DNA of 64,000 nucleotides from a virus, in IMG/VR virus record IMGVR_UViG_3300042922_000600, positions 1-64,000 of that record; one strand, written 5' to 3'. Numbering within the stretch: the first letter of the stretch is position 1; each line of letters opens with the position of its first letter. Shown here in pieces: positions 1 to 64,000 of this stretch. The notes under the pieces were generated by a model. It saw only the letters and a program-made list of their open reading frames with translations. It ran no database searches and was not told the origin of the DNA. The position numbers and the translations under genes are program-made.

Positions 1-274
1 TAAAAAGTACGCCAGCCGGTAAAGCAGGTAAAATGAGCAGGTACCAGGCTTTTTAGTACATATTTAATTATTATAGTATTTTAGCATGTAGCAATAACGA
101 ACATGCATTAAACGGCAATTTATGGCACTTGTGGCTGGAAAATACATGTTTGGCACTAAGGTATAAACATACTAACATACCCCGGAACATTTGCTAGGTG
201 CCGTTTTAGGCACTGTAGCCTGTGACTACTGCAATTGCTTTATTGTAGCCATTTTATAAAGTATTAAAATCCCG

Positions 275-522
275 GGCCGGGTATCAAATAGGCAGGCAGG
301 CTAATTATAATATACACTATTGCGGAAAAGCATAAACAAGCTATATATTTTCCCATATAATAGCTGGCACATATTATGGGCTACTTTAGGCACTTGACAG
401 CCTTTTGCCTTTGACGCTCGTTATCCTGCCTATAATGCAAATAATGGGAAAACTGTATAAAGCTGGCTGTTAAGCTGTGGGGCTATTAAGTACGGAAAAA
501 CGGCGGCCGGGTATCAAATAGG
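275..522. repeat. 18-bp direct repeat pair
   Basis: Identical 18-mers at 275-292 and 505-522 (GGCCGGGTATCAAATAGG), each followed by a CAGG word. The copies are 230 bp apart inside the non-coding region upstream of the DnaA-box array. They could be binding sites for a phage replication or regulatory protein. Confidence 0.7.
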
Positions 523-946
523 GCAGGTAACAATTATTGTATATATAAATATTCCATAACTACTAACATAAAAGCATACGATATATAAACATACAAAACA
601 TTTGACAGCACTTTAAACACTTTGACACTGACTTTAATGTACAACTGTACATAATTGGGATTATTTAGTACATGCTGGCTGTAGGCTATTTTAGGCACTT
701 ATATTATCAAGCCTTTAATGCACTCCAAACACTGGGATGTAGGCTAATATTTTAGTGCTATTTAGTTTGACAATATTGTATAACAATGTGGGGTAAAATG
801 TGAGAGATTACTTTTAGGGTATGTACACGCTGACAAACGGTGCACAGGCGCCTTTATACTGTTGTGACGCGATACTTGGAAAACGACTGTGTTGCCTGCT
901 GATATCAATTGTCTTTGCCTTAAATCCGATTTTAAGCTCCCTCCGC

Positions 947-956
947 CCTTAATTCC
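947..956 (-). other. Inverted copy of the AGAATTAAGG-type element
   Basis: The minus strand reads GGAATTAAGG within a GGCGGAATTAAGGGCGG context. This matches the core of the intergenic element found on the + strand at 16669, 25557, 46611, 52882 and 61037. On the same minus strand a CAGTATA word follows downstream (861 to 855). Confidence 0.4.
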
Positions 957-1293
957 GCCAAGTACTCCAATTGCCCACGTGTAGCCAGCTCGTAAACGGG
1001 CCACTGCCACACGTTCCCACACTTGCCCGCACTTTTATACCTGCAAATAAAAACAGCCACACCGGTGCCAAAAGGACAAATAAGGTGCCAAGCTATTTTT
1101 AGTTAGTTGTCCATGCTATTACTATATATATAGGGAAAACGCATAAAGCACTAAAAACAGCTTTGACACTTTTTATTACCTTTGACGCTCATTTATTTTA
1201 GGGGTGCAATTGTATTAAGCCTCCTTTTTCTGCCCTTATATGCCCTTTTACGAGCTCGATATTTAGCTTAAAATACCCATTTTACGCATTATT

Positions 1294-1723
1294 TTATCCA
1301 CAGTTTATGCCAGTTATCCACAGCTTGCATAGTCAAAGTTATACACAGCTTATCAACATATTTATCCACAGGCGCCTACTTATCCACAGCTAGTCAAGTT
1401 ATCCACAGTATCCACACCCTTGGCACTTATCCACAATTATTGACACTTATCCACAAGCCAAACACTTATCCACAATTTATTGCACTTATCCACAGGGGCA
1501 ACACTTATCCACACTTTGAGCAAGTTATACACAGGCTGTCAAGTTATCCACTGTTTTATGGGGTTATACACACCCCGATTAGTTGTCCACAATTTGGCAA
1601 GTTTATCCACAATAAAATTGTGTCAAGTTGTCCACATTTTTATCCACACCCTGACTAAAATTATCCACAAAGTTGTCCACAATACGAGAATAGTTATCCA
1701 CAACCCCTGCCAAGTTGTCCACA
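1294..1723 (+). repeat. DnaA-box array, putative replication origin or DnaA-titration locus
   Basis: Fourteen perfect TTATCCACA boxes start at 1294, 1314, 1362, 1380, 1399, 1427, 1447, 1466, 1486, 1505, 1603, 1640, 1661 and 1694. TTATACACA starts at 1339, 1525 and 1564. TTGTCCACA starts at 1583, 1628, 1673 and 1715. One-mismatch boxes start at 1350, 1408 and 1544. All lie on the + strand. Between 1427 and 1603 ten consecutive boxes are spaced 20,19,20,19,20,19,20,19,20 bp. TTATCCACA is the high-affinity DnaA box of Escherichia coli and Bacillus. The array is followed by tandem repeats and AT-rich DNA. It could be an origin that recruits host DnaA, or a sponge that titrates DnaA away from the host origin. 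Confidence 0.85.
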
Positions 1724-1833
1724 CCCTGTTGATAAGTGGGAAAGTGACCCGGCCAGAGCGTAAGTCACACCCCCACTGTCTGCTGGCATAACATGCTCCT
1801 TGATATCAATTTGAGTGAATTTTCTGTGATTCT

Positions 1834-1873
1834 ACCTGTCAAGCTACTGTATTACCTGTCAAACTACTGTATT
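1834..1873 (+). repeat. 20-bp tandem repeat pair
   Basis: Two adjacent 20-mers (1834-1853 and 1854-1873) differ at one position and share ACCTGTCAA and CTACTGTATT. Their period matches the box spacing of the DnaA array upstream. Three AATTTCTGGC/CATTTCTGGC words follow at about 1911, 1939 and 1972. They are probably further iterons of the same control region. Confidence 0.6.
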
Positions 1874-2395
1874 GTCTGCCAAGCCCTGCCCGTTAAAGTA
1901 TAAATTTACCCAATTTCTGGCAATTATTTTCATTTTATAAATTTCTGGCTGGCTGGCCTGGTAAAATTTTTGCCATTTCTGGCTAGTTTGTACTGTCTGG
2001 CACTAAAATGCTGTCTGGTACTGATATAAAAGTCTAAAGTTGCCCCCACCCCATTACCGCACCATATAAAAGTAAATCCGTAATATAAAGTTTGACGTAA
2101 GTACTGGAATGCCAAATTTACAGCATAAACTGTTGGACGTATCCACACAATCTTAACTAAGGTTAAATTAAGGGAAGTATCCACAATATTTTAGATTAAT
2201 CCACTTAAATCACGCTTTTTAGAGTGAAAATACCCTCACACATCAGTTGGCTTCGCCAAAACTTAATAAACATAACTACCACGCTGTTTTAGTGTATACT
2301 GTAGCCCCTTAATTCTGCCTTTAGGGCATAAAAAATAGTAGGGTAATACATTTATACCCTCGTAAAATTGCGTGCAAAACTCCTGTTATTATTTG
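1874..2395. other. AT-rich non-coding spacer between DnaA-box array and first early gene
   Basis: No supported gene. It contains TTTCTGGC and CTGTCTGG words, two degenerate DnaA-like boxes (GTATCCACA at 2139-2147 and 2177-2185), a TATACTG word at 2295-2301, and an inverted copy of the AGAATTAAGG element at 2307-2316. The AT-rich stretches could serve as an unwinding region, but this is only inferred. Confidence 0.5.
2307..2316 (-). other. Inverted copy of the AGAATTAAGG element
   Basis: The minus strand reads GGCAGAATTAAGGGGC, very close to the + strand copy at 25557. It is followed after a few bases by CAGTATA (2301 to 2295), the reverse complement of the TATACTG word found at the phage promoters. 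A GCCC/GGGC inverted repeat flanks the core. Confidence 0.45.
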
Positions 2396-2425
2396 TTTAC
2401 AGTTGGCGCTGAGTGGTTTTATACT
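2396..2425 (+). promoter_or_regulatory. Promoter of the early operon (TTTACA-18-TATACT)
   Basis: TTTACA at 2396-2401 and TATACT at 2420-2425 are 18 bp apart, and the -10 lies in the extended context GGTTTTATACTGTA. The same arrangement recurs at 8296, 46677, 49660, 57363 and 58413. It sits about 80 bp upstream of the first early gene. Confidence 0.8.
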
Positions 2426-2503
2426 GTAGTAAGTTTAAGTACTTAGGCGCCCGGTTGGGGGCAGTTTTACTAAACTATACTAGGAAATTTGGAGGAAAGT
2501 TGT

Positions 2504-2728
2504 ATGAGTAGAGACTTAAGAATTGGATTCGAAGTAGAGCAATTTAAAACTATGAAGCCTATTGCAGAATATACGAATGAGGAACTTTTAGAGTATTGGC
2601 GTATGCTGAGAATGACTTGTAAAACAGGTCCATGTGATTTGAAGTCTATGGTGAGCAGTAAAGAATTTTCGTCCTACGCTTTTGTTATAGATTTACAAGA
2701 TGAGATACTTAAGAGGATGAATAAGTAG
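2504..2728 (+). CDS. Hypothetical early protein (74 aa)
   Basis: First gene of the early operon. The ATG at 2504 is preceded by GGAGGA at 2491-2496, so it is preferred over an in-frame TTG at 2489 that overlaps this ribosome binding site. The product is a small, mixed-charge soluble protein with a Cys pair (TCKTGPC) near the middle. No family is recognised. Its place directly after the main early promoter suggests immediate-early expression and perhaps a host-takeover role, which is inference only. Confidence 0.75.
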   Translation: MSRDLRIGFEVEQFKTMKPIAEYTNEELLEYWRMLRMTCKTGPCDLKSMVSSKEFSSYAFVIDLQDEILKRMNK

Positions 2729-2770
2729 TAGGTGCCCGGTTTGGGTAATTTTTATTAAAGGAGAAATAGT

Positions 2771-2938
2771 ATGAATGCCCTCAAACGGAAATTGAGTACA
2801 ATGGGTAGAAAAGATGCACTAAATTGGTACCTTAAGTTGTACCCAAACAGTCCTGTAAGGCGTAAGAGCGCCATATACAGAGACATAATGAAAAGAGCTC
2901 GTACTAAACTGAAGGAGGAATTTAGATGTCTAAAGTAA
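2771..2938 (+). CDS. Small basic hypothetical protein (55 aa)
   Basis: The frame runs from ATG at 2771 to TAA at 2936-2938, preceded by AAAGGAG at 2757-2763. The product is strongly basic (many Lys and Arg, few acids) and has no membrane segment. It overlaps the start of the next gene by 13 nt, which suggests translational coupling. A basic early phage protein could bind nucleic acid or a host enzyme, but no family is recognised. Confidence 0.6.
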   Translation: MNALKRKLSTMGRKDALNWYLKLYPNSPVRRKSAIYRDIMKRARTKLKEEFRCLK

Positions 2939-3201
2939 AAGAATTTTTTGAGCCCATAGATAGTGCTGAGAGAAAGAGGATACGTGAGCAAATAAGAACT
3001 AATTATGATGCCACTATATTTGTACGTGACATGGAATATTTAGCCAAGGACAAGACGCCGGAGGAACTTTACGAATTGTATGTACTTATGTTATTTGTTG
3101 ACAAGGGAATGGACCGCAAGTTAGTTGATAGACAGCTTGATGATATAGTGGCATTGAAGGAAAGACTAAAGTTGGAGGCGATGAGAGATGAAGGCAAGTA
3201 A
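2926..3201 (+). CDS. Hypothetical early protein (91 aa)
   Basis: ATG at 2926 is preceded by AAGGAGG. The protein is highly charged and predicted mostly helical, with Lys/Glu-rich ends and a central segment rich in Leu and Met (about 46-60). No family is recognised. It overlaps both neighbours, as is typical of this tightly packed operon. Confidence 0.75.
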   Translation: MSKVKEFFEPIDSAERKRIREQIRTNYDATIFVRDMEYLAKDKTPEELYELYVLMLFVDKGMDRKLVDRQLDDIVALKERLKLEAMRDEGK

Positions 3202-3466
3202 ATGGAGATGTGAAGTGTGTGCACAAGAATTTGATAGTGAGATGGGTGCCGCGGATTGCGAAGTGTCCCACGGACAACAATGTGACTGTCAAATAAGAAG
3301 GTATACGAGACTACACAGCTGTCCAGTAGGGCAATCCAAGACGCTTTATGTAAGTGTTAATTACAATGAAAAGGCTATAGAGTTTGAGACCTATGGTGGA
3401 TATCTTAAGTTGAATGTGAAACAGATTAAAATAACCCACTGCCCATTCTGTGGCAGAGAATTGTAG
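3188..3466 (+). CDS. Zinc-ribbon-like hypothetical protein (92 aa)
   Basis: ATG at 3188 follows GGAGG at 3174-3178 and overlaps the previous gene by 14 nt. A CxxC motif (CEVC) lies near residue 8 and a second one (CPFC) near the C-terminus, enough for one zinc-binding ribbon, with more Cys in between. Zinc ribbons in small phage proteins often mediate nucleic-acid or protein contacts. No specific family is recognised. Confidence 0.75.
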   Translation: MKASKWRCEVCAQEFDSEMGAADCEVSHGQQCDCQIRRYTRLHSCPVGQSKTLYVSVNYNEKAIEFETYGGYLKLNVKQIKITHCPFCGREL

Positions 3467-3476
3467 GGTTAACACT

Positions 3477-3635
3477 ATGAATGAGACAACCTATAAGGAA
3501 TTACAGAAAAGATTTACTAATAAACTCAACAACACTGACTTGACAGGAAAGCGGAAAGAAGGTTATGAGGAAGGTATCTTAGCATGTAAGTCTATACTTA
3601 GAGAGATTTATCAAAAGGAGAACAAACAGATATAG
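3477..3635 (+). CDS. Hypothetical early protein (52 aa)
   Basis: The ATG at 3477 lies 11 nt after the previous stop and is preferred over an in-frame GTG at 3450 that has no ribosome binding site. The upstream AGGG is a weak site, so translation probably depends on coupling. The product is a polar helical protein rich in Lys and Glu. No function can be assigned. Confidence 0.6.
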   Translation: MNETTYKELQKRFTNKLNNTDLTGKRKEGYEEGILACKSILREIYQKENKQI

Positions 3636-3645
3636 GAGGGATTAT

Positions 3646-3756
3646 ATGCCATGTTTTGGAAGGTACGACGAGACATCCGCAGTTTGCTACTTATGTGAAG
3701 ATGACAGACTATGTAAAGCGTATATGGCGGAACAAGAATTAGAAAAGAGTAATTGA
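3646..3756 (+). CDS. Tiny Cys-rich protein (36 aa)
   Basis: ATG at 3646 is preceded by TAGGAGGG. The peptide has four Cys in the pattern C3, C14, C17, C23, including CYLC, so it may bind one zinc ion. It lies in line with the other Cys-rich early genes and keeps the same spacing. Function unknown. Confidence 0.55.
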   Translation: MPCFGRYDETSAVCYLCEDDRLCKAYMAEQELEKSN

Positions 3757-3777
3757 TTAAAATTATGGAGGATTCAA

Positions 3778-4398
3778 ATGGAACATACAGTATCAATATC
3801 AAAAGAAAAATTCGAGCCACTTGCTGACGGAAGAGTAAACTTTATAATAGTCAAGAAAAGTGATGGATATTTCAGCATTGGGGACAAGCTACTTATAAAA
3901 GGGCATAAACAGGGCATTTATATAGGTAAGTCAGTCAAGCGTGAGATTACATTTGTACAGGGGCAAGAGGGAATAGACCCTTATATAAGATTTGTTGCTC
4001 TGTCACTCAGGCCATTTGAGGTGGAAGCAACTGCAGAAATGAGTGCGTTGGAATATTTAGAGCGTAAGTCCAGAATGTTAAAAGGATGTACACCACAACA
4101 TGAATGCAAGTACTGCTCATTCAGCGAGTATATGGATGGGAGACATATTTCCTGCCACGAACTCGAGCGACTGGACCCCAAAAAATTCATTGACGGGGTT
4201 AAAAACTGGGCTAAAATGAATCCACCTACCACGTACATAAGTGTGCTACGGGAAAAATTGCCTAACATACCCGTAAATATGAGAGGAATTCCAGAGACAT
4301 GCATTAAGAATTACTTTGGAAAAGAGCCTGAGGTAGACTGCACTAAATTTAGGAACTGTATTGAATGCTGGAATAGACCATACAAGGAAGAGCAATAA
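3778..4398 (+). CDS. ASCH/DUF3850-like N-terminus with Cys-rich C-terminal part (206 aa)
   Basis: ATG at 3778 is preceded by TGGAGG. Residues about 1-90 show the order strand, SIGDKLLIKG-type turn, strand seen in ASCH/DUF3850 PUA-like RNA-binding domains. From about residue 100 onward the protein has a CKYC pair, isolated His and Cys, and a final CIEC pair, consistent with a zinc-binding module. The fold assignment is from pattern only and is weak. A clearer DUF3850 protein lies at 12201-12446. Confidence 0.6.
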   Translation: MEHTVSISKEKFEPLADGRVNFIIVKKSDGYFSIGDKLLIKGHKQGIYIGKSVKREITFVQGQEGIDPYIRFVALSLRPFEVEATAEMSALEYLERKSRMLKGCTPQHECKYCSFSEYMDGRHISCHELERLDPKKFIDGVKNWAKMNPPTTYISVLREKLPNIPVNMRGIPETCIKNYFGKEPEVDCTKFRNCIECWNRPYKEEQ

Positions 4399-4420
4399 GG
4401 TTAAAGAATGGAGGGTGAGA

Positions 4421-4627
4421 ATGTCAGACGCAAACATACAAACGGTAATGGATACGCAGAATGTCGCTAATATGATTACTAACTTTTTGTACATTGATGG
4501 AAAAGCAAGAAACGGAGTAAAATCTGACCTAACTAATGAGCAATGCCTCGATATGCTCAAGCGTGTGGAATCCTATCTGTACGATTCTTATACGGAGGCG
4601 GCAAGATTCTTGGGTTGGATAGACTAA
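4421..4627 (+). CDS. Hypothetical early protein (68 aa)
   Basis: ATG at 4421 with GGAGGG at 4409-4414 is preferred over an in-frame ATG at 4361 inside the previous gene. The product is a small acidic, probably helical protein with aromatic residues near the C-terminus (FLGWID). No family is recognised. Confidence 0.65.
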   Translation: MSDANIQTVMDTQNVANMITNFLYIDGKARNGVKSDLTNEQCLDMLKRVESYLYDSYTEAARFLGWID

Positions 4628-4647
4628 TTGGAAGGGGAGGAAAAGTG

Positions 4648-5058
4648 ATGAAACTGTATACAAAATGCAATAGATGTGAAGAGGAATTGAGTTTTGACAG
4701 TACTTCAAGCAATGTTGACAACGGAGTTGTTATAAATGAGGAAGTACTTTGCTTGAAATGCCTTGAGAAGGAATCAAAGGAATTGTTGGAGTCGAAACAG
4801 AAGATATTGAATAAAATTGGGCTAAGTGAAGGGCACAGACATACTAGAATAAAAGATAATGTGCTCTACATTGTTACTGATATAGGTGGAATTAATAGAG
4901 ATTATTATGGAATTGATGAATATACATTGGTGACAAATACCTTAACTGGCGGAATGTCTATTTGCAAGGACGGGGAGGAGCAACTTGAACTTGACATAAC
5001 AATATCAATTGGAGCTCTAACGAATATTATTAAGGTAATGAAATTTATGTGTGATTAG
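4648..5058 (+). CDS. Zinc-ribbon hypothetical protein (136 aa)
   Basis: ATG at 4648 follows GGGGAGG. Residues 7-10 (CNRC) and about 36-39 (CLKC) form a plausible four-Cys zinc ribbon at the N-terminus. The remainder looks like a mixed alpha/beta domain. An upstream in-frame start at 4543 would extend the protein into the previous gene and lacks a ribosome binding site. No family recognised. Confidence 0.7.
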   Translation: MKLYTKCNRCEEELSFDSTSSNVDNGVVINEEVLCLKCLEKESKELLESKQKILNKIGLSEGHRHTRIKDNVLYIVTDIGGINRDYYGIDEYTLVTNTLTGGMSICKDGEEQLELDITISIGALTNIIKVMKFMCD

Positions 5059-5069
5059 GAGGTCGTGCA

Positions 5070-5411
5070 ATGGATGGCAAGTTTGATAAAGATTTAACAC
5101 TTAGGATATTGAATACTGAGCCCCAATTTGGGCACAAACACTTGTTGGAGGATGGTCAACCTAAGCCATGTTGCCCTATGTGTGAGAGTGGGCATATAGT
5201 AAAATTTGAACACTTGGCAAAACAATCCAAACAAGCAGAACAGGTGATGTTTGAGGGCAGAGTGGCGGAAAAACTATTTCAGATGGGTGTTCCATTTAAT
5301 ATGATACACGACACAATTGAAATACACGTGAATGATGGAGGGGACGTGGATAAGTTAGTGGACACAATAATGAAGGGCATTTCAGACTTACTGCCCAAGG
5401 ATGGGTGTTAG
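5070..5411 (+). CDS. Hypothetical early protein with CPMC motif (113 aa)
   Basis: ATG at 5070 is preceded by TAGGAGG. The N-terminal third carries CCPMC and His residues that could bind zinc. The C-terminal half is acidic and probably helical. It ends in the overlap with the next gene. No function can be assigned. Confidence 0.7.
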   Translation: MDGKFDKDLTLRILNTEPQFGHKHLLEDGQPKPCCPMCESGHIVKFEHLAKQSKQAEQVMFEGRVAEKLFQMGVPFNMIHDTIEIHVNDGGDVDKLVDTIMKGISDLLPKDGC

Positions 5412-5415
5412 TCAA

Positions 5416-5730
5416 ATGCGTACTTTTAAGCAAGTGAGTGAAGCAACCCTAAGAGAATGGCTTAATGCTGGTAAAGGAACACCTACTGACGTACTATGCG
5501 AATGCGGGAATGGGACTTTAGTGGTTAGACAGGGACAGCAAAGATTTTTTGGGTGCAGTAATTATCCATTCTGCCACCGTACTTACACCATAAAGGAACG
5601 TGGAACTGCAATTGCAAACCCTGCCTTAATATTTAATGCACTTGAATTAAGTTTTGGGGATGAACAGGAGGAGGATGAATTTTGGTATGATATGTATCCG
5701 GGTGGGATACACTGTAAAGATGATATGTAG
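5416..5730 (+). CDS. Topoisomerase-type C4 zinc-finger protein (104 aa)
   Basis: Residues from about 29 match the C4 zinc finger found at the C-terminus of bacterial type IA topoisomerases: CECG, a short strand region, then FFGCSNYPFC. The protein is only the zinc module plus an acidic tail, with no catalytic domain. It may bind single-stranded DNA or a host enzyme. The start is uncertain: ATG at 5416 follows GGGTG with good spacing, while ATG at 5401 overlaps the previous gene. Confidence 0.7.
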   Translation: MRTFKQVSEATLREWLNAGKGTPTDVLCECGNGTLVVRQGQQRFFGCSNYPFCHRTYTIKERGTAIANPALIFNALELSFGDEQEEDEFWYDMYPGGIHCKDDM

Positions 5731-5748
5731 AGGAAGGAGGAATAAATT

Positions 5749-5919
5749 ATGCCATGGGTATGTAAAACATGTAGAAAGCGTAGAAAGAAATGCGACTTTA
5801 TGACAAATAAAAATTGCTACAGTCCAACTCTTGCGGCTAGGGTAGATAAACTTCTATCTGGACCAAGAAAATTAGTGCGTTGCATTGTTAAAGTATTTAG
5901 AGGTGAGGAAATTGAGTAG
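5749..5919 (+). CDS. Small basic Cys protein (56 aa)
   Basis: ATG at 5749 follows AAGGAGG. The peptide starts with a CKTC motif and has further Cys at 15, 23 and 45, in a strongly basic background. It may bind zinc and nucleic acid. Its stop overlaps the TTG start of the next gene. Confidence 0.6.
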   Translation: MPWVCKTCRKRRKKCDFMTNKNCYSPTLAARVDKLLSGPRKLVRCIVKVFRGEEIE

Positions 5920-6091
5920 ATTTTGGGCAAATCATGAAGAGGAATCACTTTTGATAACCACCGACGACTTAAGTGAGTGCAAGAACCACCCTGAACTACT
6001 GGAGGGCTTCACCGAAATAGACGAGGTGCAGTTTGGTAGGCTGGATGCTATGTGCTATATAATATCACTTGTGGAGGCTGTGGATGAATAA
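5912..6091 (+). CDS. Hypothetical early protein, TTG start (59 aa)
   Basis: A TTG at 5912 follows AGGTGAGG and overlaps the previous gene by 8 nt. An earlier in-frame TTG at 5885 has no ribosome binding site. The product is a small acidic protein. No family is recognised. Confidence 0.6.
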   Translation: MSRFWANHEEESLLITTDDLSECKNHPELLEGFTEIDEVQFGRLDAMCYIISLVEAVDE

Positions 6092-6479
6092 AGAAATTTT
6101 AATATTTGCATCAGGCATAAATATTGGGATACTGTTAACATTTCTAGGCTATGAAATTCTAGGGAACACCAAGGAGGAAAAGATGAATAAAATTAACGTT
6201 AGGTACCAAATTGACCCACTGATTTATATGTTTTTGAAGAAGCCTTTTGAGGCACAAAGACGTGGTACCCCTAAGTATTTAATTGTAGTAGATTCTTTTA
6301 AGGAGGCTACAAAGTACTACCATTTCTATGTATCTTATAGCAAGGTACTACTTATGAGCCCTGGTAATACAAAGGAAGGAAGGATTGTTATCAGTAAAGA
6401 GGACCTTTCAGCATGTAACAGTGTAAGGCAGTTGAAATCGTTAATTGTTGACAGAATTTTACACGGAATGGTAGCTTAG
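6084..6479 (+). CDS. Hypothetical protein with N-terminal membrane segment (131 aa)
   Basis: The ATG at 6084 follows GGAGG within the previous gene. Residues about 3-28 are hydrophobic and would anchor the protein in the membrane, and the rest looks like a soluble alpha/beta domain. A second in-frame ATG at 6183 is preceded by a perfect AAGGAGG at 6171-6177, so a soluble 98-aa form without the membrane segment may also be made. No family is recognised. Confidence 0.65.
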   Translation: MNKEILIFASGINIGILLTFLGYEILGNTKEEKMNKINVRYQIDPLIYMFLKKPFEAQRRGTPKYLIVVDSFKEATKYYHFYVSYSKVLLMSPGNTKEGRIVISKEDLSACNSVRQLKSLIVDRILHGMVA

Positions 6480-6488
6480 GAGGAGCAA

Positions 6489-6623
6489 ATGGCAAATATT
6501 TATATAATGGATGAATTTGATTATCTTAAAATAGAGGAAGCCCTTCAAAAGGCAACCACTTTGGATGATATGAAAGACGCAATGTTGCTCTTTTTAAAGA
6601 CTATGCCAGTTGAAAGGCAATAA
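6489..6623 (+). CDS. Small acidic protein (44 aa)
   Basis: ATG at 6489 is preceded by TAGGAGGAG. The short acidic peptide is probably helical. It keeps the operon spacing between its neighbours. No function can be assigned. Confidence 0.6.
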   Translation: MANIYIMDEFDYLKIEEALQKATTLDDMKDAMLLFLKTMPVERQ

Positions 6624-6635
6624 GGAGGTACAAAA

Positions 6636-6959
6636 ATGGGAAAATGCATTAGTTGCAAATCAAAGGTTGAATTAAAAGTGTGGAATGGCATTGGAATAGT
6701 AGTTAATGGCAGGTCGTTAATACCAGCAAGTAGCATGACTACGGATGAGGAAAATTGTAGCTGTTCGAATCCAATGAGTGAGTTTTACAATAGTGGCATA
6801 AGCAGAAATAATAGTTGCAATCTTTACGAATATGATATTACCCCAGGAAAGAAGTTAGTGAATGATGACGGATTTGATAGGTGCCCCGACTGCTGTACAA
6901 TAATAGACAATTATCACTATAAATTTTGCCCTGAGTGTGGCATAAAAATAGAGTCCTAG
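6636..6959 (+). CDS. Zinc-ribbon hypothetical protein (107 aa)
   Basis: ATG at 6636 follows TAAGGAGG. CISC near residue 4 and CPDC with CPEC near the C-terminus form one or two zinc ribbons. Two extra Cys (CSC) lie in the central part. It resembles other small phage zinc-ribbon proteins in general pattern only. Confidence 0.7.
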   Translation: MGKCISCKSKVELKVWNGIGIVVNGRSLIPASSMTTDEENCSCSNPMSEFYNSGISRNNSCNLYEYDITPGKKLVNDDGFDRCPDCCTIIDNYHYKFCPECGIKIES

Positions 6960-6969
6960 GAGGTATGAG

Positions 6970-7293
6970 ATGGAAGACGATATTAAAGTTAGAAAACTGT
7001 ATCACTGTACACTTAAAAACAATATGGACAGTATTCAAGATGAAGGAATAAACCGCAGTTGCGATGGTGTTGTGTACTTGGCGGATTCTGCAGATAACTC
7101 GGCTAAGTTTTTAGTGATACGTGGATTCAGTCCAGAAAATTTAGTGTCATTTGAGGTGGATGTAGATGAATTGGACCGTAGCAAGTTGGATTATTCTTAT
7201 GACCATAACGAAGCATTCTTTGGTTGTAAGGCTTACGTGTATGCGGACGATATTTCAGCAGGTGCCCTAATTGACATGTATGAATTTGAGTGA
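6970..7293 (+). CDS. ADP-ribosyltransferase-fold-like protein (KptA/DarT-like pattern, 107 aa)
   Basis: ATG at 6970 follows TAGGAGG. The N-terminus reads LYHCTLKNNMDSIQDEGI, then GVVYLADS about 20 residues later. A starting H-x-T, an 'I..EGI' helix and a 'VYLAD' strand are typical of the ART fold seen in KptA/Tpt1 and DarT-like proteins. A catalytic Glu cannot be assigned by eye. Phage ART proteins can modify host proteins or nucleic acids, but the assignment here is a fold-level guess. Confidence 0.5.
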   Translation: MEDDIKVRKLYHCTLKNNMDSIQDEGINRSCDGVVYLADSADNSAKFLVIRGFSPENLVSFEVDVDELDRSKLDYSYDHNEAFFGCKAYVYADDISAGALIDMYEFE

Positions 7294-7304
7294 GGAGGTT
7301 TAAA

Positions 7305-7784
7305 ATGAAAGACGATGAAGTAAATGTATGGCAATATGAGGCAAAATTCCCGATATTGGACAGATTGATTATGCCAATGGGCAGTGACGCCCTGGTTAGA
7401 GGTCAAAAGGCGATTGCAGTGCAGTCGATGATTGATAAAATCCCGGACATTGACCCCGATAGTATAGTGTGCATAGGAACAGAGTCAGATGTTGACCCAG
7501 TTTATGGGCATGCTGTGGTAAGAATCAGATTCAAATACAAGTGCAAGGTGGAAATTCCAAAGGAAGGGCTCAGCCCCTCCGATTTAGTACCTATAGCTCT
7601 AGTGACACGAGACGGCATATCAAATCTGTTACGGCACTATAACCATAAAAAAGTTGAATTAAGAGAGTCACTTTCACCCTTCATTGCCGACTACGAGAAG
7701 GGGCTATATGCAGGTCAAATGAATACTCTAAACTTAGTGATTGCTGACCTGGAAAATTTAATGAACGGTGGTGGCGTTAAATGA
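7305..7784 (+). CDS. Hypothetical early protein (159 aa)
   Basis: ATG at 7305 follows GAGGAGG. The protein is mixed alpha/beta with no Cys clusters. Its central part (about 55-85) has alternating strands, and the C-terminal 50 residues look helical. Its stop overlaps the ATG of the next gene (ATGA), a sign of coupling with the OB-like protein. Confidence 0.7.
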   Translation: MKDDEVNVWQYEAKFPILDRLIMPMGSDALVRGQKAIAVQSMIDKIPDIDPDSIVCIGTESDVDPVYGHAVVRIRFKYKCKVEIPKEGLSPSDLVPIALVTRDGISNLLRHYNHKKVELRESLSPFIADYEKGLYAGQMNTLNLVIADLENLMNGGGVK

Positions 7785-8305
7785 GGGGAAAGCTTAAATC
7801 CCTTGCAGGTAAGATAATCACTGTTACAGGAACTTTCGTTAGGTATGGTGTCAAGGAGGGTGATGGTTCAAAGTGGAATACTGCAATAATTACTGGTGTT
7901 AAAAAGGGAAATGAATTAATATCCGACCATTTATGGTTCACTATGGCAAAAGCGTGGCTGAAGACGGAGTTAACAGTGGGTACGGAAGTCAAAGTGACTG
8001 GTAAGGTATACAGATACAAAAGGTCAAATGGCAGTGTTGACTATGGTCTTCAGGACACACGTGAATTAGTTGTCCTAAAGCAAGGGGAAGGTGACGTGGC
8101 ACCTGCTAAACAGTGGAGTAGCGGTGGCTTTGAATATTTTAAATACCTGACTAATGCGGGGCCTAGATGGTACAAAGCTAAGGATGGGAATGTATTCCGA
8201 GTTGAGTTTAAGTATGCGGGAACCTTCTTTCAGGAAAGCTTGCTAAACACAGAGCTGGAAGATGCAAAGTATATGGAACTCATACAAAAAATTATTTTAC
8301 AGTAG
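7781..8305 (+). CDS. OB-fold-like nucleic-acid-binding protein (174 aa)
   Basis: ATG at 7781 overlaps the previous stop. Residues about 10-100 read as a beta barrel: KIITVTGTFVRYG, then a strand-rich segment with KVTGKVYRYKR and a final strand. This resembles OB folds that bind single-stranded DNA or RNA, such as those of tRNA synthetases and SSB. The C-terminal half is unassigned. The last codons overlap the -35 box of the next promoter. Confidence 0.55.
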   Translation: MRGKLKSLAGKIITVTGTFVRYGVKEGDGSKWNTAIITGVKKGNELISDHLWFTMAKAWLKTELTVGTEVKVTGKVYRYKRSNGSVDYGLQDTRELVVLKQGEGDVAPAKQWSSGGFEYFKYLTNAGPRWYKAKDGNVFRVEFKYAGTFFQESLLNTELEDAKYMELIQKIILQ

Positions 8306-8325
8306 CAAATGAATGGTTTTATACT
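8296..8325 (+). promoter_or_regulatory. Internal early promoter (TTTACA-18-TATACT)
   Basis: TTTACA at 8296-8301 overlaps the end of the upstream gene, and TATACT is at 8320-8325 in the context GGTTTTATACTGTACT. The spacing and extended -10 match the promoter at 2396. Transcription would start near 8332, just before a long structured leader. Confidence 0.8.
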
Positions 8326-8331
8326 GTACTA

Positions 8332-8460
8332 TAAGGGGCGGTGGCAGAAATAATGCACACTTTAGAAAAAGGGTCGCAACCTTTGGTGGTAGTCAGGTCC
8401 ATCAAACTTGCTCATCGCAATACCGAGAGACTTGCAGGTAGTCAGTCCTGTCCGCCCCCA
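8332..8460 (+). ncRNA. Structured 5' leader or small RNA candidate
   Basis: The segment directly follows a conserved promoter. A GC-rich closing stem pairs GGGGCGG (8335-8341) with CCGCCCC (8452-8458). Inside are three hairpins: 8368-8384 (AAAGG/CCTTT), 8408-8420 (TTGC/GCAA) and 8429-8443 (GACT/AGTC). A 9-bp direct repeat, GGTAGTCAG, occurs at 8388 and 8437. No poly-U terminator follows and the next start codon is 18 nt downstream, so it is more likely a leader or riboswitch-like element than a free RNA. No known family is recognised. Confidence 0.65.
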
Positions 8461-8477
8461 ACATAGGAGGTATTGAA

Positions 8478-8705
8478 ATGGAAGAAAAAGAGTTAAAACT
8501 TGAGACAGAGTGTAAAGTTGACCTAACTCGTATGGATGTGTATGAGGATGCAATCGTTCCAGATGCGGATGTAGAAACCACTTTAAAAGTCATAAGAACA
8601 ATCCGAAATGAATGTCTGAACCCAACAGCATTTAGAGCGGAAGCCGCTGTTTTGCTGTCCAATGCACACGCCGTTATAGTAAATCTTGTTCAGGAGTGTA
8701 GATAA
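8478..8705 (+). CDS. Hypothetical protein downstream of structured leader (75 aa)
   Basis: ATG at 8478 follows TAGGAGG. The product is a small, acidic, probably helical protein with one central Cys. It is the first gene read from the internal promoter and its leader, so its expression is the most likely target of any leader control. No family is recognised. Confidence 0.7.
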   Translation: MEEKELKLETECKVDLTRMDVYEDAIVPDADVETTLKVIRTIRNECLNPTAFRAEAAVLLSNAHAVIVNLVQECR

Positions 8706-8706
8706 A

Positions 8707-8880
8707 ATGCTGGTGACAAGAAATCAAGATATTGAAAGAACATATCAAGCACTTATTGTTAGTTGTTCCGAGCGTCAATGCCAGGGTACTTGTGACAACA
8801 GGTGCTCATTTTGTGAGTTGGGAAGTGCAATGAACAATGCCAAGGAGGAGGTGGATAATAATGTCCAAGAACGTTTATAA
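8707..8880 (+). CDS. Cys-rich small protein (57 aa)
   Basis: ATG at 8707 follows AGGAG and is preferred over an upstream in-frame start without a ribosome binding site. Five Cys lie in a cluster (C..C..C..C..C across residues 20-36, ending CSFC), a pattern fitting metal binding. It overlaps the next gene by 20 nt. Confidence 0.65.
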   Translation: MLVTRNQDIERTYQALIVSCSERQCQGTCDNRCSFCELGSAMNNAKEEVDNNVQERL

Positions 8881-9049
8881 TATACGGGTCATTTCAGAGA
8901 TGAATGAACAAGTTGCATTTACACTAAGCGTTAATTCCGCCCCTTGCAACTTGCAGGAGGGCTCTTTTATAACTATGCAAAAAGAGAACTTTCAGCAGTT
9001 TGTATCGGATTTAAAGGCTACAGTTACCCAAAAACCGCGTCGCTACTAA
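8861..9049 (+). CDS. Hypothetical early protein (62 aa)
   Basis: ATG at 8861 follows GGAGGAGGTGG. The product is a small beta-rich protein with a basic C-terminus (KPRRY). No family is recognised. Confidence 0.65.
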   Translation: MSKNVYNIRVISEMNEQVAFTLSVNSAPCNLQEGSFITMQKENFQQFVSDLKATVTQKPRRY

Positions 9050-9072
9050 AATAAAACACAGGAGGGATAGAA

Positions 9073-9339
9073 ATGGACAGCAGTGAAAAACCAATACTTA
9101 TTAGAAATTGGAGAGAGCTTAAGTCAATAAATCAAGAATCCGAGACACATGTACTGAAAATAGAAGAGTACTCTGGATGGGTAGAGCCAAAAAACCCAAA
9201 GGACCCCGATTCCTATGACGGGCACTATTATTTATCCACCCACACATTCTATGGTAGTCAATATAAACAATCAACTGAGATACTACAGAAATGTGGGTTC
9301 AATGTGGAACTAGAAAATTGGGATGCAGAGGAGGAATAG
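9073..9339 (+). CDS. Hypothetical early protein (88 aa)
   Basis: ATG at 9073 follows AGGAGGG. The product is acidic, rich in Tyr and Trp, with a probable central beta region. It ends in a Glu run that encodes the ribosome binding site of the next gene. Confidence 0.7.
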   Translation: MDSSEKPILIRNWRELKSINQESETHVLKIEEYSGWVEPKNPKDPDSYDGHYYLSTHTFYGSQYKQSTEILQKCGFNVELENWDAEEE

Positions 9340-9340
9340 A

Positions 9341-9718
9341 ATGAAAATCTCAATGAAGGTTAGGAACAAAGTAACACAAATGGAATGGGCAGAAGAGTAT
9401 GACATTAAAGATGAGTCAGATGCAGAGCAGTATGCAATAGACTTAATTGATAACTTTAATAACACGCTCCGACTAAATGAGGCACCAAGAGAATTAGTCT
9501 ATGTGGAAATATTAGAGGATAGCAGTCAGGCTAAGGTTGCACATGACTGGGAAAAACAGAACGCCTACACAGTTGTTGGTAAGCACTCGGTCCATGATGT
9601 ATACAGATGCAGTGCATGTGGCATAACCGGAAAACGCTTTGGATTGAGTGCGGATATAGTAAGGGACAATCAGTACAAGGCTACAAAATATGAATATTGT
9701 TTGGGTAAATCAAAATAG
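9341..9718 (+). CDS. Hypothetical protein with C-terminal zinc-finger-like region (125 aa)
   Basis: ATG at 9341 follows GAGGAGG. Residues 1-70 look like a small alpha/beta domain. The C-terminal part has CSAC, His residues and a final Cys, which resembles a zinc-finger-like loop. The stop is adjacent to the ligase gene. Confidence 0.7.
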   Translation: MKISMKVRNKVTQMEWAEEYDIKDESDAEQYAIDLIDNFNNTLRLNEAPRELVYVEILEDSSQAKVAHDWEKQNAYTVVGKHSVHDVYRCSACGITGKRFGLSADIVRDNQYKATKYEYCLGKSK

Positions 9719-9729
9719 TGGAGGGTGTA

Positions 9730-11091
9730 ATGTCACAGATAAGCGAGTTAAAGAAGTGTTTTGAGGTATTCTCACAAATTGAGAAAACTTCCAGCCGTAA
9801 TGAAAAATTATCACTTTTGGAGCAAAATGAATCAGAATTGCTCAAACAAATTCTGTACTATACATTTAATAAGGCTTTAGTGTATAATATAGGAGAAAGG
9901 ATGATTGGACATTATGAACAGAAACCTGTTGCTCTTCGTTCCGGTAGAGCTTTGTTTAAAGTGGGTAGTGATGCAGGTGAGCTATTTGAGCTACTTGATA
10001 AACTATCTAGCAATGAACTAACTGGTAATAATGCAATGACGGCAGTGAGGGCATTTATAAATCAGGATGACGAGTTCTTTTTTGAATGGTCAAGGAGAAT
10101 ATTCTTGAAGGACTTAAAAATGGGCATGAGCTCCAAGACAATTAATAACGTTTTTAAGGATTTAATACCAATATTTAGTGTAATGAAAGCAGAGCTATGG
10201 AACGGTGAGTCCCTTAATAGACCATTTTGGCTCCAACGTAAAATGAATGGATACAGAATGATAGCCTTCAATTATCCGGAGGGTGTTGTACTTAAAAGCA
10301 GTAATGGAGTTCAAATACCTGGATTTGACTTTATAAAGGAACAAATTGCACAATTTTTACCAATTGGTTACGCCTTTGACGGGGAACTTGCGGACAAAAA
10401 TGATAAGTTTTCAAAGATACAGGAACTTGCATTCAGTGAGCAATCCATTGATAAAACAAGTGCTAAATATTTTATGTGGGATACTATGCCAATTGTGGAA
10501 TGGGAAAATGAACAGACACTGCATAACTATTTCCGTAGGTATGGATTCCTTAGGTCGTGCCTACCTCAACACCACTGCCCACCCAATTTGGAAATTTTGG
10601 AGAACGTGTTTGAGTATTATGCAGACGAGGACGATGTTGGAGTTGACCCTGACGTTGAAATAACAAAGTGCTTTGACTCTGCATTGGAAAACAAATGGGA
10701 AGGGTTAATGATTAAGTTTAACATTCCTTATAATTGGGATAGGTCAAGGGATATGCTGAAAATCAAAAAGATGAAGGAAATTGACCTAGTCGTTACTGGT
10801 GTATTTGAGGGTAAGGGAAATCTTCAGGGCAAGTTAGGCGGGGTCTATGTAGACTATAAAGGGTACCAGGTTGGTGTGGGTTCCGGATTTAAAACTTACT
10901 CCAAGGACCCAGTTACCGGGGAAAGAATTGACGGGGACAGAGTTAAATTTTGGGAAAATCCAAATTTAATAATAGATAAAGTGATTATAGTCAAATATTC
11001 TGAAGAGATGAAGGATAAGCATGGAAATTTAAGCCTTCAGTTTCCTGTATTTATGGGTATACACCCGGAAAAGAATGACAGTTTATTTTAG
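9730..11091 (+). CDS. ATP-dependent DNA ligase (453 aa)
   Basis: Joins nicks in DNA using ATP, probably sealing Okazaki fragments or repair nicks. Nucleotidyltransferase motifs are present: motif I QRKMNGYR with the adenylated Lys at about residue 171, motif III FDGEL, motif IV EGLMIK and motif V LKIKKMKEID. An N-terminal helical region precedes the catalytic core, and an OB-fold region with GKLGGVYVDY follows. The length fits T4- or T7-like phage ligases. ATG at 9730 follows GGAGGGTG and is preferred over a GTG at 9718. It is the only clear enzyme in this part of the early operon. Confidence 0.92.
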   Translation: MSQISELKKCFEVFSQIEKTSSRNEKLSLLEQNESELLKQILYYTFNKALVYNIGERMIGHYEQKPVALRSGRALFKVGSDAGELFELLDKLSSNELTGNNAMTAVRAFINQDDEFFFEWSRRIFLKDLKMGMSSKTINNVFKDLIPIFSVMKAELWNGESLNRPFWLQRKMNGYRMIAFNYPEGVVLKSSNGVQIPGFDFIKEQIAQFLPIGYAFDGELADKNDKFSKIQELAFSEQSIDKTSAKYFMWDTMPIVEWENEQTLHNYFRRYGFLRSCLPQHHCPPNLEILENVFEYYADEDDVGVDPDVEITKCFDSALENKWEGLMIKFNIPYNWDRSRDMLKIKKMKEIDLVVTGVFEGKGNLQGKLGGVYVDYKGYQVGVGSGFKTYSKDPVTGERIDGDRVKFWENPNLIIDKVIIVKYSEEMKDKHGNLSLQFPVFMGIHPEKNDSLF

Positions 11092-11100
11092 GTGCCCGCC

Positions 11101-11208
11101 ATGCTTATTCTAAGGATACTTGCATTAACGTCCATGATTTATTTGAGTCTTGACGCACTTATAGACGCAGTTGAGATAATAATTTTGATGAGCCGAAAAA
11201 GGAGGTGA
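11101..11208 (+). CDS. Small membrane peptide (35 aa)
   Basis: The frame runs from ATG at 11101 to TGA at 11206-11208. Residues 2-30 are mostly hydrophobic, so the peptide could span the membrane once, and it ends in RKRR. The ribosome binding site (AGGTG just after the ligase stop) is weak. The stop codon lies inside the AGGAGGTGA site of the following mini-gene, suggesting coupling. Confidence 0.45.
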   Translation: MLILRILALTSMIYLSLDALIDAVEIIILMSRKRR

Positions 11209-11213
11209 TTAAT

Positions 11214-11276
11214 ATTAAATATTTCTTGTTTGGAGTTCTAATTGGAATATTCATGGTTAGGTTGGTTAACAAATAG
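11214..11276 (+). CDS. Possible 20-aa membrane peptide with ATT start
   Basis: A near-perfect AAAGGAGGTGA (11198-11208) is followed 6 nt later by ATT at 11214 and an open frame to TAG at 11274-11276. The peptide is almost entirely hydrophobic (KYFLFGVLIGIF core) with a basic end. ATT is a rare start codon, but the strong ribosome binding site has no other good start downstream. The alternative is a TTG at 11226 giving 16 residues. This is a low-confidence call. Confidence 0.35.
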   Translation: MKYFLFGVLIGIFMVRLVNK

Positions 11277-11287
11277 GAGGTGATTAA

Positions 11288-11479
11288 ATGGAAAAGTTTG
11301 TACCCGCTTGTTGCTACCAAGAATATGGCGTTGACCTAGATGGTTGCAATACTCACAAGATTGAGGGGTGCCTTGGCTGTAAAAGTTTAATTGAGGGTAG
11401 GCAAGCCCCTTGCGGACTTCCCAACTGTGAATTTTGCAATGACTACCCTTGTATGACACACTTTGGACCACAAAACTAA
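11288..11479 (+). CDS. Cys-rich small protein (63 aa)
   Basis: ATG at 11288 follows TAGGAGGTG. Nine Cys occur in 63 residues, including ACC, CLGC and CEFC, so one or two metal sites are likely. It is among the most Cys-dense proteins of the early operon. Function unknown. Confidence 0.7.
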   Translation: MEKFVPACCYQEYGVDLDGCNTHKIEGCLGCKSLIEGRQAPCGLPNCEFCNDYPCMTHFGPQN

Positions 11480-11494
11480 ATCGGAGGTATTAAA

Positions 11495-11722
11495 ATGGAG
11501 ATTAAGGTAGATAGAGAGAGCATGGTACCTAAGTATTTTGTATCATACCACAAGATTTATTATGTTTATTGCAAGGACAGAAAGGGGCTGGAAGACTTTT
11601 TGGAAAAATCCGGAATACAAGCTGGAAAGATTGAGAAGAACGCCAAGTTCGACGTATGGTGTGTTGCAGTATACGACCCAAGGTATAAAGTGTACATTGA
11701 GAAGAATTTGGAGTGTGCATAG
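11495..11722 (+). CDS. Hypothetical early protein (75 aa)
   Basis: ATG at 11495 follows CGGAGG. The small alpha/beta protein is rich in Tyr and Lys. No family is recognised. Other frames here are open but lack ribosome binding sites. Confidence 0.65.
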   Translation: MEIKVDRESMVPKYFVSYHKIYYVYCKDRKGLEDFLEKSGIQAGKIEKNAKFDVWCVAVYDPRYKVYIEKNLECA

Positions 11723-11734
11723 GAGGCAATTCAT

Positions 11735-11920
11735 ATGGCGTATTACCACGCGAAGTTTTTCCTAGGTGCGGACTACACCAAGGAAGCAAGGATGTTTGAC
11801 AGGGTTGGACTTCCCCTTATAAGTAAAGATAGGACACAGGTACAAAACTATTTAGACAGTAGAAAGTTGGATGTCGTATTAAGGAGCATGTATGGAAGAA
11901 GAAATAAGAGAAAAGGCTAA
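11735..11920 (+). CDS. Small basic hypothetical protein (61 aa)
   Basis: ATG at 11735 follows TAGGAGG. The C-terminus is very basic (GRRNKRKG). It overlaps the next gene by 29 nt. No family is recognised. Confidence 0.65.
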   Translation: MAYYHAKFFLGADYTKEARMFDRVGLPLISKDRTQVQNYLDSRKLDVVLRSMYGRRNKRKG

Positions 11921-12191
11921 CCAAGTTGAGCGGTTGGCACTTGATAGAGGATATTGGTTACATAATAGAACGGGTGACTATAAAAAACTTAACTTCATAA
12001 GAAACGATGGCAATTTAGGTTTGATTGTCCACACAGAAACAGGAGATTTTGAGTTGTATCATAACATCAATAAAAGTATAGCAAGAATAAGTCTTCCCAA
12101 GTGCAGTCCATTCTCAAATGAGGGGCATTTCAAAAAGATGGAAAGCCAACTATGGAAATTCGTGTCCGTTATTCTGGACAGTCCACTTTAG
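11892..12191 (+). CDS. Hypothetical early protein (99 aa)
   Basis: ATG at 11892 overlaps the previous gene and relies on a weak AAGGAG-like site. The protein starts with a charged helix and continues with a beta-rich region (about 30-60). No family is recognised. Confidence 0.65.
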   Translation: MEEEIREKANQVERLALDRGYWLHNRTGDYKKLNFIRNDGNLGLIVHTETGDFELYHNINKSIARISLPKCSPFSNEGHFKKMESQLWKFVSVILDSPL

Positions 12192-12200
12192 GTGCGTGCT

Positions 12201-12446
12201 ATGACACACAGAGTAAAAACGTTACAGCCCTATTTTAATGATGTTAAAGTTGGGCATAAGACATTTGAACTTAGGATGAATGACCGGGACTATCAAGTTG
12301 GTGATGTACTACTACTTGAGGAGTGGAGTAAGGAACATAACTACACCGGGCGGGTAATACTTAAGATAGTCTCTTATGTGTTGAAGAATTGCCCGGAATT
12401 TGGATTGATGGACGGATACTGCATTTTAGGGTTGATAGACTTTTAG
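12201..12446 (+). CDS. DUF3850/ASCH-like RNA-binding protein (81 aa)
   Basis: Matches the DUF3850 pattern: HRVKTLQPYFNDVKVG, then FELRMNDRDYQVGD, then LLLEEW and YTGRVI. DUF3850 belongs to the ASCH/PUA-like superfamily and is common in Firmicutes phages; RNA binding is inferred from the fold. ATG at 12201 follows AGGTG and is preferred over GTG at 12192. It is the last gene before the terminator of the early operon. Confidence 0.8.
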   Translation: MTHRVKTLQPYFNDVKVGHKTFELRMNDRDYQVGDVLLLEEWSKEHNYTGRVILKIVSYVLKNCPEFGLMDGYCILGLIDF

Positions 12447-12455
12447 TGCAAAAAA

Positions 12456-12489
12456 AAAAGTGGGTGATTTAAAAAGTCATCCACTTTTT
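12456..12489 (+). terminator. Rho-independent terminator of the early operon
   Basis: A hairpin with arms 12456-12467 and 12477-12488 (one G-U pair) is preceded by an A-run and followed by T-rich DNA. It separates the early operon from the next promoter only a few bases downstream. Confidence 0.75.
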
Positions 12490-12492
12490 CAC

Positions 12493-12522
12493 TTTACAAT
12501 CATAACTGAACCCGTGTATAAT
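12493..12522 (+). promoter_or_regulatory. Promoter (TTTACA-18-TATAAT)
   Basis: TTTACA at 12493-12498 and TATAAT at 12517-12522 with 18 bp between. It follows directly on the early terminator and drives the DUF932-YkgJ-CYTH group. Confidence 0.75.
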
Positions 12523-12558
12523 GTAATAAAGCATTTAATTTATAAGGAGGAACAATAG

Positions 12559-13506
12559 ATGGCGGCTAATGTAGAATCAATGTTTAGTGTTAGACAAGTT
12601 CCATGGCATGGACTCGGGCAGGTAATTAAGGATGCACCAACTTCCGAGGATGCAATGCATCTTGCCGGATTGGATTGGGAGGTCATACCAATGCCAGTAT
12701 TTACTAATGTACCACAAGAGGGTGGGGGCATACAAACTATTGCCAATACAGTATGCAATGTAAGAAGTGACAATGGACACCCACTGGGCATAGTTTCAGG
12801 ACAGTATAAAATAGTACAGAATAAAGATGCATTTGCGTTTACCGATGAACTACTTGGTGGTGGGGTTACTTATGAAACCGCTGGTAGCTTGAATTTTGGA
12901 AGAAGAGTTTGGCTACTTGCTAAAATGCCTTCCACATACATTCTAGAGGATGAGTTTGTGCCCTATTTAGTATTTACAAATGGACATGATGGAAAGGGTG
13001 CTGTTAAGGTTGCTGTAACGCCCATTAGAGTTGTATGCCAGAATACGCTTAACTTAGCCTTAGGGCAGGCTAAGAGAACTTGGTCGGTTAACCACATAGG
13101 TAGAATGGAATACAAGATGGAGGAGGCCAAAAAGACGTTGGAACTTACCGCAAGCTATATGGGCAACTTGGAGGCTTCCGCAAATAAACTCGTTAATAAG
13201 TCCATGGGTGGAAAGGAGTTAGTGGAGTTCATTGAGGCATTAATACCAATGCCAGATGAAGCAGGAGCCCAGAAAGAGGACAATGTAATTGCACTTAGAA
13301 ATGAGTTTTTCCTTAGATATGATGAGGCGCCAGACCTTAAGAAGTTTAAGGGCACTCAATGGGGTGTAATAAATGCAGTAAGTGATTTTGCAACACACAC
13401 TAAGCCATTTAGATGGACACCAACATATAATGAAAAGAACTTTGAAAGGACTATTGATGGGCACCCATTATTGGATGGTGCCTTGAAATTACTAAAAGTA
13501 GCATAA
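12559..13506 (+). CDS. DUF932 phage/plasmid-like protein (315 aa)
   Basis: Matches the phage/plasmid-like family with DUF932 (TIGR03299 type). The N-terminal VRQVPWHGLG segment, the central LGIVSGQYKIVQN and FGRRVWLLAKMP segments, and VAVTPIRVVCQNTLNLAL are characteristic, and the length of about 315 residues is typical. The molecular function is not established; proposed roles include DNA metabolism or anti-defence. ATG at 12559 follows AAGGAGG. It has its own promoter and is the first gene of a three- to four-gene unit. Confidence 0.85.
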   Translation: MAANVESMFSVRQVPWHGLGQVIKDAPTSEDAMHLAGLDWEVIPMPVFTNVPQEGGGIQTIANTVCNVRSDNGHPLGIVSGQYKIVQNKDAFAFTDELLGGGVTYETAGSLNFGRRVWLLAKMPSTYILEDEFVPYLVFTNGHDGKGAVKVAVTPIRVVCQNTLNLALGQAKRTWSVNHIGRMEYKMEEAKKTLELTASYMGNLEASANKLVNKSMGGKELVEFIEALIPMPDEAGAQKEDNVIALRNEFFLRYDEAPDLKKFKGTQWGVINAVSDFATHTKPFRWTPTYNEKNFERTIDGHPLLDGALKLLKVA

Positions 13507-13511
13507 GGGAG

Positions 13512-13931
13512 ATGGCACAATTGGGAAATTGTAAGATGTGTGGCAGTTGTTGTAAGGCTATAATTCTGGGTAAGCATGGCTCCCCGGAATTTATAGCCAA
13601 AGAGGCGGACTCGGGCAATGAGGATGCTATATTTATTAAGGAAAACTGGGTACCTATAAGTGCTTTGGAGGCATTTAAACTACGCCCAGAGGCAGAATTT
13701 AACGCTGTATTTAAGGCGGTGGGCGAGACCTACTGGTGGAAGTGCAATAGTTTTGACCACGCAACACTTAAATGTAAGAATCATAATGCAAGGCCTAACG
13801 TATGCAAGGGATTTCCATACTATGATTCAACTGAGTTAGGCCCAAACTTTATACCATACTCCAATAACTGTGGTTATTTGGAGGATTGGAAGTATTTGGA
13901 GCAGTGGAAAAATAAATGTGAGGTGAAATAG
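13512..13931 (+). CDS. YkgJ-family Cys-cluster protein (139 aa)
   Basis: The N-terminal CKMCGSCC motif (Cys 7, 10, 13, 14) and the later C78, C88 and C98 with RPNVCKGFP match the YkgJ family of putative zinc- or iron-chelating proteins. The family has no firmly known function. ATG at 13512 is 3 nt after the previous stop and follows AAGGGAG, so it is probably coupled to the DUF932 gene. Confidence 0.8.
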   Translation: MAQLGNCKMCGSCCKAIILGKHGSPEFIAKEADSGNEDAIFIKENWVPISALEAFKLRPEAEFNAVFKAVGETYWWKCNSFDHATLKCKNHNARPNVCKGFPYYDSTELGPNFIPYSNNCGYLEDWKYLEQWKNKCEVK

Positions 13932-13933
13932 TT

Positions 13934-14425
13934 ATGCCATTGGAAATTGAAAGAAAGTTTTTAGTAGAAAAATTACCTAATTTACCAATTGAACCAGAGA
14001 GTGTTATACATATCACTCAAGCTTATATAAGTGAGAGCCCAGAAATAAGAGTTAGAAAAAACGAAAGTCTGTACCCCGAGCACATATTTACGACAAAGGT
14101 ACCCTCTGGTGACTATAGAGATGAGAATGAAATTCCGATAAACAAACAGATGTATGAAGTACTTGCAAACCAGAGTACCAATGTATTGTCAAAGAATAGG
14201 TTTAAGTACTGGTTGAATTTTAGCGAGAACCAATGTGCGGAAGTAGACTTGTATCTCGGAAGCTTGTATGGACTTATGACAGTGGAAGTACAGTTTGGTA
14301 CAGAGGAAAAAGCGTCTGCATTTACTCCACCTGCTTGGTTCGGTGCTGAGGTTACACACGATGATAGGTATAAAAATGTTAACTTAAATAAAGGACTATG
14401 GAGAGAGGGTGAGCCAGTTGCGTAG
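13934..14425 (+). CDS. CYTH-domain protein, triphosphate tunnel metalloenzyme-like (163 aa)
   Basis: Starts with EIERKFLV, the ExExK signature of the CYTH superfamily (CyaB adenylate cyclases, thiamine triphosphatases, tripolyphosphatases). Further family-like features are IRVRKN near residue 40, TKVPSG near 55, and EVDLYLG near 115. Such proteins bind triphosphates inside an eight-stranded beta tunnel using acidic and basic residues. The substrate cannot be told from sequence. ATG at 13934 lies just after the YkgJ stop, so the two are likely co-translated. Confidence 0.85.
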   Translation: MPLEIERKFLVEKLPNLPIEPESVIHITQAYISESPEIRVRKNESLYPEHIFTTKVPSGDYRDENEIPINKQMYEVLANQSTNVLSKNRFKYWLNFSENQCAEVDLYLGSLYGLMTVEVQFGTEEKASAFTPPAWFGAEVTHDDRYKNVNLNKGLWREGEPVA

Positions 14426-14861
14426 ATTTATTACACCTGTCATTGTTTGGAAAAAGTTTACCTATAAGTGTGAAGTATGTGGAGAGACTTTTACAATGCA
14501 TATGCAGGTGGGCGTGGAGGGGCCAACCAAAGATAGCATGCCCTCTCCGTTTAGTATGAACTGCCCTAATGGATGCAAGGCGTTCTGCCCTGTAGTGCAT
14601 GTGGACTGGCACAATGATGTTATTATTGAGCAGAGAAATGCAAAGAGTGGAGAATATGTATTCCTTTATGACCGTGAATCCAATCATGGAATGCCAGTTA
14701 AGATTTTGGATTCCAACATTTGGACTGCATCCACTCCGTTCCATGGGAACAATTCAGGTATCCTATATCTAGCAAAGCAGGAAATAGATGAGGAAAAGCT
14801 ACGTGAGAGGTACAAAGATATGCCGCGTGGACTTATAGAACGTCTACGCAATTTGAAGTAA
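14409..14861 (+). CDS. Zinc-binding hypothetical protein before terminase (150 aa)
   Basis: CEVC near residue 21 and CPNGC with further Cys around 52-60 make a plausible zinc site. The start is uncertain: GTG at 14409 or TTG at 14418, both near a GAGAGGGTGA site inside the end of the CYTH gene. It sits where a small terminase is often found, but it has no helix-turn-helix pattern and is not called as TerS. Confidence 0.6.
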   Translation: MSQLRRFITPVIVWKKFTYKCEVCGETFTMHMQVGVEGPTKDSMPSPFSMNCPNGCKAFCPVVHVDWHNDVIIEQRNAKSGEYVFLYDRESNHGMPVKILDSNIWTASTPFHGNNSGILYLAKQEIDEEKLRERYKDMPRGLIERLRNLK

Positions 14862-14898
14862 GATTTTTATAGTCAATTAAATATAATTTATCAATTAG

Positions 14899-14929
14899 GC
14901 CCATGGGATATTGTATTCCATGGGCTTTT
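14899..14929 (+). terminator. Rho-independent terminator before terL
   Basis: A perfect GC-rich hairpin (GCCCATGGGA, 14899-14908, with TCCATGGGC ending at 14925) is followed by TTTT. It ends the DUF932-CYTH unit. Confidence 0.8.
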
Positions 14930-14939
14930 GTATTATAAT
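14911..14939 (+). promoter_or_regulatory. Possible promoter of terL (TTGTAT-17-TATAAT)
   Basis: TATAAT at 14934-14939 lies 17 bp after TTGTAT (14911-14916). The -35 box overlaps the terminator hairpin, so the assignment is tentative. Confidence 0.4.
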
Positions 14940-14980
14940 AATGTTGCGTAGAAAAGAATTTAAAAACAGGGGGTGAATTA

Positions 14981-16600
14981 ATGTCACAAGCACTGGATAC
15001 AATAAGTAATGACGACCTGCTTGATGTGGAGCGGGAAAAATGTAAAACGGACTTATACTACCTGTGCAGGTACGTTTTAGGCTATAAGGATATGAGGCCC
15101 AGGCCACACAAAGTAGTGGACAAATTTATCAATAGACCGGACAGAAAGCGATATTTGCACATAGAATTGGCACGTTCTACGTTCAAGAGCACAGAGGTTA
15201 CCATAGGCTACTCCATACAAAGAATGATAAGAAACCCAGAAGTTCGTATCCTAATAGATAATGAAACTTACGGAAATGCTAAGTCATATCTAACTTCAAT
15301 TCGTATGCAATTGAAAAACAACCGAAAACTGTTGGAGCTATTTCCTCATTTAAAGTTAAGAGATGATATCACAGGCGGGGACACTGACAGTTCCTTAATA
15401 ATAGTGGGCAATCCTACTTTCTCTGACACACCATCTGGAGAGGATGCAACGCTAATGAATAAGGAGCCAAATGTTTCATGTGCCGGAGTAGACAGAACTA
15501 GAACGGGTCAGCACTATGATGTAATAATAATGGACGACCTTGTTTCCGAGAGGAATGTTACTACACCGGAGCAACTTGAAAAAGTAAAGCAACACTTTAA
15601 ATTGTCTTTCTCACTGCTTGACCCACCGGCATCACATATCTACCGTGAGTTAATAGTTATAGGAACACGTTTCCATTATAACGACTTGTATAGCATGTTG
15701 TTAGGGGACGAGTATAAGGATTTATTCGACGCTATTATTATGCCGGCAGTTATGGCGGATGGAACACTAAGTTTCCCAGAGCGATTAACACCAGAGTTCC
15801 TTGAGGAACAAAGAAGAATCCAAGGTAACTATATATTCAACTGCCAGTACATGCTAAATCCACTGGATGAGGCTAAGGCTGACTTTAAAAATGGATGGAT
15901 TAGGCACTGGAGGGGCGACGTTTTTCATTTGGGTGAATTGGGGAGTGGCATGACACACTACCTAATCATAAGGGAAATCTACATACCGGGCGAGGGCTGG
16001 AAGCTTTTGGATAAGCCACGAAGGGAAAAGGTTACAATAATAATGACGTATGACCCTGCGTCAAAAAAGAAGAAGAAAAATGACCACAATGCCATATGGG
16101 TTACAGCAATAACACGCAACAATCATTGGTTTGTTTTAGACATAGTTTATGATAAGATGAACCCGAAGGAAAGAGTTGACATCATATTTGAATTGAGGAA
16201 TAAATGGAAAATAGATGTTTATGCAATTGAGGAAGTTGGATTCCAAGAGACCATTAAATTCTACGCACAGGAAAAAATGGGTATAGAAAATGACTTTTTC
16301 ACAATAAGGGCTTTAGCACCAAGGGCAAGGTCAAAAGAGGATAGAATACGTGGGCTTGTACCAAGATTCGAGAATGCATGTGTGTATCTACCACCAGCAC
16401 TCATCAAAAAGAATTGGGAGAATAAAACAATTGATGTGGTAAAAGAGTTCTTGGACCAGTATATATTCTTTCCACTGGCTAAGACAGGAGACGACTTACT
16501 TGACTCACTGTGCTACCTATTAGACATAGTTAAGCCAGTTTCAAGAAAAGAGGGATTGCAAGGGAGAAGACAGACTGGGAAGTCTGCCATTGTGCCATAA
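14981..16600 (+). CDS. terL: Terminase large subunit (539 aa)
   Basis: Packaging motor ATPase and nuclease that cuts concatemers and drives DNA into the prohead through the portal. Walker A-like ARSTFKST is at about 64-71, Walker B IIMDDLVSE at 182-190, the coupling motif GTRFH at 228-232, and the RNase H-like nuclease acids at D358, E417/E418 and D504-D508. The length is typical. ATG at 14981 follows GGGGGTG. No small terminase gene was recognised next to it. Confidence 0.95.
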   Translation: MSQALDTISNDDLLDVEREKCKTDLYYLCRYVLGYKDMRPRPHKVVDKFINRPDRKRYLHIELARSTFKSTEVTIGYSIQRMIRNPEVRILIDNETYGNAKSYLTSIRMQLKNNRKLLELFPHLKLRDDITGGDTDSSLIIVGNPTFSDTPSGEDATLMNKEPNVSCAGVDRTRTGQHYDVIIMDDLVSERNVTTPEQLEKVKQHFKLSFSLLDPPASHIYRELIVIGTRFHYNDLYSMLLGDEYKDLFDAIIMPAVMADGTLSFPERLTPEFLEEQRRIQGNYIFNCQYMLNPLDEAKADFKNGWIRHWRGDVFHLGELGSGMTHYLIIREIYIPGEGWKLLDKPRREKVTIIMTYDPASKKKKKNDHNAIWVTAITRNNHWFVLDIVYDKMNPKERVDIIFELRNKWKIDVYAIEEVGFQETIKFYAQEKMGIENDFFTIRALAPRARSKEDRIRGLVPRFENACVYLPPALIKKNWENKTIDVVKEFLDQYIFFPLAKTGDDLLDSLCYLLDIVKPVSRKEGLQGRRQTGKSAIVP

Positions 16601-16605
16601 TAATG

Positions 16606-16634
16606 AATACTACCCAAAAAATGGGTAGTATTTT
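16606..16634 (+). terminator. Terminator after terL
   Basis: Arms 16606-16616 and 16622-16632 form an 11-bp perfect stem with an A5 loop, followed by TT and AT-rich DNA. It separates terL from the next unit. Confidence 0.75.
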
Positions 16635-16640
16635 ACTATT

Positions 16641-16700
16641 AAGGGGTGCAATAAAACCGCAAAATGTCAGAATTAAGGCACACTATTACGAGCCCTTACT
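16641..16700 (+). ncRNA. AGAATTAAGG intergenic RNA element, copy A
   Basis: The core AGAATTAAGG is at 16669-16678. AAGGG (16641-16645) can pair with CCCTT (16693-16697), and GTGC (16646-16649) with GCAC (16678-16681), enclosing the core. It lies in the leader of the gene at 16726. Confidence 0.5.
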
Positions 16701-16725
16701 GCGTTTTGTACGACGGAGGTAGTAT

Positions 16726-17025
16726 ATGAGCGGAACCATATATATTAGCGGTAGTTTTATGATATTTAGAAGTGGTAAGGGTTTTGTAGTGTACAATAGA
16801 GCGAAGGATTTTAAAGGTGGTCATACACATCTAAACAATTTTAATGCGGGAAAGAAGGCTATAAAGTTGGTGCAGAGAAAGATTATTCCTACCAGAAGTA
16901 GTAACTACTTTCTTGAGAGTTTAGCCAGACTGAGTAACGACATTGAGTACTCTTCAAAGCTAAGGCAGATAATTATAAACAGGAATCCTAACTCCAAAAC
17001 TGGAGCTACTGAGGAAAATAAATAG
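16726..17025 (+). CDS. Hypothetical protein between terminase and portal (99 aa)
   Basis: ATG at 16726 follows CGGAGGT. The N-terminal beta hairpins (GTIYISGSFMIF) and basic helical C-terminal half suggest a small nucleic-acid-binding protein, but no family is recognised. It lies between terL and the portal gene. Confidence 0.7.
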   Translation: MSGTIYISGSFMIFRSGKGFVVYNRAKDFKGGHTHLNNFNAGKKAIKLVQRKIIPTRSSNYFLESLARLSNDIEYSSKLRQIIINRNPNSKTGATEENK

Positions 17026-17060
17026 ATTAAAAAGTTTTGAATAAATTTTTCCAAAATATG

Positions 17061-17089
17061 TTGCATAATGGAAATTTTTATATTATAAT
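17061..17089 (+). promoter_or_regulatory. Late promoter (TTGCAT-17-TATAAT) before portal
   Basis: TTGCAT at 17061-17066 and TATAAT at 17084-17089, with AT-rich DNA between. The same boxes and spacing occur at 30969, before the fibre genes. Confidence 0.7.
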
Positions 17090-17155
17090 ATGTTTGTAAG
17101 ATATATAGTCAGAAGTTACATTAAATGACTTTAACAAACCAAATGGGGTGAGATT

Positions 17156-18781
17156 TTGAGTGGCATACAAAATGCAACAAGAAGCTTGATAAAAGCGTCA
17201 GTAATAGAAAATAAGTTATTGCCTGCAAATGCTCAAGTATCAGAGCCAGAAGATACATTTGACTACGGTGGAGGTGCATATACACCACCATATGATTTAT
17301 ATGCACTACTTAAATTCCCAGAGTACAGTAATATACTTGGGGAATGCATTGATGCGTATAAAAACAACATAACTGGATTTGGTTGGGAGATTGTGCCCGT
17401 AATAGATACAAATAGTACAAGCTATGACAAGAATCTGGAAGCGGTTGCTATACAGCAAAAAGAGGAAGCTGAATTACTTTTTCATTATGCCAACTATAAA
17501 GAAAGTTTTACGCAATTAACTAAAAAGATAGTTGACAATAGAGAAAGGAACGGTAATGCGTACCTGGAAGTAATTGAGAACGTGAATGGTGTTCCATGTG
17601 GGTTTGAGTTTGTAAACAATAGTAGTAAGGTTAGAATCCTTAAGCCAATCGATGCTGTGGACATATCAATGGAAGTCAAATATGGTGAAGGGCGTAAAAA
17701 GACCAAGAACATGACAATACCAGTCAGATTTCACCGTTATGCAATGAATGATGGGGGCAAGAGAATATTCTTCAAGGAGTATGGAGACCCACGTCCTATG
17801 AATAAGTATACGGGTGAGTATGGTAAAGACATTACTGAGGAACAGAAAGCAAGCTGTTTAATACATTTTAAGATAGAGTCAATTTATAATCACTATGGAG
17901 TACCTAGGTACATTGGAAAAGTTCCTAGTATTGTGGGCAGTAGAAAGTCCGAGGAGTTGAACATTTCCTTTTTTGACAATGGGAGAATTGTTCCAGCGGC
18001 TATATTGATAGAAAATGGTCAATTGACGCAGGAAGCACACGACGCCATTTCAGAACTGCATGGCAATGCAAAAGCATTTAGATTCCTATTGCTGGAAGCT
18101 GAATCTTTTCAGGAAGATGATTCAATTGTTGAGTCCGAAAATAAGAAACAGAGTAACGTTAAGATAGACGTAAAGCCATTGACAGAGCTCATACAGCAAG
18201 ACGGATTATTCCAGGACTATGACAAGAACAATAGAAATAAGATACGCTCCAGTTACAGGATACCACCAATCTACACAGGTGAATCCCAGGATTACAGTAA
18301 ATCTACTGCACAGACAGCCAGAGCAGTTGCAGAGGCACTTGTATTTGAGCCAGAGCGCCAAGAACTGTCCGAGCCATTTAATAGAATACTGAGAGACTTA
18401 GGGTACGACTTAGTTGAATTTAGATTCAAGTCCCCTAAATTGACTGACAAGTACGAACTAAGTAAGGCACTTGCACCATACGTAACCAGTGGAGTTGCTA
18501 CACCAAACACATTGGTTGAGGCTTTAAGTGACTTGTTGGGCAGGAAGATGAATGTAATCGAAGAGGAGTGGGGAGACTTACCATTATCCATGACAATTAA
18601 GAAAATGGAAATAGAGTCAATTGCGAACCGTATAGGTAGTGCAATTGTGGATGAGCCAGAGGAAGAGATAGAAGAGGGCGAAGTACAGAAGTCAAACAAC
18701 TTTAGCAAGCAAGAGGTAACTACAATCCTAAAAGAAGTTCTTTGCGAGATAAAGAAGGTGGCGGAGTATGAAGAAGACTAA
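17156..18781 (+). CDS. Portal protein (541 aa)
   Basis: Forms the dodecameric ring at the capsid vertex through which DNA passes and to which TerL docks. It resembles the PBSX/XkdE portal family in length and in the N-terminal segment with YDLYALLKFPEYSN. The central RERNGNAYLEV and later FFDNGRIVPAA are portal-like, and the C-terminal 40 residues are highly acidic. It starts at TTG 17156 after GGGGTGAG. The end overlaps the next gene by 14 nt. Confidence 0.88.
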   Translation: MSGIQNATRSLIKASVIENKLLPANAQVSEPEDTFDYGGGAYTPPYDLYALLKFPEYSNILGECIDAYKNNITGFGWEIVPVIDTNSTSYDKNLEAVAIQQKEEAELLFHYANYKESFTQLTKKIVDNRERNGNAYLEVIENVNGVPCGFEFVNNSSKVRILKPIDAVDISMEVKYGEGRKKTKNMTIPVRFHRYAMNDGGKRIFFKEYGDPRPMNKYTGEYGKDITEEQKASCLIHFKIESIYNHYGVPRYIGKVPSIVGSRKSEELNISFFDNGRIVPAAILIENGQLTQEAHDAISELHGNAKAFRFLLLEAESFQEDDSIVESENKKQSNVKIDVKPLTELIQQDGLFQDYDKNNRNKIRSSYRIPPIYTGESQDYSKSTAQTARAVAEALVFEPERQELSEPFNRILRDLGYDLVEFRFKSPKLTDKYELSKALAPYVTSGVATPNTLVEALSDLLGRKMNVIEEEWGDLPLSMTIKKMEIESIANRIGSAIVDEPEEEIEEGEVQKSNNFSKQEVTTILKEVLCEIKKVAEYEED

Positions 18782-19643
18782 GCTACTAAAAATGGCATCC
18801 ATTATAGAAACGGCGTTACTAAAAATGGAAACCACCGAGGAATGGATAAAGGGCATTGTAACCAACCCAGTATGGGCGGGCTTTGCTGTGAATGAGATAG
18901 ATGCTTTTATTGACATCATAAACACTCAATTGGGTAACCAAATGCAAGCGTACTCGGATAGGGTAAACAAGTATGTTCCTGTAGTTAAGGAGCTGGAAAT
19001 AGAAGTCACAAGCTATGAGGGGTTTGTCAGGGAATACATAACAAACGACTCCAACACATGGCAGGATGAACTACAGGGTCTATACTATAGTACAATGTTT
19101 CGACTTATGTCGGACACTGCGGAACTACTTATAAAAGAGATTGGGTTTGACATAGACCTAAACAAGTTTGATATACATATAAGTAATTTCTTGGAGACAA
19201 AGTCCATTAAGTGGGCACAGCAGGTAAATCAAACTACAGAAAAGGCAGTTAGGGAATTTTTAGTTAAGGGATATGAGGAAGGAAGGCATTTCACTGAAAT
19301 AGCACAAGAAATTAAGGATTTGCCAGCATTCAGTATAAACCGGGCCATAACAGTGGCGAGAACAGAAATACTTGGCGCCACAAACCATGTAGATTTTTAC
19401 TACAATGTGAACACTGGAATATATTATGCTAAGAAGTGGAGAACTTCCTTGGACGAGAGTGTAAGAAAGACTCACCAATTAGCAGAGGGTCAAGTGGTAT
19501 TAATAAATGAGGCATTTAACGTAGGTGGTTTTCAACTAATGTATCCGGGTGACACAGAGCATGGTGCACCAGCGGAAGAAATAATAAACTGCCGATGTGG
19601 ACTTGAGTACTTGACACAAGAGGAATATAATTCATTGGAGTAG
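18768..19643 (+). CDS. Minor head/morphogenesis protein, SPP1 gp7/Mu gpF-like (291 aa)
   Basis: The C-terminal half has the family pattern: INRAITVARTEI near residue 197, KKWRTSLDESVRKTH, and INCRCGL near the end. Members sit at the portal or inside the capsid and help DNA exit or head assembly. The N-terminal half is helical. ATG at 18768 overlaps the portal gene. Confidence 0.85.
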   Translation: MKKTKLLKMASIIETALLKMETTEEWIKGIVTNPVWAGFAVNEIDAFIDIINTQLGNQMQAYSDRVNKYVPVVKELEIEVTSYEGFVREYITNDSNTWQDELQGLYYSTMFRLMSDTAELLIKEIGFDIDLNKFDIHISNFLETKSIKWAQQVNQTTEKAVREFLVKGYEEGRHFTEIAQEIKDLPAFSINRAITVARTEILGATNHVDFYYNVNTGIYYAKKWRTSLDESVRKTHQLAEGQVVLINEAFNVGGFQLMYPGDTEHGAPAEEIINCRCGLEYLTQEEYNSLE

Positions 19644-19655
19644 GAGGTGAAACTA

Positions 19656-20063
19656 ATGGGAAAATTTAACAATACGGTAACAAGACTTGTAAAGAATGAC
19701 AGCAAGAGAATTATAAAGTGTCCAGTATATGTTCCACTGGAGGAAGATACACAGGGTGACTTTATGACATCCGAAGAAATAGAGAAAATGGCATATGGGT
19801 TTATGAAAAAGATGAACTTGCACAATGTGGATAAGCAACATGACTTTGACCCGGACGAGGGCTATGTATGTGAAAGCTACTTAGCACAGAAGGATGACCC
19901 GGATGGATTTGTGGAAGGTAGTTGGATTGTTGCCATAAAGGTAGAAAAAGAGGAAACTTGGGAACAGGTTGAAAATGAAGAAATAACGGGACTTAGTCTT
20001 GCTGGTTTTGCTCGTTCAGTAGAAGAGCATGAAATAATTCCAGATGTGGGAGGTGAGGATTAA
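19656..20063 (+). CDS. XkdF-like prohead protease domain (135 aa)
   Basis: Resembles the N-terminal part of PBSX XkdF: AYGFMKKMN, VDKQHDF, CESYLAQKD and GSWIVAIKV. XkdF-type proteins are considered putative prohead serine proteases. In PBSX this domain is fused to downstream sequence, whereas here it ends and a separate gene begins. ATG at 19656 follows AGGAGGTG. Confidence 0.75.
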   Translation: MGKFNNTVTRLVKNDSKRIIKCPVYVPLEEDTQGDFMTSEEIEKMAYGFMKKMNLHNVDKQHDFDPDEGYVCESYLAQKDDPDGFVEGSWIVAIKVEKEETWEQVENEEITGLSLAGFARSVEEHEIIPDVGGED

Positions 20064-21037
20064 TGCCAAGAGAACTTAAGGATGTTGAAGTTCAATATAT
20101 TAGCCTTGTAAATAAGGGAGCTAATAAACAGAAGTTAATGCTCTATAAGAGTGCTGACTACCAACCGGAGGATGCGAAGGTAGAGGAGCCAGTACAAAAG
20201 AGCAACGCAACACTATTGGAAAAGGTTATGAGTGCTGTTAAGGGAGTGCTTATTAAGGAAGATGATAAACCTTCCTTTAGAGTGTCCATGGAAAGGCAGA
20301 AGGCATGGGATAGCTTGTGGGACTCTTATAATGTAATGCGAGATGTAATGTATGACATACTTTGGTGGTCAAATTCAGATACACCCAAGGCTGACATAGA
20401 AAAAGAGTTGGATGAGTTCAAAAAGTACATTCTAGAAACTTTAGGTACAGTGGGTATCGAGAAGAGTGCAGAACTTGCTAAGGCGGACAAAGAAAAGGCA
20501 ATTAAAGTCCAGAAGACAGAAAGCCCCGTTAACGCTAAACTTCTAAAAGAGCTTGAGCAGGGGATAAGTAAACTTAACAATGTATTTTCAGAAATTAAAT
20601 CTGGAGATGTAATAAAGGAGGAGGACGAGATGAAAGCAGAAGATATTCAAAAAGCAATGGAACAAGTGTTAGCACCATTTGCACAGAGCATTGAATCACT
20701 AAAGTCAGATGTGTCTAAAGTGAGTGAAAAAGTAGGTGCATTGGAAAAAGGAACAGAGGATGCTGTACAGAAGGCAGAAGATGCTACTAAAACAGCGGGC
20801 GAGGTTACGGATAAAGTTGAAAAAACTGCAGAAGAAATAATTAAATCTGCACTTGAGCCAATTTCAACTACACTGGGCGAAATTTCAGAGGCGGTTAAGG
20901 GCGTTTCAGGTAGAGTTGAAAAATTGGAAAGTGTTAGAAAGTCTTCAAGTGTTAGTGGAGATGAACCAGCAGGTGGAAAAGAAGTTACAAAGTCTGCAGG
21001 AGTGTTTGACAATGCATTTGGATTCAGAGGCAAATAA
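20063..21037 (+). CDS. Scaffold-like protein (324 aa)
   Basis: The N-terminus contains ISLVNKGANKQKLMLYK, a segment typical of XkdF proteins. It is followed by a long region rich in Glu, Lys and Ala with predicted coiled coils (about 200-300, with repeated VEK and TA words). This fits a scaffold that guides capsid assembly and is cleaved by the protease encoded just upstream. ATG at 20063 overlaps the protease stop by one base. Confidence 0.7.
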   Translation: MPRELKDVEVQYISLVNKGANKQKLMLYKSADYQPEDAKVEEPVQKSNATLLEKVMSAVKGVLIKEDDKPSFRVSMERQKAWDSLWDSYNVMRDVMYDILWWSNSDTPKADIEKELDEFKKYILETLGTVGIEKSAELAKADKEKAIKVQKTESPVNAKLLKELEQGISKLNNVFSEIKSGDVIKEEDEMKAEDIQKAMEQVLAPFAQSIESLKSDVSKVSEKVGALEKGTEDAVQKAEDATKTAGEVTDKVEKTAEEIIKSALEPISTTLGEISEAVKGVSGRVEKLESVRKSSSVSGDEPAGGKEVTKSAGVFDNAFGFRGK

Positions 21038-21071
21038 AAAAAAATCATAGTATAGAATGGAGGATTTTATA

Positions 21072-22046
21072 ATGACAAATAACGAAATTATTCAAAAAGC
21101 GGACTTAGTATTATCAGATCTCAAAAGCAACGGCGGTTACTTAGACGCACAGCAAGGGGAAAAATTCATTAGAATGGTGCAAGATGCCCCAACAATTATG
21201 AAGGACTGTCGTGTTGTTACATTTCCTGGGGACTCAATGAAAATTGAGAAGATTGGATTTGCTGACAGAATATTAAGAAAAGGTGTAGAGAATACTGCTT
21301 TGGATGCAAGCAAGAGAGCTAAGCCAACATCTGGAATGGTTCAATTGACAACAAAAGAAGTAATTGCGGAAGTTAGACTTTCTTATGACACTATTGAAGC
21401 CAACCTTGAGAAAGAAGGATTCAAGGACACTATTATGGCAATGATAGCAGAAAGAGCCGCTGTAGACTTGGAAGAGCTCATAATTAATGGTGACACAGCA
21501 CACGCAACTGATGACTATTTAGCACTTCTTAACGGCGTAATTAAGCAGGTTAAGGCTGGAAACTCATTGGACTGGAAAGCACAGCCAATTAGTGATTCTT
21601 TATGGGCAGAGACTTATTTAAAGGTTCCTGAGAAGTTCATAAGAGTTCCTGAGCAGTATAAATTCTATACTGACAGAACCACAGAGCTTAGATGGAGACA
21701 ATTAATTGCTCAAAGAAACACAGCAGTTGGTGATAGATACTTACTTGAGAACACTAACACTTCTGCTCTTGGTGTGCCAATACAGAGAGTATCATTAATG
21801 CCAAGCAACTTGTCTTACGACCCAGATGGTGAAGGTGCAGAAGCGGCAATCACTGGTCTTGGACAATCAATTTTGATACACCCTAAAAATATCATTACTG
21901 GTATTTCTAGAAAGATTCAGGTTGAGACTGACAAGGATATTACTGCAAGACAGTATATCATTGTGTTAACAATGAAGTTGGATGTAGCAATTGAGGAAAT
22001 TCAGGCTTCAGGTTATGTTTATAACATAAAGCCAGCATTAGCATAA
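21072..22046 (+). CDS. Major capsid protein, HK97-like (324 aa)
   Basis: It follows the protease and scaffold genes and has the length and segment pattern of HK97-fold capsids of the PBSX group: LRKGVENTALD, EVRLSYDTIEANLE, AERAAVDLEELIINGD, then RWRQLIAQRNTAVGDRYLL. ATG at 21072 follows TGGAGG. A terminator-like hairpin lies after the gene, which fits a highly expressed product. Confidence 0.88.
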   Translation: MTNNEIIQKADLVLSDLKSNGGYLDAQQGEKFIRMVQDAPTIMKDCRVVTFPGDSMKIEKIGFADRILRKGVENTALDASKRAKPTSGMVQLTTKEVIAEVRLSYDTIEANLEKEGFKDTIMAMIAERAAVDLEELIINGDTAHATDDYLALLNGVIKQVKAGNSLDWKAQPISDSLWAETYLKVPEKFIRVPEQYKFYTDRTTELRWRQLIAQRNTAVGDRYLLENTNTSALGVPIQRVSLMPSNLSYDPDGEGAEAAITGLGQSILIHPKNIITGISRKIQVETDKDITARQYIIVLTMKLDVAIEEIQASGYVYNIKPALA

Positions 22047-22063
22047 GAATAAAATTGGAGACT

Positions 22064-22091
22064 GTTTAGGAGGGAAATCCTCCTAAACTTT
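22064..22091 (+). terminator. Terminator after major capsid gene
   Basis: GTTTAGGAGG (22064-22073) pairs perfectly with CCTCCTAAAC (22079-22088) around a 5-base loop and is followed by TTT. It may reduce transcription past the capsid gene. Confidence 0.7.
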
Positions 22092-22119
22092 ACTCACATT
22101 TGGAAGGAGTTGTTTAGTA

Positions 22120-22611
22120 ATGCCAAAGATAATAAAATGGACAGGTTCATTAACCCACGAAATTGCTGGTGTAGTGAAGCTGGTAAAAAATGAAGAAGTG
22201 ACACTGAGTGATGACATAGTAAAACAATTACCGAAGGACGGGTACACTGTACTCCGTATTATAAAAGCTACGGAGCCCGAGGAAAAGGGCGACATGGGTA
22301 GAATTGAAGGGCAAGGAGCACCTCAAAACACAGCTATTGTGGAAGTAAAAAAGGAAGAGACTACTGCACCCGAAGATAACTTACCCGAAGATAAATTACC
22401 CGAAGATGAAGACCCAGAAAATAAGTTGCCGGAAGAGACAGACACGGATGTGGAACTAACAGAAAAACAGGAAGCTTATTATAAGGAAACTACATTACAG
22501 CAAATGATGAAACAGGCTGGCGAGAATGGTATTGATATTCCAGATTTTCTTAAAAAGAAGTCAGATGTATTTCAATTCCTTATAGACAACGGTTTTACTG
22601 TAGGTGAGTAA
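22120..22611 (+). CDS. Head-associated hypothetical protein with acidic repeat linker (163 aa)
   Basis: ATG at 22120 follows AAGGAG. The N-terminal 55 residues look like a small beta domain. A linker of about residues 85-108 repeats LPED or LPEE units, and a C-terminal helical region follows. Its place after the capsid gene suggests a head decoration or head-tail role, but no family is recognised. Confidence 0.65.
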   Translation: MPKIIKWTGSLTHEIAGVVKLVKNEEVTLSDDIVKQLPKDGYTVLRIIKATEPEEKGDMGRIEGQGAPQNTAIVEVKKEETTAPEDNLPEDKLPEDEDPENKLPEETDTDVELTEKQEAYYKETTLQQMMKQAGENGIDIPDFLKKKSDVFQFLIDNGFTVGE

Positions 22612-22612
22612 A

Positions 22613-22780
22613 ATGGCCCAGTCCAGGATGATGCTTACCAAGTTTGTAAGCTACCACGAATATCAAGAGATTGAGGAAATGGCGATTACTGCTAAAATAG
22701 TACTGCCTGTAGAAAAATTCCCTACCAAGCAGGAACTTGTCAAGTACCTACTGGACAATGGGTTTAAATTAGGAGGTTGA
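22613..22780 (+). CDS. Small hypothetical protein (55 aa)
   Basis: ATG at 22613 follows TAGGTGAG and lies 1 nt after the previous stop. The C-terminal KYLLDNGF resembles the end of the previous protein (FLIDNGF), so the two may share a small motif. Function unknown. Confidence 0.6.
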   Translation: MAQSRMMLTKFVSYHEYQEIEEMAITAKIVLPVEKFPTKQELVKYLLDNGFKLGG

Positions 22781-22784
22781 GGAT

Positions 22785-23135
22785 ATGGCATATTTAACAT
22801 TGACAGAAGCACGTTCTTTGACAAAGTTACCAAAGCCCAAAGTTCCAGACGATAAATTAGAGTTGTTATTGGAGGCCTCAACCATTATTATTGATGAGTA
22901 TGTGTTGAAGCCTTATGAAACGACAAATGCACTGATTAAACTTGTCTCGACGGAACTCATACTTTATTTGAGTAAGGATAAAACTTACCAAAGTGAACAA
23001 ATTGACGACTATTCCTACAAGTTGAACGAGAAAGCACTAGCCACAATTCTAGCCAAGTTAGACAAGGACAGAATTAAAAATGGCGGGGCACCCATAAACT
23101 ATGGCATTTCAAAAGTAAGAGGTGGGTATCTATGA
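22785..23135 (+). CDS. Head-tail connector, HK97 gp6-like (116 aa)
   Basis: Helical protein of the size and position of gp6-type adaptors that form the ring below the portal. The pattern LTEARSL, KLELLLEASTIIIDEYV and a middle helix fits. ATG at 22785 follows TAGGAGG. Overlaps the next gene (ATGA). Confidence 0.7.
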   Translation: MAYLTLTEARSLTKLPKPKVPDDKLELLLEASTIIIDEYVLKPYETTNALIKLVSTELILYLSKDKTYQSEQIDDYSYKLNEKALATILAKLDKDRIKNGGAPINYGISKVRGGYL

Positions 23136-23413
23136 TTCATGAATTGTTTAATACAAGCATAACCATTATACCCACCACTCATACTGTAAGTAACCGTTCC
23201 GCTGTGTATAAACAATCACAGGAAGGTTCCATAAGGGGCATTCCAGCTCTTATAACAAGTGATGACGTAGGCTATATAACTATAGATGATGAAATTGCAA
23301 TTAAACGAGGTGACGTCATAACAAATGAGGCTACTGGTGCTCAGTTCACAGTTCAAGAAGTTTTTACCATGGGAGACGTGTATAAGCTTAAGCTGGAAGA
23401 TAAGAATGTATAG
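23132..23413 (+). CDS. Head closure/stopper protein candidate (93 aa)
   Basis: Small beta-rich protein immediately after the gp6-like connector, where the head-tail joining protein of siphoviruses lies (SPP1 gp16-like position). Assignment rests mostly on position and size. Confidence 0.6.
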   Translation: MIHELFNTSITIIPTTHTVSNRSAVYKQSQEGSIRGIPALITSDDVGYITIDDEIAIKRGDVITNEATGAQFTVQEVFTMGDVYKLKLEDKNV

Positions 23414-23425
23414 GGGTTGGTACAA

Positions 23426-23938
23426 GTGGCGGATAGCTTTAGAATAATAATAGAGAATGAGCAGGCTGTAAAGTACTTAACTGGCAAAGAGGAAGGCACC
23501 AGGCGTCGTGTCACACAGATAATGAATCTTGTTACAAGGGACATAAAAGAGGATGCAAGGGAAATAATAAGAAGTACTGAGCATATTTGGCAGGGGCGTT
23601 TAATTAATAGTATACTCAATAGAGTAAGTACTTCGGGCGACCACATTGTGGGTGAAGTGTTTTCAGGTGTGGATTATGCAATTTATGTGCATGAGGGGAC
23701 ACGTAGGCACTATGTTCCATTCGTGGACAGGAATGGTATGGATAGGCTGGACCTAATATGGTGGGCAAGGTCACACGGATTGATAACAATGAAGGGTAAG
23801 CAGTTCATTAGCACTATAACCGGACAGCCAATTAGAGGTATAACAGTGGGCATTGAGGCTACTAAGTTCCTCGAGCAACCGTACCAAAAACACTTAAACA
23901 ACTTCGTAACACAAATTCAGAGAGCAGGTGCTGAGTAA
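23426..23938 (+). CDS. HK97 gp10-like neck/tail protein (170 aa)
   Basis: The pattern with GRLINSILNRV, VGEVFSGVDYAIYVHEGTRRH and a C-terminal FLEQPYQKHL matches the gp10-like family. These act in head-tail joining or tail completion. It starts at GTG 23426 after TAGGGG, with TTG 23417 as alternative. Confidence 0.8.
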   Translation: MADSFRIIIENEQAVKYLTGKEEGTRRRVTQIMNLVTRDIKEDAREIIRSTEHIWQGRLINSILNRVSTSGDHIVGEVFSGVDYAIYVHEGTRRHYVPFVDRNGMDRLDLIWWARSHGLITMKGKQFISTITGQPIRGITVGIEATKFLEQPYQKHLNNFVTQIQRAGAE

Positions 23939-24445
23939 ATGAAGAATTTTTATTATACAACAGAAATTGCCGGGAAGATAAAGGAAGTGCTTGACACTGA
24001 ACTTCCATTGACTATAAAGAACATAAATATAGGCGGATTTAGACTACTTCCTGCACCAGAGGCAATAAAAGAATATCTACCCGCCGTATTTATAGAACCC
24101 ATAGAAATAGATACAGAATCCGCCAACGAAGTACTTGACATAGAGGCGGAACAATACCCATTCCAGATTCTTTATACCGCTCCATATTCGTATGAAATCC
24201 AGGAAGAAATGCTCCCAAAAATAAAGGAAGCCGAGCTTATAGCAAATGTACTTAGAGCGACACAAGTCCTAAGTACGTTTAGAATAGAACCTTCCGAGGC
24301 GGAGGCGGGTGGAATGGTAGTATATAGAAGAGTACGTGGAATTCGATTTGATAATATATCAACAGAGCTATTTGCACAGATTAAGGTACCTGCATGTGTT
24401 GTGCAAATTGACTTCGACATATTCTTCCGTACCTTTGCAGGCTAG
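23939..24445 (+). CDS. Tail terminator/completion protein candidate (168 aa)
   Basis: Located between the gp10-like and tail-tube genes, the usual place of the tail terminator. Mixed alpha/beta composition; no clear family motif. ATG at 23939 directly follows the previous stop. Confidence 0.6.
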   Translation: MKNFYYTTEIAGKIKEVLDTELPLTIKNINIGGFRLLPAPEAIKEYLPAVFIEPIEIDTESANEVLDIEAEQYPFQILYTAPYSYEIQEEMLPKIKEAELIANVLRATQVLSTFRIEPSEAEAGGMVVYRRVRGIRFDNISTELFAQIKVPACVVQIDFDIFFRTFAG

Positions 24446-24456
24446 GAGGTGATTAA

Positions 24457-24693
24457 ATGAAAGAGGTATTATTTATTGGCTTAGGCCCACAGGGCAACTA
24501 TAGCCACAATGGCAATCAATATGTAAATGGAGACGTTATGGTATGCGAGGAAGCTGTAGCAGACGAACTCATAAATAACCATTTAGCAGTTGATATAAAT
24601 GATGGTAGCCTGGATGTTTCAAAGACTAGAGAGCAAATAAAGAAGGACGATGAAGCAAGACAGGCTATACTAATGAAGGGAGGTAAAAAATAA
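24457..24693 (+). CDS. Small tail-region hypothetical protein (78 aa)
   Basis: ATG at 24457 follows TAGGAGGTG. The C-terminus is charged and helical. The gene overlaps the tail-tube start by one base, so the two may be coupled. Confidence 0.65.
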   Translation: MKEVLFIGLGPQGNYSHNGNQYVNGDVMVCEEAVADELINNHLAVDINDGSLDVSKTREQIKKDDEARQAILMKGGKK

Positions 24694-25496
24694 TGGGACA
24701 AATTGATAAAATTACCATTGGAGTTGCAGACTTGTACTACACACCACCAGGAGGTGGCGTTGAGGTCTACTTAGGTTTAACCAAAGGTGGTGGAGAGTTC
24801 AATTATGAGGCTGACTGGCATGATATAAATGAGATTGACCAGTTTGGTACTACAATTGTTGACAGTATTTTAATTGGTGAGAAGGCGTCCTACAAGACAA
24901 ACGTTGTAGACACAAGCCTAGTCGCAATAAAGAGAGTTGCCCCAACTGCCAGCGATGCGGGTGGAAAAGCACTAACCTTTGGACAGCGTCCGGGACTTAG
25001 AATGCAACCATTGGCGGGAAGACTTAGAATACATCCTGTAAGTGCAGGATTCAATGATAAGTCTAGAGATGTTATAATCTACAAGGCGGGCAGTAAGACT
25101 AACTTGAATCTTCAATACAAATTGGATTCTGAGTGGGTCGTGCCTTGTGAGTGGGCGGCATACCCGGATGAGGAAAGACCATTGGGCGACCAATTATTTA
25201 GGATTGGGGATGAAAGTGTTGACCTGCCAGGACCAACAAAGAGATTAATTAATTTCTATTTAACACCAAGTAACCCTACGGTTGCGTCAGGACAGACACA
25301 GGCATTCAGTGCTAATGCTGTATATGAGGACGGCACAACCGATGATGTTACAGATGACTGTACATGGGCTTCCTCAAATGAGGCTACACTTACAATTAAT
25401 AGTGCCGGAAGTGCTGATGCAGTAGCGGCTGGCGTCGCGACGGTAACTGCAACCTATGGTGGTTATACAACTAGCACGACAGTAACCGTAAGCTAA
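24693..25496 (+). CDS. Major tail tube protein with C-terminal Ig-like (BIG2) domain (267 aa)
   Basis: Residues 1-180 form the tube domain by position and beta-rich pattern. Residues about 188-267 read as a bacterial Ig-like group 2 domain: FYLTPSNPTVASGQTQAF, VYEDGTTDDVTDDCTWASS, and GVATVTATYGG. Such domains on tail tubes decorate the tail surface and may bind cell-surface sugars. ATG at 24693 follows GGGAGG. Confidence 0.82.
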   Translation: MGQIDKITIGVADLYYTPPGGGVEVYLGLTKGGGEFNYEADWHDINEIDQFGTTIVDSILIGEKASYKTNVVDTSLVAIKRVAPTASDAGGKALTFGQRPGLRMQPLAGRLRIHPVSAGFNDKSRDVIIYKAGSKTNLNLQYKLDSEWVVPCEWAAYPDEERPLGDQLFRIGDESVDLPGPTKRLINFYLTPSNPTVASGQTQAFSANAVYEDGTTDDVTDDCTWASSNEATLTINSAGSADAVAAGVATVTATYGGYTTSTTVTVS

Positions 25497-25530
25497 TAAG
25501 CAAAATTTACAAGTAGTATAAATATATTAC

Positions 25531-25595
25531 CCCTTGTAGGAAAGGGCAGTAATGGCAGAATTAAGGGGTGTTCGTGCATGGAAACGGCACCCCCT
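25531..25595 (+). ncRNA. AGAATTAAGG intergenic RNA element, copy B
   Basis: Hairpin CCCTT/AAGGG (25531-25546) is followed by TAATGG, then the core AGAATTAAGG (25557-25566), then a strong hairpin GGGGTG/CACCCC (25565-25593). The same order with a TAGTATAAAT word upstream is found in copy E (61037). The second hairpin could also act as a terminator, although the T-run is weak. Confidence 0.55.
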
Positions 25596-25638
25596 TTGCT
25601 TTAATTAAACAATTATATACACTCTAGGAGGAGCACAC

Positions 25639-25998
25639 ATGAAAACAAAACAAGTGAAATTGGATGACATTGATGTAGAGCTTAAGGTACTCAAGTACGG
25701 AAAATTTAAGAAAGTAGTTTCTAAATTCTCTGGATTAGTCTTAGGGCTCTTTGCATTATTGGACACAGAGGATGACAGCAAACTAGCTGACGGGATAGTT
25801 GGGTACATAAGGGACAACATGGGACAAGTAGAGCAGGTTATATATGAGATGACAGACCTAACGGCAGAGACAATAGAAGAAATCTACATAACTGACTTTG
25901 TAGTAATATTTGAAGAACTCTTAAACCTATATGGGATTGACAAAGAGGTGGTAATGGGTTTTTTCAAGAACAACATACGTCAGAACCAAGCAATCTAG
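25639..25998 (+). CDS. Tail assembly chaperone, short form (119 aa)
   Basis: Sits between tail tube and tape measure, as the lambda gpG-type chaperones do. Helical, acidic protein. ATG at 25639 follows AGGAGGAG. Near the end the in-frame codons GGT TTT TTC contain the slippery heptamer T TTT TTC (25959-25965), allowing a -1 shift into the downstream frame. Confidence 0.8.
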   Translation: MKTKQVKLDDIDVELKVLKYGKFKKVVSKFSGLVLGLFALLDTEDDSKLADGIVGYIRDNMGQVEQVIYEMTDLTAETIEEIYITDFVVIFEELLNLYGIDKEVVMGFFKNNIRQNQAI

Positions 25999-26375
25999 GG
26001 GCCACCGGCAAAGAAGGAAAGATTGATGTTCTGGGTATGTTTGCTACAGTAGAGGACACAATATATTATGAATACAAGTGGTCACCTTATCAGTTAGGGC
26101 AATGTGACATAGATGATATATTCAGGTACTTTAAATTGATAAAACGGAGAGCGGTTGCCGAAGTTTCCAGCAAGTTTATGGACTATTATACTTTATTGAA
26201 TATTGTTCATGCGGACAAACCAGAGGAACTTGCTTCCTCATTTAGGGACAAGTTTGAGGAACTGCAGACAGCAGACAAAAAGCCAAAGCGTCACAAGCTC
26301 ATGTATGATGGAGAGGCAGGCTTGGAGCAATTAGATATGTTGAAAAACAAGCGTCAACAAAAAGGATTACAGTAA
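25639..26375 (+). CDS. Tail assembly chaperone, -1 frameshift fusion (about 245 aa)
   Basis: After 109 codons of the short chaperone, a -1 shift on T TTT TTC (25959-25965) leads into a frame that is open from 25941 to the stop at 26375. The downstream part (ATG at 26037) has no ribosome binding site, so it is probably made only by frameshifting, like lambda gpG-T. The second part contains a helical domain with IFRYFKLIKRRAVAEV. Confidence 0.75.
25959..25965 (+). promoter_or_regulatory. Programmed -1 frameshift site (T TTT TTC)
   Basis: A canonical X XXY YYZ heptamer lies in the reading frame of the short chaperone, within the overlap with the downstream frame. An obvious downstream stimulatory structure was not identified. 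Confidence 0.75.
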
Positions 26376-26387
26376 GGAGGTGAACGT

Positions 26388-28505
26388 ATGGCTGATAGCA
26401 GAGTGAGGGTAATTCTAGAGGCAGTCTTAACTAATTTTACAAAGGGAATTGGTCAGGCAAAGACACAGCTACAGGATTTGGGCAAGGTAAGTAGCCAGGC
26501 AGGCAAACAGGGTAGGCAGATATTTCAGCAGATGAACTCGTCGGCAAGGAATGCCAGAGGTGAGTTGGAAGGGATTAGAATGCTGTTAGGTTCCCTTTTT
26601 AGCATGTACGCAGGTAAAAAGTTAATAGATTTTACTATAGGCAACGCCTCAGAGTTTGAAAACTATCTACTCAGATATAGCGTTTTATTAAAGTCCATGG
26701 ATGCCGCTCAAGACCGTATGCAGGAAATGAGGGACTTTGCAATATTTACCCCATACCAATTGGATGAGGTAGTAAAAGCAGACTTGCTCCTTGAGAGTTA
26801 CGGAATTCGTAGTATAGAATTATTAAGGGTTGCAGGTGATGCCGCGGCAGGAACTGGGCAAGAGATTGAGGAAGTTGCTTTCTGGTTAGGGCGTATTGCT
26901 TCCGGAGATACTGGCTATGGCTTAATGAGGCTTGCCGAGATGAGTATTGTAACCAGAACACAGTTACAGGCAATGGGTCTAGAATTTGATAATGCAGGTG
27001 CATATGTTGGAAGCTTGGATGACTTAATGAATGCGTTGGCTACACACATGCAATCCAAGTACCCGGGCATGATGGATAAGTTAGCAGTGACAGGCAAGGG
27101 ATTATGGAGTACTATACAGGACGTCTTGGGTGAGTTTGGTAGGGATATAGGCTTTAAGTCTCTTGATAATGCTAAGGAATCCGCAATAACATTTATTAAT
27201 GAGCTACAGAGGTTGAGAGATGATGGTACTTTAGATGTGTGGACACAGCGTATCGGAGATGCCTTAGCTTGGGTGTTTGAACAGCTAACCAAGTTTGTGG
27301 GTGACATAGAGCAAACGGGCAACAAACTCGCAGGATTCTTTAAGTGGTTTGGAGACAACTGGTATTGGATTTCTGAGGCTATATTGTTTGCAGTGCAGGC
27401 ATGGCTAATATTTAAGGCATCCATGGCAGTGGAGCCACTAATCTATGGCGTTGCAACTGCAATATCTGTTTTGAGTGGAATGATGACGGCCTACAGCAGT
27501 GCCACAACTGTAGCAACGGGTATCACAGCGGCATTTGGAGTTGCACTAAAGGCGGTGGGAATTGGTTGGATAATTGCAATTATTGGTTTGGTAATTCTAG
27601 CAATTGTGAAACTGGTGCAAAATTGGGATTCAGCTAAGAACTGGATATTGTTCGGGTGTAATGCAGTGTTGCTGGCATTCCAGCTGATGGGGTATGGAAT
27701 AATGGCAGCCATAAACTTAATTGTTGAAGTAATTGCATGGATGACGTCGTGGATACCAGGTATAGGGGACGCTATGGAAATTGCGGCTCAGGCTACAAAT
27801 GAGGCACTTGCATCAGTTAGGACAGGGATAGATGATACCATTAATAGAATGGCTGAGCTTAGGAATGCGGCATTGGAAGCCAGTGAGGCAATGAAGGATG
27901 TAGAATTACCGGAAGGGCCACCAATTTTAGACATGGAAGCTCCAGGGCAAGGGGATGTACCGAAATTTGAAGGACTTGGCTCAAGGGGTGGAAGTGGGAA
28001 GAAGAAAACACAGGACGCCATTGACCTTATAGATGACGAATATAAGTACCAGATACAAATCTCAGAGGGAAAGGCTAATCTACATGATAATGACACAAAC
28101 AAAACCATGTGGAAACAATTGATGTTGAGTACTGTGGAGGTTTTGAAGGCTAAGCTACAAGAGGTTACCGCTATTGCAAGTACGGCAACTGGTAAACTAC
28201 AGGAAAAAGCGGAAGCCAAGAAGTATGAGATATTAAATCGTATTCAGGATATAACAGAGGAAATAAAGGACAACACAGCAAAATTGGTGCAGGACTTTGG
28301 AACCCCATCATTCATTAATTCCACATCATTGAAGCAGTTTAGAGCATCTACGATGGCTACTTCAGCTGGATTTACAGTAAGCGGTGCGAACTTCGTGTTT
28401 GAGTTACAAGAGGCACCTCGTACAGAGGATGACTGGAAGGATATTTTCAAAACTTCGGAAGATGCACTTGCACACTTTTTGGACAACAGAAGGAGGAGAG
28501 GCTAG
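26388..28505 (+). CDS. Tail tape measure protein (705 aa)
   Basis: Sets tail length and leads DNA into the cell. N-terminal residues 1-60 are coiled-coil-like (VILEAVLTNFTKGI and QLQDLGKVSSQAGKQ), and hydrophobic segments around residues 325-450 are typical for membrane insertion. At roughly 1.5 angstrom per residue the tail would be about 100 nm. ATG at 26388 follows AAGGAGGTG. Confidence 0.88.
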   Translation: MADSRVRVILEAVLTNFTKGIGQAKTQLQDLGKVSSQAGKQGRQIFQQMNSSARNARGELEGIRMLLGSLFSMYAGKKLIDFTIGNASEFENYLLRYSVLLKSMDAAQDRMQEMRDFAIFTPYQLDEVVKADLLLESYGIRSIELLRVAGDAAAGTGQEIEEVAFWLGRIASGDTGYGLMRLAEMSIVTRTQLQAMGLEFDNAGAYVGSLDDLMNALATHMQSKYPGMMDKLAVTGKGLWSTIQDVLGEFGRDIGFKSLDNAKESAITFINELQRLRDDGTLDVWTQRIGDALAWVFEQLTKFVGDIEQTGNKLAGFFKWFGDNWYWISEAILFAVQAWLIFKASMAVEPLIYGVATAISVLSGMMTAYSSATTVATGITAAFGVALKAVGIGWIIAIIGLVILAIVKLVQNWDSAKNWILFGCNAVLLAFQLMGYGIMAAINLIVEVIAWMTSWIPGIGDAMEIAAQATNEALASVRTGIDDTINRMAELRNAALEASEAMKDVELPEGPPILDMEAPGQGDVPKFEGLGSRGGSGKKKTQDAIDLIDDEYKYQIQISEGKANLHDNDTNKTMWKQLMLSTVEVLKAKLQEVTAIASTATGKLQEKAEAKKYEILNRIQDITEEIKDNTAKLVQDFGTPSFINSTSLKQFRASTMATSAGFTVSGANFVFELQEAPRTEDDWKDIFKTSEDALAHFLDNRRRRG

Positions 28506-29231
28506 ATGGCTAGACGCAGATTATATAGAATGGCAGAAATGGAAAGAAGATACTGGCCCGATAATAATTGGAGCGGTTTAACTCTTGGTGGAGGTGCCCA
28601 AATACTTTCGGGCACCGATGCCAATGGCGTTGATTGGAGTGTAATTGGAATGAATAACAATGGTGCCTATGTCCGAGAGACTATAAACCTAATGCACTCA
28701 TTATCGGAAATTAAATTTACAAGGGCGATTATGGGGGGTGGCAGTCTTAAAATGTCCATTGATGGGGCTGTTTTGCACACCATTGAAGGTCCAGCCGCAT
28801 GGGAATTTTCACCCTCTATAAAAGCTTTGCCAGGATGGAGGGATATTAGGATTGAGGCTGACGGTGGAAGTGACGCAAGTCTTGGTGAGATAAAGATAAT
28901 TGGGTATGATGAAATAAATTGTTTATTTAGAAAGCCAATACCATTTAGGCAAGAAGTAACACCAACAACTCATGGAATACTTAGAGGATTCAGTGTATTC
29001 CAGCAAACGGGCAAAGGCCATGCGACGAGTAAATTCAGCTTATACTTTAACAGTCCTAATGCGTACTTGGATTTCATGGCTAACGCCTACAAGGTGCATG
29101 CCATTAAGGACGAGTTGGGAATCTTCTACAGAGGTGTAATAGTAGTGGAGGACGTAACAATGATTTCGGAAGACTGTTTCTACGTTGACTGTGTATTTAA
29201 TGCACCTTATCAGGCGGGGGTGGGTTGGTAA
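28506..29231 (+). CDS. Distal tail protein candidate (Dit-like, 241 aa)
   Basis: Directly after the tape measure, where Dit lies in siphoviruses. Beta-rich with a GILRGFSVFQQTGKGH segment and aromatic-rich C-terminus. The call rests on position and fold impression; no diagnostic motif. ATG at 28506 follows AGGAGGAG and its stop overlaps the next start. Confidence 0.65.
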   Translation: MARRRLYRMAEMERRYWPDNNWSGLTLGGGAQILSGTDANGVDWSVIGMNNNGAYVRETINLMHSLSEIKFTRAIMGGGSLKMSIDGAVLHTIEGPAAWEFSPSIKALPGWRDIRIEADGGSDASLGEIKIIGYDEINCLFRKPIPFRQEVTPTTHGILRGFSVFQQTGKGHATSKFSLYFNSPNAYLDFMANAYKVHAIKDELGIFYRGVIVVEDVTMISEDCFYVDCVFNAPYQAGVGW

Positions 29232-30949
29232 TGCTACACTTTGAAGGAGCCATAAAGGATTATATAAGAGAGCATTTACAGGTGGACAAGGCAATGCCCA
29301 CAATTGAAATAAGTGTCTGGAATAATCAAGTACTTAACGATACACCAAGAACTTTGAGGAATGTAAAGTCATTTGGTTGGGATAGAAGAGAGGATTCACT
29401 TGCGTCTGAAATAACGTTTGTCATTGAGAACACGGACGGAACAAAAAGTCCCCATTACTTACCGGATAAATTTCCACACTTGGACTTGGAGCGTTCCGGA
29501 TATCAATATGCACTATACCCGGAAAACAAAGTGGAAGCTTGGGTGGGCTATGGAGACGAACGACTGCATGTTTTTACAGGTGTAATTGACAAAGTAAAGA
29601 TAAGTGCAGATAATTCGGAGCTTGAGGTTACTGCCAGAGACAATATGAAGTACCTATTGGACCAACAAATTATTCCAGACGATGCAAAGGAATTGACATA
29701 TGAATATGACCCAGACGCACCTTTGCTGATAAGTGCCTTAATTGCGGATTTAATTAATAAGGCAGGGCTTATAGCTGAGGTGGAGGAGTCAAAGTTTGAA
29801 GACGACTCCGCATACACTATAACATCCGACCTAAGCTTTGAACTTGGTCTAAAGTATATAGACGCAATTAAACAACTCACTGACTCCATCGGATATAAGA
29901 TTTATGCTACTAATATTGGTACAATTAGAGCAGAGAGGAATATATACCCCTCGGGGACAGCAGAGCCAGTAGTAGTATTTAAGGATTATTTAAATCTATC
30001 CTCTGGTGATTTTGTAATAGACACACAGGATGCACGAGATACCCTAATAATAGCATCAGATACAGGGTGGGAAGAATTTGAGAATAAGCAGTTTGCGGAT
30101 TGGCTGAGACCTACTTTCCCAAGAGCGGCAAAGATTACCATACCATGGGCAAACACGCCACAGAAAAGAAAGCTTGCGGCACAGAGTGCCTTTGCAATGA
30201 TGTTAAGGGTAACACGTAGAATATCCATAGTGGCAGTTGCTCACCCTGCACTGCAAATAGGCGATGTCGCAAGGTTAAGTGAGCGGGTAAGCACAGCTTC
30301 GGACATATACAGAATAACAGCAATAAAGACAGAATTGAGCGATGGAACATTCTTTGATACCATAGAGTTGGAAGCTTTTGTAAATGCGGATAACATAGTT
30401 GCAAAGTCTACAGGTAGATATTTTGGGCAAGCTACAGCCACATGGAAAACAAAAGATGTATGGTTACAGCCAAGAGAGTCCTATAATATAGTTTTGGATA
30501 TGCGGGGCATATTTAATGAGGCACGTATATCAATTCATTCCTCGTTGGATGATGATGTTATTGGAGCAATCATTAATATGTTGAAGGTGGATGGGTCAGG
30601 TTGGAGTATTACTTCCGATTTCAGCTATGATGATATACTTGAGCAGGCCAATCCGGAGGGACTTGCAGATAGCACAGAACTCAACAAAAAGGGAATTCCA
30701 ACCTATGAGGCCGGACTTGCACTTAAAAACACCATTCAGGAAGTGTATGGAGGAAGTATACTGTACTTGAGCAGTGCGGACCCAGTGCCCGTAAATTCAA
30801 GTTTTATTGCATTAATCAAATGTACTACGCAGACTAAATTATTTCCATCAGACCAGATAAGGTTAACTCTACTGAACATAACTGGCTATGCGGATTTGAG
30901 TCCAAGCAATCAAACAATTGGGTGGGAAATCAAATCTATATGTTTCTAG
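29231..30949 (+). CDS. Tail hub/tail-associated protein candidate (572 aa)
   Basis: Follows the Dit-like gene, the position of Tal/hub proteins. Segments such as ITFVIENTDGTKSP, VEAWVGYGDERLHVFTG and LEVTARDNMKYLLDQ resemble beta-barrel hub domains. It lacks an obvious peptidase or lysozyme domain. ATG at 29231 overlaps the previous stop. Confidence 0.65.
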   Translation: MLHFEGAIKDYIREHLQVDKAMPTIEISVWNNQVLNDTPRTLRNVKSFGWDRREDSLASEITFVIENTDGTKSPHYLPDKFPHLDLERSGYQYALYPENKVEAWVGYGDERLHVFTGVIDKVKISADNSELEVTARDNMKYLLDQQIIPDDAKELTYEYDPDAPLLISALIADLINKAGLIAEVEESKFEDDSAYTITSDLSFELGLKYIDAIKQLTDSIGYKIYATNIGTIRAERNIYPSGTAEPVVVFKDYLNLSSGDFVIDTQDARDTLIIASDTGWEEFENKQFADWLRPTFPRAAKITIPWANTPQKRKLAAQSAFAMMLRVTRRISIVAVAHPALQIGDVARLSERVSTASDIYRITAIKTELSDGTFFDTIELEAFVNADNIVAKSTGRYFGQATATWKTKDVWLQPRESYNIVLDMRGIFNEARISIHSSLDDDVIGAIINMLKVDGSGWSITSDFSYDDILEQANPEGLADSTELNKKGIPTYEAGLALKNTIQEVYGGSILYLSSADPVPVNSSFIALIKCTTQTKLFPSDQIRLTLLNITGYADLSPSNQTIGWEIKSICF

Positions 30950-30968
30950 GCATATGAAAAAGAATATA

Positions 30969-30997
30969 TTGCATTAGACTTTTTACTGTGCTATAAT
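30969..30997 (+). promoter_or_regulatory. Late promoter (TTGCAT-17-TATAAT) before fibre region
   Basis: TTGCAT at 30969-30974 and TATAAT at 30992-30997 repeat the portal promoter at 17061. It drives the long series of virion genes from 31026. Confidence 0.7.
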
Positions 30998-31025
30998 TAT
31001 TTTGTAAAAATAGGAAGGTGATTAT

Positions 31026-31448
31026 ATGTCTTGGCAGCCAAATGGGCTCTATGAGCCAATACTTAAAATGATATTCGAGAAAACAGGCGACCCTGGAATA
31101 GCGGGATTCTTTGGATATGTAGGAGATGGTGGGGGAGGAAGTAGTGGACCAGGTAATGGCGGAGTCCCAGAGCATACGCATGTTTTTAGTGAATTGGACT
31201 TCAGGCTAACGCACCCACAGGTATTTATATATAATGAGGATGATGACGTTATAGGCATAGACATAGGAGAATCACAAGAGTTGCAATTTAGGTTTATAAA
31301 AGACGTATATGATGATTATACACAGATAAAAGTAACATTCCTTTTCACAACAACATATACTGTTGGTATATTCTATCAAAGATACAATCCGTCGGTTGGC
31401 GGGCTGGTTGAGGACAAAGGAAACATAATAAAATTGGACTTAATTTAA
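31026..31448 (+). CDS. Virion/tail hypothetical protein with Gly-rich linker (140 aa)
   Basis: ATG at 31026 follows TAGGAAGGTG. A Gly/Ser/Pro-rich linker (about residues 34-46) joins an N-terminal helix to a beta-rich C-terminal part. First gene after the late promoter. No family is recognised. Confidence 0.65.
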   Translation: MSWQPNGLYEPILKMIFEKTGDPGIAGFFGYVGDGGGGSSGPGNGGVPEHTHVFSELDFRLTHPQVFIYNEDDDVIGIDIGESQELQFRFIKDVYDDYTQIKVTFLFTTTYTVGIFYQRYNPSVGGLVEDKGNIIKLDLI

Positions 31449-31461
31449 GGGGGTGGTTTTT

Positions 31462-31875
31462 ATGTCAGGAGTAATAGTTTTAGATGGTAAGATAAGTAAA
31501 TTACCCTACCCGCTGTACCCTAAATTTAAGAATACTTACACAAAGGGCTATAGATTTCATATCCCACCCATAGTGGGCCCAATTAACTTTCAGTTAGGGT
31601 CACCCGGTACCATACTTCCAAATTCGGAACTCGAACTACTGGAAGTTACAGTAATGCAGAGTGGATTTGATGATATGGATTACTGGTCACTGTATATAGA
31701 GGATTCCGTTATTTTGGATACCATATATACAAAGGAGCTGGGTCAAATAAAGACACTTAAAGGTGTCAAAAGAGTTGATTTTGGTCAGTCCTTGGAACTT
31801 AGATACAACAACGTATCGGGAACATCTAAGGTGATATGGGTTGACTTGGATTTTATGTCAAAGAATTTACCATAA
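31462..31875 (+). CDS. Virion hypothetical protein, beta-rich (137 aa)
   Basis: ATG at 31462 follows GGGGGTGG. The protein is beta-rich and soluble, with size and predicted character similar to the C-terminal part of its upstream neighbour. No family is recognised. Confidence 0.65.
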   Translation: MSGVIVLDGKISKLPYPLYPKFKNTYTKGYRFHIPPIVGPINFQLGSPGTILPNSELELLEVTVMQSGFDDMDYWSLYIEDSVILDTIYTKELGQIKTLKGVKRVDFGQSLELRYNNVSGTSKVIWVDLDFMSKNLP

Positions 31876-31891
31876 TTAAGGAGGTATTATA

Positions 31892-32878
31892 ATGCCAAAA
31901 TGGATTACAGGTTACACAAACGCAACTAACTTTCTAAGGTCCATACTTACGACAGTAACGGATGCCGCTCATGGAGAAGACGCTTGGGCAATTGCCTACC
32001 CAGTAGGGGGTACACTACAAGAACAGATTGACGCAGTGGTGGACAAATTCGTAATTAAGACTACTACCACAGGTGGTGCCACTGTATACGTGGAATTTAT
32101 GAAACCCGCAATGGTCACAGTGGATGCAGTGGAAGAACCAAACCACTACATGGTTAAAACTAGATTCGGTCATAGTTATGACGCAGTGACAGACACTTGG
32201 TCTGCAGACAATGTAAGTGAGTACGCTGACTGGGCATGGTTTAGACGAAATACGGAGGCCACTGTTAAGGGATGGTTACCAGTATCATTCTGGATGTACT
32301 TATCCAAGGACACAATTGCTTCAGTATTAATGGGAGACCCGAACGCTAACTTTGATGACTATTTAATATCATTTGGTTATTTTGGAATGGTTAAGGGATT
32401 TGAGGGAGCTGACCCAGACACAGAAGGCAATTTCGGAATGACAGTATCCAGTGATGTCGTTCCAAATTACCCAAGAACTTTTGGGGATAAGACAGGCAAT
32501 GCAGTAACTGATGTCTGCATGCTTAAGACCCGTTCAGGATACCCATTCCAGGCACATGTGTTGAGTATAACAACTCCGGATGAATTTGTTGATAAACACA
32601 TTCTAGGACCTTCAAATTGGACACACAAGTATCACATGTCACCTGCTTATATGTGGCACGGGTTGGATGGTTACAGAGGTGAGCTAGATGCCATAATTGT
32701 AACAGACAGAAGTTCTGTTGTTCATCAGGACGAGCTTATTATCAATAAGGGTTCAGTGGACCCAGAAAAGCCAGAAAAAGTTTATAAGTATTTTGCTCTG
32801 AACGCTCCATATTCTATGTTTAATAACTCTTCAAACGTTCAATATGGTGTTGCAATACTTAAACCAAGCGTCGTATAA
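31892..32878 (+). CDS. Virion structural protein (328 aa)
   Basis: ATG at 31892 follows TAAGGAGGT. Rich in aromatic residues and Asp, with alternating beta segments. The internal GDPNANFDDYLISFGYFG and HGLDGYRGELDAIIV segments suggest a folded capsid- or tail-surface protein. A strong hairpin lies directly after the gene, as after the major capsid gene, which hints at high expression. Confidence 0.6.
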   Translation: MPKWITGYTNATNFLRSILTTVTDAAHGEDAWAIAYPVGGTLQEQIDAVVDKFVIKTTTTGGATVYVEFMKPAMVTVDAVEEPNHYMVKTRFGHSYDAVTDTWSADNVSEYADWAWFRRNTEATVKGWLPVSFWMYLSKDTIASVLMGDPNANFDDYLISFGYFGMVKGFEGADPDTEGNFGMTVSSDVVPNYPRTFGDKTGNAVTDVCMLKTRSGYPFQAHVLSITTPDEFVDKHILGPSNWTHKYHMSPAYMWHGLDGYRGELDAIIVTDRSSVVHQDELIINKGSVDPEKPEKVYKYFALNAPYSMFNNSSNVQYGVAILKPSVV

Positions 32879-32881
32879 AGA

Positions 32882-32904
32882 CAAGGGGGTCATTCCCCCT
32901 TGCT
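32882..32904 (+). terminator. Hairpin after the 328-aa virion gene
   Basis: CAAGGGGG pairs with CCCCCTTG (32882-32902). The T-run is short, so it is a weak terminator or a stability hairpin. Confidence 0.55.
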
Positions 32905-32929
32905 TAATATTTTAGGGAGGAATGGTTAT

Positions 32930-35900
32930 ATGAATTATGGTAATTTCTTTGAAGAACTATTAAAGTCAGGCAAGAATTTTAACGCATACGGAATATCTTT
33001 TCAAGGCGGCTACGACAATTCATACTCATTTTCCTTCCTGCCCACGGCCCTTTGGAAATACCTTTATTTTGCATACTTACCATTTGAAGAGAGGGTGGGG
33101 GACGTATTCAACGGAATGCTACTACTGGATAGAAACATAGAAATTGAAGCCATTGGCAGGCAATGGGGGATGATGTTAGATAGAATGAACGGCAAAGAAA
33201 CCAAGCTTGGGCATAGTCTTATGTCGAAGAACAATGACAGGCTAGCACGCACCCACAATGCTTTGCTGACAGATAAATCCAAACTATCCGAAATTTTTAA
33301 TGTTCTGCACGCTACTAAAATGAAGGAAGTACAGAACGAGCTCCTTAAACAGGCAATAAAAACGGAAGGTGCATTTAGCTTACCCCTTATGGGAACACTG
33401 GAGCTGGACAGAATTAAGGCTTGTATGGGCTATGTAAACAGCACTGGGTTGCCCATGTTAGTAATAAATAGGGTATTATACATCAGCAGGATGTTGGAGC
33501 TCGGAAAATTAAATTTTGCCCACGTAGATAAGGGTATTGATGGTATAGAAAAATCAAATGCGGAATTGATAGTACAACGTATCAAGTGGCAAAACTTATT
33601 TAGAGGGCTACAGGAAATCTTGCTTACTCATATTGAGAAATCTGGAAGGCTTAAAGTTACAGAAATTATGGAGGATGCCCTGATAAGTGGATTGAGTGCG
33701 ACTGTAGACGGGGTGGTGTTAAATGAATTCTTAGAGTACCTCAATGGTGCTACTGCAAGTAATACGGAAATATTTGTTCCAACCACTAATATGGAATTGG
33801 GAGCTTACCCGGAAAAGGAAATGGGAACCTTACTGGGCCTAGAAAATCCTGGGGAAATAATTAAGCATCTACAATATATAGGGAAGGGCCTATTGGGCTC
33901 AAGTGAGTTAAAAAATGCACATATAGAACATGAGAACTATACAGGCTCCTGCAATATGAGAGAGGCTAAGCTGAGTGTAATTGGCTGGGTTGAGCGAGCA
34001 CTGTACCAATTGATAGTGGATGATATCTCATATGGCTTGGAGGGTGAAAGTGAGGCTACACTAATCAAGGATATGTACTCACTGCAGGCAGAAGGGGAAG
34101 AATTTATTTTATCCACTTATACAGGAATTAGTAAGTCAGAGCGTGAGCTTGCCTTAGGGGACATAGACGTGGGCACCATAGAGCAGTGGGTTGATGCAAT
34201 TACTGAGTTATTAATTCTAGACAGTGGGACCGACAGAGAGATAAAATTAGACAGACTGATTGACTCCTACATGAGCACAATTAGGGAAATTTTGAAGACT
34301 CATCAAGTGTCAGCTGAGCTAAGATATACAAGACAGGTATTTACAGGCAGGGAAATGATGGGACTGTACAGGAAATTTAAAGACTCCACTGTACCACAGG
34401 GATTGGATAGGTATTTAAAGTTCGGAAAGGAATTTACTATACAGAAATACCTACACAGTGCCACAGTGTTGATGAGGGAGACGATAATAAACCTACCCCC
34501 GAGCAAGCTGGCTAAATCGCTTAAGGATATGTCAGTACTGCAATCTGGTGTACTTAGCACGGAAGTAAAATCAATATTTCAGGAATTGCTGGCAAGGTCT
34601 TACATGCTGTCAAAGGAACAAAAAGGCATTATAAATTCCAAAATTGCAGGCTATGATTTCTCAAATAAAATGCCATATATCATACGTGGCATGCTTACGG
34701 GGGACACAGAGATTAAGAAATTCACACAGGCCAAGCCATTCGAATTGCTTGATAAAACGCTTAGGCAACTAATAGCACAAGAAGGATTAAAGGATTCATC
34801 CACCGTGGAGCAGAAGGAACTGTTTATTGATTACTCGATGTACCATTTGGATGATAAACTAAAAAAAGAAATTGCACGTCTAGACCTAGAATATCAGTCG
34901 GATAGCAAAGATAGAGATGCTTTACTTCAAGAATTTCTTATGGAGTTTGAAAGGCAGATGGTGGAGATGCGGATTGTTAACAGACTGCATCAATTGACAA
35001 GAAAAGAAAAAGACTCCGTATGTATTAAGGACCCAGTTGAGTTGGAGAAACAGTCCAGAGACATTGACCTCATAAGAGACAGTAATAGAGTTCTAAAGTC
35101 TTGGAGAAAGCTATACATAATGCATATAGGCGCCCAGTTTAGGCAGTTAACTCAAATAGATAGAACACACATCGGGCATGCGGATAGGGGACCACGTGAA
35201 TTGCTTAATTTAGTAATCTTGTTGCAACTTAACCAAAAGCTGAGAGAGGCAGATGGTGGGGGTCGACTCATAACCGTAGTGGATGACGGAGAGTATTTGA
35301 TAGACCTAATTGAAATGCAGGAGCGCCTAGATAAGTTAGACAAGCCCGCACCACAAATTAGGAACTTGATACACGGAATTGAGGTGGAGGAAAAAGAGCT
35401 CTTGCGTTTAAGCATAGACAAACTCCTGCAGGGCTCCAAGGAAAGACTTACATTTGTGGACAAAATCTACCAACTATCGGACGATAAAAGAGAGCTGGTG
35501 TCTGTATTCCATGAACTACTTTTGGAACGTGACGGAACAGAGGAACTGTACCAACTTGGGCAGGAGCTGGTGGAGAAAATAAAGAACGGGTTAACTTTGG
35601 ATGATGCAGAGTTGGATAAGCTAAAGGAAGTCACAGTGGAAATTGGGTTCCTATTTGATGAGATGTACAGAAGGTGGTACTTTATGCCCAGCGATGGTCC
35701 ATACGATGACCCGCTTGTACCAAATGAGAATTGGGACTACATAAATAACCCAATAAATGGGTTTATGGAAGACCCCTTACCGGGAAAGGAGGAGGGCAGG
35801 GGTAGAGTCCTTGTTGATTTGGATATACTCAAAAATGTAATAGATTTCATGGAGCTACTGTTTAGAACAAATTTATCCGGATACGCAGGGTGTACGCCGG

Positions 35901-36277
35901 AACAAGCAATAAAGCATTTTATAACAGCAATGTTTGATTGGCTCGACCATCAAATACCGGACACAGAGGATAAAATTCCAGAGTTTTACCCAGACGACTA
36001 TGATAGATACAACAATCCAAACATGGAGGGTAGGCAGGACTATTGGAAAATATTTAGACACGTAAGATGGTATTCTGAAGGTATTTTAAATAATATAACG
36101 GAATCCGAGAAAACGGGCTTAAAGGGGGCTAAATATGTAAGAAGCATTATTGATAAAATGATTGAGTATTACAAGAGCCACCACTCGGATGAAGACTTAA
36201 AGCTTGACAAATTTAAAGGCTTTAGGAGAAGAAGTATTCAAAAGAGTAATAAACTATTAAAAAAGGAGGAAATATAA
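32930..36277 (+). CDS. Very large helical virion protein (1115 aa)
   Basis: Longest gene in the window. Largely helical, charged and Leu-rich, with no signal peptide and no recognised enzymatic motif. ATG at 32930 follows AGGGAGG. The C-terminus is strongly basic. Its place among fibre genes suggests a large tail or host-contact component, but it could also be an ejected protein. No homologue is recognised from the sequence alone. Confidence 0.65.
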   Translation: MNYGNFFEELLKSGKNFNAYGISFQGGYDNSYSFSFLPTALWKYLYFAYLPFEERVGDVFNGMLLLDRNIEIEAIGRQWGMMLDRMNGKETKLGHSLMSKNNDRLARTHNALLTDKSKLSEIFNVLHATKMKEVQNELLKQAIKTEGAFSLPLMGTLELDRIKACMGYVNSTGLPMLVINRVLYISRMLELGKLNFAHVDKGIDGIEKSNAELIVQRIKWQNLFRGLQEILLTHIEKSGRLKVTEIMEDALISGLSATVDGVVLNEFLEYLNGATASNTEIFVPTTNMELGAYPEKEMGTLLGLENPGEIIKHLQYIGKGLLGSSELKNAHIEHENYTGSCNMREAKLSVIGWVERALYQLIVDDISYGLEGESEATLIKDMYSLQAEGEEFILSTYTGISKSERELALGDIDVGTIEQWVDAITELLILDSGTDREIKLDRLIDSYMSTIREILKTHQVSAELRYTRQVFTGREMMGLYRKFKDSTVPQGLDRYLKFGKEFTIQKYLHSATVLMRETIINLPPSKLAKSLKDMSVLQSGVLSTEVKSIFQELLARSYMLSKEQKGIINSKIAGYDFSNKMPYIIRGMLTGDTEIKKFTQAKPFELLDKTLRQLIAQEGLKDSSTVEQKELFIDYSMYHLDDKLKKEIARLDLEYQSDSKDRDALLQEFLMEFERQMVEMRIVNRLHQLTRKEKDSVCIKDPVELEKQSRDIDLIRDSNRVLKSWRKLYIMHIGAQFRQLTQIDRTHIGHADRGPRELLNLVILLQLNQKLREADGGGRLITVVDDGEYLIDLIEMQERLDKLDKPAPQIRNLIHGIEVEEKELLRLSIDKLLQGSKERLTFVDKIYQLSDDKRELVSVFHELLLERDGTEELYQLGQELVEKIKNGLTLDDAELDKLKEVTVEIGFLFDEMYRRWYFMPSDGPYDDPLVPNENWDYINNPINGFMEDPLPGKEEGRGRVLVDLDILKNVIDFMELLFRTNLSGYAGCTPEQAIKHFITAMFDWLDHQIPDTEDKIPEFYPDDYDRYNNPNMEGRQDYWKIFRHVRWYSEGILNNITESEKTGLKGAKYVRSIIDKMIEYYKSHHSDEDLKLDKFKGFRRRSIQKSNKLLKKEEI

Positions 36278-36278
36278 C

Positions 36279-36587
36279 ATGCCAGTTGAGTACAGAAGAG
36301 TAAAGAATTTTGGTGTATATGTTCAAATGAACTACACTGTGGAGTCTGGTGGAGAGGAAAATTTCTTTTACTATGGCGGGGACATAATGGATTCTATGCC
36401 CGGAGCACCATACTCCAATAAAATGGTTGGTACAGGCTCAGAGCATTGGAAATTAGTAGCTGAGATTGACTCGATTGTTGACGCAATTCGAGAAGTTAAA
36501 AAGCAGGTTGCATTGGGACATACATTCCAACGTATTAAGTTGGAGCAAAGAGTGCAATTAGATGAGAATTTTGAAATTGTGGTATAA
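36279..36587 (+). CDS. Small virion protein, paralogue 1 (102 aa)
   Basis: ATG at 36279 follows AAAGGAGG. It shares its layout with the next protein: an MP..R+VK.F.VY start, a GTGxEHW motif near the middle, EIDS, and a terminal .QRIKL...V..+..FEI pattern. A tandem duplication is the simplest explanation. Confidence 0.7.
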   Translation: MPVEYRRVKNFGVYVQMNYTVESGGEENFFYYGGDIMDSMPGAPYSNKMVGTGSEHWKLVAEIDSIVDAIREVKKQVALGHTFQRIKLEQRVQLDENFEIVV

Positions 36588-36601
36588 AGGAGGAATACAG
36601 T

Positions 36602-36907
36602 ATGCCAGCACATAGAAAGGTAAAACAGTTTGCAGTATATTTGAGAACCCACTTTGTTGATACGAGTGGCGACCAAACAGTGTATACCTATTTTGGTGGT
36701 ACCGTTTATACTTCAGAGAGAGTAGATGGTACCTATAATACAATGAATGGAACAGGAAAAGAGCATTGGAGAAACGTTTTGGAAACTGACTCACTTGATG
36801 AGGCAGTTGGTAAAGTCAGGGAGTTGATGGACGAAGGACACCCACTCTCAATGATTCATTTAAACAGAACTGTCAATATGGAGCAGTACTTTAAAATACT
36901 TTCATAG
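36602..36907 (+). CDS. Small virion protein, paralogue 2 (101 aa)
   Basis: ATG at 36602 follows AAGGAGG. It contains GTGKEHWRNV and ETDS, which align with GTGSEHWKLV and EIDS of the preceding gene. Size, spacing and layout match, so these two genes are tandem paralogues. Function unknown. Confidence 0.7.
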   Translation: MPAHRKVKQFAVYLRTHFVDTSGDQTVYTYFGGTVYTSERVDGTYNTMNGTGKEHWRNVLETDSLDEAVGKVRELMDEGHPLSMIHLNRTVNMEQYFKILS

Positions 36908-36933
36908 AGATATAAACAGAGAGGAGAGATAAT

Positions 36934-38046
36934 ATGCCCAAGCTTAATAAAGTTTTAAATGGACTAATGTTTATAGACGACTTTAATTCAACATCATTAG
37001 GGATGGAATATACCTTATCCTCCTCCGACCCAGAAAGATATTCTTTAACGGAAAGACCTGGATTTCTTAGACTTAAGCATGGGGAAGACACATTCTTAGT
37101 GCTGTTGGATACACCAGATACCGACTTTGTATTTGAAATATCCAACAGCTACTTGCCCGCATTGGAATCGGATTTTTCCGGCATAGTTGCATGGAAAAGT
37201 ATGGATGACTATGTGGAATTATTGGAATGGTATGATACAAGCCAGGACACTGCAATAACTTATCCCTACATGAGACTTGAAAAAGTGGGGCTTTCCTACA
37301 CAGGATATGGTAGCCAGGATGGCAGTACATGGTCTTTGATTGGGACCATAAAGATGGTTGGAGCGGGTAAGATAGGGTTAGTAATAAATGGGCCCTTGGA
37401 AGAGGAAAGCGTTCCATTTGACGTGGACTATGTAAAACTATTTAGAAACAAGTATCTGCAGGTAACTAATCTTAACACAGGTTATGTGGTGCAACTACTT
37501 TCCATCACTTCTGATTTACTAGAAGAAGTTATTGTGGGAGCTGAGAATGGTGCAAAAGTGGATTTAACCAATTATCTATGTCCCTTTGATGCCAACTTAA
37601 GAATCGTTAATGCCTTGGGAGAGGAACTTCTATATTCCGAAATACAAGTACAGCAGGGTGATATTTATTATTATGGAGACGTTCTTGACGTCTACCGCAT
37701 AACGGATGAGGGGGAGGAACTGTTACTACCCACTCAGGACATTTCTCTTGGTACAATGTCCAATGGCAACATAGCAAAGAAATTTAGAATTCATAACAGT
37801 ACGCCAAACACCTTCCATAATATATCGGTGGGTGCAGTGCAGTATGATACCAATTTTGGCTACCAATGGGTTACACTTGCTGAAGATGTGGCAGGCGTGG
37901 CGGGTGCATTTGTAAATCCTGTGGAGCTGGGTGACCTACCTAGTGGGGAATCCAAATACTTTTGGGTTAAGGTAACACGAGACACAAATCATTTAACTGC
38001 ATCTGTAGACCCATACAGGTTTGCTTTAATTGTAATGAATGATTAG
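36934..38046 (+). CDS. Lectin-like virion protein (370 aa)
   Basis: ATG at 36934 follows GAGGAGAG. Residues about 10-175 resemble the concanavalin-like beta-sandwich of GH43-type C-terminal domains (DUF1349-like): FIDDFNSTSLG, YSLTERPGFLRLK, VAWKSMDDYVELLEWYD and YTGYGSQDGSTWSLIG. The C-terminal part is another beta domain. It is a candidate carbohydrate-binding, receptor-recognition protein of the tail. Confidence 0.7.
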   Translation: MPKLNKVLNGLMFIDDFNSTSLGMEYTLSSSDPERYSLTERPGFLRLKHGEDTFLVLLDTPDTDFVFEISNSYLPALESDFSGIVAWKSMDDYVELLEWYDTSQDTAITYPYMRLEKVGLSYTGYGSQDGSTWSLIGTIKMVGAGKIGLVINGPLEEESVPFDVDYVKLFRNKYLQVTNLNTGYVVQLLSITSDLLEEVIVGAENGAKVDLTNYLCPFDANLRIVNALGEELLYSEIQVQQGDIYYYGDVLDVYRITDEGEELLLPTQDISLGTMSNGNIAKKFRIHNSTPNTFHNISVGAVQYDTNFGYQWVTLAEDVAGVAGAFVNPVELGDLPSGESKYFWVKVTRDTNHLTASVDPYRFALIVMND

Positions 38047-38061
38047 TAAGGGGGTGATTTA

Positions 38062-38940
38062 ATGGGTGGCAGTAATTTAAGAATGTCCCAGAAGCAGACA
38101 AATTTAATAGATGGCGACCACCGTAGACTGTTTGGAAGGACTGCGGCAGAGCAACACCCAATGGATGCCATATACAGACTTTTGGATAAAAAGCCACTAC
38201 CAGATGTATTGGACGAAATTAGGGCAATGGGGAGTAACTTAGTATTTGAGTATTTCCCAACTGTAACTCAAGGTCAGACAACTATAATGCTTACCGACTT
38301 TTCCTACAATCCAGTTCTGGACAAATTGCTGGTTATAAAGAATGGGATGTTTGTTTTTGAGGGCATTGAAGAGGATTACATCCAATCAACCGAGACGGCG
38401 CTCACGTTCAACTACCCTCTTAATTCAGGCGATAAGGTGTTTGTAATTTTAGGGGGTACACTAACTAGCGAAACGTTTGGAAGTGTGGTACACGATGGAA
38501 TTATAAAGTTTACACAGCTAAAAGACGTACCCAATAACTACAGCGGTATGTCTGGGAAGGTTGCTACGGTGTCCGACAATGAACTTGGAATTGTGTTTAG
38601 AACAGCAAGTGCAAACACTGCATTGACTGAGGTAAATGGTAGCCAGTTTGTTGCAAATGCGGGTTCCTATGTTGGTTGGTTACAATTTGTTCCTATGGGG
38701 ATGATAAAGGGCATTAGGCTAACACCAGCAGATGGCTATGTAGGGCAATTTGAACTAAAGATTAAAACAAAAGATTCCGGTGGTAAGTGGGTTTATGCAT
38801 CTGGATTAGTGGACAATATTTTGTGGGATATAATGGACATACCATTCATTGATGAATCCGGTAGTAACTCCATTTATATAGAAATAAGCAACAATGGCAA
38901 TGACACAACTTTTGAATTACAAATTTATGTTATCGAATAA
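38062..38940 (+). CDS. Tail fibre-like protein (292 aa)
   Basis: ATG at 38062 follows GGGGGTG. The N-terminal segment IDGDHRRLFGRTAAEQHPMD and following helix look like a trimerising or attachment module, and the rest is beta-rich. It resembles fibre proteins of Firmicutes phages in layout. No catalytic residues are visible. Confidence 0.6.
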   Translation: MGGSNLRMSQKQTNLIDGDHRRLFGRTAAEQHPMDAIYRLLDKKPLPDVLDEIRAMGSNLVFEYFPTVTQGQTTIMLTDFSYNPVLDKLLVIKNGMFVFEGIEEDYIQSTETALTFNYPLNSGDKVFVILGGTLTSETFGSVVHDGIIKFTQLKDVPNNYSGMSGKVATVSDNELGIVFRTASANTALTEVNGSQFVANAGSYVGWLQFVPMGMIKGIRLTPADGYVGQFELKIKTKDSGGKWVYASGLVDNILWDIMDIPFIDESGSNSIYIEISNNGNDTTFELQIYVIE

Positions 38941-38954
38941 AGGAGGAATGTAAT

Positions 38955-39488
38955 ATGGCATCTTTACCACCAATCGTACAGTGGTGGAATGAAGCAGAAA
39001 CTGCCCAACAGGCGCAATGGGACGCCGGGGTTGTAGATGCAGGTAGTGATAGTATACCTACCGTATTCCACGTATGGAACAATAGAGCTGGAGTATCAGC
39101 TGTAGCAGACATGATAAACGTTGATTTGACCGTAAGGGACATAAATGGTCAGACTACAGACTTAAGGGTAGCAGGACAAACAGAGGCAATTGTGTCCGCC
39201 CAATTCTTTGATAGTGCTAAATTAGCAGGTGCAGGACAGTGGGGAGCTATTAATGACACGACAGGACTTTGGGAGGGTGACTATTGGAGGTCACTAAGAC
39301 ATGATGATGCCTGCCCAGTGATTTCCTGTGCAGGTGACCAACGTACAATTTTAGGACAAGCCAACACAGGAAATGTTAACACAGACAAAGGAAACTATGC
39401 TAAAATAAAATTAAAGTTATATGCAAAGCCTACTGCCGGTGCAGGACAGGTGGACTGGTTAACTAGAATAAGTTACCAATATCAATAA
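38955..39488 (+). CDS. Virion hypothetical protein (177 aa)
   Basis: ATG at 38955 follows AAAGGAGG. It is rich in Ala, Gly and Trp and beta-rich. No family is recognised. Lies within the fibre cluster. Confidence 0.6.
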   Translation: MASLPPIVQWWNEAETAQQAQWDAGVVDAGSDSIPTVFHVWNNRAGVSAVADMINVDLTVRDINGQTTDLRVAGQTEAIVSAQFFDSAKLAGAGQWGAINDTTGLWEGDYWRSLRHDDACPVISCAGDQRTILGQANTGNVNTDKGNYAKIKLKLYAKPTAGAGQVDWLTRISYQYQ

Positions 39489-39502
39489 GGGAGGTGCTGT
39501 TA

Positions 39503-40246
39503 GTGAATTGGGTAGCACATATGAAGGATGGTACAGTTGTTAAGGAATCGGAAGAGATACACTTTGGCATGCTTGACATGGAGGATGTGGAAAAATTTAG
39601 AATTACAGAGTCTGGTGGTAGCATAGCAGTACCGTTTTCCAGCGACAGTGGAATTATCCGATTCACTAACTTGGACCTACAGCAGATACAGGCATTGGAT
39701 GACAAGGCACAACTGACGTTTATATTTGACAAGAAGAATGGGTTTTTTAAATTGGATAAAGAGTCTTTACAACTTTATGACACGATTATGCTAAAGGATA
39801 AAACTGCCTATTACTTTATAGAGTTTGACCAGTCGGGTATTTTTAACGTAAATGGGGAAATTCTGTTTGCAGGATTTGAATATGAGGGGCAGGCAATTGA
39901 ATTCAAGGAACAACCCCCCTACAATAGCATAATCCAATATGCGAATGGGCTCTCAGAAATAAGGATGAGGGGTAGTAAGCCAATCAACAAGAATGAAAAG
40001 ACGCTTAACTATGTCATAGGCTACACAAAAGAGCATAAGCACAAAGATTTAACATTCAATTTAAAATATGAGATTGTGTATGACCTGATGAATAGATGTG
40101 TAATGCTGGACTTAATTATATGCTGTAATAAGGGCATTTCCGGTAAGATATTTTTATCCTATGGGGGCAAAGTATCCTCCATACCCGTTAAGTTAACGGA
40201 AAATAGTCCAATGCAAACTAAAAGAGTCTTGAGTGTGATAGGATAA
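39503..40246 (+). CDS. Virion hypothetical protein (247 aa)
   Basis: GTG at 39503 follows GGGAGGTG, whereas the GTG at 39494 lies inside that site. Beta-rich with a Cys pair (CCN) near the C-terminus. No family is recognised. Confidence 0.6.
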   Translation: MNWVAHMKDGTVVKESEEIHFGMLDMEDVEKFRITESGGSIAVPFSSDSGIIRFTNLDLQQIQALDDKAQLTFIFDKKNGFFKLDKESLQLYDTIMLKDKTAYYFIEFDQSGIFNVNGEILFAGFEYEGQAIEFKEQPPYNSIIQYANGLSEIRMRGSKPINKNEKTLNYVIGYTKEHKHKDLTFNLKYEIVYDLMNRCVMLDLIICCNKGISGKIFLSYGGKVSSIPVKLTENSPMQTKRVLSVIG

Positions 40247-40260
40247 AGTGAGGTGAGTAC

Positions 40261-41286
40261 ATGGCAGTAATTGGGCAATCTCTACCAAACCCGGAAGCCG
40301 GATGGAGGAGATATCAGGAAACTGAAAAAACTATAAGCTATGAGGGAGCAACATTTACATCTGGATTCGGGTGTTACTACGTTGCTAATATGACAAGTTC
40401 AATTTTTGTAAAATTCAATTTCATTGGGGACAAGTTGAGGTTACTTGGCAGGCGTTCCACAAATAGATGTACCAACAGCCTAGTAATTGATGGGATGTTA
40501 ATTGATACGTTTACACAGTGGGACGCCAGCTTGGTTGAGATTGGATTGGATTATGAGCTGTTAAACCTACCTTATGGAGAGCATAGCGTCATAATATCTG
40601 GAGATGGAACAGGTGCATATTACTTCAATGCTATAGATATAGATGTAAATGGTGCGTTATTCCCTCACAGAGAAATCACACCATCAGTAAACAGTGCGGT
40701 CATAGTTGACCCCAATTACCCAAATGATAGCTTCTACGGACAGCCATTGCATATGAACAGCACCTCTATTATACTATGGAAGCCAGAAGTAGCGGGCAGT
40801 GGTTATTTGGAGCAGTTTATGGCAAAATTAGGCTTAGCACAGTTGCAGGCGGCTGGCAGTATTAAAGTGGGTAAGATAGCTGAACCATGGGACTTGGATA
40901 CAGTAACCTACACTAATTGCCCTAATATAATTCTACCAAGAACTATTGAGTTTCTTGAGGGCAGTGTTTTGGAGTTTGATTTATCTGATGTGTACGGATT
41001 GTATGGTATTGCTTTATGGGGCAATGAGTTCCTTGTGAGCACCATTACTCACTCAGCGGAGTGGGTGCCCACTCGAATGCTTCTACCCGAGAAGATTCAT
41101 GCCCGTAAAGTTATTTCCTTGAACTGGTTACCCATTTTAACGGACGAGTTCTTTAGAGGACTTGCGTTAAAGCGGGATGGGGTAGAAATTTTTGAGACGT
41201 CCGATGTAGAGATTACATCATTTCTGGATGAGACGGTTTCACCCAACACCAATTACACATATGAAATTGAAGTGACATTAAGTTAA
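40261..41286 (+). CDS. Beta-sandwich carbohydrate-binding-like virion protein (341 aa)
   Basis: ATG at 40261 follows GAGGTGAG. Residues about 1-135 resemble a galactose-binding-like domain (GDKLRLLGRRSTNRCTN, then YGEHSVIISGDGTGAYYFNAI). The C-terminal 80 residues look like a fibronectin type III-like domain. It probably binds surface sugars. Confidence 0.6.
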   Translation: MAVIGQSLPNPEAGWRRYQETEKTISYEGATFTSGFGCYYVANMTSSIFVKFNFIGDKLRLLGRRSTNRCTNSLVIDGMLIDTFTQWDASLVEIGLDYELLNLPYGEHSVIISGDGTGAYYFNAIDIDVNGALFPHREITPSVNSAVIVDPNYPNDSFYGQPLHMNSTSIILWKPEVAGSGYLEQFMAKLGLAQLQAAGSIKVGKIAEPWDLDTVTYTNCPNIILPRTIEFLEGSVLEFDLSDVYGLYGIALWGNEFLVSTITHSAEWVPTRMLLPEKIHARKVISLNWLPILTDEFFRGLALKRDGVEIFETSDVEITSFLDETVSPNTNYTYEIEVTLS

Positions 41287-41302
41287 GGGGGAGGTGAAAT
41301 AA

Positions 41303-43045
41303 ATGGCTACTATAACAAGCGTCTATCTATCAAGAACGAGTATATGGTACAAGGATACTCAAGGAATAGAGTTTAGCTTCATTGCCGAGGGCCCAGTTGG
41401 GGTTGGGATAAAATATCGTATACTAATAAATGGTGTGGAGCTTCAGAGTAACAATGAATTCTCTGAGCCCCCACTTAATATAAGTACTACTATACCACCG
41501 GATTACTTGAATATTATAGACAATTTAGTGAGGCTGGAGATAGATTCTGAGGATAGTGTTAATACATTCTTTGAACACCTAATTGTAAAAGAGGACATAA
41601 ACACACCAGTCTTCCGCAGGCAGTTTGATTTTAAAGAAGATTACATGGACCATGAAAACATTGAAGTAATAAGCGGGCAAGGAATATCCATCATAAATGT
41701 GGGTGAGGCGGAGTTTTCAATAGAAATTCCGACTGACACACGGAGTAAATTGAAGGGGATTGACCTAGTTGAGTCACCAGGCAGTTTGTCCCTGATTCCG
41801 GTGATGTCCTCCAATGTGCAGGGTGGGTATGAGGTTAGTGCCAGCAGTGTATACAGTACCACTTACCCAGCATGGAAGGCCTTTAATGGGCTCTACACCA
41901 CTGACGCTGATTCCTGGACATCCGCCAACACTGCGTGGACGCCCCAATGGCTAATGATGAAACTACCCTACCCCCAACTTGCATTGAAGTATGGACTGCT
42001 TGGTCCCGCTACTGCCGGACATGCACCCAAGGCGTGGAGATTGGAAGGCTCACAAGACGGTATAGTGTGGGACATTCTAGACACTAGAGTAAACATTCCA
42101 ATTCCTGTTACGGGTGTATGGGTGGATTATGGAATAAAAAATCCAGGCTCCTATTTATACTACCGACTGTTCATAGTAGAAAAGAACGGAGCAGTCAACT
42201 ACGTGAGGGTGGGTGAGTTTCGACTAATTGGGACCAAACTGCAATACACGGACGCATTGGGGGCCGGGTCTAAGGTTAGATTTTTAATTTCTTTGGACGG
42301 TGTTACTTATAAAACACTCATCAATGGGCAGTGGAGCATAGTACCAAAACAAGAAATACTTAACTCGGGCCTGCACAATTTTGAGCTTTTATCAGTAACG
42401 GCAGAGCAATGGAGAGCACTTTCGGCGACTTTATTTTTAGGCAGATTTATACTACTATGTGGAATGTATAATGAGCGAGAAAACGACCCCCTGTTGCATG
42501 AGATTTCAGTAACGTTTGATGAAGTGTCAGTGGAAACGTCAGCCGGCCTGCAAATAACTACTCCAGAGGAAGGATTTAAAAAGAGTTTAGACGTTGGGTC
42601 ACAGACTTATACACTAACACTGGAAACTGGAATGGCATTTGACGATGTAAGCGTGGACTATGATATGTACACCACACCGGATAGAATAAAGCTTCGCCCC
42701 TTGAGTTTTGGTACGTTGGTAGGTGGTCACCAATCCAGTGTGATGGCAGTGGAAGTCGTAAGTGGTTATGAGACTGAGGACTTTGATGTAGAGTTAAGTG
42801 TGGCAAAGGATGGCAGAGCTGGAATACAACAGGGAAACTATGTGCTTTTGGATGACTCCATTATTCCAGAGTACCGAACCAAAATTGAGATGTCCCTTAT
42901 TGAAAATCCATTTTCTCCAATGTACCCCGTCAGGTTTAGGCTCAATGCGGGTCAAAAGAGAACTGTTTATATTAGGGTTTTGCCACAAATGGTTAACACG
43001 GGTAATGAGTTATTCCAAATAAAGTTAATAAGCAGGCCTATTTAG
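41303..43045 (+). CDS. Receptor-binding protein candidate with F5/8 type C-like domain (580 aa)
   Basis: ATG at 41303 follows GGGGAGGTG. Residues about 165-315 have the discoidin/F5-8C pattern: YEVSASSVYSTTYPAWKAFN, DSWTSAN, WRLEGSQDGIVWDILDT and YYRLFIV...VGEFRLIG. Such domains bind carbohydrates or cell-surface polymers. The flanking parts are beta domains. It is one of the best host-recognition candidates in the window. Confidence 0.72.
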   Translation: MATITSVYLSRTSIWYKDTQGIEFSFIAEGPVGVGIKYRILINGVELQSNNEFSEPPLNISTTIPPDYLNIIDNLVRLEIDSEDSVNTFFEHLIVKEDINTPVFRRQFDFKEDYMDHENIEVISGQGISIINVGEAEFSIEIPTDTRSKLKGIDLVESPGSLSLIPVMSSNVQGGYEVSASSVYSTTYPAWKAFNGLYTTDADSWTSANTAWTPQWLMMKLPYPQLALKYGLLGPATAGHAPKAWRLEGSQDGIVWDILDTRVNIPIPVTGVWVDYGIKNPGSYLYYRLFIVEKNGAVNYVRVGEFRLIGTKLQYTDALGAGSKVRFLISLDGVTYKTLINGQWSIVPKQEILNSGLHNFELLSVTAEQWRALSATLFLGRFILLCGMYNERENDPLLHEISVTFDEVSVETSAGLQITTPEEGFKKSLDVGSQTYTLTLETGMAFDDVSVDYDMYTTPDRIKLRPLSFGTLVGGHQSSVMAVEVVSGYETEDFDVELSVAKDGRAGIQQGNYVLLDDSIIPEYRTKIEMSLIENPFSPMYPVRFRLNAGQKRTVYIRVLPQMVNTGNELFQIKLISRPI

Positions 43046-43082
43046 ATGGTCCGTTTCATAAAGGAAAGTGGGGTGAATAAGA

Positions 43083-44996
43083 TTGGATGAAATACTTACT
43101 TCCACCGCAAGGGTAAGAGGATGTGGCAGTGTGGATAAGCAAGGGACTGCAAAACTTGCCTACCGAAATGAATTAGATGTTATATTCAACGCACTCTATG
43201 GGGATGGGATAAAGAATCTTAAGGGTAAGGCAAAGATACCATTTAAAAGAGACAGGTATAGTACTGCCATCATCAAGCCAATAGATTTTGACTTTCTATC
43301 CAGGTTTTTAATTCCCTACCAAAATGCCCTTGCAAGTACAGTAAAGGTAGCAGGTACTTCAGAATTGGACGTGGCCTACCGACTTATTCAGTCCCCAAGG
43401 CAGGAAGAAATTTTAGTTGCAGTACAGGACACTTACACAAGAGAGAGCAGGCCTACCCTAAATCATGGGGGCAGGGAGACTTTAATAACAGGTGTTCTTC
43501 CCGAGGGTAGTTATGTATCTTATATAGACATGGATATTTCCTTTATAAAACAGATACTCATTAATGAGGGCATGATAAATAAATCCATTGAGCTTATGTT
43601 AAACCTAGCAGTGGAGGGACTTGGGAAGATTGAAATTATTGAGTGTTTAAATAGTTGGGATGAATATTCAGCAACATGGCTAACGCCCATGACCTTAGGT
43701 GACACATTAATGGAAATTGATGTAACCAATACAGCTATAACGGTTGATATAGCACAGATAGTTCTTAACCTAATCCAGTCAGGAAAAACAAGGCTCAACA
43801 TTGCAGTTAAGAGTGACAGTCTGTTTTTTATACGCTCAAGAGAATCAGAACTACCACCCCGCATTAGGTTTAGATATAGCGACCCTAACTGGATGGCATT
43901 TTCAGACGAATACAATATGATGAGCAGTGCCTTAATTCAAGCAAGGACGCTTAATGACTTTCCATCCATAATTAACATAATGAACAAATTTGTACTTAAC
44001 TCCAGTGCAATTATAAAGAAACTTGAGGACAATCTTGCGTCCACCGCCCATGTACAAAGTGATTATGGTTACAGCAATATGAGAAGTAAGGTAATTACCA
44101 GCAAGCTGAGGAGTGACTTATACTCAAGTGCTATGGTTAAAAGTACTTTGAACTCAAATGACAAGCATTCAACCTACTATCAACCATCCATACAGCAACC
44201 GGGAACGGCTAACTTGAAGATAACAAGTGAAATGTATAGCACCACAACTATATTAAGTGAAACCATATCGAATGGTCTTGAAGGCAGGGCGGACATCCTA
44301 TTGAATAGTTTGAAATCCATTGTAAATATTCTTAATACATTTACAATGGAATCAAGGGCAGTGTTGATTGCCTCTGATTTAAGTAACCTGAACTCTAAAG
44401 TAGAAATTTCAAAATTGGAAAATGACTTGCACTCACAGGTAATACTCCGGGAAATGAGAGGTTCCATTATGCCGGGTAGTGCTGAGATAATTGGAGGTTC
44501 TTTACTTGGTAGTTATAGACTTGGAAAGTCAACTGAGTTATCTGGGCATGCATGGATTATGGGCAGAGTGCATTCCGATATGAGCTCCACTATAACCACA
44601 GTTTCCAGAGAGATTGTGAATTTACCAAGTAAGGCAACTATCCTCAGTTCAAGTCAGCATGACATAAGTTCGAATTTAGATATTAAGTTACCGCTGGACT
44701 TACCTGCTGTGGCATATATATTGCAGAACACCCTGTTGAACTCACACGGAATAATTAGACAGTTTGACTTATCGGAGGTAGAGAGCCATGCGTTACTTGG
44801 GTTAGCAAGGAGCTTTAATCGATTGGCAAGTGTGGCAATTATAAGAAGACGTGAGTATAATTATTTTAGCTCCAGAGTACTAATCAATACGTCTGCACGA
44901 AAGTGGATTCCTAATGTACATGGGCAATCAACCTTCAACTATGCGGATAGAAAATTGCCCCGCCTTTGGGTAAGAGAAAATTTTATAAATGATTAA
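43083..44996 (+). CDS. Repetitive fibre-like protein with DNRLRE-like domain (637 aa)
   Basis: Starts at TTG 43083 after GGGGTGA. Residues about 145-280 fit a DNRLRE-type jelly roll: SYVSYIDMDI, WDEYSATWLTP, EIDVTNTAITVDIAQIV and FIRSRESELPPRIRFRYSD. The second half repeats, every 17-20 residues, a unit of the type S-x-A/V-x-I followed by L-x-S, as in beta-solenoid or beta-hairpin fibres. It may be a long structural fibre. Confidence 0.65.
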   Translation: MDEILTSTARVRGCGSVDKQGTAKLAYRNELDVIFNALYGDGIKNLKGKAKIPFKRDRYSTAIIKPIDFDFLSRFLIPYQNALASTVKVAGTSELDVAYRLIQSPRQEEILVAVQDTYTRESRPTLNHGGRETLITGVLPEGSYVSYIDMDISFIKQILINEGMINKSIELMLNLAVEGLGKIEIIECLNSWDEYSATWLTPMTLGDTLMEIDVTNTAITVDIAQIVLNLIQSGKTRLNIAVKSDSLFFIRSRESELPPRIRFRYSDPNWMAFSDEYNMMSSALIQARTLNDFPSIINIMNKFVLNSSAIIKKLEDNLASTAHVQSDYGYSNMRSKVITSKLRSDLYSSAMVKSTLNSNDKHSTYYQPSIQQPGTANLKITSEMYSTTTILSETISNGLEGRADILLNSLKSIVNILNTFTMESRAVLIASDLSNLNSKVEISKLENDLHSQVILREMRGSIMPGSAEIIGGSLLGSYRLGKSTELSGHAWIMGRVHSDMSSTITTVSREIVNLPSKATILSSSQHDISSNLDIKLPLDLPAVAYILQNTLLNSHGIIRQFDLSEVESHALLGLARSFNRLASVAIIRRREYNYFSSRVLINTSARKWIPNVHGQSTFNYADRKLPRLWVRENFIND

Positions 44997-45005
44997 TAGT
45001 AATTA

Positions 45006-45034
45006 TTTACAATTATGCTAGGGAATGTTATAAT
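45006..45034 (+). promoter_or_regulatory. Promoter of the lysis cassette (TTTACA-17-TATAAT)
   Basis: TTTACA at 45006-45011 and TATAAT at 45029-45034. A TAATGAG/CTCATTA inverted repeat at 45061-45084 follows in the leader. Confidence 0.65.
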
Positions 45035-45140
45035 TAGTCCATAATTACAACCAAGTTAGTTAATGAGTCCTGTGGTCCCTCATTAAAAGTCCATTGGGCT
45101 CACTTTATATAACTAAAATAATAATTTTTGGGAGTGGTAT

Positions 45141-45452
45141 ATGGAAGATTGGGTGAAAGAGTACTGGGTGAAAGCTTTATTTGGTGGCATAATAAGTTGT
45201 TTCACTGCTCTAGTTGTATGGGTCAAGAAAAAATTTAAACGCCTAGAAGCAGTTGAACTCGGGCTACAGGCTTTACTAAGGAATGAGATTATTAAAGAAT
45301 ATAACTATTGGATGGAAAAGGGTTATTGTCCCATTTATGCCAAAGAAAATATTCGAAACATGTACACTCAGTATCATGGGTTAGGTCAGAATGGAGTTAT
45401 GGAAAAATTATGTGAGGAAATTCTAGACTTGCCAACAGAGCCGCCAAAATAG
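45141..45452 (+). CDS. Holin-like membrane protein (103 aa)
   Basis: One hydrophobic segment at about residues 10-28 is followed by a basic KKKFKR turn and a charged cytoplasmic helical tail. The layout resembles small proteins found beside lysis genes in clostridial phages. It may act as holin or accessory holin. ATG at 45141 follows GGGAG. Confidence 0.6.
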   Translation: MEDWVKEYWVKALFGGIISCFTALVVWVKKKFKRLEAVELGLQALLRNEIIKEYNYWMEKGYCPIYAKENIRNMYTQYHGLGQNGVMEKLCEEILDLPTEPPK

Positions 45453-45466
45453 AAAGGATGGGTTAG

Positions 45467-45751
45467 GTGAATAAGATGCCAATTTCAAAGATTAAGTACA
45501 AGACAGAGTTCTCAAAGAAAATTCTGTACACAGTTTGGATTAGTACCACGATTGTTGTTGCCCTTGCATTTGTATTAATGTGGCGAACTGGTGACCTTTC
45601 ACCACTAAGCTACATAATAACCGGGTTGTTCGCAGAAGTCGCGGCAAGTACTGGTTTTTACTATTGGAAGGCAAAGAATGAGAATGTAGTTAAGATAGGA
45701 AGGAGTGAGGATAATGAAAATCAATTGGAAACAAAAATTGACATCCCGTAA
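45467..45751 (+). CDS. Two-TM holin-like protein (94 aa)
   Basis: Two predicted membrane segments (about 20-40 and 48-67) fit a class II holin layout. GTG at 45467 follows AAAGGA, and an in-frame ATG at 45476 follows TTAGGTGA, so the start is ambiguous. It overlaps the next gene. Confidence 0.6.
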   Translation: MNKMPISKIKYKTEFSKKILYTVWISTTIVVALAFVLMWRTGDLSPLSYIITGLFAEVAASTGFYYWKAKNENVVKIGRSEDNENQLETKIDIP

Positions 45752-45932
45752 ATTTTGGGTAGCTGTAACTGGATTTTTAACTGCTTTAATGGTAGCATTC
45801 AAGGTACCGGACTTAACAATAGAGCAAGTAGTTGCAGTTATTTCAGCATGTGCAACATTGGTAGCTTATATTATCGGAGAAGGTATGGTTGATGCCTCCA
45901 GAGGTAGTAAGGGAAGTGATGACGTTGCATAA
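45714..45932 (+). CDS. Phage holin (72 aa)
   Basis: The start INWKQKLTSRKFW, two hydrophobic segments and the end AYIIGEGMVDASR match small Firmicutes phage holins (phi LC3-like). Holins form membrane lesions that release the endolysin. ATG at 45714 follows AGGAG. It overlaps both the previous protein and the endolysin frame. Confidence 0.75.
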   Translation: MKINWKQKLTSRKFWVAVTGFLTALMVAFKVPDLTIEQVVAVISACATLVAYIIGEGMVDASRGSKGSDDVA

Positions 45933-46488
45933 GTTATATGAGGGTGAGTATAAAATAACCAGTCCTTTTGGGCCAAGGGAATTACCTAATGGGGATAAAA
46001 GACCACACAAAGGAATTGATTGTGTGGGCATCGGGAATAAAAATATAATTGCCCCCACAAATGGGAAAATTGTATCCTCCCAGATTATCACCAATAAGAG
46101 TAGCCCTTCTTGGGAATGGGGAAACTATGTTAAGATGGATGACCTAAATGGATATCACTTATTCTTCTGCCACCTGGGTAGCAGAGCAGTAAAGACGGGT
46201 CAGCTAATAGAGAAATATGCTAGGATTGGGGTGGAAGGATACACTGGGTATGTATATCCACAAAACTCAAACGGAAGCCACCTGCACTTTGAAGTAAGAA
46301 GAAAGTCGGATGGTGTGTCTATAGACCCCATGGAGTACTTTAAAATACTTGCAGAGTGGGAGGCTAAGCACTTAGCAGAACTTAGGTTAAAAGTTCAGTC
46401 CACATTTGGATTTGATGACGGCACAATGAAGTTTTTCGATGGGCATCCATACCCAGGTTCATTATTTAGTAAGATGTTGAAAAAATAG
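45919..46488 (+). CDS. Endolysin, M23 peptidase (189 aa)
   Basis: Cleaves peptide cross-links in peptidoglycan. The zinc-binding motifs HxxxD (H30, D34) and HxH (H121, H123) of the LytM/M23 family are present with the usual SPFG and GNYV segments. No separate cell-wall-binding domain is obvious; the C-terminal 40 residues may serve that role. ATG at 45919 follows TAAGGGAAG. Confidence 0.88.
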   Translation: MTLHKLYEGEYKITSPFGPRELPNGDKRPHKGIDCVGIGNKNIIAPTNGKIVSSQIITNKSSPSWEWGNYVKMDDLNGYHLFFCHLGSRAVKTGQLIEKYARIGVEGYTGYVYPQNSNGSHLHFEVRRKSDGVSIDPMEYFKILAEWEAKHLAELRLKVQSTFGFDDGTMKFFDGHPYPGSLFSKMLKK

Positions 46489-46494
46489 GTTAAT

Positions 46495-46531
46495 AAGAAT
46501 AGAGCTTTGAAGTGAGGCTCTATTCTTTTTA
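46495..46531 (+). terminator. Strong terminator after the lysis genes
   Basis: AAGAATAGAGC (46495-46505) pairs perfectly with GCTCTATTCTT (46517-46527), followed by TTTTT. It ends late transcription. Confidence 0.85.
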
Positions 46532-46599
46532 TATTTGACGGGAGTTTAAAAGGGCTCGTTGTTTAGCGGTGTAGCAAATTACTTAAACTTGTTTTTCGT

Positions 46600-46650
46600 A
46601 GCACTGGGCTAGAATTAAGGTGTGTGCAAAGCGGTTCCTTACATATATTA
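46600..46650 (+). ncRNA. AGAATTAAGG intergenic RNA element, copy C
   Basis: The core AGAATTAAGG is at 46611-46620, within GGGCTAGAATTAAGGTGTG. It lies between the lysis terminator and the promoter at 46677. Stems are less clear than in the other copies. Confidence 0.4.
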
Positions 46651-46676
46651 ATAGTAAAATACTAAGTAACTTGCCT

Positions 46677-46706
46677 TTTACATTTCAGGCTGACAGGTTT
46701 TATACT
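46677..46706 (+). promoter_or_regulatory. Promoter of the SNF2 helicase gene (TTTACA-18-TATACT)
   Basis: TTTACA at 46677-46682 and TATACT at 46701-46706 in the GGTTTTATACTGTA context, like the early promoters. Confidence 0.8.
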
Positions 46707-46725
46707 GTATAAAGGAGGTGGCATG

Positions 46726-48450
46726 ATGATAATGAATGTATCAATGGAAAAGAGAGATGCAGTGGATATGAAACATATCTGCGAATACAGTCTGTTTCTA
46801 AAGGTTCCTGACAGTAAGTACTACAAGGACAAGGTACAGGAGTTACCCAGAAAGTGGAAACATCTTTCCTCCGGTGAGATAGAAGTACCATTATTGGACA
46901 TAACTAAGGTACTGAGGACCTTTGAACAGATAGAAATTGTCGGGGATATACCAGAACTTAAATTAATGAAGATGAAGCGGGATATGACAAAAAGAGAGTA
47001 CTACTCAAACTTGGAGTGCGTTGAGAATTATCCAATTGAAATGCCCTTCAAAGGTGGCACTCAATTGAAACCCTACGGACACCAAATAGAAGCGTTTCAC
47101 TACATGATGAATAGAAATTCATTCCTACTTGGGGACGACATGGGACTTGGAAAAACGTTGGAGTTTATTAGCGGGTGTGAGTGGAGACGGAAAAAGTATG
47201 GGGACGATTTCAGTAAGGTTTTATATGTAACTAAGGCTGGATTGAAATATAATGTAAGGGATGAAATTAAATTCTGGCTGCCCAATGCAAATGTAGTGAC
47301 AATAGAAGGTGATAGCAAAAAGCGGTTGGAGCAATTAAGAAATGTATACACATGCAAAGAGCTTGTATACTTTATTATGGGCTATGAGCAAGTTAAAAAC
47401 CATATACAACAACTTGAGTTAATACCAATAGATGGCATAGCCATAGATGAGAGCCATAAAATGAAAAATCCGAGTGGGGCTGTGTGGGGAGCATTGAGTC
47501 AGTTGAGGGATATACCATTTAAGGTAGTCATGTCCGGTACCTACATTATAAATAACCATGAAGAGGCTTGGACGCCTTTAACTTTTATTGGTGTTGAGAG
47601 TAGGGAATTTCACCACTTCAAGTGGTCCTACTATGAGTCAGTTAAGGGTAGATATGGAAGAGAGATAACAGGTACCAGAAAATTGGATGAGTTGGGTAAG
47701 ATTGTTAGGTCCAATATGCTTAGAAGAACAAAGTCGGAAGTTATGGATATGCCAGAAAAGAACTACAAGAATGTTCATGTTGAGATGGGTGGTAAGCAGA
47801 CACAGATTTACAAGGCGGTAAGAGACCGGATAAAACAAGAGCTATCAGAATTGGGTATAGGTAGGGGTCTTTCCAATCCCATGGTAAAACTGCTTAGGCT
47901 AAAGCAAGTTACAACTAACCCGGAATTAATAGGTAGCGATGCCCCAAGTGCAAAGCATGAGGAACTAATTGACATTATTTCAGATATAGTAAAAAATGGT
48001 GAGAAGGCAATTGTATTCAGTCAATTCGAGGAAGAGGCACAAAGACTGAAGTTACTGCTTGCTGAATACAATCCTGCATATGTTACGGGAGTAGTTGCTC
48101 CACAGGACAGGAAAAAGCAGGCAGACAAATTTCAGGAAGATGATAGCTGTAAAGTATTTATTGGTACTTCCCAGTCCTGCAGAGAGGGATTGAATTTAAC
48201 TGTGGCTACCTATGTAATATTTATGGACCTGGAATGGGCACCCGCCTACATAGCACAGGCAGAGGACAGAGCTTATCGTATAGGGCAAAAGAATAACGTA
48301 ACAATTATTCGACTTTTGTGTAGGGGCTCCATAGATGAGTATATAGTCAATGAAGTTCTATCCCGTAAACAGCAGATTTTTGATGAAATAATAACCGGCA
48401 AGCGTGCAATTACACCAAACGAAATTAAGGACATATTAGACGCCATTTAA
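46726..48450 (+). CDS. SNF2-family helicase/ATPase (574 aa)
   Basis: Superfamily 2 DNA translocase. Motif I DDMGLGKT (Lys at about 143), motif II DESH (241-244), SGTYI, and motif VI AEDRAYRIGQKN are present with a normal two-lobe length. Phage SNF2 proteins may remodel DNA-protein complexes, help replication start or counter host defence. ATG at 46726 (or 46723) follows AAAGGAGGTG. It has its own promoter. Confidence 0.92.
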   Translation: MIMNVSMEKRDAVDMKHICEYSLFLKVPDSKYYKDKVQELPRKWKHLSSGEIEVPLLDITKVLRTFEQIEIVGDIPELKLMKMKRDMTKREYYSNLECVENYPIEMPFKGGTQLKPYGHQIEAFHYMMNRNSFLLGDDMGLGKTLEFISGCEWRRKKYGDDFSKVLYVTKAGLKYNVRDEIKFWLPNANVVTIEGDSKKRLEQLRNVYTCKELVYFIMGYEQVKNHIQQLELIPIDGIAIDESHKMKNPSGAVWGALSQLRDIPFKVVMSGTYIINNHEEAWTPLTFIGVESREFHHFKWSYYESVKGRYGREITGTRKLDELGKIVRSNMLRRTKSEVMDMPEKNYKNVHVEMGGKQTQIYKAVRDRIKQELSELGIGRGLSNPMVKLLRLKQVTTNPELIGSDAPSAKHEELIDIISDIVKNGEKAIVFSQFEEEAQRLKLLLAEYNPAYVTGVVAPQDRKKQADKFQEDDSCKVFIGTSQSCREGLNLTVATYVIFMDLEWAPAYIAQAEDRAYRIGQKNNVTIIRLLCRGSIDEYIVNEVLSRKQQIFDEIITGKRAITPNEIKDILDAI

Positions 48451-48463
48451 AAATAAATAAAAC

Positions 48464-48492
48464 TTTACAATAGGGTAGAAATATTGTATAAT
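48464..48492 (+). promoter_or_regulatory. Promoter (TTTACA-17-TATAAT) of the MerR-like gene
   Basis: TTTACA at 48464-48469 and TATAAT at 48487-48492, followed by ATTGTAG. Confidence 0.75.
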
Positions 48493-48546
48493 AGTATTGT
48501 AGTTTAGCCACAACAAATCAATATCACTGGTCAGGAGGTGTATAAC

Positions 48547-48855
48547 ATGATATATATAAAAGGTATGCCATACAGAAAAATTAGTGAAGTCGCTAAGATT
48601 GTTGATGTACATCCAAACACTTTACGAAATTGGGATAAATTTGGCGACAAGCTGGAAGAAGAAGGGCAACAGAGGCCCATACCTAAGTCTTATAGACCCG
48701 GGACACGTGGTATAAGATATTGGAATGATGCTCAAATAGAAGAAATAGAGAAGTATAAGGATAAAGACAAATATGGAGAACTTGCATACTTCAATCGAGC
48801 TGAGTGGGGTGACAGAGGTAAACACTTACCTAACTATAAAAACCAACCCGATTAA
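48547..48855 (+). CDS. MerR-like helix-turn-helix regulator (102 aa)
   Basis: KISEVAKIVDVHPNTLRNWD, then RPGTRGIRYW, matches the winged helix-turn-helix of MerR proteins. There is no long effector domain, so it may be a small DNA-binding repressor or activator. ATG at 48547 follows AGGAGGTG (a GTG at 48538 overlaps that site). Own promoter. Confidence 0.8.
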   Translation: MIYIKGMPYRKISEVAKIVDVHPNTLRNWDKFGDKLEEEGQQRPIPKSYRPGTRGIRYWNDAQIEEIEKYKDKDKYGELAYFNRAEWGDRGKHLPNYKNQPD

Positions 48856-48865
48856 GTTGTGTCCG

Positions 48866-48895
48866 TTTACAAAAACCCTTGAGTTGTTTTATAAT
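48866..48895 (+). promoter_or_regulatory. Promoter (TTTACA-18-TATAAT)
   Basis: TTTACA at 48866-48871 and TATAAT at 48890-48895, in a TGTTTTATAATGTA context similar to the other phage promoters. Confidence 0.75.
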
Positions 48896-48923
48896 GTACT
48901 AAACAACAAGGAGGCAGTATTAA

Positions 48924-49571
48924 ATGATAGAAAATGAAATTCAGTTTAACGAGAAAGTAAAGCGGTATGCAGAAATTCACTCAATTGTGGACAAGTATAC
49001 AAAAGAACTGGAAACAATAAAATCCGAACTAAAACCCTACATGCAGGAAAAGGCACTGAAGAAAGTAACCCATGAGGGAAAGGATTTAGAGTTAATTGCA
49101 CAGGACAGAAGTAAGATTGACTCGGAAAAGCTACTCAATGTCCTAAAGAACAGACTTAGTCATTTCGAGTTGGATTTATTTAAAGTACAAAAGGAAATAA
49201 ATGGTATTCAACTTACTAGCATTATGTACAAAAATGCAGAGGAGCTTGTACGTGTGGAAATGAATGGAGAGGTATTTTCAGATTTGCAGACAGCAAGAGA
49301 ATACCTTATGGAACATTTCAGTTTTACAGAAGAGCAGGCACTCGACGCATTTTCAAGTGCAACTCCAATTCCAGCATCAGATAAATATGATTTATGGAAT
49401 TCCATTAAGAAGTGCATTGAGATAAAAGAAATACCAAATGAGGACGCTGTTAAGGAAGCTGTATCGTTAGGCTCACTTACAATGTCCGACATTGCAGATG
49501 CGACAATAGTTAATATAACTTATGCATTGATGATGAAAAAGCCGAAGAGTGGGCCTAAGTCAGAAAAATAG
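48924..49571 (+). CDS. Coiled-coil hypothetical protein (215 aa)
   Basis: ATG at 48924 follows AAGGAGG. The N-terminal half is an Ile/Lys/Glu-rich coiled coil, and the rest is helical. It may be a replication or recombination accessory, but no family is recognised. It has its own promoter and a terminator. Confidence 0.65.
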   Translation: MIENEIQFNEKVKRYAEIHSIVDKYTKELETIKSELKPYMQEKALKKVTHEGKDLELIAQDRSKIDSEKLLNVLKNRLSHFELDLFKVQKEINGIQLTSIMYKNAEELVRVEMNGEVFSDLQTAREYLMEHFSFTEEQALDAFSSATPIPASDKYDLWNSIKKCIEIKEIPNEDAVKEAVSLGSLTMSDIADATIVNITYALMMKKPKSGPKSEK

Positions 49572-49595
49572 CATACATTTTAATATACCCCCATT

Positions 49596-49639
49596 AAATA
49601 CCGTTAAGGGTTGGCGACCTATAGCGGTATTTATTTTTG
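49596..49639 (+). terminator. Terminator after the coiled-coil gene
   Basis: AAATACCG (49596-49603) pairs with CGGTATTT (49625-49632), followed by ATTTTTG. Confidence 0.65.
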
Positions 49640-49659
49640 CCTGAACGGAAGAAATTCGC

Positions 49660-49689
49660 TTTACATTAAGGGTAGATTGGCTTTATACT
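49660..49689 (+). promoter_or_regulatory. Promoter (TTTACA-18-TATACT)
   Basis: TTTACA at 49660-49665 and TATACT at 49684-49689 in a GGCTTTATACTGCA context. Confidence 0.8.
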
Positions 49690-49725
49690 GCAATACAAAA
49701 TAATTTTGTTTAGGAGGTGTTAGAC

Positions 49726-49926
49726 ATGGCGAGCTTAAGAAGAATTAAGGTTGGTTTGGGCATTACCGCTCAAATTGGGACACAGTACATAAAGCCATCT
49801 GCAGAGGTGGAATTGGTATTAACTGGTGATGAAACAAAAGAGGAAATTGACAAGGTTTGGGAACAGGGATGGAATGCATGTAGTAGGGAAGTTGAAAGAG
49901 TTATAACAGAATATGCCAAAGACTAA
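49726..49926 (+). CDS. Hypothetical protein (66 aa)
   Basis: ATG at 49726 follows TAGGAGGTG. Small beta-alpha protein with a helical C-terminus. It is flanked by its own promoter and terminator, so it is probably regulated separately. No family is recognised. Confidence 0.65.
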   Translation: MASLRRIKVGLGITAQIGTQYIKPSAEVELVLTGDETKEEIDKVWEQGWNACSREVERVITEYAKD

Positions 49927-49952
49927 AATTAGCTGATTTACAGCTAATTTTT
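49926..49952 (+). terminator. Terminator after the 66-aa gene
   Basis: AAATTAGCTG (49926-49935) pairs perfectly with CAGCTAATTT (49941-49950), followed by TT. Confidence 0.75.
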
Positions 49953-49972
49953 ATCATGCAAAGGAGGATAAT

Positions 49973-50527
49973 ATGAAGTTAGATGGCATTGAGTTATATG
50001 GTACTGAATTATCTCACTACATACTTAGAAAAATATCCAAATTGGAACAAGAGATGATATATGACAGGACAAAAAAGTATATAAAAATAGATATACACAT
50101 AGTGGACTTTTGTAGTCCCATGCACTTAAATTTTGGCAAAAGAGAGTTACCAGAGCCAGACAACTACAAGTCCTTTTTAGAGTGTGAGGAGTTCACTAGG
50201 GGTAATTTGTTGCACCTTCCCATGGAACTGGCGATGAAACTTAGTTCAGAGCAATTGAAGTTGTACTGCTACTTGATGGGAATTGCCCATTACTTTGACT
50301 TTTATGAACTTGATTGGCTAAAGGTGTGTGATAACTATATGGGCAACTGGAGGGACTTCTTTAGTATGGTTAAGGAGTTACAGGGCATGACATTATCCCA
50401 CGCATATTTTGATTACCCAGTACTAATAACTGAATTATCCAATACACAACTTAGTATAATAATTGACGCAAAGGATAAGGAGGAGGCATATGAACTACTT
50501 CAAAAATACCGCAGAATTGTCGCTTAA
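49973..50527 (+). CDS. Hypothetical protein before the initiator (184 aa)
   Basis: ATG at 49973 follows AAAGGAGG. Mixed alpha/beta, with Tyr- and Asp-rich segments and no clear motif. It overlaps the initiator gene by 38 nt. Confidence 0.65.
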   Translation: MKLDGIELYGTELSHYILRKISKLEQEMIYDRTKKYIKIDIHIVDFCSPMHLNFGKRELPEPDNYKSFLECEEFTRGNLLHLPMELAMKLSSEQLKLYCYLMGIAHYFDFYELDWLKVCDNYMGNWRDFFSMVKELQGMTLSHAYFDYPVLITELSNTQLSIIIDAKDKEEAYELLQKYRRIVA

Positions 50528-52103
50528 AGCAAGTGTCAAGGGGTATTGGATAAACCATAATTTTATGGGAAGATGTGATGGAGTTACAGTTATACCCAAT
50601 AGTCTATTGACGGACCAGGCACTTAAATTAGATGAAAGGCTTGTTATAGCTTATTTGATATCCTATAATTTTAAAAATTCTGGAGTTGGCTACAAGGGTT
50701 TTGTTTTCCCCAGGGTTGAGACTATAGCAAATGATTTGGGTATATCTAGAAGACAGGTTTTTGATAAGATATCTGGAATTGAGGAAAAGGGGTACATTTA
50801 CAGAATTTCAAACAGGAGCACTATTGACTACTATGACAGCATAGAATACATAAATAAATTCTTTGATTTGCATATAAATGAGGCTACTTTGTACTTCCTT
50901 GACCTATGGAAATGTTTGTCTAAAGAAGAAATTATGCGTTACAACGGCGTAGACAGTGAGATGGATTATGAAGAGATGCTAAAAGAAAGAAATGAATTTA
51001 TTGAGTATTTTGATAGCTTACGTGGTATTGAGGATAAGGTAGAGCTGGATGAATATTTAGGAAATAAGGAAGTTACGAGAAATTGCACACCCCCGTGTGC
51101 GGAAACTCGCACACCACCGTATGCGGAAACTCGCACACAGAAACATACAAATATAAAAAATACAAATATAAAAAATAATAATGCGTTGCATTTTCAGTCT
51201 AAATCATTTTTTACTCACCTTCTAAATACAGATATCAAAAAAGAGGACTTTGATAAACCTTTATCCTATAAGGAAGCCAAAAGTTTAAAAGAGCAGAAAA
51301 AGAAAAAAGAACAGCAGGACAAGAAGGATAAAACCTCACAGGAGTTTTTAGATAAACTGGCTAAAAGAGAATTTAAGAATTTCAATCTGGATGAGTTATG
51401 TTTATATTATGAACATCGATTAAAGGAAATTTATGGCACCGCATGTAAGGTAAGCGAGAGGAGTTTTAGAACCTTCAAACTACTGTATGAGCAGAATGGT
51501 TCCTATGGTTTGACAATGGAACAGCTGGCAAGGGTGGTTGATGTATTTTTAGAGACTTATCGTGAAGGTAAGATAAAGGGATTGGACTTAGAAAGCTATC
51601 CCAATCCAGTATACGCTCATTTGCTATTAAATAATAAGGGTAGCATTTTAAAACAGATAATAAACTTGTCCGAGTATTCAGGAGTTCCTACTGTAACAGG
51701 GTCAGGCAGTGTTGTATACAAAGAAGATAGTGACTATAGAGATAAGCTCCCTGAGTTGGTGGAGTTGTGGAAACATGAGAAACCTAAGTGGCTAAAGAAG
51801 TATGGGCTCATTGATGGGAAAGAAGATAGAAACTATATGAAGCGTATCAAATGGGTTCCAAATGACTACTTTGAGGATGACGATATACCGAGTTTTGGTA
51901 GGTACATAAGTAGGTGGTTTGTTAATGGATATCTTACAGATGAAGTTAAGGATAAAATATCTTCACAGGACTTTATGTATTTAGAGGAATATGTAGAGAA
52001 TGTTATGATACCTGCAAATGAGGAATATGATGAGATACAAAAGGCTATACATGAGAAAGTGTATGGTATTGGGACAGATATAAGGATAGGAGGCTTGGTA
52101 TAA
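50490..52103 (+). CDS. Replication initiator-like protein (537 aa)
   Basis: The N-terminal domain (about 35-115) reads as a winged helix with TIANDLGISRRQVFDKI, as in DnaD/replication initiator proteins. A linker at about 198-217 contains TPPxAETR repeats encoded by DNA iterons. The C-terminal part is helical and charged. The following gene is a helicase loader, so it likely melts or marks the origin and recruits helicase. ATG at 50490 follows AAGGAGG. Confidence 0.78.
   Translation: MNYFKNTAELSLKASVKGYWINHNFMGRCDGVTVIPNSLLTDQALKLDERLVIAYLISYNFKNSGVGYKGFVFPRVETIANDLGISRRQVFDKISGIEEKGYIYRISNRSTIDYYDSIEYINKFFDLHINEATLYFLDLWKCLSKEEIMRYNGVDSEMDYEEMLKERNEFIEYFDSLRGIEDKVELDEYLGNKEVTRNCTPPCAETRTPPYAETRTQKHTNIKNTNIKNNNALHFQSKSFFTHLLNTDIKKEDFDKPLSYKEAKSLKEQKKKKEQQDKKDKTSQEFLDKLAKREFKNFNLDELCLYYEHRLKEIYGTACKVSERSFRTFKLLYEQNGSYGLTMEQLARVVDVFLETYREGKIKGLDLESYPNPVYAHLLLNNKGSILKQIINLSEYSGVPTVTGSGSVVYKEDSDYRDKLPELVELWKHEKPKWLKKYGLIDGKEDRNYMKRIKWVPNDYFEDDDIPSFGRYISRWFVNGYLTDEVKDKISSQDFMYLEEYVENVMIPANEEYDEIQKAIHEKVYGIGTDIRIGGLV
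51083..51170 (+). repeat. Iterons and AT-rich region inside the initiator gene (putative origin)
   Basis: Two 24-bp units (51095-51118 and 51119-51142) each contain an inverted repeat, GTGTGCG-GAAACT-CGCACAC in the first. A GCACAC half-site precedes them (51085-51090). They are followed by an AT-rich stretch with repeated ACAAATATAAAAAA. Iterons plus an unwinding element within the initiator gene are the layout of the lambda O origin. Confidence 0.7.
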
Positions 52104-52822
52104 TGAAGTTTACGGGTTTTGATGAGCAGGATTTTGTATTTGATAAGGATAAATGTACTGTGTCCAGAACGTGCAGAAGAGGGCAGTGTAATGATGGCTG
52201 TGCTGTTTACTATAAAACTGAGTACATTTATGGAATAAATAATGTCCCTAAAAAATACAGGGACTGGGTCCCAGAGGATTTATCCAAAATAGTCAAAGAG
52301 GATGTTGACCTTGGTGTGGAGCACATAAAGAGATTGACGTCTGACGCTAACTATACGAAGGGTATATACTTATATGGAAATGTAGGTTCAGGCAAAACTT
52401 CACTTGGATTGGTGTTGTTAAATGACTTCCTTAGAAGGATGATTAACGAGTATAGGATAATGGAGTACGTTGAAAATGAATTTACGCCAGTGCTGTTTGT
52501 TCCATTTAGCCAGTATGCAGAGACTTATAAAGCTAGGTTCTCAAACAAGTCTGACTTCCTGGAATTAATAAATAATAACATTTACAAGAGCCACCTCGTA
52601 ATGATTGATGATATTGGGTTTGACGGTCAGACTAAAACTACACTGGACTTACTTTTTAACATCATAGACTCTGCATTGGCTAATGATAGAGGACTTATAT
52701 TAACTGGTAACTTACCACCACAGAAATTGCAAGGTGTGTTGGGCAGTAGGTTGCACAGCAGAATAGTAAATGGTTGTGAGTGCTATGAAGTTAGGTCCTC
52801 CGACTTACGTTCGAGCTTTTAG
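52103..52822 (+). CDS. Helicase loader, DnaC/IstB-like AAA+ ATPase (239 aa)
   Basis: GNVGSGKT (92-99) is the Walker A motif and VMIDD (166-170) the Walker B. An N-terminal Cys cluster (C18, C24, C29, C33) may bind zinc. Loads the replicative helicase at the origin. ATG at 52103 overlaps the initiator stop. Confidence 0.88.
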   Translation: MKFTGFDEQDFVFDKDKCTVSRTCRRGQCNDGCAVYYKTEYIYGINNVPKKYRDWVPEDLSKIVKEDVDLGVEHIKRLTSDANYTKGIYLYGNVGSGKTSLGLVLLNDFLRRMINEYRIMEYVENEFTPVLFVPFSQYAETYKARFSNKSDFLELINNNIYKSHLVMIDDIGFDGQTKTTLDLLFNIIDSALANDRGLILTGNLPPQKLQGVLGSRLHSRIVNGCECYEVRSSDLRSSF

Positions 52823-52852
52823 TGGGCTATAAATTAGGGGTGTAACTTTATA

Positions 52853-52932
52853 CCTGTAACACGAAATGGTATTACAGGGGCAGAATTAAAGGCGTACCAT
52901 TAGCATTAAACACAATGCAAAGGTACAGTATA
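52853..52932 (+). ncRNA. AGAATTAAGG intergenic RNA element, copy D
   Basis: Stem CCTGTAA/TTACAGG (52853-52878), then the core AGAATTAAAGG (52882-52892), then nested stems GTACC/GGTAC (52894-52926) and GCATT/AATGC (52903-52918), then CAGTATA. Confidence 0.6.
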
Positions 52933-52940
52933 TTTTGCAC

Positions 52941-52970
52941 AATACAAAAGTAGTTGAGTTCGTTTATACT
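52941..52970 (+). promoter_or_regulatory. Promoter of the helicase gene (AATACA-18-TATACT)
   Basis: TATACT at 52965-52970 in a GTTTATACT context, with a weak -35 (AATACA, 52941-52946). It excludes translation starts upstream of 52977. Confidence 0.5.
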
Positions 52971-52992
52971 ATATTGTAGGGAGGTCATTGAC

Positions 52993-54366
52993 TTGGTAGA
53001 GTATCAAATAATTAATCACATTTTGGAGCAGAAGGATATTGGTATAATACAGAGAAACAAAATAAATGAAACTTATTTTGAATTCTGTAAAGAAGAGTTT
53101 GAATTTATACATACACATTGGAGAAAGGTAGGACAGATTCCTGACATACATACATTCCTTGCAAAATACCCTGATTTTGAGGTGTTTAAGGTAGGGGAGT
53201 CGGAGGAATACTTAGTAAACTCACTACGGGAGCAATATGTCTATAATAAAATAGTTCCCATACTTAAAGAAGGTGACGAAAAGCTAAGAGAGGATAGTTT
53301 TGACGCCGTTGACTTCCTAAGGGCACAACTGAGGGAAATTGCAGAAACGCTAGACTTTAGACATGTAGGCCACAATTTAGCGAAAGACACTGATGTTAGA
53401 AAAGATGACTATTTGAAAAGAATGGAAATGAAAGGTTTGACAGGGATACCCACTGGTCTTGAGTGGTTGGATGACCTGACTAACGGTTGGCAGGAAGAAG
53501 ACTTTGTAATGCTAGGTGGTTACCTTGGCGAAGGTAAATCATGGCTGCTATTATTTCTTTTATGGGCGGCATGGGGTAGGTCAAAAAAGAAGGTACTTTT
53601 AATAAGTAGAGAGATGGGCAAAGTCCTAGTGGGTTTCCGTTTTGATACATGGAATGGAAATTTCAGTAACCTTGGGCTTATGAAAGGTAATACGGAATTA
53701 GGAAAAGTTGATAAAAGTGTTGGGGGTAGAATAGTACCAATTGATTTATCAAAGGACGACTATATTAAGTATCTGGAAGAGCTTAAGGATGAAGACAATC
53801 CAGACTTTATGGTCTACACAAATGAGGATAATGCTCAGTGTACTTTTGAGGACATTGAGAACTTAATAGATATTATTAAACCAGATATTGTTGGCATTGA
53901 CCAACTTTCCTTAATAGGCACAGTTAAGAAATTTGGAACAATAAGGGAGAGGTATATATTCCTTACTAGAAACTTTTACAGACTATCCAGCAAAAAGAGA
54001 ATACCTATATTAGTTACGGGTCAGATAGGAAGAGACTGGGCAAAGGGTAGGGACAAGAACAAAAAGAATGGCAGTGACCAGATAGATGCACCAGAGACTC
54101 ACCAGTTCATGGAGAGTAACAGTGCGGGTGAAGATGCCACTCGTGTTGTTACATTTGCAAGAAAGGGAAACATAGTTATGATAAATGTTCCGAAGAATAG
54201 ATATGGCATTGGCGGAAAGCAAGAATTTGTGTGGGACATAGATAGGGGCTTTATAAATCTTTTCGACAGACCAGAAGAGGATGAGGATGAGCAACCACAG
54301 GCAAAGAGAGGCTCCAAGGATAAGAAAGAGAACAAGGTAATACAGACAAGCGAGTATATATTTTAG
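52993..54366 (+). CDS. Replicative DNA helicase, DnaB-like (457 aa)
   Basis: Hexameric 5'-3' helicase. GEGKS at about 179-183 is the Walker A motif and IDQLS (D303) the Walker B; GIPTGLEWLDDLT precedes the core. TTG at 52993 follows GGGAGGTC, and the promoter overlapping any longer frame argues for this start. Works with the loader and primase nearby. Confidence 0.9.
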   Translation: MVEYQIINHILEQKDIGIIQRNKINETYFEFCKEEFEFIHTHWRKVGQIPDIHTFLAKYPDFEVFKVGESEEYLVNSLREQYVYNKIVPILKEGDEKLREDSFDAVDFLRAQLREIAETLDFRHVGHNLAKDTDVRKDDYLKRMEMKGLTGIPTGLEWLDDLTNGWQEEDFVMLGGYLGEGKSWLLLFLLWAAWGRSKKKVLLISREMGKVLVGFRFDTWNGNFSNLGLMKGNTELGKVDKSVGGRIVPIDLSKDDYIKYLEELKDEDNPDFMVYTNEDNAQCTFEDIENLIDIIKPDIVGIDQLSLIGTVKKFGTIRERYIFLTRNFYRLSSKKRIPILVTGQIGRDWAKGRDKNKKNGSDQIDAPETHQFMESNSAGEDATRVVTFARKGNIVMINVPKNRYGIGGKQEFVWDIDRGFINLFDRPEEDEDEQPQAKRGSKDKKENKVIQTSEYIF

Positions 54367-54381
54367 TGGAGGTGATAACGT

Positions 54382-54885
54382 ATGAAAACTTTCCTTAATG
54401 AGTCCGAACGTAAGGATGTAGTAATGCTGTACTGTTTAATTGGTACAATGCAGGAACAATTTTTAAAGGATTGGGATGAGAGAGGTAACTTGACAGCGGA
54501 AGAGAGAAAGTATATCAAAACCTCAATAACACTTGCGTTGAAAGTAACAGACTCAATAATGAATAGGATAGATGGAAATTTAAGGCAACGCTTAATTAGG
54601 GATATGAAAGCAACCGACCTATTCTGCTTACCCAAGTCAGAGGCAAAATTAAAGAAGGACAGATTTGAGAAAGAAGTACTGTCAAATGAACTTATTAAAG
54701 TGTCAAGGGATGCAATTGACGAACTGGCACAAAGGGCTATGGATTGGTGTAATCCATGTAACGTGGTAAAATGTGATGAATGCATACTAAGAGAAATATT
54801 TAGGCAACTGGATTTGGAGCCATATGATTGTGAGGCTACTGAATGTGAGTATAGAATAAAGAAAGGGGGTGGAGAAATTGAATAG
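54382..54885 (+). CDS. Hypothetical replication-region protein, possibly DUF5651-like (167 aa)
   Basis: ATG at 54382 follows TGGAGGTG. Helical N-terminal region with LYCLIGTMQEQF and TAEERKYIKT. A C-terminal Cys group (CNPC, CDEC and two more Cys) probably binds zinc. The DUF5651 similarity is a weak recollection of pattern. Confidence 0.6.
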   Translation: MKTFLNESERKDVVMLYCLIGTMQEQFLKDWDERGNLTAEERKYIKTSITLALKVTDSIMNRIDGNLRQRLIRDMKATDLFCLPKSEAKLKKDRFEKEVLSNELIKVSRDAIDELAQRAMDWCNPCNVVKCDECILREIFRQLDLEPYDCEATECEYRIKKGGGEIE

Positions 54886-55096
54886 ACAGGAAAGAAGAAG
54901 AGCCGGAAAACTGGCGAATAACTCTAAGGAGTTTTCCGAGTTTGTAGTTCAAAATAGATTGCAGGTATTACAGGCATCACTATTAGCGAGTCTGGACACA
55001 CTAAAAGAAGATTTTAATTTTGATGAAAAGCAATTAAACGACTTTGCAGTTAAGCATAATGAACGTCTTAAAGCTACATTGGGTGGTGGTAAATAA
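54878..55096 (+). CDS. Small protein starting NRQERR (72 aa)
   Basis: TTG at 54878 follows GGGGGTGGAG and gives a start MNRQERRRAGK, a common opening of small phage proteins. Mostly helical. It overlaps the previous gene and is directly followed by the primase. Confidence 0.6.
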   Translation: MNRQERRRAGKLANNSKEFSEFVVQNRLQVLQASLLASLDTLKEDFNFDEKQLNDFAVKHNERLKATLGGGK

Positions 55097-56142
55097 TGTT
55101 GGTGATATGGGATACACCACTCATTGTTGAATTAGAAGTAGTACTTCATTTTTTGAAACAGGAAATGGAAGAAATGCATGGAAGGGACTATTTTGGCAGG
55201 TCCGTTGAAAGTGGAAGCAACTTGATGGTTAAGTGCCCATTTCATAAGGATGGGCAGGAAAGAAAGCCAAGCATGGGCATCCGTGTGGATGACGGTCAGT
55301 TTAACTGCTTTACTTGTGGGGAGCATGGAGACCTTCCAATGTTTGTTGCAAAGTGTCTGGATTTGGGAGTTAAGAGGGACACCACTGGCGGTATAGTGGA
55401 ACCCCCCAAACCCGAATTGGGGTATAAATGGCTACTTAAGAAGTTTAATTTAGCTGTGCAGGGTGAGAGACCAGGTCTTGGGCTTGGACAGTCTAGGACG
55501 AGTAAAAGATTTGATAGGTTTGTCCCAGAAAGCGACTTAGAGCAATACTATGAATATGTGCATCCTTACATGGAAGAGGTTAGATTTATCCCACAAAAAA
55601 TGCAGGACTATCTAGAGATAGGATATGACAAGGCAACCAACAGTGTTATATTTCTTATGAAGGACTTAAAGGGAAATGTTTTCTTTGTTAAAAAACGTCC
55701 AATCACTTCCTATAATGATGTAAGGTATACTAACGTAAAGGATATACCAAAGAAGCATTTGATGTTCGGAGCCTACTACATTTATAGGGACTATGTTGCT
55801 ACACCAAAGAAATGGATGTCGGACATGATACATAAAAATGGAATTACTCTTGTTGAGGGTGAAATAGATGTTGCAAGTGGATGGACACTTAGAATGCCCA
55901 CTGTCGGGATAGGTGGGAGGATATTTTTCAAGGAACAGGCTAAAGTACTTGCGGCAATGGGAGTAAAAAATATAAACCTGGGCCTGGACAATGATGAGGA
56001 AGGTCAAAAAGAAACAGTGAGAATAGTAGACAACTACTCAAGCACATTTAGATTGAGCCTAATTAAGTATCCTGACTGGGCTAAAGACATGAATGATGTT
56101 GTTAAGAATGGAAAAGGTATTGAGGTATTAAAATTTCTATAG
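55096..56142 (+). CDS. DNA primase, DnaG-like (348 aa)
   Basis: Makes RNA primers. Zinc-binding CPFH (C47-H50) and CFTC (C71-C74) form the CHC2 module. The Toprim core has VEGE (E254) and DND (D298-D300). Shorter than cellular DnaG, lacking a helicase-interaction domain of usual length. ATG at 55096 overlaps the previous stop. Confidence 0.9.
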   Translation: MLVIWDTPLIVELEVVLHFLKQEMEEMHGRDYFGRSVESGSNLMVKCPFHKDGQERKPSMGIRVDDGQFNCFTCGEHGDLPMFVAKCLDLGVKRDTTGGIVEPPKPELGYKWLLKKFNLAVQGERPGLGLGQSRTSKRFDRFVPESDLEQYYEYVHPYMEEVRFIPQKMQDYLEIGYDKATNSVIFLMKDLKGNVFFVKKRPITSYNDVRYTNVKDIPKKHLMFGAYYIYRDYVATPKKWMSDMIHKNGITLVEGEIDVASGWTLRMPTVGIGGRIFFKEQAKVLAAMGVKNINLGLDNDEEGQKETVRIVDNYSSTFRLSLIKYPDWAKDMNDVVKNGKGIEVLKFL

Positions 56143-56155
56143 GAAGGTACTTTTC

Positions 56156-56350
56156 ATGAAAAATAAGTGGGATGTGGAAATGAGTTACATACTTGGCATA
56201 AGTGTTGTGGCTGAGGGAGATACTAAGGAAGAAGCTGTAACTAACGCAAAAGAACTGGTAAAAGAGTATGTATCTGTTAATGACGGGTTTACAGTGGACT
56301 GTGGTGACGTGATGTTTGAGCAAGTTAATTTTATACAGGAGCATAGATAG
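56156..56350 (+). CDS. Small hypothetical protein (64 aa)
   Basis: ATG at 56156 follows TAGGAAGG. Alternating beta-alpha-beta pattern (SVVAEGDTKEEAVTNAKEL), like small HicB- or antirestriction-sized folds, but no family can be named. Confidence 0.6.
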   Translation: MKNKWDVEMSYILGISVVAEGDTKEEAVTNAKELVKEYVSVNDGFTVDCGDVMFEQVNFIQEHR

Positions 56351-56485
56351 TGTGGATTGGATGAATTAACTCCAATAGTAACAAAGGGTGTCACTTGTGC
56401 AATTAACAATAAATACTTATTATTACAAGTAATTTTAAATTTATACATTATTTTTAAAATTGTTACAAAAATTAGTAAAAAATTG

Positions 56486-56514
56486 TTGTAATATGTAAAA
56501 AAATGTTGTATAAT
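56486..56514 (+). promoter_or_regulatory. Promoter (TTGTAA-17-TATAAT) of the sigma-factor unit
   Basis: TTGTAA at 56486-56491 and TATAAT at 56509-56514 within a very AT-rich stretch. The region 56351-56485 upstream shows no gene. Confidence 0.6.
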
Positions 56515-56565
56515 AATATTGTAAAGTTAATACATAATGAAATTACATAATTAATAAGGCACCTT

Positions 56566-56715
56566 TTGCATATAGTACTCGGATTGGAACTATTAGTTGG
56601 CCCATTGGATAATTGGCTTGGTGCATATTTTGACAGCGAAATTATTGAATGGGCTATACTTATTGGCAAAAATTCAACATTCACACAATTGGTGCGAGTT
56701 TTTGAAACAGACTAA
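56566..56715 (+). CDS. Small hydrophobic-acidic protein before the sigma factor (49 aa)
   Basis: A TTG at 56566 with a weak AAGG site is followed by an open frame to TAA at 56713-56715, preceded by a stop at 56548. The peptide (LGLELLVGPLDNWLGAYF and later segments) has a regular protein-like composition with Trp, Gly and acidic residues. It lies between the promoter and the sigma-factor gene, so it may modulate it, but that is inference. Its TTG start and weak site lower confidence. Confidence 0.5.
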   Translation: MHIVLGLELLVGPLDNWLGAYFDSEIIEWAILIGKNSTFTQLVRVFETD

Positions 56716-56737
56716 ACTAAACTAGGAGGATTTAAAA

Positions 56738-57355
56738 ATGAACAATGTTCAAGAAATGGCGTTAATGGTTAAAAATGGTGAAATAGGTGAGGAAGAGTTC
56801 ATAATTGGATGCAAGAAAATAATAGAGGATGCTTCCTACAAATGGTACCAAAAGGTAGGGCTAATGGATGGGAGAGAAATTCAAGAGAAAAGACAGCTAT
56901 GTAGTATTTGGTGTTGGGAGGCGTTAAGAAATTACAATCCGGAGAAGGGTAAATTTACGACGCTGTATTATGCTCATACACAGAATATGATAAAGAACCT
57001 ATGTAGAAGAAGTACAAATGATAACGAGAAGGCAAATAATTACACAAACTGTTTCAGCTATGAATTCAGTATATGTGGTGAGAGCGAAAATTCCTCAGAA
57101 GAAGGAAGTGCATTTATAAAGCATCAGTGCAATGAAGAGGATGGATTTGAAAGAGTTGAGATTGAAATGATGCTAAAGCACAACGGTTTTGATGATATAA
57201 CTATGGGCATTGTTAAGTATAAAATGGAAAGCCCCGAAATGCCGGATGCAGAAATTGCCAGACTATTAGGCTATAGTAGAGCATATATTAGCCTACTATG
57301 GAGAAAGGTTAAGCCTTTTCTAGCCAGCCAGCTATGCACAGCGGATAATTTTTAA
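56738..57355 (+). CDS. Phage sigma factor, sigma-70 family (205 aa)
   Basis: Residues about 60-92 resemble sigma region 2 (EALRNYNPEKGKFTTLYYAH, then QNMIKNLCRR). Residues 167-192 (PDAEIARLLGYSRAYISLLW) form a region 4 helix-turn-helix. A short linker joins them, as in ECF-type factors. It would direct RNA polymerase to phage promoters, perhaps the late ones. ATG at 56738 follows AGGAGG. Confidence 0.82.
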   Translation: MNNVQEMALMVKNGEIGEEEFIIGCKKIIEDASYKWYQKVGLMDGREIQEKRQLCSIWCWEALRNYNPEKGKFTTLYYAHTQNMIKNLCRRSTNDNEKANNYTNCFSYEFSICGESENSSEEGSAFIKHQCNEEDGFERVEIEMMLKHNGFDDITMGIVKYKMESPEMPDAEIARLLGYSRAYISLLWRKVKPFLASQLCTADNF

Positions 57356-57362
57356 AAACCAG

Positions 57363-57392
57363 TTTACATAAATGAACGAATGGCTTTATACT
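57363..57392 (+). promoter_or_regulatory. Promoter (TTTACA-18-TATACT)
   Basis: TTTACA at 57363-57368 and TATACT at 57387-57392. An inverted CAGTATA at 57412-57418 mirrors TATACTG at 57387-57393. Confidence 0.8.
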
Positions 57393-57473
57393 GCATTGTA
57401 AAATAAAAGTACAGTATAGAGCCTATTTTTATTTTACGGAACGTAGGTAATTTGTTAGGGAGGGAATTGGTCT

Positions 57474-57635
57474 ATGAAAAGACTTATCACAGTACTAAAA
57501 AAGACAAGACATATTTTATGGGGTAACTTTGTAATCATCACTGAAAAGGATGGCAAAGTTAGTGCCGATGGGATAATGCCTGCAAATAGACTTAAATTAG
57601 TCATTAATCAATTTAACCAACAACTTAATTCCTAA
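57474..57635 (+). CDS. Small basic hypothetical protein (53 aa)
   Basis: ATG at 57474 follows AGGGAGGG with 9-base spacing. Basic N-terminus, no membrane segment. First gene after the promoter at 57363, upstream of the SSB. Confidence 0.6.
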   Translation: MKRLITVLKKTRHILWGNFVIITEKDGKVSADGIMPANRLKLVINQFNQQLNS

Positions 57636-57698
57636 CCAAAACACTTTAAACACTTTCCAAACTAAAAAAACTTAAAACAAGAAAGGTGGAAATTATTT

Positions 57699-58364
57699 AT
57701 GGCAGGTTTTAAAGGTATTGATGCAATTAAAGGGGCAATTGACAATTTTGCCACGGGTTCAAATGTCGGATTTTTTGGGTTAAAGGATGATGGGGACAGA
57801 GCAGATGTTCAATTCCTACATAAAGATGCAGATGACCTAAACGTACTACTTACGCACCAAATAGAGGTGGACGGAAAGAAGAGATATGTGGAGTGCCTGA
57901 AGATGTACGAGAAACCTTGTGCAATGTGTGAGCAAGGTAGCAAGACATCGCTTAGACTATTCTTATATCTATTAAGCTGGAGACCGGACGAAAAAGGAAG
58001 AGTTCCAAAAGAACCAAAGGTAGAGTTATGGGATAGAGGTAAAGACGTAATAAATCGTATCCTTAACTTAATAGGCAAGAAAAAGGACTTAAGAAAGCAT
58101 GTGTATGAGGTTGTTAGAAATGGAAAGGCTGGAGATACTGGAACTTCCTATGACATTGACCCATATGATGAAAGTGAATTATTAGTACCAATTGAGAAAT
58201 TACCAGAGCGCCCAGATATATATGAATTTGTGCTGAAAAAGAATTATGATGAAATGGTTGCACTGCTAAAAAGTGGTGCAGGAGCGGCAAGCTCAACTCC
58301 AACAAAAAGACAGGGCGCAACTAATAGGTTTACGCCAATTGATGATGACGACATACCATTTTAA
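57699..58364 (+). CDS. Single-stranded DNA-binding protein (221 aa)
   Basis: The acidic tip DDDDIPF matches SSB C-terminal tails that bind replication partners. The centre has a Cys pair (CAMC) plus aromatic and basic residues of an OB fold, as in T4 gp32-like phage SSBs with a zinc site. ATG at 57699 follows AAAGGTGG. Confidence 0.82.
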   Translation: MAGFKGIDAIKGAIDNFATGSNVGFFGLKDDGDRADVQFLHKDADDLNVLLTHQIEVDGKKRYVECLKMYEKPCAMCEQGSKTSLRLFLYLLSWRPDEKGRVPKEPKVELWDRGKDVINRILNLIGKKKDLRKHVYEVVRNGKAGDTGTSYDIDPYDESELLVPIEKLPERPDIYEFVLKKNYDEMVALLKSGAGAASSTPTKRQGATNRFTPIDDDDIPF

Positions 58365-58381
58365 CTAGAGCTAGATAAGGG

Positions 58382-58410
58382 GGGTGGAATTTAATATTCC
58401 ATCCTTTTTT
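58382..58410 (+). terminator. Terminator after the SSB gene
   Basis: GGGTGGAAT (58382-58390) pairs with ATTCCATCC (58396-58404) with one G-U pair, followed by TTTTTT. Confidence 0.8.
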
Positions 58411-58412
58411 AT

Positions 58413-58442
58413 GTTACAATACAAATTGAAACCTTTTATACT
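58413..58442 (+). promoter_or_regulatory. Promoter of the DNA polymerase unit (GTTACA-18-TATACT)
   Basis: GTTACA at 58413-58418 and TATACT at 58437-58442 with an 18-bp spacer and the TTTTATACTGCATTGTA context shared with 57363. Confidence 0.8.
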
Positions 58443-58471
58443 GCATTGTATACTAATTGGAGGTGGAAGAT

Positions 58472-58561
58472 ATGAAATGTGCATACAAGATAGCCTACGG
58501 TTGTGGTAGCTGTGGCGGAAGAAGAGACTGCCCATACGCGAACAGAAAGAAAGGATGGTAG
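58472..58561 (+). CDS. Tiny Cys-rich peptide upstream of DNA polymerase (29 aa)
   Basis: ATG at 58472 follows GGAGGTGG. Cys at 3, 11, 14 and 20 could bind zinc (CGSC pair), in a basic peptide. It is the first gene after the promoter. Its last codons carry the AAAGGA site of the polymerase gene, so it may act in translational coupling. Confidence 0.55.
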   Translation: MKCAYKIAYGCGSCGGRRDCPYANRKKGW

Positions 58562-58564
58562 AGA

Positions 58565-60985
58565 TTGAAACGTAATTTACTTTTTGGGGTTGACAATAAT
58601 TTAAAGAGGGATGTAATAAATCCAAAAGAAATAAATAAAATTATATCCTCCATGACTGAGAAAAGGACAGTTAAGAAGTCCGGAGCCGGAAAAAGTATTG
58701 GTAAGATAAAACAGACGGTTTCCATACTTGTGGATGAGTTTAAGAAAAAGCACCCAAACTTACTTTCAGAGTGGCCGAGTAATTACATATTAGTGGACAC
58801 AGACGAGAAGTTGGATAGACTACTTCGCTCCATTGAGGAGTGCAGAAGATTTTCGTATGACACAGAAACTATGGGCCTAAAGATATGGCATGGCGATAAC
58901 ATAGTAGGGATGTCTTTTTATACGCCCTGTGATGGTAATGCCTGGTATATACCAATACATCATCTTGACTGTGTAGAACCTGTGGAGGGTAAGCAATTAC
59001 CTGTGGAGTTTATAAAAGAAAATATGGCACCTGTTATGCGGAAGAAAAGAGAAGAATCCCTTGCGTACAGTATGCGAACTTTAAACAGTATTGACGACAT
59101 AGACATGTCCGAGGAATACTGTGGTGTTGTAACATTCAATGGTAAGTTTGACAGCCATGTGGTTTGGATAAATTTAGGCATTGAAATGCCGGATATTGCG
59201 TTTGAGGGATATTTAGCATCAAGGGTATTAAATGAAAATGAACCAGTAAATAAATTGAAGCCCTTGTGCAATAAATGGCTCAAACAGTACCAACAAAATC
59301 CGTTAGACAAATTTGATGAGATATTTGAAAAGACGCCATGTGCCTACTTTCCAATATGGATGGTTGGTTATTATGCATGCAAAGACGCCATACTTCATTG
59401 GGAATGGATGGAATTTGCGGAGAGCCACATAAAGAAGAGACCCGGCCTTGCTGAGTCCTACTATGTAATACAGTTGCAGGTTATGCCATCAGTAATTGCG
59501 GCAGAGCGTAGAGGTATGTTGCTGGATGTAGACAGAGTAAACGCAAACAAGGAAGAATTTGAGGGATACAAGGTTGCTATTGAGAAAACAATAAAAACTC
59601 AATTACAGGAATTGATGGATAAATTCCTGGACGATAACCCTCATGTGCAGGTTGTTAATGTCCCGCCCAGCACAAAGAATGGTAAAGCCAAGGTATTTGA
59701 CAGGAACACTTTAAGGACATCTTTTATAGCCGGATTGAACATAAACAGCCCTCCACAGTTGGGTGACTTATTTTTCTCAATATGGGGTTGGCCAACTACT
59801 AAGAAGGACGGCAAGGCTACAAATGAGAAGGTTATGCAAAGGCTCGCTAAACAATTTTCAGTATGTAAAAGCATCTTAGCATACAGAACAGTTAAGAAAA
59901 TGATAGGAACTTACTGTGATGGCTTATTAGAATCAATTAGCCCCGTTGACGGTAGAGTTCATACTTCCTTTAACCCTTATAAGGCAGTTACCAACAGGTT
60001 CTCAAGTTCCGACCCCAATCTACAGAATATCCCTTCTAAGTCAAAGAAATTATTAATAGAGGGGCAGGAAGTTAAGGTCGATTTTGGTAAGAAGATAAGA
60101 CGTTGCTTTATTGCAGAGGAAGGAAATGTCCTATGCTCCACTGACTACTCACAGATAGAGCCACGTATTCTAGCAGTGTTATCCGGAGATGAGACGATGC
60201 TTGACGCATATAGGAATGCCAAGGACGTGTACGTGCAACAGGCAGTATTGTTCTTTCCCGGACACCCGGAACAGGAGTATTTAGACAATGACGATACAGG
60301 GTATAAAAGCCCATGGAGAGGTAAGGTTAAGGCAATAGTCCTTGGACTTAACTATGGTATGACAGAAGTTGGACTTGCTGAGGGACTGGACTGTACTGAG
60401 ACAGAGGCTAAACGAGAGATTGAAAGATACTTTGACACATTTCCTGCAATTAAAAAGTTCACTCAAAGTGTGCTGGACTTTGCATATGAAAATGGATATG
60501 TGGAGATGTTGTACCACACAAAAAGAAGACTTCCTGATTTGCATGATAGCCGTGCATGGATTCGCTCAGACGCAGAGAGACAGTGCGTAAACTCTATAAT
60601 GCAGGGCTCTAGTGCTGAGATAACTAAAAGAGCTATGGCATTTATATATGCAAACCAGCGTCTAAGAGAATTGTGCGTAACTCTTATATCCACTGTTCAT
60701 GATGAGGTTATTACTTCCATACCAAAAGATAATTTGATGGAGGCTATACCAATTATTAAGCAGTGTATGATTGATGCATGTAGTAGACTTACTGAAAGAG
60801 GCGGTATAGTTATAAAAGTAGATGCTGAAGTAAGTGAGCAGTGGTATGGACCAGTATATCATTGGGAAGGGCATGAGGAAGTCGGAGAGGACAATGAAAA
60901 ACTAATTCTTGAGGAACTGGACGATGATTTAGGTGAAGAAGAGACAGAAGTGCAAGATGAATACGAAGAGAGTGTATTTGCATAA
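58565..60985 (+). CDS. DNA polymerase, family A with 3'-5' exonuclease (806 aa)
   Basis: Replicative polymerase. The exonuclease motif DTE (D99, E101) is intact. Polymerase motif A is STDYSQIEPR (D527), motif B KAIVLGLNYG (K589-Y597), and motif C HDE (712-714). Length of about 800 is usual for phage Pol I-type enzymes. TTG at 58565 follows AAAGGA inside the previous gene. The acidic C-terminus (about 775-806) is an extra tail. Confidence 0.95.
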   Translation: MKRNLLFGVDNNLKRDVINPKEINKIISSMTEKRTVKKSGAGKSIGKIKQTVSILVDEFKKKHPNLLSEWPSNYILVDTDEKLDRLLRSIEECRRFSYDTETMGLKIWHGDNIVGMSFYTPCDGNAWYIPIHHLDCVEPVEGKQLPVEFIKENMAPVMRKKREESLAYSMRTLNSIDDIDMSEEYCGVVTFNGKFDSHVVWINLGIEMPDIAFEGYLASRVLNENEPVNKLKPLCNKWLKQYQQNPLDKFDEIFEKTPCAYFPIWMVGYYACKDAILHWEWMEFAESHIKKRPGLAESYYVIQLQVMPSVIAAERRGMLLDVDRVNANKEEFEGYKVAIEKTIKTQLQELMDKFLDDNPHVQVVNVPPSTKNGKAKVFDRNTLRTSFIAGLNINSPPQLGDLFFSIWGWPTTKKDGKATNEKVMQRLAKQFSVCKSILAYRTVKKMIGTYCDGLLESISPVDGRVHTSFNPYKAVTNRFSSSDPNLQNIPSKSKKLLIEGQEVKVDFGKKIRRCFIAEEGNVLCSTDYSQIEPRILAVLSGDETMLDAYRNAKDVYVQQAVLFFPGHPEQEYLDNDDTGYKSPWRGKVKAIVLGLNYGMTEVGLAEGLDCTETEAKREIERYFDTFPAIKKFTQSVLDFAYENGYVEMLYHTKRRLPDLHDSRAWIRSDAERQCVNSIMQGSSAEITKRAMAFIYANQRLRELCVTLISTVHDEVITSIPKDNLMEAIPIIKQCMIDACSRLTERGGIVIKVDAEVSEQWYGPVYHWEGHEEVGEDNEKLILEELDDDLGEEETEVQDEYEESVFA

Positions 60986-61002
60986 AAATATTATAGTATA
61001 AA

Positions 61003-61080
61003 TGTACTGCACCCCCATAAAAAGGGCTATAATGGTAGAATTAAGGTACTTATTTTGGGGGTGTACTGCACAGTATAAAA
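61003..61080 (+). ncRNA. AGAATTAAGG intergenic RNA element, copy E
   Basis: CACCCCC (61010-61016) pairs with GGGGGTG (61057-61063), enclosing the core AGAATTAAGG (61037-61046). GTACTGCAC flanks both ends as a direct repeat, and CAGTATA follows at 61071-61077. It is the clearest copy. Confidence 0.6.
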
Positions 61081-61098
61081 TAAAAATGGAGGTAAGTT

Positions 61099-61383
61099 AT
61101 GGAAATAGCCGTAAAGCAGATAATTGAAGAGCATGACAAGTTGGAAATGGACATTAAAGAGATTGAAAGAGGTTTGGTATCATTACGAGGTCAGGATTGG
61201 CAAAATGGTGCAACAAAGGATGAAAGGCTCCCTGTTAAAATCCTACTAGCCACATTAAATGATATGTATGTAGCAAGAGAGAAATTGTTAAACCACACAG
61301 TTTGTGATTTTTCATTTGAGGGCCCGTTTAAGAAATTTGAACCAGAGGAGGGAAAGTCTAATGAGTTTATACCAGAAATATAG
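61099..61383 (+). CDS. Hypothetical coiled-coil protein (94 aa)
   Basis: ATG at 61099 follows TGGAGG. A helical N-terminus (EEHDKLEMDIKEIERGL) and an acidic C-terminus. Overlaps the start of the DnaX-like gene, suggesting coupling. Confidence 0.65.
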   Translation: MEIAVKQIIEEHDKLEMDIKEIERGLVSLRGQDWQNGATKDERLPVKILLATLNDMYVAREKLLNHTVCDFSFEGPFKKFEPEEGKSNEFIPEI

Positions 61384-62386
61384 ACCTCAAGTATTTGAGG
61401 ACGTTTGTGGACAGGACCATGTTAAAATTATACTGCAAAATCAAATTAAGAATGATGAGATAAGCCACTCCTATTTATTCACAGGAACACGTGGAATAGG
61501 TAAAACAACTACGGCTAGAATCTTAGCTAGAATGGTAAATGAGGACGGAGTTCTTACACGTCAGGAACTAGACATGAATATAATTGAGATAGATGGGGCA
61601 TCTAATAATGGTGTGGAGAATATTAGAAATATAAGGCAGGAAGTTAATCACAGACCAAGCAAGGGTAAGTTTAAGATTTACATAATAGACGAGGTTCATA
61701 TGTTGAGTACAGGCGCATTTAATGCCCTGCTGAAGACTTTGGAAGAGCCACCTGCACACATAATATTCATGTTGTGTACGACAGACCCACAGAAGATTCC
61801 AGCGACTATACTCTCCAGATGCCAACGCTTTGATTTACAGCGTTTTGATGTTAAGGACCTATTTGGACGTGTGAAGTACATTGCCGGACAAGAGGGTATC
61901 GAAATGGAAGATACTGCTCTTATGTATATTGCTAAAATGGGTAAGGGTAGTATGAGGGATGCTATTAGTATATTTGACCAGGTTAGGAACTATAAGGAAG
62001 GTATAACATACTCTGACATACTTAAAATATTGGGTAGTGTTGGAATGGATACTATTTTGGGTGTTATGAATAATATAGACAATCCACCAGAGTTACTTAA
62101 GCAGTTAAAGTCGATATATTATAGTGGTGTGGACATGAGACAATTTATAAAGGACTTATTTAACTACTGCAACGACTGTCTGATTTACAGCAAACTGGGT
62201 GAGGAGTCACTTGAGTATATCAATTCAAGTCCCGAGAACTTAGCAGACATTAAAAGGCACTCAACTATAGTGGACTTCAAGTTCCTAGAGGCTTTGCAGG
62301 AATTGGATAATGAATTAAGATATAGCGATAATGAGTATCTTTTGATACAAAATGAATTACTCAAATTAGGCTTGGGGAGAAATTAA
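61361..62386 (+). CDS. dnaX: Clamp-loader ATPase, DnaX (gamma)-like (341 aa)
   Basis: AAA+ clamp-loader subunit of the DNA polymerase III type. The start LYQKYRPQVFEDVCGQDH, Walker A GTRGIGKT (42-49), DEVH (110-113) and SRC (152-154) are present. The four-Cys zinc module of bacterial DnaX between Walker A and B is missing, and the length is close to the gamma form. ATG at 61361 follows GAGGAGGG. Confidence 0.9.
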   Translation: MSLYQKYRPQVFEDVCGQDHVKIILQNQIKNDEISHSYLFTGTRGIGKTTTARILARMVNEDGVLTRQELDMNIIEIDGASNNGVENIRNIRQEVNHRPSKGKFKIYIIDEVHMLSTGAFNALLKTLEEPPAHIIFMLCTTDPQKIPATILSRCQRFDLQRFDVKDLFGRVKYIAGQEGIEMEDTALMYIAKMGKGSMRDAISIFDQVRNYKEGITYSDILKILGSVGMDTILGVMNNIDNPPELLKQLKSIYYSGVDMRQFIKDLFNYCNDCLIYSKLGEESLEYINSSPENLADIKRHSTIVDFKFLEALQELDNELRYSDNEYLLIQNELLKLGLGRN

Positions 62387-62388
62387 AC

Positions 62389-62604
62389 ATGTTATTTATG
62401 GCTTGGATTGCTACAATTGGTAGCATAATTGGGAATGTAGGTGTCATATACAAAAGATTATGGGGCATGTGGATTTGGATGATAGCCGGGCTAATTTGGG
62501 TACTTTACAGTATTATAAGAAGAGACTATGCTCAATTGGCTATGTATATATTCTATACCGGATTAAATGTGTGGGGTATAATACAGTGGAGTAAAAAACA
62601 GTAA
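62389..62604 (+). CDS. Short PnuC-like membrane protein (71 aa)
   Basis: Three hydrophobic segments with ATIGSIIGNVGVIYKRLWG, MWIWMIAGLIWVLYS and FYTGLNVWGIIQW, like the nicotinamide-riboside transporter PnuC, whose short versions occur in phages. It may help NAD precursor uptake, but could be a different small membrane protein. ATG at 62389 follows GGGGAG. Confidence 0.65.
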   Translation: MLFMAWIATIGSIIGNVGVIYKRLWGMWIWMIAGLIWVLYSIIRRDYAQLAMYIFYTGLNVWGIIQWSKKQ

Positions 62605-62624
62605 TCTATGGAGGGATACGAAGA

Positions 62625-62807
62625 ATGAAATCCATATTTAAGAAATTAGTAAATGCTCTGGGTTGGATGTTTAGCTTGCCAACAGGCGTGAGGATACCAT
62701 ACAGCTACATGAGGGGACACAGTTCCGCTCCTATGTATTACTTTAATAAGAAAGGTGGAACAGAAATTGATAGGTCAGTCGGAAATGAAACAACTGGTTC
62801 TAAATAA
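62625..62807 (+). CDS. Small hypothetical protein (60 aa)
   Basis: ATG at 62625 follows TGGAGGG. Basic N-terminus with aromatic residues, no clear motif. Its end overlaps the next gene. Confidence 0.55.
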   Translation: MKSIFKKLVNALGWMFSLPTGVRIPYSYMRGHSSAPMYYFNKKGGTEIDRSVGNETTGSK

Positions 62808-63609
62808 TGATAAACCCTGTATTGTTGTGGGTAAGAAAGGCATGGGAAAGTTAACCCTTGCCTTGGAATGCTATCCATCTTCCACTGTAATTGGGGATGG
62901 TGTGGAAAGAATAAAGGTTGACCAGATTAGACAAATACTAGAGCAGGTTGTTAATATGAGCTCTCAGGAGTACATAATTAGGAATGCAGATAATTTAACA
63001 GTTCAAAGTCAAAATGCACTGCTTAAAGTATTGGAGGAGTGCCCGGAACACGTAAGATTTTTGATATTGTGTGAGGACCCAAGTAAGGTGCTTACCACCA
63101 TTAAGAGTAGGTGTAACTTATTTAAAATGAAGTTATACACGGATGACGAGATTGAAGAGTACGTAAAATTGAATTACCCAAACATTAAAAAGTACCGAAT
63201 GCTACAGAACTACTGCAAGGGTGTTCTTGGAACTGTGGATAGGATAGCAGGTAAGCTGTTTGTTGATATTAGAAATGTTGCCACTAAGATTATATTTAAC
63301 TTACCAAAGACGTCGGTTGGGAACATATTTAACATTATTGAGCATGTAAAGCCAATCGAAGAGAACTTGAGCTTGCTACTGGACACCATGATTGTTATAT
63401 ATACAGATTTGCACTTTGTAAAAATAGGTGCTGAGGAGTTTATAACGGACATTGCTCTTTTAGACAAGTATAAGGAGTTCGATATAACACCTGAGCAGGC
63501 GTACAAAAATGTTAAAATACTGGACTCCTATAAGAGAAAGATGGGTGTTCCTGTTAACTTCACAATGTTTGTTGACACATTGATGCTTAGGTTGAGGGGA
63601 GTGATTTAA
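62767..63609 (+). CDS. Clamp-loader delta-prime-like protein (280 aa)
   Basis: GKKGMGKLT (22-30) is a variant Walker A, then QSQNALLKVLEECPEH and SRC follow, as in DnaX/delta-prime AAA+ proteins. TTG at 62767 follows AAAGGTGG; GTG 62755 and ATG 62788 are alternatives. With the DnaX-like and delta-like neighbours it probably builds a clamp loader. Confidence 0.75.
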   Translation: MIGQSEMKQLVLNNDKPCIVVGKKGMGKLTLALECYPSSTVIGDGVERIKVDQIRQILEQVVNMSSQEYIIRNADNLTVQSQNALLKVLEECPEHVRFLILCEDPSKVLTTIKSRCNLFKMKLYTDDEIEEYVKLNYPNIKKYRMLQNYCKGVLGTVDRIAGKLFVDIRNVATKIIFNLPKTSVGNIFNIIEHVKPIEENLSLLLDTMIVIYTDLHFVKIGAEEFITDIALLDKYKEFDITPEQAYKNVKILDSYKRKMGVPVNFTMFVDTLMLRLRGVI

Positions 63610-64000
63610 TGAATAAATTTCTTGAGAGTGTAAACAAAGGTAGCAATGGAAATTACTTTGTCTTTGCCGGAGAAGAGAGAGAAATGATGAAGAACTGCAT
63701 TAAAGTATTGCAGGATAAGACGGATTCGGAATTGCTTAGGTTTGAGGAGTATGATGTAAACAATATACAGAAACTAATCCTTAACCGAGGGCTGTTTGGG
63801 AAGAAAACTATCCTAGTAGTTGACAACCCCTCATTTGTTTCGGAGCTTATAAAGGTCATTAAACCCACCGTTAATTACTTAATAGTAATAACAAGTAAGT
63901 GCTCCAACCTTCCTGTAGGGGTAGAATTAGTGGAGTTTAAGCAACTTACAGCGGGGGAGCTCGTAGCATATACACAAAGTAATTTAAAAATAACCAAAGC
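63609..64000 (+). CDS. Clamp-loader delta-like protein, partial (at least 130 aa)
   Basis: Runs past the window end. The pattern YFVFAGEE, LNRGLFGKKTILVVDNP and a strand with YLIVITSK resembles HolA-type delta subunits, which open the sliding clamp. The delta call also rests on position next to the other two subunits. ATG at 63609 follows GGGGAG. Confidence 0.6.
   Translation, partial: MNKFLESVNKGSNGNYFVFAGEEREMMKNCIKVLQDKTDSELLRFEEYDVNNIQKLILNRGLFGKKTILVVDNPSFVSELIKVIKPTVNYLIVITSKCSNLPVGVELVEFKQLTAGELVAYTQSNLKITK

Follow-up and report, generated by a model that had tools for sequence, protein, structure and literature searches.

The left genome end and its DnaA-box array

The 64,000-nt window analysed here comprises bases 1-64,000 of the IMG/VR record IMGVR_UViG_3300042922_000600, which totals 75,238 bases and is identified as a tailed phage by its terminase, portal, head, tail and replication genes. 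Searches with the ligase, terminase and DnaB led to a single close relative, IMGVR_UViG_3300042922_000707, a record of 76,232 bases with 79-93% identity across most of the aligned segments, plus weak terminase matches. The left genome end (1-2504) contains no convincing gene, the first likely gene starting at 2505, and the same left end is present in the relative. The genomes of the two phages start and stop at exactly corresponding bases, and a gene that by eye resembles a QueC/amidotransferase fusion is severed by the right end at record base 75238 (L124:12239). The common ends of two genomes that are 79-93% identical in most aligned segments, together with the severed gene, suggest either true physical ends or a common assembly break. 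No Rfam match to a structured RNA was obtained in the window, and GC skew was uninformative as a pointer to the origin because nearly all genes lie on the + strand.

Within this non-coding end, a DnaA-box array occupies positions 1294-1723 on the + strand. Our recount confirmed the 14 perfect TTATCCACA boxes and ten one-mismatch boxes that the first-pass annotation had placed within these 430 bp. In 2,000 local dinucleotide shuffles of the region 1286-1740, the maximum on the + strand was 2 perfect boxes and 3 near-perfect ones, against 14 and 24 observed, and over the whole 64 kb 63 matches to TTATCCACA with at most one mismatch were counted versus 24.0 ± 4.5 in shuffles. The description of all boxes as lying on one strand holds for 1294-1723 but not beyond, since a minus-strand box, TTATCAACA, follows in inverted orientation at 1727-1735 and closes the array; in the relative this closing box is a perfect TTATCCACA on the minus strand. 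Two outlying GTATCCACA sites on the + strand start at 2139 and 2177 (2139-2185), and their 38-bp spacing is kept in the relative.

Alignment with the relative revealed a near-invariant block on either side of the array. The block immediately to the left (1220-1280) contains TTTACGAGCTCG, one arm of an inverted repeat whose other arm is found at 982-1001, and the block immediately to the right (1736-1828) contains GATATCAATT at 1802-1811. The array is flanked by copies of GATATCAATT (901-910 and 1802-1811) and by the inverted repeat CCAGCTCGTAAACGGGC / GCCCTTTTACGAGCTCG (982-1001 and 1242-1261), all of which the relative retains. A TTTTATACTGTA-like motif recurs ahead of genes (2416-2427, 2290-2303 and near L124:11068) and may be a phage promoter element.

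Conservation and spacing of the boxes

The relative carries its own array in the same stretch, with 16 perfect boxes on the same strand, the inverted box and a core of alternating 20- and 19-bp steps. The comparison with related phages that the first-pass annotation had called for could be made with one relative, in which both the boxes and the 20/19 phase are kept. Between the two arrays, 7 of 217 aligned box positions differ (96.8% identity), as against 48 of 215 spacer positions (77.7%; Fisher p 7e-10). Within the boxes of both arrays, nearly all substitutions are at position 3 (A to G), position 5 (any base) or position 6 (mostly C to A), and none occurs at positions 2, 4, 7 and 8; outside the 9-mer there is little conservation, the only clear preference being for A at −2. 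For comparison, the DnaA-box consensus of E. coli is TTATnCACA (PMC5742627). Since the boxes are conserved above the spacers and vary in a DnaA-like manner, selection acts on the 9-mers themselves, and the variation pattern matches that of DnaA. The earlier proposal that the boxes are intended for host DnaA is well supported by the consensus match, the variation, the selective conservation, the failure to detect a DnaA DNA-binding domain in the phage and the recurrence of such boxes in other phages, and we infer that host DnaA binds them. The repeats could instead be iterons for a phage-encoded protein that merely resemble DnaA boxes, as they are direct repeats at steps of about 20 bp like those of plasmids. 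This reading is very improbable, given that the 9-mer is the exact DnaA consensus and varies as DnaA tolerates, that little is conserved beyond the 9 bp, and that the same 9-mer occurs in unrelated phages and hosts.

The regular core of the array (1427-1611, + strand) consists of ten boxes, whose starts from 1427 to 1603 follow steps of 20, 19, 20, 19, 20, 19, 20, 19 and 20 bp, exactly as previously described, which gives a two-box period of 39 bp. The right segment (1628-1723, + strand) has steps of 12, 21, 12, 21 and 21 bp, the spacing usual in other phage arrays. The mean period of 19.5 bp had been interpreted as close to two helical turns. However, two turns of B-DNA correspond to 21 bp, so that a 19.5-bp step would turn successive boxes by about −51 degrees. 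In 81 distinct viral arrays with at least three perfect boxes among the matches listed, the spacings peak at 11-12 bp (88), 21-22 bp (40) and 32-33 bp (20), with four cases of 20 bp and none of 19 bp. Two-turn phasing of the core was rejected on both counts, the 21-bp length of two turns and the avoidance of 19-20 bp by other viral arrays. The 20/19 core is thus unusual among viral arrays, whereas the right segment obeys the common spacing rule.

Tandem Repeats Finder detected the 39-bp period at 1424-1535, and the spacers of the core alternate between 11 nt (36-40% GC) and 10 nt (58-60% GC). The alternation of 20 and 19 bp therefore probably arose through tandem growth of a 39-bp two-box unit, for which a permutation test of spacer similarity was only suggestive (fractions 0.10 and 0.04). 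The 39-bp tandem period in part of the core would also be expected from neutral repeat expansion without any function, but boxes conserved far above their spacers in two unrelated phage groups, this phage with its relative and the Klebsiella phages described below, make a functionless array the least probable explanation that we considered.

One-sided arrays in other phages, bacteria and plasmids

A search for three same-strand perfect boxes at short range returned at least 120 matches in viral contigs, whereas the reversed motif gave 19 across the entire collection. A terminase relative was found in 8 of the 13 array-bearing viral records tested, and some contigs could be bacterial. The next densest viral arrays among the matches listed, a sample chosen for a 19-bp pair, have 14 and 13 boxes, and the array studied here is the densest DnaA-box run among those met in this search. 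T7-like phages of Klebsiella, Proteus and Enterobacter carry five to eight boxes. In Klebsiella phage Kp7 (L323:2969-3128), the array occupies genome positions 6-251, ahead of the early genes, ocr among them, and the record contains it twice. Across eight Klebsiella phages of the Molineuxvirinae, the boxes are 98.8% identical and the spacers 77.5%, with units of 20-22 bp gained and lost. Smaller arrays were identified in Butyrivibrio phage Arian, Lactococcus phages AM4 and PMBT69, and microviruses; the microvirus records (L163, L164, L166 and L319) have four to six same-strand boxes at steps of 11 or 20-21 bp, mostly in intergenic DNA. BLAST of the array region against phages gave no match at E 1e-5. 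The DNA look-alikes in phage records were obtained at loose E-values only, and those used here were verified by box counting, by which Pseudomonas phage LIT1 was dropped, as it has one box only.

The Klebsiella Molineuxvirinae (Kp7 and others), Enterobacter phage phiEap-1, Arian, AM4 and the microviruses share with the present array clusters of this 9-mer that lie on one strand and mostly in non-coding DNA, and the Klebsiella group also shares its conservation of boxes over spacers and its location at a genome end. They differ in having three to eight boxes, mostly at steps of about 11 or 20-22 bp, and these phages are unrelated to ours. T7-type and rolling-circle replication are not known to make use of an oriC-type origin. 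The arrays of T7-like phages and microviruses, where no such origin is expected, are therefore an argument that such arrays can have a purpose in phages other than that of an oriC-type origin. Phage DnaA-box arrays are described in none of the papers found; for alphaproteobacterial phages, one study reports that predicted DnaA sites show no positional asymmetry (PMC9437464).

One such purpose would be a transcription or timing signal, by which the level of DnaA sets early transcription, or an organiser of the genome end that shapes the first-entering DNA. Near the left end, the array precedes the early genes, and a promoter-like TTTACA-18-TATACT is found at 2396-2425; the Kp7 array likewise precedes early genes, among them ocr, within 251 bp of a genome end. 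However, the 12 sites returned by a promoter scan compare with 9.5 expected, some 660 bp separate the likely early promoter from the array, and known DnaA-regulated promoters need far fewer than 24 boxes, which leaves this role rather unlikely.

A scan of genomes from 84,980 species of bacteria and archaea found no stretch with four relaxed boxes (TTRTNCACA) at 20-19-20 bp, and three perfect boxes at 19-20-bp steps occurred in 17 stretches. Among those whose surroundings were inspected, some are oriC-like and situated beside dnaA or dnaN (Epulopiscium, Erysipelotrichaceae, Contendobacter and a Synechococcaceae MAG) and one is plasmid pSOE4, and the oriC-like matches examined have at most five evenly spaced boxes. 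These results agree with the initial impression that the array is denser than most bacterial origins. It shares direct consensus boxes at steps of about 20 bp with bacterial oriC regions of this kind, such as the Epulopiscium locus beside dnaA, but unlike these, with their at most five even boxes, it is accompanied by neither a dnaA gene, a conserved unwinding element nor a DnaA-trio. With datA and the chromosomal clusters of E. coli, B. subtilis and Streptomyces, which lower DnaA availability or activity, the array has in common that it is a non-coding cluster of DnaA boxes outside oriC; in contrast to them, it resides on a phage, packs about 24 same-strand boxes, part of them in a regular core, into 430 bp, and would act, if at all, via the phage copy number.

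BLAST of the array region against plasmids gave no match at E 0.01. Like the array, the DnaA-assisted plasmid and phage-plasmid origins RK2 oriV and P1 oriR, and plasmid pSOE4, place same-orientation host DnaA boxes on a mobile element. In pSOE4 (NZ_CM009564.1; L290:10-199), an RPA initiator gene is preceded by ten near-identical 20-bp repeats that each contain a perfect DnaA box, so that the ten boxes follow at exact 20-bp steps. RK2 and P1 use host DnaA boxes, and inversion of one RK2 box abolished replication (PMC4980987). In plasmid origins, Rep iterons and the rep gene stand beside the boxes, whereas in the phage the iterons lie within a gene, separated from the boxes by 49 kb on the linear map or by about 26 kb if the genome is circularised.

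Candidate origins and the probable role of the array

The phage encodes a replication gene set on the + strand of the window, which comprises a replication initiator of the winged helix-turn-helix, O-like or replisome-organiser type (50463-52103; PHROG 270, PHROG 391, PF13730), a DnaC/DnaI-like helicase loader, an AAA+ ATPase without DnaA domain IV (52103-52822; PF00308 and DnaC/DnaI-type families), a DnaB-type replicative helicase (52954-54366), a DNA primase (55096-56142), a single-strand DNA-binding protein (SSB; 57699-58364) and a family A DNA polymerase (58565-60985); clamp-loader proteins are encoded as well. The DnaA DNA-binding domain (PF08299) was not detected in the 75-kb record, with positive controls, so that no dnaA gene was detected on the replicon. 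A Bac_DnaA match at 52103-52819 turned out to be the loader-type ATPase without domain IV, and a phage-encoded DnaA was discarded; a phage-encoded DnaA regulator of the YabA type was looked for and none was found.

A competing origin candidate is located within the initiator gene (51085-51183, + strand), where two 23-bp palindromic iterons GCACACCNCCGTRTGCGGAAACT and a partial third precede an AT-rich tract. Over 50 bp this tract is 84% AT, and its instability ranks at the 99.7th percentile; the relative conserves both the iterons and the tract. Full iterons occur only at 51085 and 51109, with no other copy in the window and none near the array. Iterons and an AT-rich tract inside the initiator gene form the layout of in-gene phage origins such as lambda O, and 51,085-51,183, as a putative origin, is by its sequence a better-formed candidate than the array.

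A cluster of 24 boxes in 430 bp is what an oriC-type origin would have, and host DnaA on the boxes could open nearby DNA and recruit the phage or host loader and helicase, making the array an origin or auxiliary origin. Such a role remains a serious alternative, because the 2.5-kb region is conserved, non-coding and holds a dense one-directional cluster, and because box orientation matters in RK2; the roughly 20-bp-spaced boxes beside dnaA in a few bacteria such as Epulopiscium, the ten boxes of pSOE4 beside its initiator gene and the use of host DnaA boxes by RK2 and P1 also speak for it. We nonetheless regard it as rather doubtful. The phage possesses its own initiation set and the better-formed candidate at 51.1 kb, iterons are absent near the array, and arrays also occur in phages with T7-type or rolling-circle replication. 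An AT-rich unwinding element adjacent to the array was not found: the weakest nearby DNA (1893-1942) is 158 bp off and poorly conserved in the relative, and the array itself ranks at the 85th percentile in the same comparison of DNA weakness. No DnaA-trio stands beside the array (1150-1900), the single run of three at 1178 being 116 bp distant.

As at datA, the array consists of dense DnaA boxes in non-coding DNA outside oriC. Considering these dense conserved sites and the smaller versions in unrelated phages, the array probably captures host DnaA, either to restrain host replication or to aid the start of the phage's own. That it is a capture site, a decoy for host DnaA, is our leading explanation, tentatively held at a probability of roughly 0.4, and we favour it over an origin, though not strongly. 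Both functions had been offered by the first-pass annotation: the origin is weakened by the findings above, and soaking up DnaA would fit the comparative evidence better.

According to the capture model, host DnaA would bind the boxes, probably cooperatively along one strand, and as phage copies accumulate, each with 24 boxes, about 2,400 sites would be reached at 100 copies, compared with roughly 300 consensus boxes on the E. coli chromosome (PMC5742627). Free DnaA would then drop below the level required for oriC firing and new host initiations would cease, so that nucleotides and shared replication parts would remain available to the phage, whose own replication would begin at the in-gene iterons with its own initiator. 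In E. coli, initiation and growth are reportedly impaired by additional copies of datA, and in B. subtilis and Streptomyces clusters of DnaA boxes restrain initiation (PMC5742627). Several points count against capture. The 24 boxes of an incoming genome are few relative to the DnaA pool of the cell, and titration would therefore be effective only once phage replication is under way. Pure titration needs no single orientation, regular core or fixed place near the genome end, T7-like phages have other means of stopping host DNA synthesis, and the conserved 2.5-kb non-coding region is also origin-like.

Going a step further, and with more reserve, one-sided arrays may constitute a convergent, undescribed class of elements in tailed phages with complete replisomes, T7-like phages and ssDNA microviruses, which sequester host DnaA and block host replication; the array of this phage would be the largest known, with a spacing by which successive DnaA molecules would wind around the helix rather than line one face. 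Phages are known to hit host replication with proteins, and a DNA-only decoy for the master initiator, having arisen repeatedly, would if true be a different strategy. If the array were an origin instead, the phage would be unusual in combining a largely self-sufficient replisome with reliance on host DnaA. On either reading, the array is a natural test object for DnaA assembly on long one-sided arrays.

Two further observations concern other parts of the record. QueD and FolE genes, plus QueE- and QueC-like genes recognised by eye, are found at record positions 67257-69284 (L124:4258-6285) and suggest a 7-deazaguanine pathway, with no TGT-family enzyme (PF01702) in the record; modified G, if present, could alter DnaA binding. 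The region 6970-7290 gave a weak match, under the curated cut-off, to the Tpt1/KptA RNA 2'-phosphotransferase family (PF01885).
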